From a virus: a stretch of DNA of 48,062 nucleotides. The stretch lies in IMG/VR virus record IMGVR_UViG_3300028146_000015, positions 1 through 48,062 of that record. One strand, 5' to 3'. A program made the position numbers and the translations under genes. Under the pieces are notes generated by a model. That model had not been told where the DNA came from, made no database searches, and saw nothing but the letters and a program-made list of their open reading frames with translations. Shown here one piece after another: positions 1-48,062 of the stretch; position 1 is the first letter of the stretch; each line of letters opens with the position of its first letter.

Positions 1-81
1 GGCCTTGACGCTTAGCAACGTCATCTGTCGCTGACGTCAGTGCCCGATTTTGTTCACGCTGAGTAGCTGAGGATTGTTCCA

Positions 82-405
82 GTGGCCGATTCCGGCGCCC
101 TGAGGCAGCGCCGTTCCAAGGCGCATAAATCCGGCGATCACCGGCTCTGTGGTAGCCGGTGCTCTATGGCCCCGGATGCGCGGGCGGTCCTGAGCGTGCT
201 GCCCGCGCTGGAGCCGGACGCTAGCTTTGACGCGGCGGCCGAGCTGAGGTCGCTGGCCGTGCGCCTGGCGGCCGTGCATGAGGGAGAGCCGGGTAACGCG
301 CTGGTCGCGCGGGAGCTGCGGATGACGCTGCAGGCGCTGATGCCGAAGGGCGCGGGCGATGCGGATGCCGGTCTCACCGGGCTTTTCCGGGCCTTGCAAG
401 CCTAG
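82..405 (+). CDS. Probable terminase small subunit
   Basis: This 107-residue protein begins at a GTG and is the first gene before the large terminase, which is the usual place for a small subunit that recognises packaging DNA. The N-terminus is basic and carries a G-D-H-x-L-C pattern (about residues 18-23) that I associate with small terminase-like proteins of actinophages; the rest is Ala/Leu-rich and probably helical, with a run of acidic and arginine residues typical of oligomerising helices. It overlaps the next gene by 47 bases. The role rests mainly on position; no classical helix-turn-helix is obvious. Confidence 0.6.
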   Translation: MADSGALRQRRSKAHKSGDHRLCGSRCSMAPDARAVLSVLPALEPDASFDAAAELRSLAVRLAAVHEGEPGNALVARELRMTLQALMPKGAGDADAGLTGLFRALQA

Positions 406-1300
406 GTTCGCCACCCCGCGCAACCCGGAGCGCCGGAACCTGGCGGAGGGCATCGCGAGGACCGCGGTCGTCCTCGGCTTCGAGACGTCCCTGGGGCCCG
501 GCCTGATGCCGTGGCAGCACGAGGCGAACCAGGTCGTCACGGAGCTGAACGAGTCCGGGCGGCTGGCTTACCGGCAGGCCGTGATCGAGGTGATGCGGCA
601 GCAGGGCAAGAGCGTGGACGTGCTGTCGCTGATGATCGCGCGGGCGCTGCGGCGCCCTGACACGCAGGTGGTGTACGGGGCGCAGTCGGGCAAGGAGGCC
701 CGTCACCGGCTGATCGACGTGTGGTGGCCGCGTATCCGCAAGTCGAGGCTGGCCCCGCTGATCGACCTGCGCAAGACGACAGGCAGTGAGGCGCTGCTGT
801 TCGCGAACGGGTCGATGCTGGGCCTGATCAACGCGGAGGAGACGTCGGGTCACGGCGACAACCTGGACCTAGGCGTCATCGACGAGGCGTGGGCGCAGGT
901 TGATGACCGGCTGGAGCAGGCGATGAGGCCCGCGATGATGACCCGTGACGCGCAGCTGCTGATCGTGTCGGCGGCGGGGAACGAGAAGAGCGCCTACTTC
1001 CAGCGCAAGGTGATGGAGGCCCGCGCCCGCATCGAGATGGGCCTGACCGGTGGCGGCTGCTACATCGGCTACAGCGCGCCGGATGACGCGGACCCGGGTG
1101 ACCCGGCGACGTGGCGGGCGTGCATGCCCGCCCTGGGGATCACGGTGACGGAGGATGTCGTGGCGCAGGATTACGTCGACATGGACATGGCCGAGTTCCG
1201 CCGCGCCTACCTCTGCCAGTGGCCGGACGTAGCTAAGCCTGGCTGGGGCGTGATCGGCCAGGACGCGTGGTCGGCGGCTGCTGCGCAGGACGTCGCGTGA
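359..1300 (+). CDS. terL: Terminase large subunit, ATPase part (split gene)
   Basis: This is the packaging motor ATPase. The N-terminal stretch P-R-F-A-T-P through L-G-F (residues 15-41) and PWQ (51-53) match the start of HK97-type large terminases. Walker A is R-Q-Q-G-K-S at residues 80-85 and Walker B is L-D-L-G-V-I-D-E at 169-176, with the catalytic Glu at 176. The product stops after 313 residues, exactly where the family normally continues into the RNase H-like nuclease domain, which is encoded next in the -1 frame behind a GTGA overlap. ATG at 365 is an alternative start. Either two chains assemble or a frameshift joins them; which is unknown. Confidence 0.88.
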   Translation: MRMPVSPGFSGPCKPRFATPRNPERRNLAEGIARTAVVLGFETSLGPGLMPWQHEANQVVTELNESGRLAYRQAVIEVMRQQGKSVDVLSLMIARALRRPDTQVVYGAQSGKEARHRLIDVWWPRIRKSRLAPLIDLRKTTGSEALLFANGSMLGLINAEETSGHGDNLDLGVIDEAWAQVDDRLEQAMRPAMMTRDAQLLIVSAAGNEKSAYFQRKVMEARARIEMGLTGGGCYIGYSAPDDADPGDPATWRACMPALGITVTEDVVAQDYVDMDMAEFRRAYLCQWPDVAKPGWGVIGQDAWSAAAAQDVA

Positions 1301-1800
1301 CCGGCGAGTTCACGCTGGCGGCGGCGATCAGCGAGGACCGCCAGCTCGCCTCGGTGGCTGTGGCCCGCAAGGGCGGCAGCGGGAAGATCGTGGTCGACAT
1401 CCGCTTCCACGACAGCCCCCGCCTGGTCGTCGCGTGGCTGTCCGGCGCGTACGCGTTCTCTGAGCCCGCCGCGCTGGTGGTGAACCCGAAGAGCCAGTCG
1501 GCGACGCTGATCGAGCCGCTGCGGGCGGCGGGGATCATCGCGACCGAGCCGACTGCAGAGGACGTGGCGGTGGCTCACGGCCAGTTCCTTGACCTGATCG
1601 CGGCCGGGGGCCTGGAGCACCTGAACCAGCGGGAGCTGACGGACGCGGTGCGGGCGGCGCAGCAGCGGCCGCTGTCGGGGGCCAAAGCGTGGGATCCGAA
1701 GGTTGCGGTGGATCAGGGGCCGCTGGTGGCGGCGACGCTGGCGGTGTGGCAGTTCGCCCGGCATGAGGAGCTGTCCTCCCCCGGCGCGTGGAACGTCTGA
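1297..1800 (+). CDS. terL: Terminase large subunit, nuclease part (split gene)
   Basis: This 167-residue product lines up with the C-terminal RNase H-like nuclease of large terminases: beta strand T-L-A-A-A-I-S-E-D-R at residues 6-15, V-V-N-P-K-S at 61-66, H-L-N-Q-R-E-L and the closing P-L-V-A-A-T-L-A-V-W helix. It starts at a GTG overlapping the stop of the ATPase gene, with AGGA 6 bases upstream. By memory of the family, the first two metal-binding aspartates fall at residues 10 and 63, where this protein has Ala and Asn; the aspartate before Q-G-P-L-V is kept. The nuclease may be weakened or use other residues. Confidence 0.82.
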   Translation: MTGEFTLAAAISEDRQLASVAVARKGGSGKIVVDIRFHDSPRLVVAWLSGAYAFSEPAALVVNPKSQSATLIEPLRAAGIIATEPTAEDVAVAHGQFLDLIAAGGLEHLNQRELTDAVRAAQQRPLSGAKAWDPKVAVDQGPLVAATLAVWQFARHEELSSPGAWNV

Positions 1801-1803
1801 CTC

Positions 1804-1888
1804 GCCGGGTGTCCGATTCGAACGGACGAGGGCCGCGCGCGAGTGCCCTTGCACCGGGGCGATCGATTACGGCCGCAGCCGACCCGGG
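1804..1888 (-). other. tRNA-like structured element (possible tRNA relic)
   Basis: Read on the minus strand, a T-arm-like hairpin is present: 5-bp stem GTCCG/CGGAC around the loop TTCGAAT (1811-1827). The next 7 bases (ACCCGGC) pair with CCCGGGT at 1882-1888 over 6 of 7 positions, as an acceptor stem would. The total of about 85 nt would suit a class II tRNA. However I cannot draw a convincing D-arm, and no anticodon loop has T at position 33 with a sound stem. It is best seen as a degraded tRNA or another structured RNA in an otherwise empty gap. Confidence 0.25.
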
Positions 1889-1960
1889 AGAACCCTTTGT
1901 GGCCGCTCCGGGCAACCGCAGCGAGCCAGACTCAGCCAAGTTTAGGCAATGGAGGCCAGC

Positions 1961-2197
1961 ATGCGCTTGTCGGTCGCCCTGCTGCTGCTCGCCCTGGCCG
2001 GGGTCCTCGGCGGCGGCGCGCTGATCGGCCTGCCCGCGCTGGGCGGCTGCCTGATCTTCGACTCGCTGTGCGTGGGCGCGTGGGCTTTGCTGCGCGATGA
2101 CGGTTCGGCCGCGCAGCCGCTGGTGACGGGTATCGCGGACGGGATTCCCCCGGAGCTGCGGAAGGTCATTGACCGTGCGCGGGGAGCCGCCGCGTGA
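1961..2197 (+). CDS. Small membrane protein
   Basis: A 78-residue protein whose first 45 residues are almost wholly hydrophobic (runs of Leu/Ala/Val, then G-G-A-L-I-G-L-P-A-L-G-G), giving one long or two short membrane segments, followed by a polar tail. I chose the ATG at 1961 because GGAGG lies 5 bases upstream; an in-frame ATG at 1949 has no such site. It sits between terminase and portal, an unusual place for a membrane protein, and is coupled by GTGA to a second one. Function not recognised. Confidence 0.6.
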   Translation: MRLSVALLLLALAGVLGGGALIGLPALGGCLIFDSLCVGAWALLRDDGSAAQPLVTGIADGIPPELRKVIDRARGAAA

Positions 2198-2346
2198 GGC
2201 CTCGCTGGCTCGGCTACGGGGTTATGTGGGCCGTGTTCTTTGGCGTTGGCGATGCGCTTACCGGCCAGCCCGTCCATGAGGCGATCCGCTATGGCATCGA
2301 GATCCTGACTGGCATCTTCATCGGCATTGCGGTGGCGAAGCGGTGA
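2194..2346 (+). CDS. Tiny membrane protein
   Basis: A 50-residue product starting at a GTG that overlaps the previous stop, and ending in a stop that overlaps the portal start, so it lies in a tightly coupled row. Two hydrophobic segments (about residues 6-19 and 36-48) are separated by a polar loop with D-A-L-T-G-Q, and the chain ends in A-K-R, suggesting a two-span inner membrane protein with a cytoplasmic C-terminus. Function not recognised; the overlaps at both ends argue that it is translated. Confidence 0.55.
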   Translation: MRPRWLGYGVMWAVFFGVGDALTGQPVHEAIRYGIEILTGIFIGIAVAKR

Positions 2347-3776
2347 GGCTGGCTGACCGGCTGGGGCTGACCCGCCGCGCGGGCTACTGGGAGGGCGCGG
2401 CATCAGGCGCGGCCGTGCTGACGTCCAGCTACGGCTCCCCGGACCGTGAGCCGGTTTTGCCGCAGCTGGCCCAGTTCGCGCAGCAGGCGTACGGGTCCAG
2501 CAGCCCGGTGTTCGCAGCGTCGCTGGTGCGGATGGCGCTGTTCTCCGAGATCACGTTCCAGTGGCAGGCGAAGGACGACAAGCACCTGTTCGGGAACCAG
2601 GCGCTGGCGAAGCTTGAGACCCCGTTCGGGCCGGGCACGACGACGCAGATGCTGCTGTCCCGGATGGAGCAGGACGCGTTCCTCGCCGGGCAGGCCTACA
2701 TCTGGGATGCTCCCGGTCAGGACCGGCTGGTGCGGCTGCGGCCGGACTGGACGACGATCGTCTCCGAGCTGGTGCAGGCGGCCGGCGGCGGCTGGTACCG
2801 GCGGAAGGTCGGCTACTGGACGGAGCCGCCCAAGTCGGTGACCGGGCAGGGCGACGGCCAGTTCTACCCGGCGGCCGAGGTGGTCCACTGGGCGCCGGTC
2901 CCGGACCCGTGCGCGGACTTCCGCGGCATGTCCCCTTTGACGCCGGTCGTCCGGGACATCCAGGGCGATGACGGGATGGGCCAGTACAAGGTCCGCTACC
3001 TGCAGAACAACGCCACCCCGAACATGATCATCCGGTACGCGCAGAAATTGCAGCCGGGCACGGTGGACTCCCTGCGAGAGCGGATGGCGGCCCGCTACGG
3101 CGGCCCGGACAGCGCCGGGAAGACGCTGATCCTGGACCAGGGCGCTGACCTGACCCTGGCGGGGAACTCGCTGGCGCAGATGGACTTCTCCAACGTGCAG
3201 TCCGCGGGCACGGAGCGGATCCTGGCGGCGTGCATGGTCCCGGCGGTCCTCGTCGGTCTGGAGCCGCTGCGGGGCGCGGGCCGCGGCTACCAGGAATCGA
3301 TGCAGAAGCTGGCGAACATCTGGGCGCGCCCGACGTGGCGGTCGGCGTGCGGCGCTTTGGAGCAGCTGCTCGACGCCCCGGCGGGGAACCGGCTGTGGTT
3401 CGACACCTCGGATATCGCGGCGTTGCAGGACGGGGAGATGGAGCGGGGGCAGACGGTGCTGGTGAAGGCGCAGGCGGTGCTGGCGCTGAACCAGGCGCAG
3501 AAGTACGACCCGGCCTCGGTCATCACCGCCGTCGACTCGGGTGACCTGACGCAGCTGAAGCCGCTTCCGCCGGCGGCGCTGGCCCCGGCTGGCGGCGCGG
3601 CGGTGCAGCACCTGCTGCCGCAGGCGCAGCCGGGCGCGACCGCGACCCCGCTGCCAGCCTCGCTGCCCCGCCTGCCGGTGGGGTCGACGTCGCCGGGTGA
3701 CGGCGGCAACGGCTCCCGGCCGACGCCCCGCCCGTCGTCGGCGCGGCGGGCACTGAACGGAGCCGGGCATGTCTGA
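2343..3776 (+). CDS. Portal protein (HK97 family)
   Basis: The 477-residue product forms the dodecameric ring through which DNA enters the head. Recognisable family features are R-L-R-P-D-W near residue 130, the central V-R-Y-L-Q-N-N-A-T-P-N segment, S-A-G-K-T-L-I-L-D-Q-G, and the stretch A-A-C-M-V-P-A-V-L-V-G-L that precedes Y-Q-E-S and the A-R-P-T-W helix. The last 70 residues are a low-complexity Pro/Ala/Gly tail. The GTG start overlaps the preceding stop. Position after terminase and before protease and capsid fits the standard siphovirus head order. Confidence 0.92.
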   Translation: MRLADRLGLTRRAGYWEGAASGAAVLTSSYGSPDREPVLPQLAQFAQQAYGSSSPVFAASLVRMALFSEITFQWQAKDDKHLFGNQALAKLETPFGPGTTTQMLLSRMEQDAFLAGQAYIWDAPGQDRLVRLRPDWTTIVSELVQAAGGGWYRRKVGYWTEPPKSVTGQGDGQFYPAAEVVHWAPVPDPCADFRGMSPLTPVVRDIQGDDGMGQYKVRYLQNNATPNMIIRYAQKLQPGTVDSLRERMAARYGGPDSAGKTLILDQGADLTLAGNSLAQMDFSNVQSAGTERILAACMVPAVLVGLEPLRGAGRGYQESMQKLANIWARPTWRSACGALEQLLDAPAGNRLWFDTSDIAALQDGEMERGQTVLVKAQAVLALNQAQKYDPASVITAVDSGDLTQLKPLPPAALAPAGGAAVQHLLPQAQPGATATPLPASLPRLPVGSTSPGDGGNGSRPTPRPSSARRALNGAGHV

Positions 3777-3954
3777 GCGCATTAGGGCGACGCACCCGGA
3801 TTGCTTCCGGAGTGGCGCGTGGGCGCGACTGGTCGGCACCACGTCACTGCCTGGATTCCCTGAGGGTGACCGGGATTGCTACCTAGTCGAGTTCCCGGAT
3901 GGCGTCACGGATTTCTGGGCTATCAGCGCGGAGCACGGGTATGAGCTCGCCTAG
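3769..3954 (+). CDS. Small conserved-type phage protein
   Basis: A 61-residue protein overlapping the portal end by 8 bases. It is rich in aromatic and acidic residues, ending Y-L-V-E-F-P-D-G-V-T-D-F-W; the pattern H-P-D-C-F-R-S-G-x-W-A near the N-terminus and the beta-strand look suggest a small compact domain. Comparable short genes often sit between portal and protease in actinophages, but I do not know a function. Reading-frame statistics and coupling support it being real. Confidence 0.6.
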   Translation: MSERIRATHPDCFRSGAWARLVGTTSLPGFPEGDRDCYLVEFPDGVTDFWAISAEHGYELA

Positions 3955-4936
3955 CCCGGCCGAGTCGTGGGCGGTGGCGTGGGCTGGCGGGATGGCGGAC
4001 CCGGCGGTGCGGTTCAACCCGAACCACGCGGCGGCGGGCAGCGCGAACGGCGGCCAGTTCGCCTCATCCGGCAGCGGCAGCGGGAGCGCCAAGGGCGGCA
4101 GCGCGTCCGCTCACCAGGCCCACGTCGCGCACGTCGCCCACGAGAAGCACGTTGCCGCGCTCGCGGCGGCTGCGCCCGCCACGGCGGCGCGCAAGAAGTC
4201 GCTGCTCAGCCAGGCGCACGCCGACCGCGAGAAAGCCGCCGAGCTGGAGAAAGAGCTCAAGGGCCTCGAGCAGCAGCAGGCGAAGGCCGCGCAGGCGGCC
4301 AAGCACGCCAAGGCGGTAGCCGCGCACGCGAAGGGCGGCGCGGTGCAGCACCACACCGCCGCGCACAAGGCCCACAGGAAGGCCACCGCGCACCACGCGT
4401 CACTGAAGTCCCGCATCGGCGGCCTGCGCGACCAGATCGCTGAGCTGACAGATAAGGCGAAGGCCCTCGAGGCGGAGGCGGCGAGGCTGTTATGGCGGGC
4501 GACAGCGGCATCCCGGGCCACTTCCCGCACCAGCTGGCCGACTGGTGGGAGCGCGGCGCGGGCGCGGCGAAGATCCGCTGGGGCGAGGGCGGCGACTTCA
4601 TGCGCTGCGTGCGCCTGGCGGTCGGTGAGGCGCACATGGACCCGGAGCGGGCCAAGGGGTTCTGCGCCGAGCGCCACCACGCGGTCCTCGGCATCTACCC
4701 GGCCACGCACGCGGCGATGGAACACGGAAGGGCGGCAATGGCGGACAGCAAGCAGCCTTACGGCGACGTCACGTACGCCGACCCCGGCTACCAGGCCGAC
4801 GGCAAGAAGCGCTACCCGCTCGACAGCGTCGAGCATTGCAAGGCCGCCTGGTCCTACATCAACCAGGCAGGAAACGCCGCCCAGTACACGGCGGAGCAGC
4901 TGTCAGCGATCAAGGGGCGCATCAAGTCCGCGCTGA
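3941..4936 (+). CDS. Coiled-coil/scaffold-like protein, out of frame with the protease
   Basis: From ATG 3941 the first about 183 residues are convincing protein: A-V-R-F-N-P-N-H followed by a Gly/Ser linker, then an Ala/Lys/His/Glu-rich coiled coil resembling a scaffold (delta) region. After about 4490 the frame stays open to 4936, but the translation becomes Arg/Ser/Thr-rich shadow sequence while the neighbouring frame carries the protease. In the actinophage proteases I know, the F-N-P-N-H linker and coiled coil are joined in frame to the protease. So this is either a separate scaffold protein with an odd tail, a frameshifted fusion partner, or a mutation. Confidence 0.6.
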   Translation: MSSPSPAESWAVAWAGGMADPAVRFNPNHAAAGSANGGQFASSGSGSGSAKGGSASAHQAHVAHVAHEKHVAALAAAAPATAARKKSLLSQAHADREKAAELEKELKGLEQQQAKAAQAAKHAKAVAAHAKGGAVQHHTAAHKAHRKATAHHASLKSRIGGLRDQIAELTDKAKALEAEAARLLWRATAASRATSRTSWPTGGSAARARRRSAGARAATSCAACAWRSVRRTWTRSGPRGSAPSATTRSSASTRPRTRRWNTEGRQWRTASSLTATSRTPTPATRPTARSATRSTASSIARPPGPTSTRQETPPSTRRSSCQRSRGASSPR

Positions 4937-5793
4937 GGAAGTACGGGGTGACCGTGTCCGAGGACCAGCCAGCCGAGTCAGGCCGCGCCGAGTCGCTGGC
5001 GCCATATTTCCGGTCGTTCCCGCTGGAGGACATCTCCATCCGGACCGGCGGCGACGGCCGCACCGTCGAGGCGTACGCCGCGGTGTTCAACACTCCCGCG
5101 CCGGTCCGCGACCAGGACGGCGAGTACATGGAGGAGCTTGACCCGGCCGTGTTCAACCGGGCGATCTCCGACGCGCGCCCGCAGGGCGGCCGGGCGAACT
5201 GGCGCGTCGGCGTGTTCTACAACCACGCCATGACCCTGTACGGCACCCCGTCCGAACGGCACTCGGTGCCGATCGGCAAGACCCTCGACATGAAGGCCGA
5301 CTCCCGGGGCCTGTGGACGCTGACCCGCTATCACCGGGGCGAGCTCGCCGATGAGGTGCTGGAGGCCATCCGCGAAGGGTCGATCCCCGGGTACTCGTTC
5401 TCGGGGAACTTCCGCCGCAGCAACCCGCTGATCCCCAGGGGCGGCTTCCGCAAGGACTACCGCACCGGTGAGCTGCCCCGCGTGCGGCGGATGGAGTCAA
5501 CGCTGGCCGAGTACGGGCCGACGCCGCGCCCGGTTTACGAGGGCGCGGCAGTCACCGGGATGCGCAGCGACATGCTGCTCGGCGCGATGATGAACGACCC
5601 CGAACTCGCAGCACGCATGATCAGCATGTTCCGCGACGGCGCTCCGCTGGACTCGCCGCCGCTGCCCGGCGCTCCCCGCCCAGGGGACTCGCCCGCCGAG
5701 GACTCGCACCTGGTGCGCTCCGGTCGGTCAGTGAAGGAGGAGCTGCAGGCCGCCAGGTCAGCGTTCCTCCAGAGGCACCGGAGGAACGAGTGA
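4492..5793 (+). CDS. HK97-type prohead protease
   Basis: The 433-residue product contains a short N-terminal module (W-G-E-G-G-D-F-M-R-C near residue 30; K-G-F-C-A-E-R-H-H) that accompanies many actinophage proteases, then the serine protease core: V-E-A-Y-A-A-V-F-N-T (about 196-205), N-H at 244-245 and G-Y-S-F-S-G around 301-305, giving the likely catalytic His245 and Ser302. It cleaves the scaffold/delta region of the capsid protein during head maturation. The ATG at 4492 has a GA-rich ribosome site. The reading frame differs by one from the upstream coiled coil. Confidence 0.88.
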   Translation: MAGDSGIPGHFPHQLADWWERGAGAAKIRWGEGGDFMRCVRLAVGEAHMDPERAKGFCAERHHAVLGIYPATHAAMEHGRAAMADSKQPYGDVTYADPGYQADGKKRYPLDSVEHCKAAWSYINQAGNAAQYTAEQLSAIKGRIKSALRKYGVTVSEDQPAESGRAESLAPYFRSFPLEDISIRTGGDGRTVEAYAAVFNTPAPVRDQDGEYMEELDPAVFNRAISDARPQGGRANWRVGVFYNHAMTLYGTPSERHSVPIGKTLDMKADSRGLWTLTRYHRGELADEVLEAIREGSIPGYSFSGNFRRSNPLIPRGGFRKDYRTGELPRVRRMESTLAEYGPTPRPVYEGAAVTGMRSDMLLGAMMNDPELAARMISMFRDGAPLDSPPLPGAPRPGDSPAEDSHLVRSGRSVKEELQAARSAFLQRHRRNE

Positions 5794-7277
5794 CTGAGGT
5801 ACTTGACCGGCCCGCGGGCACCGACGACGGCGACGCCAAGCGCGCCCGCCTCGCGGAGCTGCGCGGTTCTTACCGCAGCTTGCAGGACATGACCGCCCGG
5901 CAGCGGGCGATCGTCACCGAGCTCGCGGGCATCGACGCGATCACTGACCCGGGCGAGGACGACCTCGCCTGGCAGGGCACGCTGATCACCGAGCACGACG
6001 ACCTCGACGAGCTGGCCGCGCCGCTGCGCAAGCGCGCCGCTGACCTGGCCCGCGTCCGCAAGGCCGCCGCCGACCCCGCCAACCTGGAGCCGCCCGCGTC
6101 CGTCCGCAGCGGGGGCGCCCCCGACCTGCAGACCCGCAACGTGGCCGGGGCTGACCCGTTCGCGGAGCTGGACAAGGTCCGCGCCGGGCTCGTTGACCCG
6201 CGCACGGTGCGCGGCTGGGCGCTGGACGCGATCGAGCAGGCCGCCCGCCGCGGCGACATGCAGTCGCAGTGGGCGGAAGAGGCGACGCTGAAGACCGAGA
6301 ACCAGTTCATCGGCCAGTCCAACGTCGCCAAGCACATCCTGATGACCGGCTCCGACGATTACCTTCAGGCGTTCCGCGCCTACCTGCACGACCCGCAGGC
6401 GGAGGCCCACCGTGCCGCGCTGACCCTCACCCCGGGGTCCGCAGGTGGGTACCTCTTGCCGTTCGTGCTCGACCCATCGATCATACTCACGAACGCCGGG
6501 TCGGCTAACCCGTGGCGGCGGATCTCCCGCGTCGTGCAAACCACGTCCAACACGTGGAACGGCGTCAACTCCGCCGGCGTGAACGCGGCGTGGCTCGCTG
6601 AGGCGACGATCGTCACCGACGGCACCCCGACCCTCGGCAACGTGGTCGTGACCCCGGTCAAGGCCGCCGCGTGGGTGTACGGTTCGTACGAAGTTTTGGA
6701 AGATACGGATTTCGGGCAGCAATTGCCGGCACTACTAGCGGACGCGAAGGACCGCCTCGAGGAGGCCGCGTTCGCGACCGGTGGCGGCACCACCGTCCCC
6801 AACGGCGTCGTTGTCGGCGCCACCACCGTCTATACCGGCGCGACCACCCTCGTCTACGCGATCGGCGACGTCTACGGCACCCACGCGGCCCTGCCCGCGA
6901 GGTTCCGCAACAGCCCGAAGGTGGCGTGGGTGATGAACGTCGCCTACATCAACAAGACCAGGCAGCTTGACCCGGCCGGCGGCTCCTCGTTCTGGACCAA
7001 TTTGGGCCAGGGCCAGCCGGAGACGCTGCTGGGCGCCCCGATCTACGAGTCGACGACGATGTCGTCGGCGACGGCGTCGGGCACCCTGGAGGCCATCTTC
7101 GGGGACTTCAACCAGTTCATCATCGCGGACCGTGTTGGGGTTAGTATGATTTATGATCCCTTGGTTCAGGGTACAGGTGGAATACTACCCAGCGGCCAGG
7201 CAGGATGGTTTATGTTCTGGAGGACAGGCTCCCAGCTGAGCACGGTGAACGCGTTCCGTGTCTTGAAGGGCGCTTAA
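5790..7277 (+). CDS. Major capsid protein (HK97 fold)
   Basis: The 495-residue product has an N-terminal helical delta region (residues 1 to about 110) that the protease would remove, then an HK97 capsid domain: T-P-G-S-A-G-G-Y-L-L-P-F (about 212-223), W-L-A-E-A (the glycine/aromatic loop region), E-V-L-E-D-T and the C-terminal G-D-F-N-Q-F-I-I-A-D-R, the usual final part of the fold. GTG start overlaps the protease stop, with GGAGG 5 bases before it. Two patches, about 6680-6740 and 7130-7215, use AT-rich codons quite unlike the rest of the gene. Confidence 0.93.
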   Translation: MTEVLDRPAGTDDGDAKRARLAELRGSYRSLQDMTARQRAIVTELAGIDAITDPGEDDLAWQGTLITEHDDLDELAAPLRKRAADLARVRKAAADPANLEPPASVRSGGAPDLQTRNVAGADPFAELDKVRAGLVDPRTVRGWALDAIEQAARRGDMQSQWAEEATLKTENQFIGQSNVAKHILMTGSDDYLQAFRAYLHDPQAEAHRAALTLTPGSAGGYLLPFVLDPSIILTNAGSANPWRRISRVVQTTSNTWNGVNSAGVNAAWLAEATIVTDGTPTLGNVVVTPVKAAAWVYGSYEVLEDTDFGQQLPALLADAKDRLEEAAFATGGGTTVPNGVVVGATTVYTGATTLVYAIGDVYGTHAALPARFRNSPKVAWVMNVAYINKTRQLDPAGGSSFWTNLGQGQPETLLGAPIYESTTMSSATASGTLEAIFGDFNQFIIADRVGVSMIYDPLVQGTGGILPSGQAGWFMFWRTGSQLSTVNAFRVLKGA

Positions 7278-7311
7278 CTCCAGAAGCTGAAATGGGCATG
7301 ACTGGCTCTTT

Positions 7312-7346
7312 CTAGTTGAGAACAGCTGTAGACTGTTCTCAACTAG
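7312..7346 (+). repeat. Perfect 14-bp hairpin between capsid gene and HNH gene
   Basis: CTAGTTGAGAACAG (7312-7325) and its exact complement (7333-7346) enclose a 7-base loop. No T-run follows, so it is not a normal intrinsic terminator. The 3' arm ends at the GGGAGG ribosome site of the HNH gene, so the fold could block or mark the start of that insert, or stabilise the capsid mRNA end. Confidence 0.85.
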
Positions 7347-7356
7347 GGAGGCCAGG

Positions 7357-7989
7357 ATGCCAGACTGCTCTTACGAGGACTGCGGGCGGACCGCGCGAGA
7401 CGGCAATACGGTCTGCAAGTTCCACCAGCACAGGGAATGGCTCGCCCGCCAGGGACCGTGCTCCGTGGACGGCTGTGAACGCCAGTCCAGTGCCGGCGGC
7501 CTGTGCCAGATGCATTACCAGCGCAAGCGCACTGGCGCTCCGAACTGGGATGCGCTGGCCCCGCAGCGCATGAAGCGTGGCGCTGAGTGCGCCGTGGACG
7601 GCTGCGAGCGCACGGTTCAGGCTCGTGGTTACTGCACGATGCACTATCAGCGCGTGGCCGTCCTAGGACATGCAGACCCTGGCCCGGCGCAAAGGGTGAA
7701 AGCCGAATCCGGCGCGGGCAGCAACGAGCGCGGGTACCACGTCATCACGGTCGGCGGACAGCGGTACTTCGAGCACCGGTACGTGATGGAGTGTCACCTC
7801 GGCCGGCCGCTTTGGCCGGATGAGGAGGTCCATCATCGCAACCGGATCCGGGATGACAACCGGATCGAGAACCTGGAGCTGTGGTGCACGCCGCAGCCGA
7901 GGGGCGGCCGGGTGGAAGACCTGGTGGCGTTCTACGTAGAGCGTTATCCCGACGTGGCCCGGCAGGTCCTGGCCCAGATGGAGGCATGA
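7357..7989 (+). CDS. Free-standing HNH homing-type endonuclease
   Basis: This 210-residue protein begins with three similar zinc-binding repeats, each of the form C-x(3,4)-C-x(7,9)-G-x2-C-x2-H (about residues 4-24, 35-54, 75-95), followed by an HNH domain: E-H-R-Y-V-M-E (about 142-148), E-E-V-H-H-R-N (155-161) and N-R-I-E-N-L-E-L-W (167-175). That is the HNH_3 type found in mobile endonucleases of phages. It is inserted between the capsid gene and head-completion genes, with more AT-rich sequence at its 5' end and a hairpin directly before its ribosome site, all consistent with a selfish insertion. Confidence 0.88.
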
Positions 7990-7990
7990 C

Positions 7991-8197
7991 ATGGCCGCGA
8001 GATACGCATTGCAGGACTTCTGGTACCTGACGGAGTTCGTGGAGGAGGGCGCGCTGCGTGACTCGGTGACGTCGCCGGTGGCGGTGGCGGTGCCGTCGCT
8101 GTTCGGGACGGTGGCGCCGGTGGCGGGCGGGTCGGCGCACATGACGGGCCGGCGGGCGCAGCACCTGGCGCAGCTGCCGGCCGGATCGCAACTGTAG
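7991..8197 (+). CDS. Small protein after the HNH insert, unknown
   Basis: A 68-residue product from ATG 7991. It starts with an aromatic, acidic segment (L-Q-D-F-W-Y-L-T-E-F) and ends in a Gly/Ala/Val-rich part. GGAGG belonging to the end of the HNH gene lies 7 bases upstream. In the absence of the insert it would directly follow the capsid gene, so a head-associated role is possible. Not recognised. Confidence 0.55.
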   Translation: MAARYALQDFWYLTEFVEEGALRDSVTSPVAVAVPSLFGTVAPVAGGSAHMTGRRAQHLAQLPAGSQL

Positions 8198-8206
8198 GAG
8201 GGCGCT

Positions 8207-8422
8207 ATGGCGTACCAGGCGATGGACAGCTTCGTGGCGGCGCTGGAGGACGGCAGCGAGGTCCGGGTGATGAAGGGCGAGATCCTCCCCGACAAGCATG
8301 AGCTGGTGCGGCGGGACCTGAAGGGGTCCGGGACGCTGTTCCGGAAGCTGGACCTGGAGGACGAGGAGCCGCCGGCGGGCCCGCGCCCGAAGGTGCAGGC
8401 GCCTCGCAGGCAGGCTTCCTGA
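8207..8422 (+). CDS. Small head-module protein, unknown
   Basis: A 71-residue product with AGGAGGG just upstream. The core reads like a small beta domain (D-G-S-E-V-R-V-M-K-G-E-I-L-P), followed by H-E-L-V-R-R and a Pro-rich basic tail. Proteins of this look (a charged beta core followed by a Pro-rich tail) are common in the gene row after actinophage capsid genes. Its stop overlaps the next start (TGATG). Confidence 0.6.
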   Translation: MAYQAMDSFVAALEDGSEVRVMKGEILPDKHELVRRDLKGSGTLFRKLDLEDEEPPAGPRPKVQAPRRQAS

Positions 8423-8763
8423 TGCCGCTGTCGCGTCCCGGTGACCGGGTGTGGGAGCAGGTGACCCCGGTGACGGTGGCGAGCTCGCCGGTGGTGACGG
8501 GCTGGATTGACACGACGGGGTTCACGACGCTGCTGCTGACGTACGTGTTCACGAACTCGACGGGGACGACGACGCCGACGATCGAGGGCAGCTTCGACGG
8601 GGCGACGCTGGACACGGACATGGCGTACGCGGCGCTGGCGGCGTCGCCGCAGATCACGACGGGCGTGTCGGTGACGGTGCTGACGCCGTTCGTGCGGTTC
8701 CGGATCGTGCAGGCGACCGCGGACGCGACCCGGACGAAGCTGTTCATCCAGGCGAGGGCGTAA
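8422..8763 (+). CDS. Putative structural beta protein
   Basis: The 113-residue product is Thr/Val/Ser-rich with alternating hydrophobic pattern (T-T-L-L-L-T-Y-V-F-T-N and V-R-F-R-I-V-Q-A-T-A-D), typical of a jelly-roll or immunoglobulin-like virion protein. The motif T-P-T-I-E-G-S-F-D-G-A resembles decoration or minor head proteins. It is coupled to its neighbours on both sides. Likely a surface-exposed head component, by inference only. Confidence 0.55.
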   Translation: MPLSRPGDRVWEQVTPVTVASSPVVTGWIDTTGFTTLLLTYVFTNSTGTTTPTIEGSFDGATLDTDMAYAALAASPQITTGVSVTVLTPFVRFRIVQATADATRTKLFIQARA

Positions 8764-9030
8764 ATGGACATTCAGGCACCGTACGACCCGGGTGCCCCGG
8801 GGCCGATCGCGGCGGGCGGGGACGCGGACGCGGGCGGCCGTGACATCGTGGCCGGGACCGTGGACGGGGCGGTGGCGAACGCGCTGGCCCGGTTCCGGGA
8901 GCACGAGCAGGACACCTACGGGCAGGGCAGCACGATCGGTGACCTGCTGCCGCCGGTGGCGCCGGCGCCGTCCGGGCCGACGGCTCCGGGTGAGGCGGCC
9001 ATCCATGACTTCGATTCCGACGGTTACTAG
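8764..9030 (+). CDS. Small acidic protein, unknown
   Basis: 88 residues, Gly/Pro/Ala-rich with acidic clusters, little predicted fold apart from a helix A-N-A-L-A-R-F-R-E-H-E-Q-D. The ATG follows the preceding stop immediately. It ends H-D-F-D-S-D-G-Y. Not recognised; it may be a flexible linker or accessory head protein. Confidence 0.5.
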   Translation: MDIQAPYDPGAPGPIAAGGDADAGGRDIVAGTVDGAVANALARFREHEQDTYGQGSTIGDLLPPVAPAPSGPTAPGEAAIHDFDSDGY

Positions 9031-9039
9031 GAGGCTGTG

Positions 9040-9357
9040 ATGAGCATGCCGGAGATTCCCCCGGCGACCCCGGAGGGGCGCCGGTCGTACCCGCGCGGGC
9101 AGGTGTCGTCGTTCGAGATCGAGGCGCCGCTGCCGGACGTGCAGTCGGCGTTCGACGCCGCGGTCGCGGAGGGCGGGGCCGGGTTCCTGTACCCGGTCTC
9201 GCCGCGGATCGAGGAGGCGCGGACGCTGCTGGAGTCGCCGCAGGGGTTCGGGCTGGGCGGGTTCAACATTGAGTCGGGTGCCTCGGCGGGGTGGCCGACG
9301 GACATGGAGCCGCCGCCGTACGAGACGCCGCTGCACCCCGGCCCGCACGGCGGGTGA
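9040..9357 (+). CDS. Small head-module protein, unknown
   Basis: 105 residues. I place the start at ATG 9040 because AGGAGG lies at 9029-9034; GTG 9037 is too close to it, and ATG 9046 is also possible. The sequence is Pro/Gly/Glu-rich with short helical segments (V-Q-S-A-F-D-A-A-V-A-E) and a low-complexity tail. No family recognised. It is the last gene before an AT-richer segment carrying an inserted nuclease. Confidence 0.5.
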   Translation: MSMPEIPPATPEGRRSYPRGQVSSFEIEAPLPDVQSAFDAAVAEGGAGFLYPVSPRIEEARTLLESPQGFGLGGFNIESGASAGWPTDMEPPPYETPLHPGPHGG

Positions 9358-9420
9358 CCTGATAGCATCTCGATCGTCAGGCGACCAAACCGGGTCAGTA
9401 CGGATGCGCATGGCACGGCT

Positions 9421-9455
9421 AGACAGTGCCTCCATTCCTAGATGGAGGCATGTCT
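9421..9455 (+). promoter_or_regulatory. Hairpin sequestering the ribosome site of the GIY-YIG gene
   Basis: TGCCTCCAT (9427-9435) pairs perfectly with ATGGAGGCA (9442-9450) around a 6-base loop, and the stem extends to AGACA/TGTCT with a single bulged G at 9426, about 14 bp in all. The GGAGG ribosome site (9444-9448) for the start at 9457 lies inside the stem, so translation from a long read-through transcript should be repressed unless the fold opens. Confidence 0.8.
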
Positions 9456-9456
9456 C

Positions 9457-9813
9457 ATGCAAGTCGTCGACACGCTGTTCCCGGATCTTCAGCCTCTCTA
9501 CCGCACTCGCGTGTACTTCGGGCTTGGCGATAATGGCCAGCTCAAAATCGGCATCACGGGCCGCAAGAACGGCCGCCGTGGCGGTGAGATGCACTTCACC
9601 GAACTCTGCGCAGTCCCCGGTGACCGGTTCATCGAGCACCGTTACCACGCCGAGTACGCAGTCGAGCGGATCGGGCGCACGGAGTGGTTCTACCTGTCCG
9701 ACAGGCTCCTGCTGGACGTGATCGTGATGTGCGTGCAGCAAGGTCGCGCCGGGTCGGTGGCGACGCTGAGGGAACTCGCGCTCAGCAGGCTGCGGCAGGC
9801 GGCAGCAGCGTGA
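9457..9813 (+). CDS. GIY-YIG/T5orf172-like nuclease
   Basis: 118 residues from ATG 9457 (an in-frame ATG at 9442 lies within the hairpin and lacks a ribosome site). The pattern Y-F-G-L-G followed by K-I-G-I-T and R-R-G-G-E-M, then F-I-E-H-R-Y-H, matches the T5orf172 / MUG113 branch of the GIY-YIG superfamily, in which the two strands carry F-G-L and K-I-G-I-T and an Arg and Glu follow. Codon use is less GC-biased than that of the structural genes. Together with the HNH gene upstream it looks like a second mobile insertion in the head module. Confidence 0.75.
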   Translation: MQVVDTLFPDLQPLYRTRVYFGLGDNGQLKIGITGRKNGRRGGEMHFTELCAVPGDRFIEHRYHAEYAVERIGRTEWFYLSDRLLLDVIVMCVQQGRAGSVATLRELALSRLRQAAAA

Positions 9814-10217
9814 GCCGCCCCAGGTTCCAGCGCCGGGAAGTCCAGCAGTGGTCTCCCCTCCTGCAGCCAGGAGAGTGCATATCGGAGCTAGTGGGACCGT
9901 CGCCGTGGGATGTCCAATACATACGGCATCAGGCGGCACTCCGCTACATCCGGGCGCCTAAAGAACTGCGGCCGTATTACCCCAAGGTCGATGAGTCAGT
10001 GCGCCGAGAACTCGGCCGCCTTCGCCATGAGGCCTACCTGAAGCGCACCGGAGGGAATCAGCAGATGGAGGCAGATGGCGTGGTCCTGATGTGGGATTGC
10101 TGCCACCAGGAAGCCGTGCTCGATGAGGTGCATTATGACCGCCACGGCGAGCTGAGGCCGGAAGACCGGGCGCGCATCGAGGGCATGAGCTATTACCACC
10201 GGTGCAGCGGTGCCTGA
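9810..10217 (+). CDS. Unknown protein coupled to the GIY-YIG gene
   Basis: 135 residues starting at a GTG that overlaps the nuclease stop. It is charged, with many Arg, Glu and Tyr (for example R-R-E-L-G-R-L-R-H-E-A-Y-L-K-R), and contains D-C-C-H-Q-E and Y-Y-H-R-C near the C-terminus. Base composition resembles the nuclease gene rather than the head genes, so it was probably brought in with it. Function not recognised. Confidence 0.55.
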   Translation: MSRPRFQRREVQQWSPLLQPGECISELVGPSPWDVQYIRHQAALRYIRAPKELRPYYPKVDESVRRELGRLRHEAYLKRTGGNQQMEADGVVLMWDCCHQEAVLDEVHYDRHGELRPEDRARIEGMSYYHRCSGA

Positions 10218-10851
10218 CGCGGTCATCGGCTACGTCACGGGCGGCCTGAACCGCAACGAGTTCACCACGTCGCTGCTCGCCATGTGCATGGAGGGCAAGA
10301 CGCGGATCCGGACGGTGATGGCCCGGACCTCGGGGCCGAACATCAGCGGGCCGAGGAACTTCATCTGCCGGGACTTCCTGGAGGACAACCTGGCGCCGTG
10401 GCTGTTCATGTGCGACACCGACATGTGGTTCCCGGCGGACACGATTGACCGGCTGATCGCGGCGGCGGACCCGGTTGAGCGGCCGGTGGTGGGGGCGCTG
10501 TGCTTCTCGCAGAACGCGGACGGCCCGGAGCCGTACTCGACGATGTACGAGTTGACGGAGAAGGACGGCCGCCCGGTGTTCGTGCGGTACGGGAAGTGGC
10601 CGGAGGACACGTGCATGCGGGTGTCGGCGACGGGCGCGGCGGCGCTGCTGATTCACCGCTCGGCGCTGGAGAAGGTCGCGGCGGACGGCGGCGACCAGGC
10701 GGCCCCGTGGTTCCGGGAAACCGCCGTCGGGCCTATGGCGCTGATGGGCGAGGACCTGACGTTCTGCCTGCGCTGCGCGGCGGCGGGGATCGCGATCCAC
10801 GTGCACACGGGCGTTCCCGTGGGCCACATGAAGACGACGATGCTGATCTGA
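10210..10851 (+). CDS. GT-A family glycosyltransferase
   Basis: 213 residues starting at GTG 10210. It has the form of a family 2-like transferase of phages: an N-terminal nucleotide-binding strand (A-V-I-G-Y-V-T-G-G), R-N-F-I-C (about 49-53), the metal-binding D-T-D at residues 69-71 in L-F-M-C-D-T-D-M-W-F, and a late M-G-E-D-L-T-F-C-L-R-C motif that usually marks the catalytic base and acceptor site, with H-x-H near the end. It would transfer a sugar from a nucleotide donor. Its place among virion genes and next to a methyltransferase suggests glycosylation of a capsid or tail protein. Confidence 0.78.
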   Translation: MPDAVIGYVTGGLNRNEFTTSLLAMCMEGKTRIRTVMARTSGPNISGPRNFICRDFLEDNLAPWLFMCDTDMWFPADTIDRLIAAADPVERPVVGALCFSQNADGPEPYSTMYELTEKDGRPVFVRYGKWPEDTCMRVSATGAAALLIHRSALEKVAADGGDQAAPWFRETAVGPMALMGEDLTFCLRCAAAGIAIHVHTGVPVGHMKTTMLI

Positions 10852-10859
10852 GGAGAGCG

Positions 10860-11420
10860 ATGCACCCTTCGGCGATGGCTTTTGCCTGCTCGGCGCTGAC
10901 GGCGCAGGACGTGGCGGGGAAGCGAGTAATCGAGGCGGGGGCGCTGGACGTGAACGGCTCAGTGCGGCCGTATGTCGAGGAACTCGGCTCCGCTTGGTAC
11001 CACGGCACTGACATGCGACACGGGCCGCGCGTGGACGTCGCTTGCCGTGCCGAGGAATTGCCGGAGTATTTCAGTGCGGCTGACGTGGTGGTATCGACGG
11101 AGATGCTGGAGCACGCGGCGGACTGGCAGGCGGCGATGCGCGGCATGATCAGCGTCCTGGCCGAGGGCGGCGTCCTGGTGCTGACGACCCGCAGCGTGGG
11201 GTTCCCGCTGCACGGCTACCCGGAGGACCACTGGCGGTTCTCCGTGGAGGCGATGGGCGCGATCGTCAAGGCGGCCGGGCTGGACGTTGAGCGGCTGGAG
11301 CCGGACCCGGACCCGGCCAGCCCTGGGGTGTTCGTGAAGGCCCGCAAGCCGGCCGGCTGGTCGTGGCCGGACGTGGCTGAGGCGTGGGATCAGGCCGGCG
11401 TGACGGCGATGGCAGCATAG
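10860..11420 (+). CDS. Class I SAM-dependent methyltransferase
   Basis: 186 residues with AGGAGAG 4 bases before the ATG. Motif I is V-I-E-A-G-A-L-D-V-N-G (residues 23-33), the acidic loop G-T-D-M-R (49-53), motif IV-like V-V-V-S-T-E-M-L-E-H (76-85), then L-V-L-T-T-R-S and the G-Y-P-E-D-H-W-R-F-S element. The last element is typical of Methyltransf_11-like enzymes found beside glycosyltransferases. The target is not visible; methylation of a sugar added by the upstream transferase is a reasonable inference. Confidence 0.8.
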   Translation: MHPSAMAFACSALTAQDVAGKRVIEAGALDVNGSVRPYVEELGSAWYHGTDMRHGPRVDVACRAEELPEYFSAADVVVSTEMLEHAADWQAAMRGMISVLAEGGVLVLTTRSVGFPLHGYPEDHWRFSVEAMGAIVKAAGLDVERLEPDPDPASPGVFVKARKPAGWSWPDVAEAWDQAGVTAMAA

Positions 11421-11435
11421 CGAGAGGCGGCAGGG

Positions 11436-11924
11436 ATGCCCAACAGTGAGGTTTACACGGCCCGGAGCGGGATCGTGACGGTCAACGCGTCGACGGCGAC
11501 GCCGCTGCACTCTGTGGTGGCGGCCGCGACGTTCCGGGCGTGGGCGGTCGGCGTGCGGGTGAACATCGTGGCGACGACGGCGGCGGCGGGCAACAACGTG
11601 CTGTTCCAGCTGGCCCGCCCCGGCAACTCCAGCGACGGCAGCACGGCGACCCCGATCCCGGTGCCGCACGATTTCAGCGCGCCGGCGTCGCTGCTGACGA
11701 ACTTCACGGCGTGGACGACGGCACCCACCTTGGGCGTGGTGGTGTGGGAGCAGGAGCTGCCGTTCACCACCGGCAGCAGCTGGGAGGAGTTCCCGCCGAC
11801 CGGGTATGAGTGGCAGATCCCGGCGATCGCGGACGCGTCGGCGAACAACGGGCTGCACATGTTCGTGACCTGCTCGGTGGCGAACTCGACGACGTTCACC
11901 TCTGACATCATCTGCTCCTACTAG
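11436..11924 (+). CDS. Putative virion surface beta protein
   Basis: 162 residues, Thr/Ser/Ala-rich with alternating hydrophobic pattern and few charges (N-V-L-F-Q-L-A-R-P-G-N-S, T-G-Y-E-W-Q-I-P), as in jelly-roll minor structural proteins. A ribosome site (GAGAGGCGGCAGG) precedes the ATG. The next gene has the same overall character, so the two may form related decoration or fibre subunits. Ser/Thr abundance would suit O-glycosylation by the enzyme encoded just upstream, but that is only inferred. Confidence 0.6.
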   Translation: MPNSEVYTARSGIVTVNASTATPLHSVVAAATFRAWAVGVRVNIVATTAAAGNNVLFQLARPGNSSDGSTATPIPVPHDFSAPASLLTNFTAWTTAPTLGVVVWEQELPFTTGSSWEEFPPTGYEWQIPAIADASANNGLHMFVTCSVANSTTFTSDIICSY

Positions 11925-11933
11925 GGGGCGGGC

Positions 11934-12518
11934 ATGCCATCGACGGTCTGGTCGGGGCCTGTCCCGCCGCTGGGGATCGTCTCGGCGACCCCGGCCGTGG
12001 CGGCGGCGATCACCGACATCTCCCCGCAGCAGACGGTGATCTGGCCGGGCATGGTCCAGGCCGGCTCCCGGGTCCGGCTGTTCGCGTCGGGGAACATCAT
12101 CACGTCGGCGGCGACGGCGACGGTGATCTGGGGGTTCTACATGAACGCCCAGGGCACGTCGCTGGCGACGACCCCGGCGATCCTGGCGGCGAGCGCGGCG
12201 ACGACGGTGCCGAACACCGGGTCGGCGTCATGGCCGTGGCAGATGCTCTACTGGGGCGTCGTGCGGGTCCTGTCCAACCCGACGGGCACCGCCGCCACCA
12301 TCGTGGGGCAGGGGCGGCTGACGCTGCCGACGAGCCTCACCGTATTCGCCGCCGACGTGCCCATCCCCATCACTGCCGCGCTGCGGACGGTGGCGCAGAC
12401 GGCGACCGCCTTGAATACCAACACGCCGCAGACGGTCAGCGTGGCGGTCACCCCGAACGTGACCACTGCCCTGACGTCCATCACCTGCGATGAGCTGACC
12501 TGCGAGCTGCTCGGATAG
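11934..12518 (+). CDS. Putative virion surface beta protein
   Basis: 194 residues from an ATG 9 bases after the preceding stop. Sequence is Thr/Ala/Val-rich and largely uncharged, with repeated strand-like segments such as R-V-R-L-F-A-S-G-N-I-I-T and T-A-T-V-I-W-G-F-Y-M-N, and two Cys near the C-terminus (T-C-D-E-L-T-C-E-L). This composition is that of a secreted or virion beta-sandwich protein. No exact family recognised. Confidence 0.6.
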   Translation: MPSTVWSGPVPPLGIVSATPAVAAAITDISPQQTVIWPGMVQAGSRVRLFASGNIITSAATATVIWGFYMNAQGTSLATTPAILAASAATTVPNTGSASWPWQMLYWGVVRVLSNPTGTAATIVGQGRLTLPTSLTVFAADVPIPITAALRTVAQTATALNTNTPQTVSVAVTPNVTTALTSITCDELTCELLG

Positions 12519-12528
12519 GAGAGAACTC

Positions 12529-12828
12529 ATGACTGTCGGTTTCCCGCAAGGGCTGAACGACCTGAACAGCCAGCTTGGCGGCGTGGCCGTGGGGGTGCGG
12601 GAGTCGCTCCGCAACGCGCAGCGGCTGCAGCTGCAGATCGCGGCGATCACGGACGCCACGTTCCTCGCGGCCCCATACGCGCTCGCCCAGGGTGACATCA
12701 ACACGTTCCGGTCGGCGATCGGTGACCTCAACGACCTGGCCGGGGTGTTCCAGGGGTCGGCGTCGTCGCACCTGACCGGCACGTATGACTACCGGACGTT
12801 CTCAAAGCTGCTGTGGGGCTTCGTCTGA
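12529..12828 (+). CDS. Small helical structural-module protein
   Basis: 99 residues from ATG with GGAGAG upstream. It is predicted mostly helical (E-S-L-R-N-A-Q-R-L-Q-L-Q-I-A-A-I), with a Gly/Tyr/Phe-rich end. The pattern L-N-D-L-N-S-Q-L-G-G-V-A-V resembles small proteins that accompany head-fibre or decoration genes in actinophages. Function unknown. Confidence 0.55.
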   Translation: MTVGFPQGLNDLNSQLGGVAVGVRESLRNAQRLQLQIAAITDATFLAAPYALAQGDINTFRSAIGDLNDLAGVFQGSASSHLTGTYDYRTFSKLLWGFV

Positions 12829-12863
12829 CCTTTCCCCCTCCTGCGGCGTGAGGCGGTGACGCG

Positions 12864-15539
12864 GTGCCGTTCAGCATGCACGTCACCGCCACCTCCGGCG
12901 GCTCTGACCTCATCGGGATCCGCGTCGCCGTCAAGGTCCTCACCGGCGCCGCTGACCTGCAGAACGGCGCGACGGCGTCCCAGTCGTGCGATTTCACGGC
13001 GTCGGCGGCGCACCAGGCGACCCTGACCACGACGGTCACCGGGTCGCTGGTCTACGGGGCCATCGAGTCCCAGGGGTCGACGTCGCTGACCGCCCACGCG
13101 GGCACGACCCTCACCCAGTACCTCGACGCCACCGTTAACGAGCGGTTCGCCGACTGCGTCACCACGTCGGCGACCGGCACCCCCGGGTCGGTGACGGTAG
13201 GCGCGTCAGCGCCTACCACGACGGGCGGCGGCTGCGCCCTGGCGGAGATCCTCCCCGACGGGACGCTGGCGGAGGACCCGTCGGCCCCGGCGGTGGCGGT
13301 CAGCGAGTCGGCGACTACTGTCTCCACGGCTGACTTCACGCCGCCGGGCGGGTCGCTGCTGGTGGCGCTGGTCTCCGCCGTCGGCAACACCGGCGTCGAG
13401 ACGATGGCCCTGTCCGGCGGCGGTGTCACGTGGGCGCCGCTGTCGGAGGCGAACGTCGCCAACGGCGGCTACGCCGGCGTGTGGATCGCGGTGGCGCCGA
13501 CCCCCGGGCCGGGTGACCCGATCATCACCGCGACCCAGTCGGGGTCCAGCTCCCACGGCGGCATGGCGCTGCTGGTCAAGGTCCTGACCGGCGCGGTCGA
13601 GGCGGGCGGCACCAGCGGGGCGGGGAACTCGCTGACGGGCGCGGTCGCGCAGGCGTCGATCACCCCGACCGCTAACAACTCGCTGCCGGTGTTCGCGGTC
13701 AGCTACGACGGGTCAGCGGCCGGGTTCGGCGCGGCGGCGTCGAACAACACTTACTTCGACAACTCCGGGAACGCGACCGACTTCTGGTCCTACGCCCACG
13801 GCTCCTACACCGGCACGGTCACCTCCGGCACCCCCATCACGGTCGGGGCCGGGGTCGCGGCGGGCGGCCACTCGAACTGGGCCGTCCTGGAGCTCAAGCC
13901 GACCGGGGGCAGTACCCCGGCGGTGGACGCGTCGTCGCCGCCGCTGGTCACCTCCGACACGCTGCTGACCGTCTCGACGGTGAACTTCACGCCGCCGCTG
14001 GGCTCGGTGCTAGTCGCGATGGTCGTCGCCGGGGGGACGGCGTCGGGCACCGGCATCACGATGACGGTCTCGGGCGGCGGCCTGGCGTGGACGCAGCGGG
14101 TCGTCTCCAACGCCTCCGACAACTTCGAGCCAGCCTTCATCTGGACGGCGACGGTCACCGGCACGGGGGCGGCGGCGCCGGGGCTGCAGCCGCCGGAGCC
14201 GCCCCGCTACCTGCCCGGCAAGCGCCCGGGTGCCCCGTTCGCGGAGCCGTTCACCCCGTGGCCCCCGTGGGACCAGAGCGCCCTGGCGGCCGTGCCGCCC
14301 GTCGTCCCGGCCACCGCCGCCCCCGTGCAGCGGCCGTCGGTCGTCCCCCGGCTGCCCTCGCGCGCCAGGGTCGGCCCTGGTGGCCGCATCGGCGCCGGGA
14401 TCGCTGGCGCCCAGCCCGCGGCCGCTGTCACCACGACGGCGCCGGAGCCGCGCCCGGCGTTCCCGCGCCTGGTCCCGTCACGCGCCCGCATCGGCCCGTC
14501 CGGGCGCAGCGGGGCCGGTGTCGCCTCGGCGGTAGTGACGCCGCTGGGGACGCCGTCCCTCCCGCGCCCGTTCGTCACCCGCGGCCGTGTCCCGTCCCGG
14601 GCGCGTGCCGGGAGCGGCGGCAGGCCCGGCGCGGGCATCGCCTCGGCGGTCGTCACCCCGCTGGGCGCTCCCGCGCGGCCGGCCCCGCTGGCGGCCCGCG
14701 GCCGTCCGGCGTCCCGTGCCCGGTGCGGCCCGGGAGGGTCGTGCGGCGCGGGCCTGGTCCCGGCCCCGGTCACCGCGGCGGCCGCCGCCGCACCGCGGCA
14801 TCCTGTCCAGTTCCGTCCGGGATCGTCCGGCCGGGCGGTCACCGGCCCCCGGCGGGCCGGCGGCGGCATCGCGTCCGGCACCGTCACCCCGCGCGGCACT
14901 CCCGGCCCGGCGTGGCGGCCGCAGCCGCGCAGGCCCGGGCCGTCCCGTGCCGCGTGGCACGGGCAGGCGGGCCCGGCGGCGGTCGCCCCGGTCACCCCGC
15001 AGGCGTACCAGCATCCCCTGCCGCAGCCTCGCCGTCCTGGGCCGTCCCGTGCCGTCACCGGCCGGGGCCGCTGCGGTGCCGGGCAGGCGGGCGGGGCGAA
15101 CGCGGCACCGGTCACGCAAGGCCAGCCGCGCCCGCTGCCCAGGCCCCGGCCGCCGCGCCGGGCAACCTGGCACGGCAACGCCGGGCCGCCCCCCGCGCCA
15201 CCAGGCACACCGGCGCGGCGCCCCGGCCCGGTCATCACCGGGCGCCCCCGCTCCCGTGCCACCTGGCGGGGCAACGCGGGACCGCAGCCCCCGCCGGCGG
15301 TGCCGCCGCCGAAGTGCAAGCCGCTGGCGCCGCGCAGGCGCCAGCAGCGCGCCACGCTGCGCAGGGGCGCGGGGCTGGTCAACCTGCTGCCCCCGGCGTT
15401 CACCATCGGGTCGCTCACCGCCGCGACCGCCGGAACCGCCACCCTGGCAGGCGGAACGGCGGCCAGCATCTTGACCGCGGGCACGGCATCACCAGGAACC
15501 CTTACGACTACGACAGCGGTGACGGGAGGACCCAGTTGA
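12864..15539 (+). CDS. Large virion protein with Arg/Pro-rich tandem repeats
   Basis: 891 residues from GTG 12864. Residues 1 to about 435 are beta-rich and contain internally similar modules: V-K-V-L-T-G-A occurs twice, and T-P-P-x-G-S-x-L-V-A-x-V followed by S-G-G-G-x-x-W occurs twice. Residues about 490-850 are about ten degenerate repeats of 31-40 residues, each carrying S/R-R-A followed by G-x-x-G and many Pro (for example P-S-R-A-R-V-G-P-G-G-R). The last 40 residues return to Thr/Ala/Gly. This looks like a surface or fibre protein with a long extended, highly cationic arm. No family name is certain. Confidence 0.75.
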   Translation: MPFSMHVTATSGGSDLIGIRVAVKVLTGAADLQNGATASQSCDFTASAAHQATLTTTVTGSLVYGAIESQGSTSLTAHAGTTLTQYLDATVNERFADCVTTSATGTPGSVTVGASAPTTTGGGCALAEILPDGTLAEDPSAPAVAVSESATTVSTADFTPPGGSLLVALVSAVGNTGVETMALSGGGVTWAPLSEANVANGGYAGVWIAVAPTPGPGDPIITATQSGSSSHGGMALLVKVLTGAVEAGGTSGAGNSLTGAVAQASITPTANNSLPVFAVSYDGSAAGFGAAASNNTYFDNSGNATDFWSYAHGSYTGTVTSGTPITVGAGVAAGGHSNWAVLELKPTGGSTPAVDASSPPLVTSDTLLTVSTVNFTPPLGSVLVAMVVAGGTASGTGITMTVSGGGLAWTQRVVSNASDNFEPAFIWTATVTGTGAAAPGLQPPEPPRYLPGKRPGAPFAEPFTPWPPWDQSALAAVPPVVPATAAPVQRPSVVPRLPSRARVGPGGRIGAGIAGAQPAAAVTTTAPEPRPAFPRLVPSRARIGPSGRSGAGVASAVVTPLGTPSLPRPFVTRGRVPSRARAGSGGRPGAGIASAVVTPLGAPARPAPLAARGRPASRARCGPGGSCGAGLVPAPVTAAAAAAPRHPVQFRPGSSGRAVTGPRRAGGGIASGTVTPRGTPGPAWRPQPRRPGPSRAAWHGQAGPAAVAPVTPQAYQHPLPQPRRPGPSRAVTGRGRCGAGQAGGANAAPVTQGQPRPLPRPRPPRRATWHGNAGPPPAPPGTPARRPGPVITGRPRSRATWRGNAGPQPPPAVPPPKCKPLAPRRRQQRATLRRGAGLVNLLPPAFTIGSLTAATAGTATLAGGTAASILTAGTASPGTLTTTTAVTGGPS

Positions 15540-16432
15540 GGTACCCGCAGGGCGCCCCGGTGCGCCTGTCCACGACTGTCCGGCAGCTGAACGTGGACGG
15601 CACGACCACGCTGGTCACGCCGACCACGCTGACGCTGCTGGTGAAGCTGGCGCAGGCCGACGGCACCTGGCTCACCACGGGCACGTACGCCTCGCCGGCA
15701 GCCGATGCCGTCGGCACCTACCACCAGGACGTCCCGGCCGTCGACCTCGCCGCCGCCGGGCATTACCAGTACACGTGGACGTCGACCGGCCCTGGGGCGG
15801 GGGTGGCGCCGGGCGACTTCGACGTGTTCGACCCGTTCGAGGTCCGCGTCATCTCGCTGCAGGACGCGAAGGACATGCTGAACATCCCGCAGTCGACGGT
15901 GACGTATGACGCGGAGCTCAGCGAGTGGATCGCGTCGATCGAGGCGGGGCTGGAGCGGTTCACCGGCGGCCCGGTCGTGAACCGCGTGGTTACCGCCGAG
16001 CGGGCGGAGATGATGTCCTACCAGACGGTCATCGCGGTGCGGCAGCGGCCCCTGGTGTCGGTCACGTCGATCATGGCGGCGTCTGGCTCGAACATCGACA
16101 TCAGCGGCGGCCTGAAGCTGGACGCCAACGCGGGGCTGATCCGCAGGCCGCTGGGCCTGCCGTTCTACGGCCCGTTCTTCCAGTGGCTCCCTGAGGTGTA
16201 CGTGACGTACGTCGCCGGGTGGGGGACGTCGGTCCCGCCGGCGTTCACCTCGTTCGCGCGGATCGTGCTCAAGAACCTGTGGGAGCCGCAGCGCGGCCCG
16301 GTCGCGATGCCGATGGGCGGCGCTGACACGGTGACGCCGCCGTGGCTGGGGTTCGCGATCCCGAACCGGGCACTGGAGCTGCTCAACGGCAGCCAGAACG
16401 GCGTCCCCTTCGCAGTGGAGGCATACGTATGA
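15536..16432 (+). CDS. Head-tail connector (adaptor) protein
   Basis: 298 residues. The start is TTG at 15536, overlapping the preceding stop, because GGAGGA lies at 15525-15530; no ATG or GTG fits. An N-terminal beta domain (residues 1 to about 100) is followed by a gp6-like adaptor: S-L-Q-D-A-K-D-M-L-N-I-P (about 105-116), the helix E-L-S-E-W-I-A-S-I-E-A-G-L-E, V-V-N-R-V-V-T-A-E, R-Q-R-P-L-V-S-V-T-S-I and Y-V-A-G-W-G. Such proteins seat on the portal and join head to tail. The beta N-terminal fusion is an extra. Confidence 0.78.
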   Translation: MRYPQGAPVRLSTTVRQLNVDGTTTLVTPTTLTLLVKLAQADGTWLTTGTYASPAADAVGTYHQDVPAVDLAAAGHYQYTWTSTGPGAGVAPGDFDVFDPFEVRVISLQDAKDMLNIPQSTVTYDAELSEWIASIEAGLERFTGGPVVNRVVTAERAEMMSYQTVIAVRQRPLVSVTSIMAASGSNIDISGGLKLDANAGLIRRPLGLPFYGPFFQWLPEVYVTYVAGWGTSVPPAFTSFARIVLKNLWEPQRGPVAMPMGGADTVTPPWLGFAIPNRALELLNGSQNGVPFAVEAYV

Positions 16433-16740
16433 CGACAGACCTCGCGGCCGAGCCGGTCGCGGTGTGGGACTGCGGCCAGCCTGAGTGGTGGCATGACCGG
16501 GAAGCCAAGACGGCATGGCTGAAGGCGCACGGGCTTCCCGCCTTGATGTACCGGGCCGAGTTCCATGACGACCCGCCGCGCGCCGTGATCTACTGCTACG
16601 CCCGGAACAGCGAGGGCCGCAGGCACTTCACTCACCCGCCCGGCGAGTGCACGCCAGAGGCGCACGGCCCGCAGTGCGTAGCGAGGGAAGAGCCGCGCAC
16701 GGTCCTGCTATCAGAGCTGCCGCCGGCGGAGCTGCGCTAG
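16429..16740 (+). CDS. Small connector-region protein, unknown
   Basis: 103 residues from ATG 16429, overlapping the adaptor stop. Aromatic and His-rich (P-E-W-W-H-D-R-E-A-K-T-A-W), with three Cys in the second half (I-Y-C-Y-A-R-N, G-E-C-T, P-Q-C-V) that could bind a metal. In this position one expects a stopper or neck protein, yet it does not resemble one. Function left open. Confidence 0.5.
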   Translation: MTTDLAAEPVAVWDCGQPEWWHDREAKTAWLKAHGLPALMYRAEFHDDPPRAVIYCYARNSEGRRHFTHPPGECTPEAHGPQCVAREEPRTVLLSELPPAELR

Positions 16741-17223
16741 GTGAGCGCCACCAGGTTCAATGACGCGGCGCTGGCGCTGGTCGCCGCCTACGCCGCCGCG
16801 CCGGGACTGTCCGGGGTTCCGGTGTACGACACCGTGCAGGCGGTGGGGTTCAGCGACCCCGACTTCGTGGTCATCGGGCATGACGGCTCCGTCGCCGCGA
16901 ACGGGACGCTGAACGCTGACCCGGTCGGCGGCACGTGGACCCAGCAGGACGTCGCCGAGGGCATCCGGCAGGAATCCGGCTACGTCAACTGCCTGGTCAT
17001 CAGCCAGTCCGGCGACGTGGCCGGGATGGCGGCCAGGCGGCAGCGGGCCAGTGACCTGCTGCAGGCAGCTGAGGACGCTATCACCGGGACGGCCGCCTAC
17101 CCGGCGTCCGCGCCGGGGCTGATGTTCGACGGCACCGCCGACGGCCGGTGGATCCCCTGGCTGTCCCAGGGCGCCGCCGTCATCGTCGCCTACCGCGTCT
17201 ACTACTCCACGGGATGGAACTGA
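16741..17223 (+). CDS. Probable tail terminator/neck protein
   Basis: 160 residues from GTG 16741 directly after the preceding stop. The sequence P-V-Y-D-T-V-Q-A (about 23-30), D-F-V-V-I-G-H-D-G, the extended T-W-T-Q-Q-D-V-A-E and V-N-C-L-V-I-S-Q-S-G-D followed by the helix R-Q-R-A-S-D-L-L-Q-A-A-E match the small tail-terminator type that lies between adaptor and major tail protein. It would cap the tail tube and contact the head. Confidence 0.65.
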   Translation: MSATRFNDAALALVAAYAAAPGLSGVPVYDTVQAVGFSDPDFVVIGHDGSVAANGTLNADPVGGTWTQQDVAEGIRQESGYVNCLVISQSGDVAGMAARRQRASDLLQAAEDAITGTAAYPASAPGLMFDGTADGRWIPWLSQGAAVIVAYRVYYSTGWN

Positions 17224-18282
17224 ATGCGCTGGCTGATCGTTCATCCCGGGCCGAACTTCTCCGTGGACGATGTCTTCCGGGGCTGGGCGGAGGCGCTGCG
17301 GGCGGCCGGCGAGCAGGTCATGGAGTACAACTTCGACGACAGGATGCTGTTCTTCGGCTCGGCGCTGATGCCAGACCCGGCGGCGGTCCCGGACGCGGAC
17401 GGCCGGTCGCTGGCCCGCCAGGCGATGACCCAGGAGCAGGCGGTGGAGAACGCCGCCGACGGGCTGGCGGGCGCCTGCTACAAGTGGTGGCCCGACGTGG
17501 TGCTGTGCGTCAGCGCGTTCTTCATCCCGGAGTTCTACCTCCAGGTGATCCGCGCCCGCCGCCACAAGGTCGTGATGCTGTTCACCGAGGCGCCCTACCA
17601 GGACAGCGAGCACCTGGTCATGGCGCAGTACGCCGACGTGTGCCTGGTCAACGACCCGGTGAGCATCGGCCGCTACCGCGAGGTATGCCCCGTCACCGAG
17701 TACGCCCCGCACTCCTACCGGCCTGCCGTGCACTACCCGGCGCCGGCGGGGACGGTGCCGGACCTGGACCTGGCGTTCGTCGGGACGGGGTTCCCGTCGC
17801 GGATCGCGTTCTTCGAGGAGATGGGCCTGGACGGCCTGGACGTGGCGCTCGGCGGCCTCTGGCCGGGGCTGGCGGCCGGTTCGCCGCTGCGCCCGCACCT
17901 GCTGCCGGCGGCGGACGGCGGCGACGGGTGCATCGGCAACGCCGAGACGGCGGCCCTGTACCGGCGGTCAAGGACGGGCATCAACTTCTACCGCCGCGAG
18001 GCCGAGCCCGGCTGGGACGGCCAGGGCTGGGCGTGCGGGCCCCGGGAAATCGAGATGGCGGCGTGCGGGCTGTGGTTCGCCCGGGACCCGCGCGGCGAGT
18101 CCGGGGAGCTGTTCGGTTTCCTCCCGGAGTTCACCAGCCCCGGCGAGGCCGCCGACGCGATCAGGTGGGCGCTCGCGCACGACCGCGAGCGGGAGAAGGC
18201 GGCCGTGATGGCACGGGAGGCCATCGCGGACCGGACGTTCGGAAACGCGGCGAAGCGGCTGCTGACGCTGCTGGACAAGTGA
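17224..18282 (+). CDS. CgeB-like glycosyltransferase
   Basis: 352 residues from the ATG directly after the neck gene. The N-terminus W-L-I-V-H-P-G-P-N-F-S-V-D-D and a Rossmann-like two-domain layout fit the GT-B-type CgeB/DUF3880 group. Supporting elements are V-V-M-L-F-T-E-A-P (about 117-125), L-A-F-V-G-T-G-F-P-S-R (about 184-194), L-Y-R-R-S-R-T-G-I-N-F-Y (about 245-256) and C-G-P-R-E-I-E-M-A-A-C-G near 280, the donor-binding part in this family. It interrupts the connector-to-tail gene order and is a second transferase, which argues for virion glycosylation. Confidence 0.75.
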   Translation: MRWLIVHPGPNFSVDDVFRGWAEALRAAGEQVMEYNFDDRMLFFGSALMPDPAAVPDADGRSLARQAMTQEQAVENAADGLAGACYKWWPDVVLCVSAFFIPEFYLQVIRARRHKVVMLFTEAPYQDSEHLVMAQYADVCLVNDPVSIGRYREVCPVTEYAPHSYRPAVHYPAPAGTVPDLDLAFVGTGFPSRIAFFEEMGLDGLDVALGGLWPGLAAGSPLRPHLLPAADGGDGCIGNAETAALYRRSRTGINFYRREAEPGWDGQGWACGPREIEMAACGLWFARDPRGESGELFGFLPEFTSPGEAADAIRWALAHDREREKAAVMAREAIADRTFGNAAKRLLTLLDK

Positions 18283-18297
18283 GAGGCAGGGCGCATC

Positions 18298-18723
18298 GTG
18301 GCAAGGCACGCAGGCCGGAACGGCAGGATCTACCTCGGGGTGGCGAACAGCGCGGCGCTGGCGTCGCCGCTGCCATTCCAGGCGTCATGGAGCATCAACC
18401 AGGCGACCGACAAGGAAGAGGTCACCGCGTTCGGTGACACCAACAAGGTGTACGTCGCCGGGCTGCCTGACAGTAACGGCGACTTCGGCGGGTTCCTCGA
18501 CGACGCCACCAGCCAGACGTTCATCGCGGCGATCGACGGGCAGCCGCGCAACTTCTATTTGTATCCCGACACCACGCTGTTCCCGAATAACTGGTACTGG
18601 TTCGGGACCGTCATCGCGGACGCGAGCTCGGACGGGTCGGTGGGCGGCCCGGTGAACTTCAAGTCGACCTGGTCGGCCGCGTCCGCGGTCCTGCGCTACA
18701 CCCCGCTGGGCCTGAACACCTGA
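18298..18723 (+). CDS. Major tail (tube) protein
   Basis: 141 residues from GTG 18298. The start R-N-G-R-I-Y-L-G-V-A, W-S-I-N-Q-A-T-D-K-E-E-V-T-A-F-G-D-T-N-K-V-Y-V-A-G-L-P and the D-G-Q-P-R-N-F-Y-L-Y-P-D segment have the beta-barrel tube protein look, and the gene lies between neck and tail chaperone genes as expected. It is on the short side for the family. Hexameric rings of it would form the tail tube. Confidence 0.85.
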   Translation: MARHAGRNGRIYLGVANSAALASPLPFQASWSINQATDKEEVTAFGDTNKVYVAGLPDSNGDFGGFLDDATSQTFIAAIDGQPRNFYLYPDTTLFPNNWYWFGTVIADASSDGSVGGPVNFKSTWSAASAVLRYTPLGLNT

Positions 18724-19208
18724 TGACCACCGTCGGCGAGGTCGCGATCCAGCTGGGCGCGATCTCCGCGCGGCTGCGGGAGGCCGCTGACGGCGGCCTC
18801 GCCCGGCGGCTCAGCCAGGGCATCGGGAAGGCCGTGGAGCCGCTCGAGCGGGAGGTCCGCGACGGCCTGCGCCCGCGCATGCCCGACCGGTACGCGGACC
18901 TCATCAACGCCGAGCTGAAGGTCACCCGCCGCACTTTCCAGGATCCGGACGGCGCGCGGGTGACCGTGTTCGCGCAGGCCACCGGCGGCGGCAAGCGGAG
19001 GATCAGGCGCCTGGACGAGGGCATCTTGTGGCACCCGCTGTTCGGCCGGTTCCCGCGCGGCGACCCGCGTAACCGGTGGTTCGAGATGGGCGAGCCGCAC
19101 GTGCGGCCCGGCTGGTGGTCCGACGCCACCGAGAAGGCCGCGCCCCGCGTGCGGCAGGAGATCGTGGACGCCCTGAACGACATCACGGAGAGGATCGTGC
19201 ACGGTTGA
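18723..19208 (+). CDS. Tail completion/minor tail protein
   Basis: 161 residues, its ATG overlapping the tube-protein stop (TGATG). It has an N-terminal helix (L-G-A-I-S-A-R-L-R-E-A-A-D-G-G-L-A-R-R), then R-M-P-D-R-Y-A-D-L-I-N and a basic centre with W-H-P-L-F-G-R, and H-V-R-P-G-W-W near the end, as in HK97 gp10-like proteins, where a phenyl/tryptophan-rich end follows a basic core. In order it would normally precede the tube gene; here it follows it. Confidence 0.6.
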   Translation: MTTVGEVAIQLGAISARLREAADGGLARRLSQGIGKAVEPLEREVRDGLRPRMPDRYADLINAELKVTRRTFQDPDGARVTVFAQATGGGKRRIRRLDEGILWHPLFGRFPRGDPRNRWFEMGEPHVRPGWWSDATEKAAPRVRQEIVDALNDITERIVHG

Positions 19209-19606
19209 AGGTAGTCATCAACGGGGAGACGTTCGACTACGACCAGGACCGGCGCCCCATGAGCGAGGCGCTGGCGATCGAGAAGGAGTGCGGCCGCCGG
19301 TACGCCGAATGGGAATCGGAGCTGTTCGGCGGCTCCGCCTGGGCGATGGCGGTGCTGGCGTGGCTGATCTGGCGGCGCGAGGGCCGCGAGGTGCCGCTGG
19401 CGGACATCCTCGATGGCACGGTGGACTTCGACTACATGGAGTACGAGGTGTCCATCCTGCGGGCATCAGCCGAGGCGAAGGCGGCGCGGGAAGCCGAGGC
19501 GAAGGCGGCGGCGGGAAACCCTACATCCGGGGCCGACCCGGCCCCGGATGGCACACCTACGACGCCGGCCGCTACGAAGCCCTCTTCTCGGAAGTCCTCC
19601 ACATAA
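19205..19606 (+). CDS. Tail assembly chaperone, short form (G-like)
   Basis: 133 residues from TTG 19205, which overlaps the previous stop. Helical and acidic: M-S-E-A-L-A-I-E-K-E, then a tryptophan-rich helix A-W-A-M-A-V-L-A-W-L-I-W-R-R-E-G-R (about 40-56), and a Lys/Ala/Glu-rich end. This is the usual look of the abundant chaperone that binds the tape measure during tail assembly. Near codon 103-105 the frameshift signal diverts some ribosomes to the longer product. Confidence 0.88.
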   Translation: MKVVINGETFDYDQDRRPMSEALAIEKECGRRYAEWESELFGGSAWAMAVLAWLIWRREGREVPLADILDGTVDFDYMEYEVSILRASAEAKAAREAEAKAAAGNPTSGADPAPDGTPTTPAATKPSSRKSST

Positions 19607-19695
19607 GGCCGTGGGAGATCCCGCTGCTGACGACTGACCAGTTCGACTCGCTGATCAATTACCTGCACGAGACCAACCGCGCCGGCAGCGGCTAG
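19205..19695 (+). CDS. Tail assembly chaperone, frameshifted long form (GT-like)
   Basis: A -1 shift at the heptamer 19513-19519 joins the first 105 codons to a 58-codon extension (H-T-Y-D-A-G-R-Y-E-A-L-F and W-E-I-P-L-L-T-T-D-Q-F-D are its clearest parts), giving 163 residues and a stop at 19693-19695. Short and long forms made in a fixed ratio are conserved in long-tailed phages; the T-like extension recruits the tube protein. The extension has proper protein character only in this frame, which supports the fusion. Its TAG stop shares the palindrome CTAG with the stop of the opposite-strand gene. Confidence 0.9.
19513..19550 (+). promoter_or_regulatory. Programmed -1 ribosomal frameshift signal
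   Basis: The slippery heptamer G-GGA-AAC (19513-19519) lies in the right phase of the short chaperone frame. After a 4-base spacer, CATCCGGGGCC (19524-19534) pairs perfectly with GGCCCCGGATG (19540-19550) around a 5-base loop, giving an 11-bp GC-rich stem. This is the textbook arrangement of a stimulatory stem after an X-XXY-YYZ site. Confidence 0.93.
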
Positions 19696-19904
19696 GCGTC
19701 CCGGGGCGCGTTCCCGTGCCAGGCGCGGATGAACCACACGGGTGCCCAGAGGCCGCCGGTGAAGACGGTGAGCAGCAGGTGCAGGATGTGCTGCCCGGAA
19801 GTGAGCGGCGTCCGCGCGGGCGACGGCGTCGCGGGTGGCGCTGATTCCCGGGCGCCTATCTTCTCATCGGCCCACCGCTGGTACGCGGCACGTGGGCTGG
19901 TCAT
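19692..19904 (-). CDS. Small membrane protein of the reverse cassette
   Basis: 70 residues on the minus strand from ATG 19904, with GGAGAG upstream, overlapping the antitoxin stop (ATGA). A polar Pro/Ala/Ser-rich N-terminus is followed by one membrane segment: H-I-L-H-L-L-L-T-V-F-T-G-G-L-W-A-P-V-W-F-I (about 43-63), ending W-H-G-N. Small proteins with this H-L-x-L-T-x-x-T-G-G-L-W-A-P-V-W signature occur in actinobacteria, role unknown to me. Position after an antitoxin gene makes it a candidate partner. Confidence 0.65.
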   Translation of the reverse strand: MTSPRAAYQRWADEKIGARESAPPATPSPARTPLTSGQHILHLLLTVFTGGLWAPVWFIRAWHGNAPRDA

Positions 19905-20197
19905 GGCTTCTCTCCTTGCTGCTGGCGAATAATTGCCTGGCGCGCCGCCTCGCCGATCGCTACGCATTCCTCGCACGCGTATGCCCCGACAGGCACGTCC
20001 TTATAGCAGACATGGCAGATAGCGGGATGCCGCTCAAGTACCTTCTGCACCCCGTCGTGCCATTCGGCGGGGACGACGACGGCGACCGGCTTGCCGTACT
20101 TGGTCACGGTGACGTGGGCCTCGCCGTGCTCGACGGCTCCGAGGATGTCGCCGAAGTTCCGCCGCGCTTCGTTGGCACTGATCTCTTCATCGCTCAC
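19901..20197 (-). CDS. Phd/YefM-like antitoxin with C-terminal zinc-binding motif
   Basis: 98 residues from GTG 20197, which has GGGAG 5 bases upstream and overlaps the preceding stop; a longer ATG start at 20209 is less likely. Residues 4-45 match Phd/YefM: I-S-A-N-E-A-R-R-N-F-G-D-I-L-G, then V-T-K-Y-G-K-P-V-A-V-V-V-P. A C-H-V-C ... C-E-E-C pair (about 61-75) adds a probable zinc ribbon, not usual for the family. Such proteins bind DNA and neutralise a RelE- or Doc-like toxin, but no such toxin is adjacent. It may act as a regulator only, or use an unknown partner. Confidence 0.75.
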   Translation of the reverse strand: MSDEEISANEARRNFGDILGAVEHGEAHVTVTKYGKPVAVVVPAEWHDGVQKVLERHPAICHVCYKDVPVGAYACEECVAIGEAARQAIIRQQQGEKP

Positions 20198-20358
20198 GCG
20201 TGCTCCCATTCCACTTCGCACGGGCAGCCGGGGATCAGGCACCCGTCGCCATCGCGCCAGTCATGCCACGCGCCCTTGTGCTCGGTCGCGTCATGGCCGC
20301 AATCACAGCCAGGAAACATCTGGACTGAGTCGTAATCGGCCCAGTCATCATCGCTCAT
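20194..20358 (-). CDS. Cys/His microprotein, first gene of the reverse cassette
   Basis: 54 residues on the minus strand from ATG 20358; its stop overlaps the antitoxin start (GTGA). It is strongly acidic and has C-D-C-G-H-x4-H and C-L-I-P-G-C-P-C, a C-x-C-G-H ... C-x4-C-x-C pattern that should bind zinc. The same kind of motif appears in the 268-residue early protein at 35224. The -10-like element ends 7 bases before the ATG, although AGGAAA could also serve as a ribosome site. Function unknown. Confidence 0.55.
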   Translation of the reverse strand: MSDDDWADYDSVQMFPGCDCGHDATEHKGAWHDWRDGDGCLIPGCPCEVEWEHA

Positions 20359-20365
20359 TTTCCTG

Positions 20366-20393
20366 AGAATACTGCGAACCGCACAAAAAGCAA
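20366..20393 (-). promoter_or_regulatory. Putative promoter of the reverse cassette
   Basis: On the minus strand TTGCTT (20393-20388) and TATTCT (20371-20366) are separated by 16 bases. The -10 element ends 7 bases before the ATG at 20358, so transcription would start at or very near the start codon, as in leaderless actinobacterial mRNAs. It fires against the tail operon. Confidence 0.5.
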
Positions 20394-20405
20394 GGGAGGG
20401 TTCCG

Positions 20406-23099
20406 TTGACGAGCGAGACCCTCAAATTTGACGTCCTGACCACCGCTGACACGCGCGGCCTCAAGGACACCGCCCGTGACTCGACGCTGGCAAGCAAGGC
20501 CGTCAAGGAGCTCAGCGACAAGCTAGCGACCCAGAGCAAGACGGCGCAGGTATCGGCCGGGGCGACCCTGTCCATGGCGAAGGCCGATAAGATCCTCGCC
20601 GACGCCGAGGACGTGCTGAGCGTCAGCTCCGAGGAAGCCTCCCGGCAGCTGCGGCAGCAGGGCCGCGCCGCCGAGGAAGCCGCCATCAAGACCAGGCTCG
20701 CCGGGGAAGCGGCCAAGGGCGCGGGCGGCGGGTTCGGGCTGCTGGCCACCCCGATGGGCGCGGCGGTCGCCGCCGGGGTGGCGCTGGCGCCGGTGGCCGT
20801 GACGCTCGCCGCCGGGCTGGGCGGCCTCGGGCTGGCGGCGCTGTCGGCGTCCAAGGACACCAAGGCCATGGCGACGATCCTCGGCCCGCTGAAGTCCGAG
20901 CTCGCCCAGTTCGACGCGTCCCTGAAGCCGGAAGTGCTGCAGATCTTCGGCGACGGAGCCAGTATCGCCGGGCAGGCCCTCCATGACCTGCAGCCGGTCG
21001 CGGCGGCAACGGGAAAAGCCTTGCACGGAGTGCTCGGCGAGATCGGGGCCGAATTTCGCTCTGGCGAGTTCCAGCAATTTTTCACTTTCCTAGCTCGCAC
21101 CGCCGGCCCCGACCTGCAGTTCCTCGGGAGCCTGTTCGTGAACCTGGCCGCCGACATCCCGCCGGTACTGGAGACGCTGCAGCCGGTCGCTACCGGGCTG
21201 CTGAAGATCACCGACGCGGTGGCGGCGCTCCCCGCCGCGCTCGACCAGGTGAAGGCGAAGACCGGGGCGAACCAGCCGGGGTTCTTCGGCGGCACGGGCC
21301 TGGACCGGATCCGGGAGTTCATCTCCTGGGGCGAGAAGCACATCCCGGCGGGCAACAAGTCCATCTCGGACCTGATCGGCCTGACCGGCCGGGCCGCGTC
21401 CGGCACGTCCGGGACGGCGACGGGCATCGCGTCCGTGGCGGCTGCCGCTGCCCTGGCCGCGCCGAAGGTCGGCACCCTGGCCGGTGACATCGCCATCCTT
21501 AGCACCACCACGAGCATGTCAACGCTGGCGCTGCAGGCGTACAGCGACCTGTGGAACCTGTTCGTGGGCAACACGGTGTCCGACCAGCAGGCGGTGCTGT
21601 CGGTGACGGCTGCGTTCGAGGCGTTCGACGCGGCGGTGAAGCAGGGCGGCCGCACGTCGACGGCGGCGCAGCAGGCGTTCCTGTCTATCTTCACCACGAT
21701 CGGGTCCGGCCTGGACACGCTGCAGAAGAACGGCGCCAGCGTCTCCCAGGTGAACGATTTCTACCTGACCAGCATCAGCCGCCTCCGCGCCCTGCACGGG
21801 CTGACCCCGCAGCAGAAGGCCGACGTGCAGGGACTGACCAAGGACTACCAGGCGTGGGCGAACAGCGTCACGGGGCTGAGCGGCAACGTGGTCAAGGCGG
21901 CGGGTGACCTGCGTGGCTCCTTCCTATCGGCGATGGCCCTCACCCACCGGCTGGTGCCGACGGCGAAGCAGGACGCCGACAACTTCGCCGACGCGGTCCT
22001 GAAGACCGGCACGAACTCCCGCGCCACCAAGCACGACCGGGACGTCCTCATCGCCGACCTGGTCCACTCGGGGCTGTCAGCGGATGACGCCAAGGCGCGG
22101 GTCAAGGCCTTCCAGGACAACATCAACGCGCTGAAGGGCAAGACGGTCCCCGTGGACGTGACGGCGTCCGGCTCCGGCGGCATCGTGGTCACGGCCGGGC
22201 AGCTCGCAAGCAAGATCTTCAAGCTGTCCCACCTGGCGGCCGGCGCCCGGATACCGGGGTTCGGCGGCGGCGACGTCCACCCGGCGCTGCTGGAGGGCGG
22301 CGAGACGGTCGTTGACAAGCACACGTCCCGGCAGCTGGCCGGGGTGTTCAAGGCGGCCGGGGTGCCCGGCTACGCGGGCGGCGGCATCGCGGGCACGGTC
22401 CCGTTCGTCGCGGGGCAGGCGGCGGCTGACATCGGCGGGTGGGCCGGCAGCGACGTCTCCTCGCTGGTGAACTCGATGATCGCGGCGTTCAAGGCGACGA
22501 CCGGGTTCCTCGGCGCGGGCAGCGGCAACTACGCGGCCGACATCACCACCGTGCTGCGGGCGATGGGCCTGCCACTGAGCCTGGTCGGCAACTGGATGTC
22601 CCAGATACAGACGGAGTCCGGCGGCAACCTGCGGGCGGTCAACCTGACCGACTCCAACGCTCAGGCGGGGCACCCGTCCGTCGGGCTGCTGCAGCTGATT
22701 CCGGCGACGTTCGCGGCCTACGCGGGCCCGTACCGGAACACGCCGCCGCTGGTCAACTACGGCGGCGGCCCGGTGTCCGAGGACCCGATGGCGCAGATCT
22801 ACGCCGCGATCCACTACGCGGCCGCCAGGTACGGGGGCGCCGGGATGGCGTCGGTGATCGGGCACGGGCACGGCTATGACCGGGGCGGCTACCTGCCGAC
22901 GGGCTGGTCGATGGCCTACAACGGCACCGGCCGCCCTGAGCCCGTCATCCCCGCCGGCGGCGGCGGCCAGGTGATCCGGCTGGAGATCAGCGGCGGCCAG
23001 TCGGAGTTCGACCAGTTCATGCTCCGGTGGATCAAGGGCCGCGTGCGGGTCCTCGGCGGCCGGGGCCCCGGCAACGTCCAGCTCGCGTTCGGGAACTAA
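20406..23099 (+). CDS. Tape measure protein with transglycosylase domain
   Basis: 897 residues from TTG 20406, with GGGAGGG upstream. The N-terminal third is helical (V-K-E-L-S-D-K-L-A-T-Q), then come hydrophobic Gly/Ala/Val segments (about 115-150 and 325-345) that could insert in the host membrane. Near residues 720-800 a lytic transglycosylase (SLT) domain is clear: W-M-S-Q-I-Q-T-E-S-G-G-N with the catalytic Glu, S-V-G-L-L-Q-L-I-P-A-T-F, and A-I-H-Y-A-A-A-R-Y-G. It sets tail length and locally opens peptidoglycan at DNA entry. A stretch at about 21000-21110 uses AT-richer codons. Confidence 0.93.
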   Translation: MTSETLKFDVLTTADTRGLKDTARDSTLASKAVKELSDKLATQSKTAQVSAGATLSMAKADKILADAEDVLSVSSEEASRQLRQQGRAAEEAAIKTRLAGEAAKGAGGGFGLLATPMGAAVAAGVALAPVAVTLAAGLGGLGLAALSASKDTKAMATILGPLKSELAQFDASLKPEVLQIFGDGASIAGQALHDLQPVAAATGKALHGVLGEIGAEFRSGEFQQFFTFLARTAGPDLQFLGSLFVNLAADIPPVLETLQPVATGLLKITDAVAALPAALDQVKAKTGANQPGFFGGTGLDRIREFISWGEKHIPAGNKSISDLIGLTGRAASGTSGTATGIASVAAAAALAAPKVGTLAGDIAILSTTTSMSTLALQAYSDLWNLFVGNTVSDQQAVLSVTAAFEAFDAAVKQGGRTSTAAQQAFLSIFTTIGSGLDTLQKNGASVSQVNDFYLTSISRLRALHGLTPQQKADVQGLTKDYQAWANSVTGLSGNVVKAAGDLRGSFLSAMALTHRLVPTAKQDADNFADAVLKTGTNSRATKHDRDVLIADLVHSGLSADDAKARVKAFQDNINALKGKTVPVDVTASGSGGIVVTAGQLASKIFKLSHLAAGARIPGFGGGDVHPALLEGGETVVDKHTSRQLAGVFKAAGVPGYAGGGIAGTVPFVAGQAAADIGGWAGSDVSSLVNSMIAAFKATTGFLGAGSGNYAADITTVLRAMGLPLSLVGNWMSQIQTESGGNLRAVNLTDSNAQAGHPSVGLLQLIPATFAAYAGPYRNTPPLVNYGGGPVSEDPMAQIYAAIHYAAARYGGAGMASVIGHGHGYDRGGYLPTGWSMAYNGTGRPEPVIPAGGGGQVIRLEISGGQSEFDQFMLRWIKGRVRVLGGRGPGNVQLAFGN

Positions 23100-23126
23100 C
23101 GCATAGCGCATTCCTGGGGAGATTCA

Positions 23127-23552
23127 GTGTCAGGAAGAGATCCCGAGAAGTCTCGGCGATGGCGCGAAGCAAACCGTGAGAAGCTCCTGGCTTATAAACG
23201 GCAGGATTACCAGAACGGTCGCAGGTATGGACATAAGCGCCGCCGCAATCAGGCCGTTGCGAAACTCTGGCAAGAGCAGGGCGGCCGCTGCTACCTGTGC
23301 GGAGAAGCGCTGGAAAGTCCAGAGGCGGCGAATCTTGATCATGACCATAGATGCTGCCCTCTCCACTCATTCTGTGCATTCTGCGTCCGTGGCCTGTCGC
23401 ATGAGAGCTGCAATCTCGCGATCGGTCACGCCGCTGACGATCCTGACCGCCTGGAGACGATCGCCCGCAATCTGCGGGCCAAGCTCGCCGAGATGGAGGG
23501 CCGGTTGGCCGGCAAGCCGCAGCAGATGGAACTGGGCGAAGAGGCTTCCTAG
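23127..23552 (+). CDS. Endonuclease VII-like HNH protein
   Basis: 141 residues from GTG 23127 with GGGGAGA upstream. The basic N-terminus (R-R-W-R-E-A-N-R-E-K-L) precedes the recombination endonuclease VII core: C-Y-L-C-G-E (about 55-60), N-L-D-H-D-H (about 69-74), C-A-F-C-V-R-G-L-S-H-E-S-C-N-L-A-I-G-H (about 83-101). The four Cys bind zinc and the D-H-D-H is catalytic. In phages this family is either a Holliday-junction resolvase or a mobile insertion. Its place within the tail genes and its lower GC content favour a mobile insertion here. Confidence 0.88.
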   Translation: MSGRDPEKSRRWREANREKLLAYKRQDYQNGRRYGHKRRRNQAVAKLWQEQGGRCYLCGEALESPEAANLDHDHRCCPLHSFCAFCVRGLSHESCNLAIGHAADDPDRLETIARNLRAKLAEMEGRLAGKPQQMELGEEAS

Positions 23553-23561
23553 GAGGAAATC

Positions 23562-24317
23562 TTGGGCGTAACGGTCACGGTCCCCGCGGACACGAAGACC
23601 CCCGGTACCGCCGGGCACACGTCGGACCACAACGTGATCGTGGACGCGATCACGGCGCTGTCCACTTCCGTTAACGACACTGTCACCGAGTTCGGCGCGG
23701 GTGTGCTGCTGGACACCGCGACGCCGGGGACCCCCGCGTCGGGCAAGTGCGTCCTGTACTCCAGCGCCCAGGGCACCCCGACGGTGAAGTCAGACTCGGG
23801 CCTCGCGTCGCCGCTCCCGGCGGTGCAGACCGACGCCACCGTCTTCAGCCTGACCAACCCCCTCGCGTTCGCCGCGATATCCAAGGCGTGGACGATCCCG
23901 GCCGGTGACGCGAGCGCCGGCACCGTCTACTCCATCGAGATGAACATCAACGGGCTGTGGGAGGCGTCGGGCGCCTTCAACATCGGCTGGCAGCTCGACG
24001 CCACCAATACGAACTTCGTGCCCGTCGCCGCCGCCGCCTTCACCGCGGCGCACAACTACACCGGGGTATTCCGCTTCTACCTTCAGGTCCTGACCACCGG
24101 GGCGGGCGGCACGCACCAGGTGTACGCGGACGGCACCCTGTCCGACACCACCGCCGCCCGGCTGCCCGCTACCTCCCTGACGCTCAACGCGATCAACACC
24201 GGGTCGATCGACACCACCGTCTCGCACACGCTCGCGATCATCGCCGACTTCAGCGCCACCAACGCCTCCCAGACGGTCAAGAGCACCGGCAGCATCTTCA
24301 AGAGGCTCGGGAACTAG
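23562..24317 (+). CDS. Minor tail/fibre-like beta protein
   Basis: 251 residues from TTG 23562, with AGGAGGA upstream. The N-terminus T-V-P-A-D-T-K-T-P-G-T-A-G-H-T-S-D-H-N is the trimerising leader seen in actinophage fibre and tail proteins, followed by an all-beta, Thr/Ala-rich domain. The end F-S-A-T-N-A-S-Q-T-V-K-S-T-G closes a likely jelly-roll. It lies between tape measure and the large minor tail protein and may be a tail-tip or receptor-contact subunit. Confidence 0.65.
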   Translation: MGVTVTVPADTKTPGTAGHTSDHNVIVDAITALSTSVNDTVTEFGAGVLLDTATPGTPASGKCVLYSSAQGTPTVKSDSGLASPLPAVQTDATVFSLTNPLAFAAISKAWTIPAGDASAGTVYSIEMNINGLWEASGAFNIGWQLDATNTNFVPVAAAAFTAAHNYTGVFRFYLQVLTTGAGGTHQVYADGTLSDTTAARLPATSLTLNAINTGSIDTTVSHTLAIIADFSATNASQTVKSTGSIFKRLGN

Positions 24318-27300
24318 ATGGCGTTCCCTGTCCCGGCGGTCGTCGTCAGCAAGAACAGCGCCGGGTCGGTCACCTCCACGGCGGGCACGTTCAGCTCCGC
24401 CGTCGCCGCCAGCACGCCGCTGACGGTCGGCATCTCGGTAAGCAGCGACACCCCGACTATCAGCTCCGTCGTCGACTCCAAGGGCAACGCGTACAGCCTG
24501 GTCGGGCACCAGGCCACCACCACGGGCCAGCCGGTATGGATCTACCGGACGTGGGTCACCACCCCGCTGACCACCTCCGACACGCTGACCGTGACGATCG
24601 GCTCGGGCGCGGTGATCAACTTCATCGGGGTGGCCGGCCCGGGGACGCTGTTCGTCCCGGCGCAGTTCACCGGCGGCAACGGCACGGTCGCCGCGGCGGC
24701 GTTCCAGCTGCCGGTCCCGGCGCTGCCGACGGCGGCGAACGGGTACGTGATCGCGTTCTCGGTGAACGCCTCCGCCGCGCCGACGTGGCTCACCCCGGGC
24801 CCGACGGTGCTGACCACGACCTCCGGGGGCGGCGGCCCGTTCTTCTCCTGCGCGTACGAGGACGCGGGCGACTTCCCCGCCACCCTGGAAATCGACATGT
24901 CGCCGAACTCGACCGCGTCGATGGCCGTCACCGCGCTCATGTCCGAGTACACCGACCTGTACGCCGACGTCTACTCCTCGCTGTACGGGCAGTTCTCCGG
25001 TACCCCGTGGCCCGGCACCCCCGGCGGCCTTGAGGTCCTGGTGGAGCTGCTGCTCAACGGCACCTGGACTGACATCACCGCCTACGCCTACCAGCGGGGC
25101 GGCGGCGGCATCACGATCACCCGGGGCCGCCCGGACGAGTCGTCCGGGCTGGTCACCGCCCAGTGCCAGCTGCAGCTCAACAACCGCGCCGGCACGTTCT
25201 CCTCCAAGAACACGGCCTCGCCGTTCTTCCCTTACATCGGCCGCAACACGCAGCTGCGCGTCAGCGTCCCGGTCTCCTACAACAGCACGGACGCCGGGAT
25301 GGCGGTCGTGTTCTCCGGTGAGGTGCCGTCGTGGCCGCCGTCGTGGGACCTCTCGGAGAATGACGTGTGGGTCGCCGTCACCGCGTCCGGGATCAGCCGC
25401 CGCCTCAACCAGCAGGCTGCCATCGGCTCGGCGCTGAAGCGGTTCTACCTGCAGAAGTCCACGTCTGACCCGTTGTACCCGGTGGCGTACTGGCCGTGCG
25501 AGGACGGGTCCGGTGCCTCCGTGCTGGCCGAGGTGACCGGCAACCAGTCGGTGATCACGTTCACCGGCGCCCCGTCGCTGGCCTCTGACGGGTCCTTCGG
25601 CGGCTCCGACCCGGTCCCGGTGCTGAACAACTCCGCGTGGGCGTCCACGGTGGGGGCGTTCGGCGACCCGGGGTCGGCGACGTTCACCGTCCCCGGCACC
25701 CACACCTTCACGCCCCGGGCGGGGCTGTCGTCGGTGACGGCGGAGGCGTGGGGCGGCGGCGGCGGCGGCACCAACGGGTGGCAGGCCAACACCGGGAAGG
25801 ACGCCGCCGGCGGCGGCGGCGAGTACGCGAAGGACCCTATCGCGGTCACCGGCGGCAATAGCTACACGGTGACCGTCGGCGCCGGGGGGGCGGGCGGCCC
25901 GCTGGCCCGCGCCGTCCGTGCCATCACGCCGTTCCTCGCGCCGGTGCAGCGGCAGGGCACCGACGGGACCACGTCCCGGTTCGTGGGCGACGCCGGCGCG
26001 CAGGTCGTCGCGCACGGCGGCCACGGCGGCTCCTTCACCGGGAGCCGCGCCGGCGCCGGCGGCTCCGGCAGCCTCAACGGCACCCACCGCAACGGCGGCA
26101 CCGGCGGCAAGAACAGCGGCGCGCTCTTCGGCGGCTCCGGCGGCGGGTCCTCCGCGGGCACGGCGGCGGCCGGGAACAACGGCGGCAACGGCGGCGGCTC
26201 CAACACCGGGGCGGCCGGGGGCGCGGCGGTCACCGGCGGCGGGGCGGGCGGCAAGGGCGGCAACGGCGGCGCGTCCGTCGACCAGGGCGGCAACGCCGGG
26301 GCCCTCCCGGGCGGCGGCGGCGGGTCCGGCGGCATGAACGCCAATAACGGCGCCGGGCACTCCGGTGGCAACGGCGGCGCCGGGATGGTCAAGCTCACCT
26401 GGACGCCCCTGGCGGCCCCCTCCTACAACGTGCTGCGGTTCATCCTCCACGTCCCGTCCGGCGGCGACACGAACAGCTCGGTGGTGGCCCGGTTCACCAC
26501 CGGCGGCACCGTCGCCAGGGTGGACCTCGTCTACACGACGGCGGCCTCCGGCACGCTGAACCTGCTGTGCTACAACAACGTCGGCGGCCTGCTGTCCACG
26601 TCAGCGGCGATCACCGGCGTCAACGGGATCCCCGAGTTCATCTCCATGGAACTGACCCCCGGCGCCGCGATCGGCTACCGCATGTCGGTGATGCCCGCCA
26701 ACAGCCCGTCCACCGCCACCACGACGGCGGGCACCGCGTCCGCGTCGGGGACGATCGCCGCCGTCACGCAGGTGCTGGTCAACCCGGACGGCGCCCTGTC
26801 CGGAACGGCGGTCGGGCACCTGCTGCTGCAGTACGACTTTGAGTCCCTCGGCGCGCTGTCCGGCGCGGGGAACGCCGGCCTCGGCCCGGTCTCCGGCTGG
26901 AACCAGGAGAAGATCGGGCACCGGTTCGGGCGGCTGTGCACCGAGCAGGGCCTGCAGTACACGCTGATCGGCGACGTGGAGCACGGCGTCAGCACCAGCG
27001 CGCAGATGGGCCCGCAGCCGGACGGGAAGATCCTGGACGTCCTGCAGCAGCTGGAGGACCTGGATGGCGGCCTGCTGTGCGAGAGCCCCGCGCTGTTCGG
27101 CCTTGAGTACCGGGCCCGCGCCGACATGGTCGCGCAGCCCCCGGCGCTGATCGCCGACTACTCCCTGGCCCAGGTCTCGCCGCCATTCGCGCCCGTCGAG
27201 GACGACCAGCTGACCCGCAACATCGTCACCGTCTCCCGCGTCAACGGGTCGTCCGTGACCGTCCGGGACGTCACGTCGCCGATGTCGGCCCTTGACCCGC

Positions 27301-27635
27301 CGGACGGCGTCGGCGAGTACGCCTACAGCCTGACCGTGAACGCGTTCGCGGACTCCCAGCTGGCCGGGGTCGCCGCCCGGATCCTCACCCAGGGCACTGT
27401 CGATGAGTACCGGTACCCGCAGGTCAGCTTCCAGCTGGCGCGGCCGTCGGTGCGGGAGCTGATGGGGCAGCTGACCCAGCTCGGCGACGGCGACCGCATC
27501 CGGGTCCTGAACCCGCCCGGGTTCCTCGGCGTCGGCACGATCGACCTGCTGGCGCTCGGGTTCACGATGACGATCACCAGCGCCACGGTAGCGATCACCC
27601 TGAACTGCGTGCCCGAGTCACCCTTCGAGTCCTGA
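24318..27635 (+). CDS. Large minor tail protein with glycine-rich insertion
   Basis: 1105 residues. Residues 1-210 form a beta domain similar in composition to the modules of the 891-residue protein. About 230-330 (E-V-L-V-E-L-L-L-N-G-T-W-T-D-I-T, then I-T-R-G-R-P-D-E) is the usual tail-hub start. Residues about 455-695 are an insertion rich in G-G-x-G-G, comparable to glycine-rich receptor-binding domains. The C-terminal 400 residues return to tail-hub character (R-F-G-R-L-C-T-E-Q-G, L-D-V-L-Q-Q-L-E-D). It probably forms the tail tip and contacts the host surface. Confidence 0.8.
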   Translation: MAFPVPAVVVSKNSAGSVTSTAGTFSSAVAASTPLTVGISVSSDTPTISSVVDSKGNAYSLVGHQATTTGQPVWIYRTWVTTPLTTSDTLTVTIGSGAVINFIGVAGPGTLFVPAQFTGGNGTVAAAAFQLPVPALPTAANGYVIAFSVNASAAPTWLTPGPTVLTTTSGGGGPFFSCAYEDAGDFPATLEIDMSPNSTASMAVTALMSEYTDLYADVYSSLYGQFSGTPWPGTPGGLEVLVELLLNGTWTDITAYAYQRGGGGITITRGRPDESSGLVTAQCQLQLNNRAGTFSSKNTASPFFPYIGRNTQLRVSVPVSYNSTDAGMAVVFSGEVPSWPPSWDLSENDVWVAVTASGISRRLNQQAAIGSALKRFYLQKSTSDPLYPVAYWPCEDGSGASVLAEVTGNQSVITFTGAPSLASDGSFGGSDPVPVLNNSAWASTVGAFGDPGSATFTVPGTHTFTPRAGLSSVTAEAWGGGGGGTNGWQANTGKDAAGGGGEYAKDPIAVTGGNSYTVTVGAGGAGGPLARAVRAITPFLAPVQRQGTDGTTSRFVGDAGAQVVAHGGHGGSFTGSRAGAGGSGSLNGTHRNGGTGGKNSGALFGGSGGGSSAGTAAAGNNGGNGGGSNTGAAGGAAVTGGGAGGKGGNGGASVDQGGNAGALPGGGGGSGGMNANNGAGHSGGNGGAGMVKLTWTPLAAPSYNVLRFILHVPSGGDTNSSVVARFTTGGTVARVDLVYTTAASGTLNLLCYNNVGGLLSTSAAITGVNGIPEFISMELTPGAAIGYRMSVMPANSPSTATTTAGTASASGTIAAVTQVLVNPDGALSGTAVGHLLLQYDFESLGALSGAGNAGLGPVSGWNQEKIGHRFGRLCTEQGLQYTLIGDVEHGVSTSAQMGPQPDGKILDVLQQLEDLDGGLLCESPALFGLEYRARADMVAQPPALIADYSLAQVSPPFAPVEDDQLTRNIVTVSRVNGSSVTVRDVTSPMSALDPPDGVGEYAYSLTVNAFADSQLAGVAARILTQGTVDEYRYPQVSFQLARPSVRELMGQLTQLGDGDRIRVLNPPGFLGVGTIDLLALGFTMTITSATVAITLNCVPESPFES

Positions 27636-27889
27636 TGACGCACCAAGAGACGAGCTCATTGAACCTCGCCACCGCCGGCGGCGTCTTCGCCATCATGGCC
27701 TCCGCCGTCGTCGTCCTCGGCGGCCTCGTCGCCGTCTGCCGGGCGCTGTGGAAGGTCGCCAACGACATCAGGGACGCGAAGAACGCGACCCTGGCCAACA
27801 CTGAGGCCATCAACGAGCTGTCCCTCAAGATGGACGGGCGCATCACCTCCCTCGAGGCCCGCGTGCAGAGCCTTGAGCAGAGGCCGTGA
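27635..27889 (+). CDS. Holin-like/coiled-coil membrane protein
   Basis: 84 residues from an ATG overlapping the previous stop. A single membrane segment (about residues 12-35: A-G-G-V-F-A-I-M-A-S-A-V-V-V-L-G-G-L) is followed by a coiled-coil-like stretch of heptads (N-E-L-S-L-K-M-D-G-R-I-T-S-L-E-A-R-V). Proteins of this shape lie between tail and endolysin genes in actinophages and often act with holins. Exact role is open. Confidence 0.6.
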   Translation: MTHQETSSLNLATAGGVFAIMASAVVVLGGLVAVCRALWKVANDIRDAKNATLANTEAINELSLKMDGRITSLEARVQSLEQRP

Positions 27890-28395
27890 CCGACGAGCCG
27901 GGCGACACGCCGGGGCGCATCCCCCCGTGGTGGACCGACCCGACCAAGAACGTGGAGTCGCTGGTCGAGGCGGCGATGCAACGGCAGGACGACCTGCGCG
28001 AGATGGAGTCCGCGCACGTCCGGGAGCTGATGTCCCTGCGCGGCCTGCATTACCAGGAGCTGCGCCAGGCCGAGGCGGACCGCATCGACGCCATCCAGGC
28101 GCGCAGCGACCTGACGGTGCAGCGCGCCGCCGAGGTGCAGGCCACCCAGGCCAGCACCCTGGCCGCGCAGGTCACCGCGACCGCTGACGCGTTCCGCGCG
28201 CTGATGGGCGCCGAGCTCGCGCCGGTCAAGGCGTCGATCGAGGACCTGCGCCGCGCCCAGTACGAGGCGCAAGGCCAGAAGGCGCAGGTCGTGGAGACCC
28301 GGGATACGTCCCGCCTCAACCTCGGCGCCGTCGTCGGCGTCGCCGGCGTCCTGATCGCCCTGATCTCCCTGTACCTGTACGTGACGAAGAAGTGA
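27886..28395 (+). CDS. Coiled-coil protein with C-terminal membrane anchor
   Basis: 169 residues from GTG overlapping the previous stop. Long amphipathic helices (residues about 25-125, many Glu/Arg/Gln) are followed by N-L-G-A-V-V-G-V-A-G-V-L-I-A-L-I-S-L-Y-L (about 145-165), a tail anchor ending K-K. The combination of a cytoplasmic coiled coil and tail anchor suggests an accessory lysis or membrane protein. No family recognised. Confidence 0.6.
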   Translation: MTDEPGDTPGRIPPWWTDPTKNVESLVEAAMQRQDDLREMESAHVRELMSLRGLHYQELRQAEADRIDAIQARSDLTVQRAAEVQATQASTLAAQVTATADAFRALMGAELAPVKASIEDLRRAQYEAQGQKAQVVETRDTSRLNLGAVVGVAGVLIALISLYLYVTKK

Positions 28396-28399
28396 GCGA

Positions 28400-28678
28400 A
28401 TGAACAGAGCCTTTAACCCCGCCACGAACGCGACCGGCATCGGCGCGGCCATCGCGGCGCTGTACGCCGCCGCCGTGATGGGGTGGAACGCCGCCCACGG
28501 GAACGGCGTCATCGACCCGCAGGTCATCGTCGCCGCAGCCAGCGCCGCCGCGTTCCTCTACACCCGGTTCAAAGTGACCCCGGTCGCTGACCCCCGCGAC
28601 GGCAACGGCGCCCCGCTCGCGCCAGCCCCGCCGCCTCCGGCGCCCGTGGCACCGCCCGCCAGCGGGGCGCGCCCGTGA
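28400..28678 (+). CDS. Holin-like membrane protein
   Basis: 92 residues. Two hydrophobic segments are visible: I-G-A-A-I-A-A-L-Y-A-A-A-V-M-G-W (about 14-29) and V-I-V-A-A-A-S-A-A-A-F-L-Y (about 42-54), followed by a Pro/Ala-rich cytoplasmic tail. The short loop G-N-G-V-I-D-P-Q between them is typical of phage holins of actinobacteria. Just upstream of cell-wall hydrolase genes. Probable holin that lets the endolysin reach the wall. Confidence 0.65.
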   Translation: MNRAFNPATNATGIGAAIAALYAAAVMGWNAAHGNGVIDPQVIVAAASAAAFLYTRFKVTPVADPRDGNGAPLAPAPPPPAPVAPPASGARP

Positions 28679-29190
28679 CGGTCGCCGTGCTGCCGGGTGA
28701 CGTGCTGGTAACGCGGTCCGGCGGCCTCGCCGGGGCGGCGATCCGCCTCGGTGCGGCGCTGCGGAACCAGCCGAATCTCTCGAATCACGTCGCCGTCGTC
28801 CACCACGCTGACGCCAGCGGCACCCTGTGGTGCGTGGAGGGCAGGCCCGGCGGCGTCGGCTGGCGCGACGCGAAGGACTACCTCGCCTCCCCGTGGACGC
28901 TCACCAACGCCGCCCAGCCGAAGACCCCGGATCAGCGCAAGGCCGTCACCGACGGGGCGCGGGCCATCCTCGGCATGCCGTACGACTGGGCGTCCATCAT
29001 CGGTGACGGCCTCGACGACCTGCACCTGTGGGACCCCGTCGGCGGCGTGGTCCGCGGCCACGCCGTGTGCTCCGCCGTCGCCGCGTTCCTCTACGACCGC
29101 GCCGGGCTGCCGCGCCCCGCAGGCGATGAGCGCCGCGTCCAGCCGGCCGCGTGGGACGCTTGGATACTCACCGAAGGGTGGAAGCCATGA
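28675..29190 (+). CDS. Permuted papain-like (NlpC/P60/YiiX-type) hydrolase
   Basis: 171 residues from GTG 28675 overlapping the holin stop. It begins P-G-D-V-L-V-T-R-S-G-G (8-18), a usual opening of YiiX-type enzymes, has N-H-V-A-V-V-H (His38) and later G-H-A-V-C-S-A-V-A-A-F-L (Cys132), the order His before Cys marking a circularly permuted papain fold. P-Y-D-W near residue 102 is also typical. It could cut peptide stems of peptidoglycan as a second lysin, or hydrolyse an amide in assembly. Confidence 0.72.
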   Translation: MTVAVLPGDVLVTRSGGLAGAAIRLGAALRNQPNLSNHVAVVHHADASGTLWCVEGRPGGVGWRDAKDYLASPWTLTNAAQPKTPDQRKAVTDGARAILGMPYDWASIIGDGLDDLHLWDPVGGVVRGHAVCSAVAAFLYDRAGLPRPAGDERRVQPAAWDAWILTEGWKP

Positions 29191-29525
29191 CAGGCGACCT
29201 TGAGGCACTTAAGGACGGCGTTTCGGCCCTCGCTCTCAGCGCCTGGCAGCACGGCGAAGTCTGTGACCTGGTCGACCGGGCCACCGCTGCCGCTGCCGGG
29301 CCGTTGAAGGCCGAGATCGCCAGCCTCCGCGCCGAGCGGGACGAGTATGCCGGGAAGTTCGCCAGCGCCATGGCGATGCTCCGCGACGTCCAAGCCGACC
29401 GGGATCACTACCGCGATGAGCGCGACGCTCTCCGCGAGCGCGCAGCCGCGTACCTCACTGAGCTGGGCGCGGCGCGGGCCGAGTTGGCGAAAGCAGAAGT
29501 CCCCCCTGAAAGGCGCAGGTCATGA
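29187..29525 (+). CDS. Coiled-coil protein, unknown
   Basis: 112 residues from ATG 29187. After a short N-terminal helix comes a long charged coiled coil (A-E-I-A-S-L-R-A-E-R-D-E-Y, then D-R-D-H-Y-R-D-E-R-D-A-L-R-E-R). No membrane segment. It is coupled by ATGA to a 29-residue membrane peptide, an arrangement reminiscent of accessory lysis genes, but nothing proves it. Confidence 0.6.
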   Translation: MTGDLEALKDGVSALALSAWQHGEVCDLVDRATAAAAGPLKAEIASLRAERDEYAGKFASAMAMLRDVQADRDHYRDERDALRERAAAYLTELGAARAELAKAEVPPERRRS

Positions 29526-29611
29526 ACTTCCCTGGCTGGTGCGCGGTGGTCCTCACCCTCGCCGTCGTGGCGATCGCCGTCGTCACCGTCATCTCCTACG
29601 TCAACGGCTGA
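29522..29611 (+). CDS. Single-span membrane microprotein
   Basis: Only 29 residues: a short N-terminus then V-V-L-T-L-A-V-V-A-I-A-V-V-T-V-I-S-Y, one membrane span. The ATG overlaps the previous stop and the endolysin ATG follows 10 bases after its stop with AAAGG between. Its place directly before the endolysin suggests a pinholin- or antiholin-like role. Small size leaves real doubt. Confidence 0.45.
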   Translation: MNFPGWCAVVLTLAVVAIAVVTVISYVNG

Positions 29612-29621
29612 AAGGCACCGC

Positions 29622-30464
29622 ATGACGATCTTCTGGCCGGATATCAGCGGCTACCAGGGGAACATCGACCTGAGCGGCACCGTCGCCGCGTGCGCGAAGG
29701 CGACCGAGGGCGGCAGCTACGCCAGCCCGTTCTACGCCGCGCAGAAGGCCGAGGTCGCCCGCGAAGGCGCGTTCTTCTTCGCCTACCACTTCCTGCACGC
29801 GGGCAACGCCCGCCAGCAGGCGCTGTGGTGCCGCAGCAAAACGGCGGGCGTCCCGCTCATGTTGGACTTCGAGCCGACCGGGTCCAGTGAGCCGAGGCTC
29901 CCCGACGCGGTCGCGTTCATCGCCGCCTACCGGGGCGCGGGCGGCGTGTGCAACCTCGTCTACCTGCCGCACTGGTACTGGCAGCAGATCGGCGCGCCGG
30001 ACCTGAAGCCGCTGCGGGACCTCGGCATGCTCCTGGTCTCCTCCGCCTACCCGGGGAGCTACACCGGCGACCACGGATCCGGGTGGCAGCCCTACGGCGG
30101 CATGGACGTCACCATCTGGCAGTACACGTCCACGCAGGTGCTGCACGGGCAGAAGGTCGACTACAACGCCTACCGGGGCACCCTGGACCAGCTGGAGTCG
30201 CTGGTCCGCACCGGGAAGCTGCCCGGCACCGGCGGCCCGGTCATGCCGTCCTCGGTGCTGCACGTCGGGTCGCAGGGCGCGGACGTGACGCTACTGCAGG
30301 GCAAGCTGGCCGGCAGCCACCTCGAGGGCGTGCGCGGCATCACGGTCGACGGGGTGTTCGGCCAGCAGACCGAGACCGCCGTCCGGAACTTCCAGGCGCT
30401 GAAGGGCCTGGCGGTTGACGGCATCGTCGGCCCGCAGACCTGGGCGGCCGCCTGGGCGCTGTAG
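29622..30464 (+). CDS. Endolysin: GH25 muramidase with peptidoglycan-binding domain
   Basis: 280 residues. The GH25 catalytic domain spans about 1-190: P-D-I-S-G-Y-Q-G with Asp7, A-K-A-T-E-G, F-F-F-A-Y-H-F, L-M-L-D-F-E-P with Asp82 and Glu84, and W-Q-Y later. A type 1 peptidoglycan-binding domain covers about 210-280 (G-S-Q-G-A-D-V-T-L-L-Q, V-D-G-V-F-G-Q-Q-T, V-D-G-I-V-G-P-Q-T-W). It cleaves the glycan strands at the end of infection. No signal peptide, so release needs the holin. The strongest terminator of the window follows. Confidence 0.93.
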   Translation: MTIFWPDISGYQGNIDLSGTVAACAKATEGGSYASPFYAAQKAEVAREGAFFFAYHFLHAGNARQQALWCRSKTAGVPLMLDFEPTGSSEPRLPDAVAFIAAYRGAGGVCNLVYLPHWYWQQIGAPDLKPLRDLGMLLVSSAYPGSYTGDHGSGWQPYGGMDVTIWQYTSTQVLHGQKVDYNAYRGTLDQLESLVRTGKLPGTGGPVMPSSVLHVGSQGADVTLLQGKLAGSHLEGVRGITVDGVFGQQTETAVRNFQALKGLAVDGIVGPQTWAAAWAL

Positions 30465-30489
30465 CCTGTAACCCGCCGCATCACACGAG

Positions 30490-30518
30490 ACGCCCCCGAC
30501 TCCGGTCGGGGGCGTTTT
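30490..30518 (+). terminator. Intrinsic terminator after the lysis cassette
   Basis: ACGCCCCCGAC (30490-30500) pairs with GTCGGGGGCGT (30505-30515) around the loop TCCG, followed by TTTT. Eleven GC-rich pairs plus a T-run is a classic rho-independent terminator. It lies between the convergent endolysin and the reverse-strand DUF6221-like gene. Confidence 0.9.
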
Positions 30519-30531
30519 CGCGTTGCGCGGC

Positions 30532-30846
30532 CTAGGTTAGCGGGAATCCCGGCTTCCACTCGGCCGCCTGGTAGTCCGGGTGATCACTGAATCGCCACGC
30601 CCGCAACCTGATGACCTCTTCAAGCGCCTCGCAGTAGCCGAGCTTGTACTTGCCAGGCAGTAGCCCTTTGGCCAGCGCGTATTTTGCCAGCAGCCCGCGA
30701 TCGGCCGCGATGTCCCGCAGGATGGGATCTCTCCATGACGACTGGTCCGTGCATGGCGGCCAGTGGTTGGCGTCGAGGCAGCCGCAGACCTCCGCCGGCT
30801 GCGCCTCGTCCAGCCGCGCCGAGTAGAACGCGATCAGCTCATCCAT
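30532..30846 (-). CDS. DUF6221-like protein (copy 1)
   Basis: 104 residues on the minus strand. M-D-E-L-I-A-F-Y-S-A-R-L-D-E, C-G-C-L, then R-D-I-A-A-D-R-G-L-L-A-K-Y and the end W-R-F-S-D-H-P-D-Y-x3-E-W-K-P is the layout of the DUF6221 family. A second member lies at 46587. A -10-like TAGGGT ends 6 bases before the ATG, so the mRNA may be leaderless. Expressed against the late operon, probably from the prophage or early. Function of the family unknown. Confidence 0.72.
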   Translation of the reverse strand: MDELIAFYSARLDEAQPAEVCGCLDANHWPPCTDQSSWRDPILRDIAADRGLLAKYALAKGLLPGKYKLGYCEALEEVIRLRAWRFSDHPDYQAAEWKPGFPLT

Positions 30847-30852
30847 GCGCTC

Positions 30853-30858
30853 ACCCTA
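30853..30858 (-). promoter_or_regulatory. Putative -10 element of the DUF6221-like gene
   Basis: TAGGGT on the minus strand (TAnnnT) ends 6 bases before the start codon, the spacing of a leaderless start. No good -35 is visible, so support is weak. Confidence 0.35.
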
Positions 30859-30924
30859 ACGGCGCTCATGGCACGATGGCCACCCCCGCGAGGCTGGCCA
30901 CCCCGAGCGCCACGCGGCTCACCG

Positions 30925-31062
30925 CTAGACGCGGTTGAGGCCGTCGAAGTTGGCCATGCTCGGGCCCTCAGCCAGGACGATGTACGGCCACTCCTGGCCG
31001 TACGGCGCCCCGTGCTGGGATCCCTGCATCTGCGCGTTCATTGTGCCTTTGTCGCCGCCCAT
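30925..31062 (-). CDS. Small protein, unknown
   Basis: 45 residues on the minus strand from ATG 31062, chosen because AAAGGAAAC lies just before it; a longer start at 31110 lacks one. It is Gly/Gln/Met-rich (M-N-A-Q-M-Q-G-S-Q-H-G-A-P-Y-G-Q-E-W-P-Y-I) and ends with S-M-A-N-F-D-G-L-N-R-V. Not recognised. Confidence 0.5.
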   Translation of the reverse strand: MGGDKGTMNAQMQGSQHGAPYGQEWPYIVLAEGPSMANFDGLNRV

Positions 31063-31120
31063 GATCGTTTCCTTTCGCCCGTGCTGCCCTGCACTGCGCA
31101 GGATAGCCACGCTCTCCCCG

Positions 31121-31522
31121 TTACTTCCCGCGCATCTCCCGCGCCCGCGCGGCGAGGGCGTCCATGACGTCCATCAGGTCGCTGAGCTCACGGTGGGGAC
31201 CGGACTCGACGCGGTCCTCCGGCGCCGGGAGGGACCCGTGGTAGCGCAGCGGCCCCGCGTCGGAGGGCGACGTCCAGAACCGCGCCTCCGGGTACTTCTC
31301 CGCGAAGGCGTCCCGCCGCTGGGATGCCTCGGCGAGGCGGCTGAGGTAGTCCATGACGACGCGGAGGTCATGGGACTGGGCCAGTTCGCGGTTGCTCGCG
31401 TCGCGGGCGCGCCACAGCGGCGCCCGGACTGACTCGTCCAGGGTGATCACGCCGCCGGTCTCCTGCTCCCAGCTGACCCGCAGCGCCGTGTTGTCCCGCT
31501 GGCTGCCCGCGTGCACCGTCAT
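31121..31522 (-). CDS. Unknown soluble protein of the reverse-strand trio
   Basis: 133 residues on the minus strand, ATG 31522 with GGGGAGAGG upstream. Charged and probably mixed alpha/beta, starting T-V-H-A-G-S-Q-R-D-N-T-A-L-R-V-S-W-E and containing the helix M-D-Y-L-S-R-L-A-E-A-S-Q-R-R-D. Its 5' leader holds a 10-bp inverted repeat (31542-31579) and a CCCCTTTAAGGGG palindrome. Not recognised; position between lysis genes and regulator suggests a lysogenic accessory gene. Confidence 0.6.
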   Translation of the reverse strand: MTVHAGSQRDNTALRVSWEQETGGVITLDESVRAPLWRARDASNRELAQSHDLRVVMDYLSRLAEASQRRDAFAEKYPEARFWTSPSDAGPLRYHGSLPAPEDRVESGPHRELSDLMDVMDALAARAREMRGK

Positions 31523-31541
31523 GGCCTCTCCCCTTAAAGGG

Positions 31542-31579
31542 GCGCCCCCGGCCCGTGTGTGAATGAATTCCGGGGGCGC
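31542..31579 (-). repeat. Inverted repeat in the leader of the 133-residue gene
   Basis: GCGCCCCCGG (31542-31551) and CCGGGGGCGC (31570-31579) are exact complements with 18 bases between. Next to it at 31531-31543 is a CCCCTTAAAGGGG palindrome that overlaps the ribosome-site side of the leader. The pair could act in attenuation or as a terminator for plus-strand transcription; no T-run is present. Confidence 0.6.
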
Positions 31580-31624
31580 TGGGCGTCACTGTAGCCCAGT
31601 CTGCCGCAGCGCGCTACAGCGGAA

Positions 31625-31630
31625 TATACT
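31625..31630 (+). promoter_or_regulatory. Putative -10 element of the GntR-type gene
   Basis: TATACT ends 6 bases before the GTG at 31637, the spacing of a leaderless transcript. It is the best -10 hexamer in the window, although no clear -35 lies 16-18 bases upstream. Confidence 0.5.
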
Positions 31631-31636
31631 GACGGG

Positions 31637-31900
31637 GTGATTGTGCTGGTCAGAGAGCATTGCGCCATGGCAGACCATAGCGCGCCCCCGCCATGGCGGC
31701 GCATCGCCGAGCAGCTCCGGGCCGACATCACCAGCGGGAAGTACGCCCCCGGCCAGCGGCTACCCTCAGCCGTCACCCTGCACCAGGAGCACGGCGTCGC
31801 CGTCGTCACCGCGAGGAAGGCTCTGGCGCTGCTGGTGGACGACGGGCTGGCTGTCGTCGTCACCGGCATGGGCACCTACGTCTGGCCCGGCCCTCAGTAG
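31637..31900 (+). CDS. GntR-family transcription regulator (winged helix only)
   Basis: 87 residues from GTG 31637; ATG 31667 is another possible start. The core W-R-R-I-A-E-Q-L-R-A-D-I-T-S-G-K-Y-A-P-G-Q-R-L-P-S (about 20-44), V-T-A-R-K-A-L-A-L-L-V-D-D-G-L (about 57-71) and the wing V-V-V-T-G-M-G-T-Y-V is a clear GntR DNA-binding domain. There is no effector domain, as in small plasmid and prophage regulators. The directly downstream promoter carries two copies of a 14-bp repeat that are its probable operators, so it likely controls the small genes before the integrase. Confidence 0.88.
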   Translation: MIVLVREHCAMADHSAPPPWRRIAEQLRADITSGKYAPGQRLPSAVTLHQEHGVAVVTARKALALLVDDGLAVVVTGMGTYVWPGPQ

Positions 31901-31903
31901 CCC

Positions 31904-31944
31904 TTGCGGTGGAGCTACCACCCTGATACAGTGGAGCTACCACC
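31904..31944 (+). promoter_or_regulatory. Promoter overlapped by a direct-repeat operator
   Basis: GTGGAGCTACCACC occurs at 31909-31922 and again at 31931-31944, 22 bp apart, about two helix turns. TTGCGG (31904-31909) and TACAGT (31927-31932) form a promoter with a 17-base spacer; the first copy overlaps the -35 edge and spacer, the second covers the end of the -10. Bound protein would block polymerase. The adjacent GntR-type protein is the obvious candidate. Confidence 0.65.
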
Positions 31945-31962
31945 AAGCGAGAGGGAACGAAA

Positions 31963-32184
31963 ATGGCCATCATGAACCCGCAGGTCAGCGATTACGTCCA
32001 GTACAACGGCGACTTGCCGGAGGGCTGGGACCGCACAGGCCGCGTGCTCGCGGTCACTGATGACGCCAGCGGCGACAAGGTTGTCACGGTCCTGCTCGAC
32101 TCCGGGCAGGAGCAGGACATCCTGGCCAGCGAGCTGGACCGGCCGGCCGACGCGGGTGTGGAGTATGACGTCCGCGATGCCTGA
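31963..32184 (+). CDS. Small protein under GntR-type control, unknown
   Basis: 73 residues from ATG 31963 with GAGAGGGAACG upstream. It is acidic with beta character: D-R-T-G-R-V-L-A-V-T-D-D, K-V-V-T-V-L-L-D-S-G-Q-E-Q-D-I-L, which looks like a small SH3/Tudor-like barrel. It is the first gene after the repeat-controlled promoter and overlaps the next. Function unknown. Confidence 0.6.
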   Translation: MAIMNPQVSDYVQYNGDLPEGWDRTGRVLAVTDDASGDKVVTVLLDSGQEQDILASELDRPADAGVEYDVRDA

Positions 32185-32329
32185 CCGGCACCGGGAAAAG
32201 CCGCTCAGCCTACGCCTTGGGGCTGAGCGGCAGCCGGTAGAGGAAGCCGCCGAGCGGGACGGCGTCCCGGTGCGGCAGTGGATACTCGCCGCGATCCGCG
32301 AGCGGCTGGCGCGGCAGTCCCCGCAGTAG
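32165..32329 (+). CDS. Small ribbon-helix-helix-like protein
   Basis: 54 residues from ATG 32165 (ATG 32177 possible). After a basic start it reads K-P-L-S-L-R-L-G-A-E-R-Q, then V-E-E-A-A-E-R-D-G-V-P-V-R-Q-W-I-L-A-A-I-R-E-R-L, the strand-helix-helix layout of small CopG/Arc-type DNA-binding proteins. It sits directly before the integrase gene and may regulate integration, or serve as a directionality factor. Both ideas are inference. Confidence 0.55.
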   Translation: MTSAMPDRHREKPLSLRLGAERQPVEEAAERDGVPVRQWILAAIRERLARQSPQ

Positions 32330-32363
32330 CGTCATCCACCGCAGCACGGCGGGGCGTGTGTGC

Positions 32364-32369
32364 TAGCAT
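32364..32369 (+). promoter_or_regulatory. int: Putative -10 element of the integrase gene
   Basis: TAGCAT (TAnnnT) ends 7 bases before the GTG at 32377, and no ribosome site is visible, so a leaderless transcript is likely. The -35 side is not convincing. Confidence 0.4.
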
Positions 32370-32376
32370 CACGCAC

Positions 32377-33771
32377 GTGAGAGCAGTTCTTTACGCGAGG
32401 CAGAGCCTCGACAAGGCCGGCACTGGCCTCGCTGTCGCCCGCCAGCTCGCCGAGGACGAGCGGCTGTGCGAACTGCGCGGGTACGAGGTCGTCGCCCGCG
32501 AGTCCGACAACGACATGTCCGGCTACTCCGGCAAGGCCCGGCCAGGCTATGAGCGGGTCATCGCGCTGATGAGGTCTGGCGCCGTGGACGTCGTCGTCGT
32601 GTGGGCCGTCGACCGGCTGACCCGCAGGCTCGCCGACCTGATCGCGCTCATCGACCTGTGCGAGCAGACGGGGGTGAGGGTCGCCACCGTGTCCGGGGAC
32701 CTGGACCTGTCCACCCCCTCCGGGAAGCTGGTGGCCCGCCTCCTCGGCTCCGTCGCCCAGGGCGAGGTGGAGACCAAGAGCGCCCGGCAGCAGCTCGCCG
32801 AGCGGCAGGCCGCGCAGGCCGGCAAGCCCCGGCTGGGGACGCCGCGGCCGTTCGGCTGGCAGCCTGACCGCGTCGCCCTGGACGAGGCGGAGGCCGCCGC
32901 GGTCGCCGACGCCTGCACGGTGCTGCTGTGCGGCGGCACCATCACCGGCGTGTGCCGCGACTGGGAGGCACGCGGGCTGCGGCCGCACCAGGCGCCGTTC
33001 GGGCCGCTGCGCGAGCACCCGTGGACCACCACCAGCGTCCGGGCGATCCTCCGCAACCCGCGCAACGCCGGCATCGCCGTGTACAAGGGGGCCGAGGTCG
33101 GCCGCGGCCAGTGGCAGGAGATCGTCGCCGAGCCGACGTGGCGGGCGGTGGCGGCGCTGCTCGCCGACCCGGGGCGCAAGCCGTCGCAGGGGGTGCGGTC
33201 GCTGCTCGGCCGGGTGGCGCTGTGCCGCTGCGGCACGTACGTGACCGGCAGCAGGGGCGCCAACGGGCAGCCGTCCTACCGCTGCCACATCCCGGCGCGC
33301 GCCGGCCGGGAGGGACCGCACGTGTTCACCAGCCGTGCCCCCGTTGACGCCTACGTGGAGGCCGCGACCGTCGCGTGGCTGGCCAGGCCGGGCAACGCGG
33401 AGCGGCTGGCCCCGGCGCGGGGTGACGGCGCGGGCCCGCTGCGCGAGGAGGCCGCCGCGATCCGGGCGCGGCTGGCGCGGCTCGGCCCGCTGTTCGCCGC
33501 CGGGTTGATCAGCGAGCAGGACATGACCGGCGGCCGGGCGGCCGGTGAGGCGCGGCTGGCGCAGATCGGGGCCCGGCTCGCTGAGATGGGCCGCGAGTCG
33601 GCGCTGGCGCCGTTCGCCGCCGGGCGCGACGTGCGGGAGACGTGGGCGGCGCTGCTGCCCGACCGGCGCCGCGCCGTCATCGCCGCCGTGTGGGAGGTCA
33701 CCCTGCTGCCGTCCGGGCGCGGGAACCGGGTCTTCCGCACCGAGACAGTGCGGCTCATGCCGCGCGCCTGA
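32377..33771 (+). CDS. int: Serine integrase (large serine recombinase)
   Basis: 464 residues from GTG 32377. The catalytic domain has R-A-V-L-Y-A-R-Q-S with the nucleophile Ser10, then R-P-G-Y-E-R-V, V-V-V-V-W-A-V-D-R-L-T-R-R (about 69-81) and S-G-K-L-V-A-R-L. The recombinase domain follows (G-W-Q-P-D-R, L-R-N-P-R-N-A-G-I-A-V-Y). A zinc-ribbon-like segment (L-C-R-C-G-T-Y-V, Y-R-C-H, about 282-310) and a helical end with the coiled-coil part (A-A-I-R-A-R-L-A-R-L) complete a compact member of the family. It would insert the genome by recombining attP with attB. Confidence 0.95.
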   Translation: MRAVLYARQSLDKAGTGLAVARQLAEDERLCELRGYEVVARESDNDMSGYSGKARPGYERVIALMRSGAVDVVVVWAVDRLTRRLADLIALIDLCEQTGVRVATVSGDLDLSTPSGKLVARLLGSVAQGEVETKSARQQLAERQAAQAGKPRLGTPRPFGWQPDRVALDEAEAAAVADACTVLLCGGTITGVCRDWEARGLRPHQAPFGPLREHPWTTTSVRAILRNPRNAGIAVYKGAEVGRGQWQEIVAEPTWRAVAALLADPGRKPSQGVRSLLGRVALCRCGTYVTGSRGANGQPSYRCHIPARAGREGPHVFTSRAPVDAYVEAATVAWLARPGNAERLAPARGDGAGPLREEAAAIRARLARLGPLFAAGLISEQDMTGGRAAGEARLAQIGARLAEMGRESALAPFAAGRDVRETWAALLPDRRRAVIAAVWEVTLLPSGRGNRVFRTETVRLMPRA

Positions 33772-33850
33772 CCGTCGATTCAGCGAACATTAACCCCGCC
33801 GTGACCGAATGCGAAACAAATCCTCCGGTAACTATTGCCATTGCCTGAAC

Positions 33851-33886
33851 CCAGCGTTAATGTCTCGTTACGCGCATTAACGCTGG
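33851..33886. other. attP: Candidate phage attachment site (attP)
   Basis: CCAGCGTTAATG (33851-33862) and its exact complement (33875-33886) flank a 12-base centre, TCTCGTTACGCG, whose middle dinucleotide is TT. The dyad lies 80 bases after the integrase stop in an AT-rich, gene-free stretch. Serine-integrase attP sites have this form: two mirror half-sites around a non-palindromic dinucleotide. An ATTAAC half-motif also occurs near 33789. An operator or terminator is the alternative. Confidence 0.6.
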
Positions 33887-33945
33887 CATCCCGCGCGCCG
33901 CAATTGCGTGCCGATCGCCGTGCACTCGGGGAGGGGTGCGGTTCC

Positions 33946-34281
33946 ATGCGAGTCACCAGGCCGCTGTCTGTCATGCTCTACGCGCTGGGGTGGGCCGCCA
34001 TCCCCGCGTGGCCCGCCGGGATCGCCTCGGCGCTGCTGTGGACCGCCCGCGCGGAGCTGGCGCTGCTGTCGGTGGCCGGCGCCGGGACGTCGGCGGCGCT
34101 GGCGCTGGCCCTGCAGCGCCGCGCCGAGGCCCGCGTCACCGCGCTGGCGGCGGAGTACGAGCGGATGGAGGGGCGGCTGTGCGACGCCCTGGCCGCCAGC
34201 CTGCACGGGGGCGCTAGGACGCCTGCCGGCCTTCGCCTGCTGCGCGGCGCCGCGCCTCCCGGCGCTCCAGCTCCGCGATGA
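33946..34281 (+). CDS. Small membrane protein next to the integrase
   Basis: 111 residues from ATG 33946 with GGGGAGGGG upstream. Two hydrophobic segments are visible (L-S-V-M-L-Y-A-L-G-W-A-A-I-P-A-W-P and L-A-L-L-S-V-A-G-A-G-T-S-A-A-L-A-L), followed by a charged helix E-A-R-V-T-A-L-A-A-E-Y-E-R-M-E-G-R. It overlaps the end of the repressor gene by 68 bases tail to tail. May be a superinfection-exclusion type membrane protein, but only location suggests it. Confidence 0.55.
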   Translation: MRVTRPLSVMLYALGWAAIPAWPAGIASALLWTARAELALLSVAGAGTSAALALALQRRAEARVTALAAEYERMEGRLCDALAASLHGGARTPAGLRLLRGAAPPGAPAPR

Positions 34282-34600
34282 GCTCATCCGCGTCATCCGG
34301 GTGGCGGCGGCGCAGGATCGCGGCCACCTCCGGGTCAACCAGCGGCTCAGGCTGCGGGTCGGGGCTGTACCCGGCGGCGGCTATCACCTCATCGGCCAGG
34401 CCCGGCTGCTCGGCGCGCAGCCGCCCGGCCAGGCGCGCGGCTGTGTCGTAAGTCGGCCGCTGCTCGCCGCTGGCCCACCGGCTTACCTGTGACTTATGGA
34501 CCCCGGCGAGGGCGCCTATCCGCTCACGCGTGTACCCGGCGCCCTTAAGCGCGCCTATGGCCGCCGAGAGCCGTCGCGGGTTCCAGCTCCCTGATTGCAT
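34214..34600 (-). CDS. Immunity repressor (XRE/Cro-CI type)
   Basis: 128 residues on the minus strand from ATG 34600; longer upstream starts lack signals. The helix-turn-helix covers about 26-60: Y-T-R-E-R-I-G-A-L-A-G-V-H-K-S-Q-V-S-R-W-A-S-G-E-Q-R-P. The C-terminal half is charged, with P-E-V-A-A-I-L-R-R-R-H-P-D-D and a Glu/Arg-rich helix, and has no visible LexA-like peptidase, so induction may not be by RecA cleavage. It faces a Cro-like gene over an operator-rich gap, the standard lysogeny switch. Confidence 0.82.
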   Translation of the reverse strand: MQSGSWNPRRLSAAIGALKGAGYTRERIGALAGVHKSQVSRWASGEQRPTYDTAARLAGRLRAEQPGLADEVIAAAGYSPDPQPEPLVDPEVAAILRRRHPDDADELIAELERREARRRAAGEGRQAS

Positions 34601-34766
34601 GTGCGCAACATTACATGCCGCGCGAGCGATTGCATAGAAGCAACTCGTCGGATTATGAGCATTTATTTGTCGCGTGCGCGCACTCACGGGGCATGTACCA
34701 GGAATGTTGCGCGCCCAAGGGGGTTGCGTGGTCGCACACAACGTGGCAGAGTGGGTTCATGCAATC
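34593..34766. promoter_or_regulatory. Lysogeny switch region with repeated operator-like motifs
   Basis: The gap between repressor and Cro-like gene is AT-richer. GATTGCAT occurs at 34593-34600, 34628-34635 and, inverted, 34759-34766, two of the copies covering the start codons. AATGTTGCGC occurs at 34703-34712 and inverted at 34603-34612; GTTGCG occurs again at 34723. TAATGT (34613-34608, minus) ends 7 bases before the repressor ATG. On the plus strand TTGCGT (34724-34729) and CAGAGT (34747-34752) are 17 bases apart, 6 bases before the Cro-like ATG. Confidence 0.65.
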
Positions 34767-35001
34767 GACCACCCCGCTCCTGCGCGGCCCGTTCGTCAGG
34801 CTGCGCATGGCCCGCTTCGACGCCCGCGCCGCCGAGCTCGGGCTGGTGACCGACGCGGCCAAGGCCGAGTTCATCGGCGTTGACAAGGCCACGCTCAGCC
34901 GCCTCGTCAACGGCGAGGCCAACCCCGGCGAGCGGTTCATCGCGGCGTGCATGGCAACGCTCGGCATCCCCTTCGAGGAGCTGTTCGAGGTCGTCCGGTG
35001 A
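34759..35001 (+). CDS. Cro-like HTH protein
   Basis: 80 residues from ATG 34759. F-V-R-L-R-M-A-R-F-D-A-R-A-A-E-L-G-L-V-T followed by A-E-F-I-G-V-D-K-A-T-L-S-R-L-V-N-G-E-A-N-P-G (about 40-61) is an XRE helix-turn-helix, with I-A-A-C-M-A-T-L-G-I-P-F-E-E-L-F at the end. It is divergent from the repressor and first in the long early operon, so it is probably the Cro/early regulator. The first three residues are identical to those of the repressor. Confidence 0.8.
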   Translation: MQSTTPLLRGPFVRLRMARFDARAAELGLVTDAAKAEFIGVDKATLSRLVNGEANPGERFIAACMATLGIPFEELFEVVR

Positions 35002-35141
35002 CCTGCGCCACCCTCGCCGAGGTCCAGGCCGCCGGGGAAGCCTACGGCGCCTCCATGCCGCCCCTGCCCGGCGAGCTGGCCGACTACGTCGCCGCGATCC
35101 TCGCCACCGCCCGCCGCGCCGCCGAGCCCGCAGCGGCCTAG
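34998..35141 (+). CDS. Small helical protein after Cro, unknown
   Basis: 47 residues from GTG 34998 overlapping the Cro-like stop. Ala-rich with one helix (L-A-E-V-Q-A-A-G-E-A-Y-G) and another near the end (L-A-D-Y-V-A-A-I-L-A-T-A-R-R-A). No helix-turn-helix; not recognised as an excisionase, though position would suit. Confidence 0.5.
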   Translation: MTCATLAEVQAAGEAYGASMPPLPGELADYVAAILATARRAAEPAAA

Positions 35142-35149
35142 AAATGACG

Positions 35150-35196
35150 CCGCCCCCGGCAAGGGGGGCGGAGTCGCCCGGCAGGAGAGAGCCGGG
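35150..35196 (+). promoter_or_regulatory. Two tandem hairpins in the leader of the early operon
   Basis: First stem: CCGCCCCC (35150-35157) with GGGGGCGG (35164-35171), 6-base loop. Second stem: CCCGGC (35177-35182) with GCCGGG (35191-35196), loop AGGAGAGA. No T-run follows either. They may act in antitermination or attenuation before the operon that starts at 35224. Confidence 0.55.
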
Positions 35197-35223
35197 ACGC
35201 TAACCAGGATAAGGAGAGATCCG

Positions 35224-36030
35224 GTGACATCACCACAAGCACCGCCGCAGCCGCAGCCGCTCATGCCGCTGCTCGTCAGCGCCAGGCCGGGCGCCAAGCC
35301 CCGCGAGATCATCATCGACGAGGCCGAGGGCGAGCGGCTGATGGCTGACATCGCCGCCCGGCTGGTGGCCATCCGCGCCGCCAAGGCCGCCTACGCGGAC
35401 ATCATCCCGCCGCCCCCGCCGGCGGAGGAGCCTGCGAAGGCGCCGGTGGAGCTGTGCGGCGTGTGGAGGACGGACACTGGCGCCACCTGCCACCTCCCCG
35501 CCGGGCACCCCGGCGACCACGAGCTCACCCCGCGCGGCGCCGACCCGCTGCCGCCGCTGGACGCCCTGCCGCCGATAGACGCCGCCTACTGCGGCCAGCG
35601 GTACTTCGATGGCGAGTCATGGCAGGAGTGCGCCGAGCCTCCGCATGAGGGCCTGCACGGCGACCAGGGACCGCAGCCGGACACCCGCGCCGATGACGAG
35701 CCGCAGGAGAACGACGGGCCGTGCATGGCGGACGGGTGCGGCCACTCCCCGGGCGCCCACGCGGGCGTGCGTGGTACCGGCGGCCTGCTGTTCTGCACCG
35801 TGTGCGCCTGCCGCCGCTACCTGTCCCCGCGCCCCGGCGCTGGTGCCCCTTGCGCATGGCACGGCGGCGAGGGCAAGTCCGGCGGACGGTGCCCCGAGTG
35901 CAGGCGCGAGGTCGGCGACCGCCGCGCGGATAACGCGATGGCCGGGGGCGAAGCGCACGTCGCCCCGGTGGCGTTCCTGCGCCACGACCAGCAGACCCTC
36001 GCCGGGGTCAAGCTCGGCGGCGCGTCATGA
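35224..36030 (+). CDS. Multi-zinc-motif early protein, unknown
   Basis: 268 residues from GTG 35224 with AAGGAGAG upstream. After a helical N-terminus (I-D-E-A-E-G-E-R-L-M-A-D-I) and a Pro-rich linker come several Cys/His clusters: C-H-L-P-A-G-H-P-G-D-H, a similar E-C-A-E-P-P-H-E-G-L-H, then G-C-G-H-S-P-G-A-H with C-T-V-C-A-C, and C-P-E-C. These resemble repeated small zinc modules that occur as pieces in actinobacterial phage proteins. Role unknown; nucleic acid or protein binding is likely. Confidence 0.65.
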   Translation: MTSPQAPPQPQPLMPLLVSARPGAKPREIIIDEAEGERLMADIAARLVAIRAAKAAYADIIPPPPPAEEPAKAPVELCGVWRTDTGATCHLPAGHPGDHELTPRGADPLPPLDALPPIDAAYCGQRYFDGESWQECAEPPHEGLHGDQGPQPDTRADDEPQENDGPCMADGCGHSPGAHAGVRGTGGLLFCTVCACRRYLSPRPGAGAPCAWHGGEGKSGGRCPECRREVGDRRADNAMAGGEAHVAPVAFLRHDQQTLAGVKLGGAS

Positions 36031-36362
36031 GCCTCACGCTGGAGGTGCGCGGTCAGGCTGACCGCACCGTTCACGTCGGCCCTTTCGCGATGACGCCGCT
36101 GATCGACGAGGGCTACTGGTCCTACCGAGTCATGCTCAGCGAGCGCCAGGCGGTCGTCGGCTTCCCGAAGTTCTCCACGATCGGCATCGGCTTCGCCGTC
36201 GAGGACGACTGGAACACTAACTTCCCGTACACCTGCGGCACCGAGGAGATCTTCGCCCACATCGCGCACAACAAGGACGATGACGCGATCAGCGATGACG
36301 ACGTGCGCGAGGCCATCCGCATGATCCAGGAGCGCGCCACGGCCGACCGGAGCGCGTCATGA
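36027..36362 (+). CDS. Early protein, unknown
   Basis: 111 residues from an ATG overlapping the previous stop. Mixed alpha/beta: M-T-P-L-I-D-E-G-Y-W-S-Y-R-V-M-L-S, I-G-I-G-F-A-V-E-D-D-W-N-T-N-F-P-Y, then an acidic stretch H-N-K-D-D-D-A-I-S-D-D-D-V and a final helix. No known motif. Tightly coupled on both sides. Confidence 0.6.
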   Translation: MSLTLEVRGQADRTVHVGPFAMTPLIDEGYWSYRVMLSERQAVVGFPKFSTIGIGFAVEDDWNTNFPYTCGTEEIFAHIAHNKDDDAISDDDVREAIRMIQERATADRSAS

Positions 36363-37123
36363 GCCGGGGCCGTCACGCCCGCGACGGGCAGCGCCGCGAC
36401 GCCCTGCACGCATGGCTGCGCGGGCAGACTCCCAGCGGGCTACGCCACCCGGTCGCCAGCGTGCAGTACTGGTGGCGCTGGTGCCAGGAGACCGCCATCC
36501 GCCGCCGCTACCGCAAGGCGCTCAAAGTCCTGATGCGCCTGATGACCCCTGCCCCGGAGGTGCACCGGGAGCAGGAAGCCCGGCCCGTTGACCACCCGCT
36601 TGAGCCTGGCCTAGCTCGCGGCGTGGTCCGGGCCGGGGCTGACGCCCTGCCAGCCCCTGCCCCGCGCCATGCGGCTGGCGCGGGGCAGGCCCAGACTGCC
36701 GGCGCCACCCTGGCCGCCGCCGGCGACGCCTTGGATGAACTCGGCGGCCTGTTCCCCCCGACCCCGGCTGCGCTCTCCCCGCGGCAGCCGGACGCCGCCG
36801 ACGCTGCACGCCCCCCGACAGCGGAAGCGGCACCGCTGCCCCGGCCCGAGCATCCAGCTTTCCCCGGGCCGGGGCAGCACTCCTTCAGCGGCCGCTCCCC
36901 GTGGACGCCCGTCCCGCCATGCCCTCCCGGCGACACCGTCACCTGGCACCGGCCCGACGGAACCCGCGTCGTCATCGGCTGGGGTCCCAAGGCGGAGATC
37001 CCCCGGCCGTACGCGCAGGCCAGGGTGACCGGCGCCCATGTCATCATCCCCGGCGAGGCGCCGCTGGTGAGCCGCCGGTACCGGGCGCACGAGGCACGGC
37101 GGGACAGGGCGGCGAACCAGTGA
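36359..37123 (+). CDS. Early protein with basic N-terminus and Pro/Ala-rich middle
   Basis: 254 residues coupled by ATGA. The first 65 residues are very basic and helical (W-C-Q-E-T-A-I-R-R-R-Y-R-K-A-L-K), suggesting nucleic acid binding. Residues about 75-195 are low-complexity Pro/Ala. The C-terminus is beta-rich (G-D-T-V-T-W-H-R-P-D-G-T-R-V-V-I-G-W-G). Overall family not recognised. Confidence 0.55.
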   Translation: MSRGRHARDGQRRDALHAWLRGQTPSGLRHPVASVQYWWRWCQETAIRRRYRKALKVLMRLMTPAPEVHREQEARPVDHPLEPGLARGVVRAGADALPAPAPRHAAGAGQAQTAGATLAAAGDALDELGGLFPPTPAALSPRQPDAADAARPPTAEAAPLPRPEHPAFPGPGQHSFSGRSPWTPVPPCPPGDTVTWHRPDGTRVVIGWGPKAEIPRPYAQARVTGAHVIIPGEAPLVSRRYRAHEARRDRAANQ

Positions 37124-37338
37124 GGGCCGCCATGGCCGTCCCGCCTTGGGCGCGCGACGCCCGCGTCCGCTGCGGCATCCCCCTGCGGGCCATGGCCGTC
37201 GCGCTCGGCGTGTGCTTCTCCACCATCGCCAGGTGGGAGAACGGCCAGAACACCCCCACCGGGCCGCGCGGCGCCGCCTACCTGCGGGTCATCGCCGGGC
37301 TTGCCCGCCACCTCGAAGTCCCCGAGGAGCCACGATGA
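37120..37338 (+). CDS. HTH DNA-binding protein
   Basis: 72 residues from GTG 37120 overlapping the previous stop (ATG 37132 possible). The sequence C-G-I-P-L-R-A-M-A-V-A-L-G-V-C-F-S-T-I-A-R-W-E-N-G (about 18-42) is an XRE-type helix-turn-helix followed by Y-L-R-V-I-A-G-L-A-R-H-L. A single-domain regulator within the early operon, possibly controlling later promoters. Confidence 0.75.
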   Translation: MRAAMAVPPWARDARVRCGIPLRAMAVALGVCFSTIARWENGQNTPTGPRGAAYLRVIAGLARHLEVPEEPR

Positions 37339-37640
37339 CCGAGTCGATGCGCCGCGCCACCGTCATCGGCGACGCGCCCGGCAGCCGCGTCCGCGCCACC
37401 GGCCTCGGCTCCCCCCGCAACGGGCTGCCCCCCCTACGCGCCTACGCCCACCCCGGGTGGGTCAACGGCGTCCCCTCCGCCGCCGACAACCCCGAGGGCA
37501 GCGAAGAGCGCTCCGAGGCGGTCCGGCAGCGGCTACGCCAGCTCCGCGAGGACGCCCTGACCGCTGCGGGCACCTGCCCCGAGTGCACCTACCCCTTCGG
37601 CTCCTACGGCCACTTCAAGGCATGCGAGGACGGCTCATGA
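37335..37640 (+). CDS. Early protein with C-terminal zinc-finger-like motif
   Basis: 101 residues from ATG 37335. A disordered N-terminal half is followed by a helix R-S-E-A-V-R-Q-R-L-R-Q-L-R-E-D and C-P-E-C-T-Y-P-F-x5-H-F-K-A-C at the end, a C-x2-C ... H-x3-C arrangement that can hold zinc. First of several such short coupled proteins. Function unknown. Confidence 0.55.
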   Translation: MTESMRRATVIGDAPGSRVRATGLGSPRNGLPPLRAYAHPGWVNGVPSAADNPEGSEERSEAVRQRLRQLREDALTAAGTCPECTYPFGSYGHFKACEDGS

Positions 37641-37768
37641 GCAACCCCGGCGGCTGCCCGCCCCACATCATGCTTGAAGTCTCACGCACCGAGGCGCCCA
37701 AGATGTGGATCGTCAACCTCCAGTGCGGCAAGTGCCCGCACACCGAGCAGCGGACGGAGCCGAAGTGA
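37637..37768 (+). CDS. Cys-containing microprotein
   Basis: 43 residues from an ATG overlapping the previous stop. It contains M-W-I-V-N-L-Q-C-G-K-C-P-H near the C-terminus, a single C-x2-C pair with a nearby His. No further features. Confidence 0.45.
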   Translation: MSNPGGCPPHIMLEVSRTEAPKMWIVNLQCGKCPHTEQRTEPK

Positions 37769-37911
37769 GCGCCTGGCAGCGGCACCGCTGGGACGGCGAG
37801 CCAGCCGCGTGCACCTGCACAGTCCTCATCGCCGACAACCTCGACGACACGCTCCACTGCCCGAAGAGGTGGCGCTGGGTCGCCAGGATCGCCAAGTGGG
37901 TGCACTCATGA
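37765..37911 (+). CDS. Cys-containing microprotein
   Basis: 48 residues from GTG 37765 overlapping the previous stop. Trp-rich (W-Q-R-H-R-W-D-G, W-R-W-V-A-R-I-A-K-W) with C-T-C and a further Cys-Pro, ending in a basic amphipathic helix that may contact membrane or nucleic acid. Not recognised. Confidence 0.45.
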   Translation: MSAWQRHRWDGEPAACTCTVLIADNLDDTLHCPKRWRWVARIAKWVHS

Positions 37912-38183
37912 CCACCTACCTGGCCGGGCTGCGGCGCACCATCGGCAAGCATCATCCCCGCGCCTACTGCGACCGGTGCAGCTGGGCCGTCACCCAGGGA
38001 CGCGGCCTGTCCGTGGAGCGCACCGGCGAACTGGCCCGCGAGCACGCCCGCGCCAAGGGCCACGTAACGCGCCTCATCGTGGCGCATGTCACCCAGTACG
38101 CCCCCGATGGCTCCGAGTGGGCAGCAGGGCGCGAGCGCCTCGACACGGCCACCGCCGAGCGCACCGGGAAGGCGGCACCGTGA
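37908..38183 (+). CDS. C2H2-like zinc protein
   Basis: 91 residues coupled by ATGA. The core Y-C-D-R-C-S-W-A-V, about 25 residues later A-R-E-H-A-R-A-K-G-H (about 21-52), gives C-x2-C-x-W ... H-x5-H, a zinc-finger-like unit. The same layout is seen in the 53-residue protein at 41080, so the two belong to one small family. Probably binds nucleic acid or a protein partner. Confidence 0.6.
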   Translation: MTTYLAGLRRTIGKHHPRAYCDRCSWAVTQGRGLSVERTGELAREHARAKGHVTRLIVAHVTQYAPDGSEWAAGRERLDTATAERTGKAAP

Positions 38184-38668
38184 GCGGCTACCACCTCGCC
38201 GTCGCCGCCGTGGTGTTCATCATCATCTGCGGCCTCGCCGGCCTCGCCGCCATCATCATCGGCGCCGCCATCGGCGAGGCCGCCCTCGACCGGCAGGCCG
38301 CCAGGCGCTCCCGGGCCAGCTGGGAGGAAACCGCCGACCACGTCAACCGCACCCGGCCGCTGGACCTCGGCGGGCTCGTCATCCACTCCGAGATGGAACG
38401 GTGCGCGTGGCGGGGCGACTGGGGAGCGGAGACCCGCGACGACCTCACCGAGGCCATCGACCCGGACCCGGGACTCGGCTGCCCCTGCTGCCCCGGCGCG
38501 CGAAGCAACGACTGCACGTGCAGGCGCCCGTGCGGGGACCCGTCATGCCAGGCCATCGACCCCGCTGAGGGCTGCACGTGGTGCGTAGTCATCGGCTGGG
38601 AGTGGCCGTGCACCTGCGACGGCGCGTGCGGCGACCCCGCGTGCGCCCCGGCGGTGCGCCATGGCTGA
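38180..38668 (+). CDS. Membrane protein with Cys-rich tail
   Basis: 162 residues from GTG 38180. One membrane segment (about 6-33: V-A-A-V-V-F-I-I-I-C-G-L-A-G-L-A-A-I-I-I) is followed by a cytoplasmic part with fourteen Cys in the last 75 residues, arranged as C-P-C-C, C-T-C, C-G-D-P-S-C, C-T-W-C and again C-T-C-D-G-A-C-G-D-P-A-C. A repeated C-T-C-x3-C-G-D-P-x-C unit suggests two metal sites. Anchored zinc proteins are unusual in early operons. Confidence 0.6.
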   Translation: MSGYHLAVAAVVFIIICGLAGLAAIIIGAAIGEAALDRQAARRSRASWEETADHVNRTRPLDLGGLVIHSEMERCAWRGDWGAETRDDLTEAIDPDPGLGCPCCPGARSNDCTCRRPCGDPSCQAIDPAEGCTWCVVIGWEWPCTCDGACGDPACAPAVRHG

Positions 38669-38894
38669 GCTGCCCGCCGACTGGACGCCGCCACCGCGTT
38701 CCATCCTCTACGTCGAGTACCTTGCCGCCGATAAGGGCGTCGTGGTCGGCTGCGACTGCGGCGCAGCGACGCACCTTGTCATCGAGGGCGCGGAGAAGCT
38801 GACCGCCCGCACGGAGATGTCGTTCACCTGCGCCTGCCTGTCGGTGCACTGGTTCACCGTCGGCCCGGCGGAGGCGGTGACGCCCGGTGGATGA
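38661..38894 (+). CDS. Cys-containing early protein
   Basis: 77 residues from ATG 38661. Beta-type sequence with C-D-C-G-A-A-T-H and C-A-C, C-x-C pairs about 26 residues apart, perhaps one metal site. Ends with a loose Gly/Pro tail. Directly before the recombination genes. Not recognised. Confidence 0.5.
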   Translation: MAELPADWTPPPRSILYVEYLAADKGVVVGCDCGAATHLVIEGAEKLTARTEMSFTCACLSVHWFTVGPAEAVTPGG

Positions 38895-39762
38895 CCTGTG
38901 GACGGAGCCGGTCACCAAGCCCGGCATTTACCAGATGGACGAGGCCTACTACCACTCCGATGCCGTTCCGGAGGCGCTCGGCGGGTCGCTGTCCAGCAGC
39001 GGCGCCAAGCTGCTGCTCCCCCCGAACTGCCCGGCCATCTTCGACTACCAGCGCCGCCACGGCAAGCGCCCCTCCAAGGCGATGGAGCTGGGCACCGTCG
39101 TCCACGGCATGGTCCTCGGCACCGGCCAGCCCGTCGCGGTGCTCGACTACCCGAACTACAACACCAACGCGGCGAAGGACGCCCGCGACAAGGCCATCGC
39201 CGACGGCAAGGTGCCCATGCTCGCCGAGAAGTACGCGGAAGCCGAGGCCATCGCCCAGGCGGTGCGCGACCACCGCACCGCCGGGCCGCTGTTCGCCGAG
39301 GGGGATGCCGAGCAAAGCGGATTCTGGCGCGACCCCGAGTTCGGCGTGTGGCGGCGGTGCCGCTGGGACTGGCTCACCCCCTACCAGGAGGTAGCCGACC
39401 TCAAGACGTGCGCGTCCGCGTCGCCGCACGACGACATCCCCAAGGCCATGCACAACTTCGGCTACTACCTGCAGAACGCCTGGTACCGCGACGGCTTCAC
39501 CGAGCTGTTCGGCGAGGAGCCGCGCGATTTCCTCAACGTCTTCGTGAGCACCGAGCCGCCCTACCTGATCACCATCGCCCGGCTCGACGACAAGGCCGTC
39601 AGCCTCGGCCGCCAGCGCTGCCGCGCCGCGCTGGAGAAGTACCGCGACTGCACCGAGGCCGGCGTGTGGCCCGCGTGGTCCGACGACATCACCGACATAT
39701 CGCTCCCCTACTGGGCGGAGCGGCAGATAGAGAGCGAGATCCTCCATGAGTTCGACCACTGA
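38887..39762 (+). CDS. RecE-like PD-(D/E)XK exonuclease
   Basis: 291 residues from GTG 38887. Features of the DUF3799/YqaJ-type exonucleases are present: Y-Y-H-S-D near the start, M-E-L-G-T-V-V-H-G-M-V-L (about 62-73, with the helix that carries the conserved His), C-R-W-D-W-L (Asp near 161), E-V-A-D-L-K-T (Asp and Lys near 169-171, the catalytic core) and G-Y-Y-L-Q-N-A-W-Y (the Q-x3-Y motif). It degrades one DNA strand to give 3' ends for the RecT-like protein encoded next. Confidence 0.85.
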   Translation: MDDLWTEPVTKPGIYQMDEAYYHSDAVPEALGGSLSSSGAKLLLPPNCPAIFDYQRRHGKRPSKAMELGTVVHGMVLGTGQPVAVLDYPNYNTNAAKDARDKAIADGKVPMLAEKYAEAEAIAQAVRDHRTAGPLFAEGDAEQSGFWRDPEFGVWRRCRWDWLTPYQEVADLKTCASASPHDDIPKAMHNFGYYLQNAWYRDGFTELFGEEPRDFLNVFVSTEPPYLITIARLDDKAVSLGRQRCRAALEKYRDCTEAGVWPAWSDDITDISLPYWAERQIESEILHEFDH

Positions 39763-40759
39763 CGTAGCCGTCCGCGAAAGCGACGCGCCTGTACTGCGGC
39801 TGCCATCGCTGCCCTCCCTGCCCGACACCGACTCGTGGATCCGGGCGATGGCGTCCATCGCCAAGCTCGCCGACCAGATCTGCGACACCTCGTTCGTGCC
39901 CAAGGGGCTGCGCGGCGACGCCGCCGCCGTCACCGCTGCTATCCTCACCGGCCGCGAGCTTGACATGCCGCCCATGACCGCGCTGCGCCACATCCACGTC
40001 GTGGAGGGCACCCCCAGCCTCGACGCCGAGTACAAGCGGTCCCGCGTCCTGGCCGCCGGGCATGAGTTCCGCATCATCGAGTGGGACGACGAGCACTGCA
40101 AGGTCGCCGCCCGCCGCCGGGGTGACCGCGGCCAGCCGCTGGTCATGGAGTACAAGATCGCCGACGCCCGCCGCGCCGGGCTGGTCAAGGACCGGGGCAA
40201 CTACATCACCCGGCCCAAGGTCATGCTGCTGGCCCGCATCACCACCCTGGTCTGCAACGCGATCTTCGCCGACGTCACCAACGGGCTGGCCACCGCCGAG
40301 CTACTGGAGGCCGGCGACGAGGACGCCATCGCCGACGCCATCGGCGCGGCCGTGGACGCGCCCCCACCGCCGCGGGTGACCGGCGAGGAGATCCGCAGCC
40401 GCCCCCGCCGGCGCGCCAACCCGGTCACCGGCGAGGTCATCCCGGACGCCACGCCGCAGGAGCCGGAGCCGGACGCTGACCCGCGTGACGCCGTCATCGC
40501 CGAGCTGGACCGCCTGAACGTCACCGGCCCCGACATCGCCGCCTACCTCACCCGCCTGGCCGGGAAGCCGCTCGCCTCCGTGGAGTCCCTGAACCGCATG
40601 CAAGCCGAGTGGTTCACCGGCCGCCTCGCGAAGCTGGGCAGCCGCGACGAGCTGGAGGCCGCCGCCGTCGCCGCCGAGGCCCGCCGGGAGCAGGACGCCG
40701 CAGCAGAGGCCGGAGACGTCGCGCCTGCCATGGAGGAGGTGCCCGGCGATGGCCAGTGA
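39746..40759 (+). CDS. recT: RecT-family single-strand annealing protein
   Basis: 337 residues from ATG 39746, overlapping the exonuclease. The core F-V-P-K-G-L-R-G-D-A-A-A-V-T-A-A-I-L-T-G-R-E-L (about 50-72), H-I-H-V-V-E-G-T-P-S-L, A-E-Y-K-R-S-R-V and R-A-G-L-V-K followed by M-L-L-A-R is typical of actinophage RecT. The C-terminal third is Pro/Glu/Ala-rich with a helical end. With the exonuclease it forms a complete phage recombination pair for repair, circularisation or recombination. Confidence 0.9.
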   Translation: MSSTTDVAVRESDAPVLRLPSLPSLPDTDSWIRAMASIAKLADQICDTSFVPKGLRGDAAAVTAAILTGRELDMPPMTALRHIHVVEGTPSLDAEYKRSRVLAAGHEFRIIEWDDEHCKVAARRRGDRGQPLVMEYKIADARRAGLVKDRGNYITRPKVMLLARITTLVCNAIFADVTNGLATAELLEAGDEDAIADAIGAAVDAPPPPRVTGEEIRSRPRRRANPVTGEVIPDATPQEPEPDADPRDAVIAELDRLNVTGPDIAAYLTRLAGKPLASVESLNRMQAEWFTGRLAKLGSRDELEAAAVAAEARREQDAAAEAGDVAPAMEEVPGDGQ

Positions 40760-41090
40760 GCCCCGCGAGGTCCGCGGCTACTGCGGCCACCTGGTAGGCA
40801 CGCTGACCGCCATCCTGGTCGAGGTCTGGTGCCACGAGTGCAGGCAGTACGTCGGCACCGAGTGGCGCGACGGCAAGCCCGTCATCACCTGGACGCGGCA
40901 ATTCGAGCCGAAGCACGGCGGCACGCTCACAGTCGACGGCTGGTCGGACGGGGACGTCCGGCTGACCGTCGCCCAGGATGGCGACTTCACTCAGGCCGTC
41001 TTCAGCGCCGCGCAGTGGGACGTGCTCCGCGAGGCGCTCGACCGGGCCGCCATGCCGGGGCAGCCGGAGGCGGCGAGCCGTGCTGGTTAG
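40749..41090 (+). CDS. Zinc-motif early protein, unknown
   Basis: 113 residues from ATG 40749 overlapping recT. A zinc-like knot G-Y-C-G-H-L followed by W-C-H-E-C-R-Q-Y-V-G (about 11-35) precedes a beta domain G-G-T-L-T-V-D-G-W-S-D-G-D-V-R-L-T-V and a helix W-D-V-L-R-E-A-L-D. May assist recombination given its position, but no family known. Confidence 0.55.
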   Translation: MASEPREVRGYCGHLVGTLTAILVEVWCHECRQYVGTEWRDGKPVITWTRQFEPKHGGTLTVDGWSDGDVRLTVAQDGDFTQAVFSAAQWDVLREALDRAAMPGQPEAASRAG

Positions 41091-41241
41091 CCTCACCGTC
41101 ACCGCCCGCTGCCACGGCTGCGACTGGACCGCCGCCGGCAAGCCCGCCGACGTCGACAAGGCCGCGGGCAAGCACGTGCGGACCGGGCACCCGACCTCGG
41201 TCAAGGCCACCCCGTCACGAGAGGACCAGCCATGCGGCTGA
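41080..41241 (+). CDS. C2H2-like zinc microprotein
   Basis: 53 residues from GTG 41080. C-H-G-C-D-W and, about 20 residues on, K-H-V-R-T-G-H form C-x2-C-x-W ... H-x4-H, the same layout as in the protein at 37908. Its start lies inside the end of the previous gene after a GGAGGCGG site. Function unknown. Confidence 0.5.
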   Translation: MLVSLTVTARCHGCDWTAAGKPADVDKAAGKHVRTGHPTSVKATPSREDQPCG

Positions 41242-41381
41242 GTGACCTGCGCACGCTGTGGGCCTGCACGTTCCGGGTGTTCGCCGCCGTGGCGACCGGC
41301 AACCGCGAGGCCCTCGACAACGTCATCGACGAGATCGTGGCGGCGCGCGAGCAGATCAACGCAAGGAGGAATGCCCGGTGA
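41232..41381 (+). CDS. Small helical early protein
   Basis: 49 residues from ATG 41232, overlapping the previous gene and ending in GTGA overlap with the next. L-S-D-L-R-T-L-W-A-C-T-F-R-V-F-A-A-V and A-L-D-N-V-I-D-E-I-V-A-A-R-E predict two helices. No motif known. Confidence 0.45.
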   Translation: MRLSDLRTLWACTFRVFAAVATGNREALDNVIDEIVAAREQINARRNAR

Positions 41382-41611
41382 GCTCACAAGAGGCTGATGA
41401 GCTGCTCCGGCAGGCAGCCGACGCGCTCTGGAACTGCGCCAAGGCAGCGCTCACCGTCAAGCCGACGCTCAGCCAGCCGTACCCGGACGCGCCGGAGCTG
41501 ACGCCGTACACGCGCTGGGTCGAGCGCCCGTCACGCGAAGCGCACGACCTCGCCATGGCCATCCGTAAGCACCTCAAGGCAAACACCCCGGCATCGAAGG
41601 AGCAACCATGA
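41378..41611 (+). CDS. Small early protein, unknown
   Basis: 77 residues from GTG 41378 with AAGGAGGA upstream. Helical ends with a Pro-rich centre (K-P-T-L-S-Q-P-Y-P-D-A-P-E). Not recognised. Coupled by ATGA to the next gene. Confidence 0.5.
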   Translation: MSSQEADELLRQAADALWNCAKAALTVKPTLSQPYPDAPELTPYTRWVERPSREAHDLAMAIRKHLKANTPASKEQP

Positions 41612-41952
41612 CCGCAAGCGAGGCCAAGATCGGCGCGGCGCTGCCCAAGACGGAGCACGGCAACGGGCTGCACGCCATCGCCGCCAGCCTCATCGCCGAG
41701 CCGGAGGCCGTCCGGTACGCCGTCGTGCGGCTGGACACCGGCAAGGTCGAGACGAAGTACGAGATCGATGAGGAGGGCGAGCGGTACGAGGTGACCGTCC
41801 CGTCGGCGCGGATCCGCGCCATCGAGCCGCTGTCCGGTGCCGACGCTGAGCACGCGGCGCGGCTGATGGACGCCGCCCGCGCCGAGCGGATGGGCGAGCT
41901 GCCGTACTTCGCCACGGCTCGCGGCGTGCGCGGCAGTGTCAGCGGCGACTGA
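41608..41952 (+). CDS. Early protein, unknown
   Basis: 114 residues from ATG 41608. The middle is beta-rich and acidic (Y-A-V-V-R-L-D-T-G-K-V-E-T-K-Y-E-I, then Y-E-V-T-V-P-S-A-R-I), followed by a helix A-E-H-A-A-R-L-M-D-A-A-R-A-E-R. Not a known fold by eye. It precedes the replication-initiator-like gene. Confidence 0.55.
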   Translation: MTASEAKIGAALPKTEHGNGLHAIAASLIAEPEAVRYAVVRLDTGKVETKYEIDEEGERYEVTVPSARIRAIEPLSGADAEHAARLMDAARAERMGELPYFATARGVRGSVSGD

Positions 41953-42385
41953 GTTGGCCCGTCCTAACTGGGAGTTCATCCGCATCGACGTGCTCATGCC
42001 GGATCACCCCAAGATCGAGGAGCTGTCCGACCGGTCGTTCCGGGCGCTCATCACCCTCTGGTGCTACTGCGGGCTGCACCGCAACGACGGCATCGTCACG
42101 GCCAAGCGGTGGCGCGAGCTGACGCCGAAGGTCCGCGCCGAGCTCGTGGACCACGGGCTCGCCAAGCCGATGGAACTGGGCGGCGCGGTGATGCACGACT
42201 TCGTCGGCGATGACGGCCACCAGCGGAGCCGCGACGAGATCGACGAGCTCGCCGAGCGGCGCAAGGACATCGCCACCAAGGCGGCGAACGCCCGGTGGGG
42301 CAAGGAGCGGCCTCCGTTATGCGCCATGCACATGCATCAAGCATGCATGACGCATGCACCAAGCATGCTCCGAGCATATGCATGA
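41936..42385 (+). CDS. Replication-initiator-like protein (winged-helix replisome organiser type)
   Basis: 149 residues from GTG 41936 (TTG 41954 is an alternative). W-E-F-I-R-I-D-V-L-M-P-D-H-P-K-I-E-E-L-S-D (11-31), F-R-A-L-I-T-L-W-C-Y-C, H-R-N-D-G-I-V and a late H-D-F-V-G-D-D-G-H-Q-R-S-R-D-E-I then A-N-A-R-W-G-K match the N-terminal domain of phage replisome organisers. The C-terminus is a short Met/His/Ala-rich tail, and members I know continue beyond it, so this one may be shortened. Its 3' end holds the CATGC repeats of the probable origin. Confidence 0.68.
   Translation: MSAATELARPNWEFIRIDVLMPDHPKIEELSDRSFRALITLWCYCGLHRNDGIVTAKRWRELTPKVRAELVDHGLAKPMELGGAVMHDFVGDDGHQRSRDEIDELAERRKDIATKAANARWGKERPPLCAMHMHQACMTHAPSMLRAYA
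42325..42383. repeat. CATGC iteron-like cluster (possible origin of replication)
   Basis: CATGC occurs five times in 44 bases (starting at 42325, 42331, 42342, 42353, 42364), and ATGCAT again at 42378-42383. These lie inside the 3' end of the initiator-like gene. AT-richer sequence with GCGAATTCGC (42463-42472) follows. Lambda-type phages put origin repeats inside their initiator gene. Confidence 0.5.
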
Positions 42386-42395
42386 GCCGTGCCAA

Positions 42396-42419
42396 GGCAG
42401 TGGCAGTGGCAGTGGCAGT
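42396..42419. repeat. Four tandem copies of GGCAGT
   Basis: Exactly four head-to-tail GGCAGT units directly follow the initiator-like stop. They would encode alternating Ala-Val in the 21-codon frame that starts at ATG 42382, probably not a real gene. May be part of the origin or a slippage tract that has altered the initiator C-terminus. Confidence 0.75.
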
Positions 42420-42510
42420 TAAAAGCCGGTGGTACAGGTGGCTTTAACCAGTACCGGTATAAGCGAATTCGCGATAAAGCCCAATTTGAATTCGACGGGA
42501 GGAAACCGTG

Positions 42511-42933
42511 ATGGCATTCGACCACGTTAAGTGCTTCGGCTGCGGCGAATACGGCCACATCGAACGGGACTGCCCCGCCAACAGTTATGCCTCCGAACTC
42601 GGTGACGGCGACAAGCCGCCATGGTGCGGCGAATGCGACCGCTACAGCCGCCTGATTTACTTCATCGCCCCGTCCGGCATTCCGGACCGTCCCGGGACCG
42701 TAACCGCCCGCCGCTGCAAGGTGTGCAACCCGCAAGGCCACCTGCTGGCCGTCCAGTTCAAGCGCTGCAAGCAATGCAAGGCCGTCACTTACATCTGGGA
42801 TACCGCGACGGAATGCGGCTCCCATCCGCCAACCGGAAAGCGCACCAACGAGCTGATCACCAAATGGGAAGCCATCCGGCAGGCGAAAGCCGAACGAGAG
42901 GCGCGCGACCGCGCCGAAAGGAAAACCGCATGA
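42511..42933 (+). CDS. Zinc-knuckle protein (CCHC) with extra CxxC pairs
   Basis: 140 residues from ATG 42511 (GTG 42508 possible) with GGGAGGA upstream. Residues 8-21, C-F-G-C-G-E-Y-G-H-I-E-R-D-C, are an exact C-x2-C-x4-H-x4-C retroviral-type zinc knuckle. Three further pairs follow: W-C-G-E-C, R-C-K-V-C and R-C-K-Q-C, then C-G-S-H and a charged C-terminal helix. Such knuckles bind single-stranded nucleic acid. Directly downstream of the probable origin, so an accessory to replication is plausible. Confidence 0.72.
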   Translation: MAFDHVKCFGCGEYGHIERDCPANSYASELGDGDKPPWCGECDRYSRLIYFIAPSGIPDRPGTVTARRCKVCNPQGHLLAVQFKRCKQCKAVTYIWDTATECGSHPPTGKRTNELITKWEAIRQAKAEREARDRAERKTA

Positions 42934-43172
42934 GCAAGTACGCCGGGCTGACGAAAGCCGATGGCACCGCGATACCCGACGGCGAGCCGTACTGGGTACT
43001 CCGGGCGAAGGACACGTTCACCATCCCCGTGCTGATGGCCTACCGCACGCTGGCGGATGTGACTGGCCTCCCCGGTGAGTTCCTGGCCGACATTGACGCC
43101 CACATGAAGCGGGTCGGCGAGTGGCAGGCGGAGCATGGCGTCAAGCTGCCGGACGGGCTGGCGGAGTCGTGA
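42930..43172 (+). CDS. Small early protein, unknown
   Basis: 80 residues from an ATG overlapping the zinc-knuckle stop. The start K-Y-A-G-L-T-K-A-D-G-T-A-I-P-D-G-E-P-Y-W-V-L is beta-type; the rest is helical (Y-R-T-L-A-D-V-T-G-L-P-G-E-F-L-A-D-I-D). Reads like a small conserved phage protein, function unknown. Confidence 0.55.
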   Translation: MSKYAGLTKADGTAIPDGEPYWVLRAKDTFTIPVLMAYRTLADVTGLPGEFLADIDAHMKRVGEWQAEHGVKLPDGLAES

Positions 43173-43633
43173 GCGACGTCTACCCGGAGACGCCACTCGG
43201 CTCACCGCCCGGCGATTCGCTGGCCCGCCGCGTCGGCGTCCCGTCACCGCTGCAGCCCGGCCCCGCGCCCGCCACGCCAGGGCAGCGCGCCTACGAGGCC
43301 CGGTGCGCCGCCACGGTCCTGCCCGCCGGCCACTGGCGATGGGCCTGGGGCAAGCTCGATGACGCGACCCGCGCAGCCGAGGAAGCCGGGGCGCAGGCCG
43401 CGATAGCCGCCGCCGAGCTGACCTGGGACGCCGATCTCAAGGCCGAGCGCGACGACGCCCGCGCGGCGTTCGCGAAGCTCGCCGCCCACTTCACCCAGGG
43501 GAAACAGTCCGGCTGGACGGCCAGGATCAGCGGGACCGTGCTGCGGCGGCTGTGCACCGCCGCCATGTGCGAGCCGCCGTCCGGGCTGCCAGCCGACCCG
43601 TTCCAGCCATCCCAACCGGAGGAACCATCGTGA
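43169..43633 (+). CDS. Early helical protein, unknown
   Basis: 154 residues from GTG 43169. Pro-rich N-terminus, then a long Ala/Glu/Asp-rich helix (A-E-E-A-G-A-Q-A-A-I-A-A-A-E-L-T-W-D, K-A-E-R-D-D-A-R-A-A-F-A-K-L-A) and W-T-A-R-I-S-G-T-V-L-R-R-L near the end. No family known. Confidence 0.5.
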   Translation: MSDVYPETPLGSPPGDSLARRVGVPSPLQPGPAPATPGQRAYEARCAATVLPAGHWRWAWGKLDDATRAAEEAGAQAAIAAAELTWDADLKAERDDARAAFAKLAAHFTQGKQSGWTARISGTVLRRLCTAAMCEPPSGLPADPFQPSQPEEPS

Positions 43634-44013
43634 GCAAGATCGAGGACGCGGCCCGCGCCGCCGCCGACGCCGCCATCGCGAGCGCCGGCGGCGCCCATGC
43701 CGCCCCGCCGCGCGTCAACGGCAGCGAGCCCCGGGCGGCGACGTTCGGCCAGTTCCTGCACCGCATGTTCACCACCCTCGCCCACTTCGCGGCCGACGGC
43801 GGCCCGGAAGCGGAGCGGATCGTCGCCGACCCGGAGTTCGACCAGGCGCTGGAGCTGCTGATGCGCGGCCACCGGGCAGGCGTCATCGCCGACATGATCG
43901 CGGTGATGGGCGACACGCTGCGCCACCGCCTCGACGCCGCCCCGCCTGCCAGCGGCCCGCAGCCGTCGTTCCTGCCCGCCCCGAACGGCGACGCCGGGCC
44001 GGTGACCCCGTGA
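43630..44013 (+). CDS. Early helical protein, unknown
   Basis: 127 residues from GTG 43630. An Ala-rich N-terminus precedes F-G-Q-F-L-H-R-M-F-T-T-L-A-H-F-A-A-D and L-M-R-G-H-R-A-G-V-I-A-D-M-I-A-V, two clear helices. Ends in a disordered Pro-rich tail. Not recognised. Confidence 0.5.
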   Translation: MSKIEDAARAAADAAIASAGGAHAAPPRVNGSEPRAATFGQFLHRMFTTLAHFAADGGPEAERIVADPEFDQALELLMRGHRAGVIADMIAVMGDTLRHRLDAAPPASGPQPSFLPAPNGDAGPVTP

Positions 44014-44252
44014 GCTTCGATGCCATGACCGATGAGGAAAAGCTCGCCTGGGTGAAGGACCGCGCCCGTGCCGAGCCGTGGACGTCGGCGATCGCCTCCG
44101 TCGTCCAGGACATGGAGCTGATCGGCCATCCGCTCCCCATGCCGCTGCAGCAGCTTTTCATGGGCGAGGCCATCATCGGCCGTGAGCAGGGAGTCCGCCG
44201 GTTCATTGACGGGCTGGTGCTGCCTGCCGCGCGCACGGAGACCGCGCCGTGA
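44010..44252 (+). CDS. Small early protein, unknown
   Basis: 80 residues from GTG 44010 overlapping the previous stop. D-E-E-K-L-A-W-V-K-D-R-A-R-A-E-P-W and I-A-S-V-V-Q-D-M-E-L-I-G-H-P-L-P form helices; E-A-I-I-G-R-E-Q-G-V follows. No family known. Confidence 0.5.
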   Translation: MSFDAMTDEEKLAWVKDRARAEPWTSAIASVVQDMELIGHPLPMPLQQLFMGEAIIGREQGVRRFIDGLVLPAARTETAP

Positions 44253-44473
44253 CCGCCGCCGTCACCAGGCGGGAGCTGGCGACGGCCGCGCACGCCGCCA
44301 TGTCCGCCGTGCTGTTCGTCACCAGCCCCGACGTGTGGCCCGCGTTCGCCGCCTGGGCCGAGCAGGCCACCCCGGGCGTCACCTGGGATGAGGGCCACCG
44401 GCTGGCCATGGCCGGGAACGCCGCGGTGATGGCCAGGCTGGCGCGGCACGTCGACGGCGGTGACCGGTCGTGA
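44249..44473 (+). CDS. Small early protein, unknown
   Basis: 74 residues from GTG 44249. Alternating helices (T-R-R-E-L-A-T-A-A-H-A-A-M-S-A-V-L-F-V-T, W-P-A-F-A-A-W-A-E-Q-A) and a final H-R-L-A-M-A-G-N-A-A-V. Coupled by GTGA to the DUF397 gene. Unknown. Confidence 0.5.
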   Translation: MTAAVTRRELATAAHAAMSAVLFVTSPDVWPAFAAWAEQATPGVTWDEGHRLAMAGNAAVMARLARHVDGGDRS

Positions 44474-44712
44474 CCGGCTGGCGCAAGTCCCGCCGCAGCA
44501 TGAACCACGGCGCGTGCGTGGAGGCGGGCAGCTTCCGCAAGGCGGCGGCCTCCCAGCACAACGGCGCCTGCGCCGAGGTGGGCCACGGCGCGGGCGTCGT
44601 CGCCGTCCGCGACAGCGCCGACCGGGGCGGCCTGGTGCTGGAGTTCCCCGCCGCCGCGTGGGCGGCGTTCACCGCGAGGCTGGGCGCGGCCCGGCCGGAA
44701 GAAGGCGCGTGA
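44470..44712 (+). CDS. DUF397 protein
   Basis: 80 residues from GTG 44470. W-R-K-S-R-R-S at the start, C-V-E-A-G-S and then V-V-A-V-R-D-S-A-D-R-G-G-L-V-L-E-F-P-A-A-A-W-A-A-F is the signature of the actinobacterial DUF397 family. In Streptomyces such proteins are paired with XRE regulators (BldB-related systems). A middle segment repeats the idea: N-H-G-A-C-V-E-A-G and N-G-A-C-A-E-V-G. A phage copy may meddle with host developmental control; the two HTH proteins of the phage are not adjacent. Confidence 0.82.
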   Translation: MTGWRKSRRSMNHGACVEAGSFRKAAASQHNGACAEVGHGAGVVAVRDSADRGGLVLEFPAAAWAAFTARLGAARPEEGA

Positions 44713-44855
44713 TGGCAGCGAGCGACCCCGGTCCTAGCGGCGACCAGCCGCCAGCCTGGTGCGCATGCCCGATGACCTGCCCCCATTACGCGACTCGCGC
44801 CAAGGGCCGCTGTGATGCCCGCGACGGCACCAACGGCGGGATGGAGGCACCGTGA
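44712..44855 (+). CDS. Cys-rich microprotein
   Basis: 47 residues from ATG 44712 overlapping the previous stop. W-C-A-C-P-M-T-C-P-H-Y and later G-R-C-D-A-R give four Cys and one His, a likely small zinc site. Coupled to another Cys-rich microprotein. Confidence 0.45.
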   Translation: MAASDPGPSGDQPPAWCACPMTCPHYATRAKGRCDARDGTNGGMEAP

Positions 44856-44977
44856 TCTGCTGCGACACCTGCCCCTACTACCCCACCTGCGAGGAGATCG
44901 AGGACTTCGAGCGCGACGTCCTCCGCCTCCACGAGGAGTGGGGCGAGGAATACGGCGAGCCGGGCACCGCGCCGTGA
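44852..44977 (+). CDS. Cys-rich acidic microprotein
   Basis: 41 residues from GTG 44852. I-C-C-D-T-C-P-Y-Y-P-T-C at the N-terminus is followed by an acidic helix (E-E-I-E-D-F-E-R-D-V-L-R-L-H-E-E-W). Resembles the preceding one in its C-P-Y/H arrangement. Translation inferred from overlaps on both sides. Confidence 0.45.
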   Translation: MICCDTCPYYPTCEEIEDFERDVLRLHEEWGEEYGEPGTAP

Positions 44978-45063
44978 GGGCCATCCTGCTGGGCGCGGCC
45001 GGGGCCCTGGCCGTCGCGGCGCTCACGGGGGCGCTGATGGTGGCGCTCGGGCTGGTGCCGTGA
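44974..45063 (+). CDS. Single-span membrane microprotein
   Basis: 29 residues from GTG 44974: A-I-L-L-G-A-A-G-A-L-A-V-A-A-L-T-G-A-L-M with a short end. One membrane helix. Overlaps both neighbours (GTGA). Too short for a firm call. Confidence 0.4.
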   Translation: MRAILLGAAGALAVAALTGALMVALGLVP

Positions 45064-45347
45064 GAAGGCGCTCCGCCAAGGCCGGTGAGGCAGCTGTCCA
45101 GGCTGAGCCGCCGTCCGTCGAGCCGCTCGGCCGGGACCTGCGCGATCACCTGATCGGCGAGCTGACCGGCATGCCGTTCCCGGCGCGCCGCGATGCCTGC
45201 TGGGTGATGAACGCCGAATGGTGGGACGAGGTGGAAGCCATGGCCCGGGCCATGGGGGAGATGCCGCCGTCGTGGCCGCGAACGCTGCTCGGCAAGCCCG
45301 TGGACGTCCGCGAGGACGGCGGCGTCCCGCACCTGGAGGGACCATGA
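45060..45347 (+). CDS. Early protein, unknown
   Basis: 95 residues from GTG 45060. Middle part D-H-L-I-G-E-L-T-G-M-P-F-P, A-C-W-V-M-N-A-E-W-W-D-E-V-E-A-M-A-R, then L-L-G-K-P-V-D-V-R-E-D-G-G. Reads like a small domain that docks with another protein; not recognised. Confidence 0.5.
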   Translation: MRRRSAKAGEAAVQAEPPSVEPLGRDLRDHLIGELTGMPFPARRDACWVMNAEWWDEVEAMARAMGEMPPSWPRTLLGKPVDVREDGGVPHLEGP

Positions 45348-46120
45348 CCGCCCCGGAGTGCGCCGCCGGCTGCCGCCGCCCGTCCCCGTCGGCGGTCATC
45401 TGCGGCACCTGCGCCGACGGCCTGTCCGCCGCCCTCGCCATGGCCGCCAGCATCGCCGGCGACCTCGACGACGCCATCGCCAGGCAGCTCCGCCACGGCG
45501 GCGGCGGACGGCGGTCGGGCGACGAGCAGCCGCTGCCCGTCGACCTGCGCGCGGCGGACGCGGCACGGGAGCTGCACGGCTGCCTGTCCGGATGGGTGCA
45601 GGTCATCGCCGAGACCGCACCGATGATGTCAACGCCCGACACCATCCGGTGGATGGCCGAATGGCTCCGGGCCCGCATGCGATGGATAGCCGCCCACGAC
45701 GCAGCCGCCGACATCTGCCGCGAGGTCACCCGCGCCGTGAGCCGCGCCGCCATGGTGCTCGACGGGCCGCCGCCCCGCGAGTACGCCGGCCCCTGCCCCG
45801 CCTGCGGCAATGACGTCCTCGGCCAGCCCGGCGCCGCCATCGCCGCCTGCACCCGCTGCGGCCACAGCGTGGAGGTCGCCGCGCAGCAGGACGCCATGCG
45901 CGCCGCCATGGACGACATGCTGTTCACCGCCGGCGAGCTCGTCTCCATGGCCAAGGCGCTCGGCCAGCCCGTCAGCGAGTTCACCGTGCGCTCCTGGGTT
46001 CACCGTGACCAGCTGGTATCGAAGGGCACCCGGCCCCGCGACCACGGCGCGCCGTCAGCCACCTACAGGTTCGGCGACGTGCTGGTACTGATCGCCAGAA
46101 GCCACCGAGTGAGAGGATGA
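45344..46120 (+). CDS. Zinc-ribbon and HTH protein of actinophage type
   Basis: 258 residues from ATG 45344. An N-terminal C-A-A-G-C ... C-G-T-C zinc unit (about 6-23), a helical centre with R-A-A-D-A-A-R-E-L, a second zinc ribbon C-P-A-C-G-N-D-V ... C-T-R-C-G-H (about 150-173) and a C-terminal helix-turn-helix: V-S-E-F-T-V-R-S-W-V-H-R-D-Q-L-V (about 222-237), like MerR-type regulators. This layout recurs in early regions of actinophages; likely a DNA-binding regulator. Confidence 0.72.
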   Translation: MTAPECAAGCRRPSPSAVICGTCADGLSAALAMAASIAGDLDDAIARQLRHGGGGRRSGDEQPLPVDLRAADAARELHGCLSGWVQVIAETAPMMSTPDTIRWMAEWLRARMRWIAAHDAAADICREVTRAVSRAAMVLDGPPPREYAGPCPACGNDVLGQPGAAIAACTRCGHSVEVAAQQDAMRAAMDDMLFTAGELVSMAKALGQPVSEFTVRSWVHRDQLVSKGTRPRDHGAPSATYRFGDVLVLIARSHRVRG

Positions 46121-46126
46121 CCAACC

Positions 46127-46393
46127 ATGGACGCCATGACACCCGGCCGTATCGCGGCTGAGGCGCACGACCGCAGCCTGTTCGGCGACGAGACGCCGTT
46201 CCCGTGGGACAAGGCGGCCAGCCCTGCGGTAATTGCCTGGGAAGCCGCCGCCACAGCGGTCCTAGAGCAGTGCGCCATGGCGCTAATGCAGCAGGTGGCC
46301 GCCGTGCGCAGCGTCATCGCCCGCTATCAGGACGAGGAACTGAACGCGATGACCGCATGGGGCGAGATCGAAGAGATCTTCGCAGGTGACTAG
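46127..46393 (+). CDS. Small early protein, unknown
   Basis: 88 residues from ATG 46127 with GAGAGGA upstream (ATG 46136 possible). Helical, with R-I-A-A-E-A-H-D-R-S-L-F-G-D-E-T-P-F-P-W-D-K-A and a second helix ending D-E-E-L-N-A. Similar in pattern to the next small gene (both start with A-A/A-Y-E-A and end a W-D-x-A-A block), so they may be relatives. Confidence 0.5.
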   Translation: MDAMTPGRIAAEAHDRSLFGDETPFPWDKAASPAVIAWEAAATAVLEQCAMALMQQVAAVRSVIARYQDEELNAMTAWGEIEEIFAGD

Positions 46394-46407
46394 AAGGGAA
46401 GGCCGCC

Positions 46408-46581
46408 ATGCCTGAGACCGCACGCATCGCCTACGAGGCCTACGCCCGCTCAACCGGCGGCAAGAGCCTCGTGTCAGGCGACACGCTCCCCGGCTGGGAT
46501 GACCTGCCCCAGCCCATTCAGTGGGCATGGGACGCAGCCGCCCAGGCCGTGATCCGCGCCGTGACCGACGAGCAGGCGTGA
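46408..46581 (+). CDS. Small early protein, unknown
   Basis: 57 residues from ATG 46408 with AAGGGAAGG upstream. R-I-A-Y-E-A-Y-A-R-S-T-G-G-K-S-L, then L-P-G-W-D-D-L-P and Q-W-A-W-D-A-A-A-Q-A-V; a common small actinophage protein type with a W-x-x-L-P and A-W-x-A-A-A pattern. Overlaps the DUF6221-like reading frame at its end. Confidence 0.6.
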   Translation: MPETARIAYEAYARSTGGKSLVSGDTLPGWDDLPQPIQWAWDAAAQAVIRAVTDEQA

Positions 46582-46586
46582 CCGCC

Positions 46587-46949
46587 ATGGATGACCTGGC
46601 CGCGTTCATCACCGCCCGGCTAGACGAGGACGAGGCCATGGCGAACGAGGTCCACAAGCCGCGCGACTGCGGCTGCGTTGACCGTGACGGTGAGTTCAGC
46701 CCCGATCCCGTCTGGTGCGGCTGCGACTACCCGGCCCGCGTCCTGCGCGAGGTAGCCGCCAAGCGCGCCATGGTCAAGGAGCATGGTCCGGCCCGGCCTG
46801 AGCAGCGGCGCTACGCCTGCGCCTCGAACTGCACCGACGACCGCAACATCATCCAGGCAGCGCCATGCACCACCATGCGCCTGCTCGCCGCCGTCTGGAG
46901 CGACCATGGCGACTACCGCGCCGAATGGGCACCCGGCGACCTGGGTTGA
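46587..46949 (+). CDS. DUF6221-like protein (copy 2)
   Basis: 120 residues from ATG 46587 (GTG 46578 overlaps the previous stop). M-D-D-L-A-A-F-I-T-A-R-L-D-E-D-E-A at the start, P-A-R-V-L-R-E-V-A-A-K-R-A-M-V in the middle and W-S-D-H-G-D-Y-R-A-E-W at the end are the hallmarks of DUF6221. It carries C-G-C and C-G-C-D inserts and a C-A-S-N-C pair. A diverged relative lies on the opposite strand at 30532-30846. Confidence 0.8.
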   Translation: MDDLAAFITARLDEDEAMANEVHKPRDCGCVDRDGEFSPDPVWCGCDYPARVLREVAAKRAMVKEHGPARPEQRRYACASNCTDDRNIIQAAPCTTMRLLAAVWSDHGDYRAEWAPGDLG

Positions 46950-47064
46950 CAAGATCGTCAATGCACCGCAGTATGTGGATATCTTCGCAGGAGTGGCCCC
47001 AGGTGACAGCCGGGGCCATCGTCATGTCTGGGGTGAGCGGCCATGGGCGGTGACTGAGCCATGA
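46906..47064 (+). CDS. Small protein, unknown
   Basis: 52 residues from ATG 46906, overlapping the DUF6221-like gene by 44 bases; no later start is in frame. W-V-D-K-I-V-N-A-P-Q-Y-V-D-I-F-A-G-V is the only ordered-looking part, followed by H-R-H-V-W-G-E-R-P. Its stop overlaps the next ATG, which supports it. Confidence 0.4.
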   Translation: MATTAPNGHPATWVDKIVNAPQYVDIFAGVAPGDSRGHRHVWGERPWAVTEP

Positions 47065-47387
47065 CGCTGCCAGAGCTGGCCGTCCGCCCCGGCTGGAGCC
47101 GACCCGATGACCTGCCGCAAGGCGATTGCGTGGTGACGCGGCTAGACGATGGCCGCCTGCGCGTTGACCATGCTGACCCCCGCGTCCTGATCAGCGCCGA
47201 GCTGCTGGACGCCATCATCGACGGGACTGGCGACGACGCCAGCCCGCATGTCCGCGTTGACCTGACGGGATGCGTGACCTACGACGGCGCGACCATGAAG
47301 ATCGCCGCCGTCAACCGCACGGTCATCTACCGCATCGTCACCTACGTGCCATCAGTGCACGGCTACATCGCCGAGTGGCCCGACTGA
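47061..47387 (+). CDS. Early/late-end protein, unknown
   Basis: 108 residues from ATG 47061. Beta-type: D-C-V-V-T-R-L-D-D-G-R-L-R-V-D-H-A-D-P-R-V-L-I (split by short loops), V-R-V-D-L-T-G-C-V-T-Y, and I-A-A-V-N-R-T-V-I-Y-R-I-V-T-Y. Directly upstream of the HNH gene. Not recognised. Confidence 0.5.
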   Translation: MTLPELAVRPGWSRPDDLPQGDCVVTRLDDGRLRVDHADPRVLISAELLDAIIDGTGDDASPHVRVDLTGCVTYDGATMKIAAVNRTVIYRIVTYVPSVHGYIAEWPD

Positions 47388-47389
47388 CC

Positions 47390-47737
47390 ATGGCCCGCTG
47401 GTACGGCAAGACCACCGAACGCGGGTACGGCGCAGCGCACGTTGCCCTGCGCAACCGGCTGCTCGCCGCGTGGAAGCCAGGCCAGCCATGCGCCAGGTGC
47501 GGCTTCCCGATGTGGCAGCGATGGACCATCGACGCCAGCGGCAAGCGCGTCAGCGCCATCGACCTCGGCCACAACGACCAGCGCACCGGCTACACCGGGC
47601 TAGAGCACAGGACGTGCAACCGCCGCGACGGGCAGGCCAAGACCACCGCGATCAACCGGGCGCGCGGACGCCAGCTCACGCCAGCGCAGCTAGCGGCGAT
47701 ACGGTGGAAGCAGTGGCAGCAGGCGGCACGGCGGTGA
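47390..47737 (+). CDS. HNH endonuclease at the packaging end
   Basis: 115 residues from ATG 47390. W-Y-G-K-T-T-E-R-G-Y-G at the N-terminus, C-A-R-C-G-F-P-M (about 33-40), I-D-L-G-H-N-D (about 57-63), and T-G-L-E-H-R-T-C-N-R-R-D-G (about 68-80) form the HNH zinc-nuclease core. This small type is regularly encoded next to the terminase or cos end in siphoviruses and helps terminase cut. Its place at the far end of the window, just before the terminase if the ends join, fits that role. Confidence 0.85.
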   Translation: MARWYGKTTERGYGAAHVALRNRLLAAWKPGQPCARCGFPMWQRWTIDASGKRVSAIDLGHNDQRTGYTGLEHRTCNRRDGQAKTTAINRARGRQLTPAQLAAIRWKQWQQAARR

Positions 47738-47889
47738 TCTGCCACCCGTGCGGCGACGGCGATCACGGTGGCTGCCCGGAGATAGCGCGCCAGCATGACG
47801 CGACGCTGCCGCTCGTCATCCTCGCCGCCTCCTCCCGCTGCGACTGCCAGCACCAGCCGCGCGCGGACAGTGACGGTACTGGCGAGTAG
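47734..47889 (+). CDS. Cys/His microprotein after the HNH gene
   Basis: 51 residues from GTG 47734 overlapping the HNH stop. I-C-H-P-C-G-D-G-D-H-G-G-C-P and later S-R-C-D-C-Q-H make a C-x2-C-x4-H-x2-C plus C-x-C arrangement, probably zinc-binding. Not recognised. Confidence 0.5.
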   Translation: MICHPCGDGDHGGCPEIARQHDATLPLVILAASSRCDCQHQPRADSDGTGE

Positions 47890-48062
47890 ATGGCAGGCGA
47901 ACGGATGGCAGCCATCCGCAGCGGTCACCCCCAGTAACCGCCCTGGAGGGCCTGGCACTCCGACCGGTCACTGATGACCATCCGCACCATCCAGGGTGGT
48001 CACGTTTGCGCAGGTCAGGGGCACGTATCGAATCGCGTTCGAGATTCGAACACTCGTCCGAC
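47890..48062. other. Gene-free end of the window
   Basis: No gene is visible in these 173 bases. The last 40 hold several TCGAA/TTCGA words and a short stem CGAG (48040-48043)/CTCG (48053-48056). With bases 1-81, also empty, this is where a cos or packaging site would be expected, but I see no shared end sequence. Confidence 0.4.

Follow-up and report, generated by a model that had tools for sequence, protein, structure and literature searches.

Small membrane proteins encoded by prophages are an established means of blocking the injection of phage DNA, with HK97 gp15 and P22 SieA as examples, and in Gram-positive hosts the membrane proteins of Tuc2009 and TP-J34 also block it (PMC10883804). 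The tape measure protein (TMP) has been implicated in the exclusion by TP-J34 and by HK97 (PMC10883804). In the annotated record of HK97, we observed that gp15 occupies precisely the gap that separates the frameshifted tail chaperone from the tape measure gene. Another arrangement is that of Tab of the Pseudomonas phage JBD26, whose gene sits within the late operon but on its minus strand, has its own promoter and is expressed by the prophage, and whose product targets the tape measure protein of rival phages (PMC10884400).

The DNA analysed here (the window, i.e. the whole stretch of 48,062 bases) is an IMG/VR virus record with an overall GC content of 71%. It codes for a portal, a protease, a capsid protein, a GH25-type lysin, and a tail module that includes a tape measure protein. 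It also carries a serine integrase, and the phage, an actinobacterial one, is therefore temperate. The features of the cassette and its surroundings are the following.

18723-19208, plus strand: gp10-like tail component (phrog_11991), the query used to find relatives with an empty site
19205-19695, plus strand: tail assembly chaperone G/GT, TTG start at 19205; left neighbour, convergent with the cassette
19692-19904, minus strand: phrog_2697-like predicted membrane protein, 70 aa, one hydrophobic helix (QHILHLLLTVFTGGLWAPVWFIRA); the conserved cassette member
19901-20197, minus strand: Phd/YefM-type DNA-binding protein, 98 aa, GTG start (PF02604, TIGR01552)
20194-20358, minus strand: Cys/His microprotein, 54 aa, accessory, with relatives in other phage contigs
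20359-20393, minus strand: putative leaderless-type promoter TTGCTT-N16-TATTCT with a -10-like motif, ending 7 nt before the ATG
20406-23099, plus strand: tape measure protein (PHROG tape measure, E 6e-29); right neighbour, divergent from the cassette
32278-33771, plus strand: serine integrase, Resolvase and Recombinase domains (PF00239 E 3e-30, PF07508 E 2e-8)

A sequence-only reading of this DNA had described three overlapping minus-strand genes between the chaperone and the TMP. This was borne out, as the microprotein stop and the GTG start of the Phd-like gene overlap in GTGA, and the Phd-like and membrane genes overlap in ATGA. The CTAG stops that it described as shared with the chaperone gene were also found, the chaperone ending at 19693-19695 and the convergent membrane gene at 19692-19694. 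As is usual for this gene, the chaperone has two products; a canonical slippery heptamer for a -1 shift, GGGAAAC, lies at 19513-19519, and the -1 frame runs to 19695. The GC content of the cassette was 65.5%, against 70.6% in the tail genes on both sides.

When we compared the window with the two described systems, we observed that it combines their layouts: the junction is that of HK97 gp15, and the antisense orientation with an own promoter is that of JBD26 Tab. The position on the minus strand within a late operon is certain, while the promoter is predicted from a -10 motif present in 6 of 12 cassettes. As with gp15, the window has a small predicted membrane protein at the chaperone/TMP junction of a temperate siphovirus-type phage. 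However, gp15 is on the sense strand, has a putative terminator, has no DNA-binding partner, and comes from a phage of a gammaproteobacterial host. A BLASTP comparison of the window membrane protein with HK97 gp15 gave no alignment; we have therefore not filed it as a member of the gp15 family, and the likeness concerns the way of working only. Tab, of 83 aa, is likewise a small moron that is encoded antisense within a late operon and has its own promoter, but it lies between the terminase genes, is paired with a sense-strand anti-Tab, and has not been described as a membrane protein. Here the two were likened by layout and description. By analogy, the membrane protein of the window most likely works like HK97 gp15 or JBD26 Tab.

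We examined the chaperone/TMP junction in near relatives whose gp10-like proteins were 70-79% identical to that of the window. The junction was empty in three of these (L007, L008 and L010), the chaperone stop abutting the TMP start in L007 and only a short spacer being present in L008 and L010. In a fourth, L009, it was occupied by a gene of the endonuclease VII family (PF02945, E 1e-14). The junction being either empty or otherwise filled, it is a site for optional genes, and the cassette is an insertion.

The membrane protein matched phrog_2697 (E 7e-10), and the core H-x2-H-x6-T-x-G-L/A-W-x3-W was present in the alignments. It has a single hydrophobic stretch (mean KD 1.6 over 19 aa), and the structural model placed a helix at residues 36-62 (mean pLDDT 77). 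The protein is thus predicted to be a small membrane protein. It had no match among plasmids and no Pfam family at threshold; DUF4234 passed only for one relative from a Streptomyces phage. The phrog_2697 and related small membrane proteins (HxxHxxLTxxTxGLWxPVW) of Mycobacterium, Gordonia and Streptomyces phages belong to the same family, but their genes lie in early-type operons and are not antisense in tail genes.

Searches with the membrane protein and its alignments gave 14 further loci (L018 tentatively) at which a relative is antisense and adjoins a gp10-like, major tail or chaperone gene. L047 stands for the near-identical contigs L048, L049 and L120, and L046 for L125 and L126. The junction between chaperone and TMP is used in the window and in the myophage L050, and that between chaperone and gp10-like gene in L006, L019 and L040. 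In the reverse order, gp10-like gene and then chaperone, the junction is occupied in L020, L021, L022 and L044, and the junction between the major tail and gp10-like genes is occupied in L005, L046, L047, L114 and L122. Gene identities were checked for L050 (chaperone and TMP) and for L020 (chaperone). With the window included, the gene is antisense at 15 of 15 loci, which are partly related and do not amount to 15 independent draws. That the junction differs between loci speaks for a membrane gene that was acquired, or has moved, more than once.

The membrane gene has homes other than the tail module. In L058, from a Streptosporangiaceae metagenome-assembled genome, a copy 82-87% identical to that of the window lies at 800-1139 between a tRNA-like 3' end and a tyrosine integrase, and the stops again overlap. 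The tRNA 3' end was read by eye, and ARAGORN calls no full tRNA there; the copy is probably attachment-site-proximal and in an integrated element. The gene adjoins integrases in L052 and L027, and in L031 it lies directly behind a repressor-type HTH gene. These other homes of the membrane gene are lysogeny settings. The motif also occurs in early-type operons of Streptomyces and Gordonia phages and of cluster A mycobacteriophages. In chromosomes of the Streptosporangiaceae family (L075-L091), we observed longer proteins that contain the H-x2-H...GLWxPVW membrane motif. Most chromosomal motif matches were of this kind, the motif making up only part of the protein, and they were left out as members; the motif ends these proteins and may be a general membrane anchor.

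The Phd-like protein scored above the curated cut-offs for its N-terminal DNA-binding domain, with PF02604 at E 8e-10 (38.8 bits, cut-off 29.8) and TIGR01552 at E 3.7e-13 (48.6 bits, cut-off 20.8). It shares with Phd/YefM antitoxins this domain and a gene that lies upstream of, and coupled to, its partner. However, no RelE, Doc or other known toxin was found among the neighbours scanned, and the C-terminus is a cysteine-rich CxxC...CxxC stretch, apparently in place of a toxin-binding tail. The added C-x2-C pairs proposed from the sequence, CHVC and CEEC, are both present. From these cysteines the protein is predicted to bear zinc, the match to DZR_2 being sub-threshold (E 0.045). The single-sequence model of the protein was too poor to be of use (mean pLDDT 50). 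When the protein alone served as query, viral contigs, genome contigs and phage records gave no relative. Most of the matches listed for 299 genomes from the family to which the L058 genome belongs covered the Phd domain only, and a simple motif scan of the one longer match among those listed revealed no pairs of CxxC. Among the cassette Phd proteins, the CHVC/CEEC tail is so far unique to the window.

An antitoxin-type DNA-binding protein lies directly upstream of the membrane gene, and overlaps it, at 6 of the 15 loci; the other nine have no such partner. This regulator slot is variable. It holds a Phd protein in the window, in L019 (PF02604, E 8e-13) and in L114 (E 3e-13), and a short RHH-type protein in L005, L020 and L021, of which only L021 passes a Pfam cut-off (NikA-like, TacA1), L005 and L020 being weak and judged from the sequence pattern. 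The exact three-gene order of the window was not found elsewhere, though the pair of Phd and membrane genes recurs in L019 and L114. It is the membrane protein and not the antitoxin that counts as the partner of importance. The conserved member of the cassette is this 70-aa protein. In L019 and L114 the Phd protein has just 58 aa, is similar to the N-terminus of the window Phd protein, and hardly extends beyond the DNA-binding domain; autorepression is therefore likelier than toxin neutralisation.

The microprotein had no match in phages or in 201 genomes. Its relatives in other phage contigs (L002-L004) are without a Phd gene and without a membrane gene, and it is an accessory passenger. Both outer genes are under purifying selection: pN/pS was 0.35 for the membrane gene against L058 and 0.28-0.34 for the microprotein against L002-L004, and the values for the closest pairs ran from 0.17 to 0.35.

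Actinobacteria commonly make leaderless mRNAs. A leaderless-type promoter had been proposed for the cassette, and its -10 element (TATTCT) is present; taken alone this is weak, as about 6% of random positions score equally, and a strict promoter scan listed none at the cassette. When the homologous cassettes were compared, 6 of 12 (window, L005, L006, L019, L020 and L047) had TANNNT ahead of their first start codon at a distance of 6-8 nt. The background frequency of the motif at this distance is 0.26% for all positions, 0.7% for ATGs and 3.4% for called genes. The nominal P of ~1e-10 is too optimistic, since the motif was chosen with the cassettes already in view and there is some relatedness among the loci; even so, the enrichment is large. 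L114 has a TTGACT...TAGGTT arrangement, as in L019. Palindromic operators in the cassette promoters were not above chance. The recurrent motif suggests that the cassette probably has its own, leaderless promoter.

The reading we prefer, at a probability of roughly one half, is that the cassette is an antisense moron, with the membrane protein serving superinfection exclusion or tail-directed defence and the Phd-like protein acting as an autorepressor. Late genes are silent in a lysogen; an antisense cassette that has its own promoter could still be read. The membrane protein would sit in the host membrane and hinder superinfecting phages at genome entry or via their TMP. The Phd-like protein, a relative of DNA-binding antitoxins without a toxin, would limit antisense transcription by autorepression, and the microprotein would travel along. 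The sequence-only reading had offered a lysogenic defence or exclusion gene set as one of two possibilities, and the context supports it: the cassette is an insertion, it has a probable promoter of its own, it is antisense in the late operon of a temperate phage, and its relatives are placed likewise.

Its other possibility, a new toxin-antitoxin arrangement, has been weakened, given that the membrane gene stands alone at nine loci, is accompanied by RHH-type proteins elsewhere, and that the other two Phd proteins seem to lack a toxin-binding tail. A classical toxin-antitoxin pair is unlikely. We also looked for a domesticated Rel or Doc toxin, which was rejected because none is adjacent; the absence of such a partner, already stated from the sequence, was confirmed among the neighbours scanned. 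In a looser form, the membrane protein would be a depolarising or growth-inhibiting toxin that is neutralised, or transcriptionally held, by the upstream Phd or RHH protein. The gene order with its 4-bp coupling is like that of toxin-antitoxin systems, the Phd and membrane pair (window, L019, L114) and the RHH-type and membrane pair (L005, L020, L021) both recur, and swaps of the antitoxin family beside one partner are usual in such systems. Yet at most of the partnerless loci the divergent neighbour is no more than some tens of bases away, the partners outside the window consist of the DNA-binding domain only (45-58 aa), no known toxin family was matched, and the flanking cassette genes had no toxin match in Pfam, NCBIfam or PADLOC. 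We consider this looser form unlikely.

The occurrence of the membrane motif in early-type operons of other phages means that expression may be early lytic and not lysogenic. The membrane protein would then act early in host takeover, e.g. by blocking competing phages or altering the envelope, and the antisense site would merely fit. This is quite unlikely in our estimate, as the tail-located copies have promoter-like sequences of their own and several of the non-tail copies adjoin integrase or repressor genes. It could also be that the antisense transcript is itself functional, damping leaky late tail genes in lysogens by convergent or antisense transcription, with the proteins mattering little. 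The copies in tail modules are always antisense, with stops that overlap the convergent neighbour; but the protein is under purifying selection, it is also kept at loci that are not antisense, and close relatives without the cassette are viable, so that we regard this as very improbable.

With exclusion as the preferred reading, an unannotated and widespread family of small membrane proteins gains a testable role. The layout is repeatable: antisense, next to a tape measure, chaperone or major tail gene, with a probable own promoter. Annotation can easily overlook such antisense pockets, from which Actinobacteria may draw prophage-encoded defence against phages. The cassettes also provide examples in which a DNA-binding protein of antitoxin type serves although no toxin can be recognised. 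A wider claim would be that these cassettes form a widespread, undescribed class, one small membrane effector with interchangeable Phd/RHH proteins, making up an exclusion or toxin-antitoxin-like defence module that is mobile between tail junctions and integrase-proximal sites of temperate phages; this we find doubtful, if conceivable.

Some further observations concern the junctions and the rest of the window. Genes of the endonuclease VII family lie at junctions next to the chaperone in L009 (9028-9684), L022 (1767-2219) and L128 (2747-3265), possibly as homing-type insertions in the same hotspot. Together with this endonuclease gene, L128 has, between the chaperone and gp10-like genes, an antisense probable lipoprotein and an RHH-like protein (3286-3961); the lipoprotein recalls exclusion lipoproteins such as Ltp. 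The major tail/gp10-like junction that the membrane family uses in L047 holds, in L116 (1822-2049), an antisense 75-aa membrane protein unrelated to that family, an analogous replacement. With L128, this gives further antisense envelope proteins in the slot, a point in favour of the moron reading. Behind the membrane gene of L019 there is an MmpS-like protein (PF05423, E 0.005, below the cut-off). In the window, a further group of minus-strand genes at 30532-31522 precedes a GntR-type regulator and the integrase and is possibly a lysogeny or immunity region; the stretch at 31121-31522 on the minus strand had no Pfam match. Just before the major tail gene, at 17224-18282, the window carries a glycosyltransferase-like gene (PF13524, E 1e-8), unusual in a tail module, that is also present in L007-L010, L046, L047, L115, L116 and L127.
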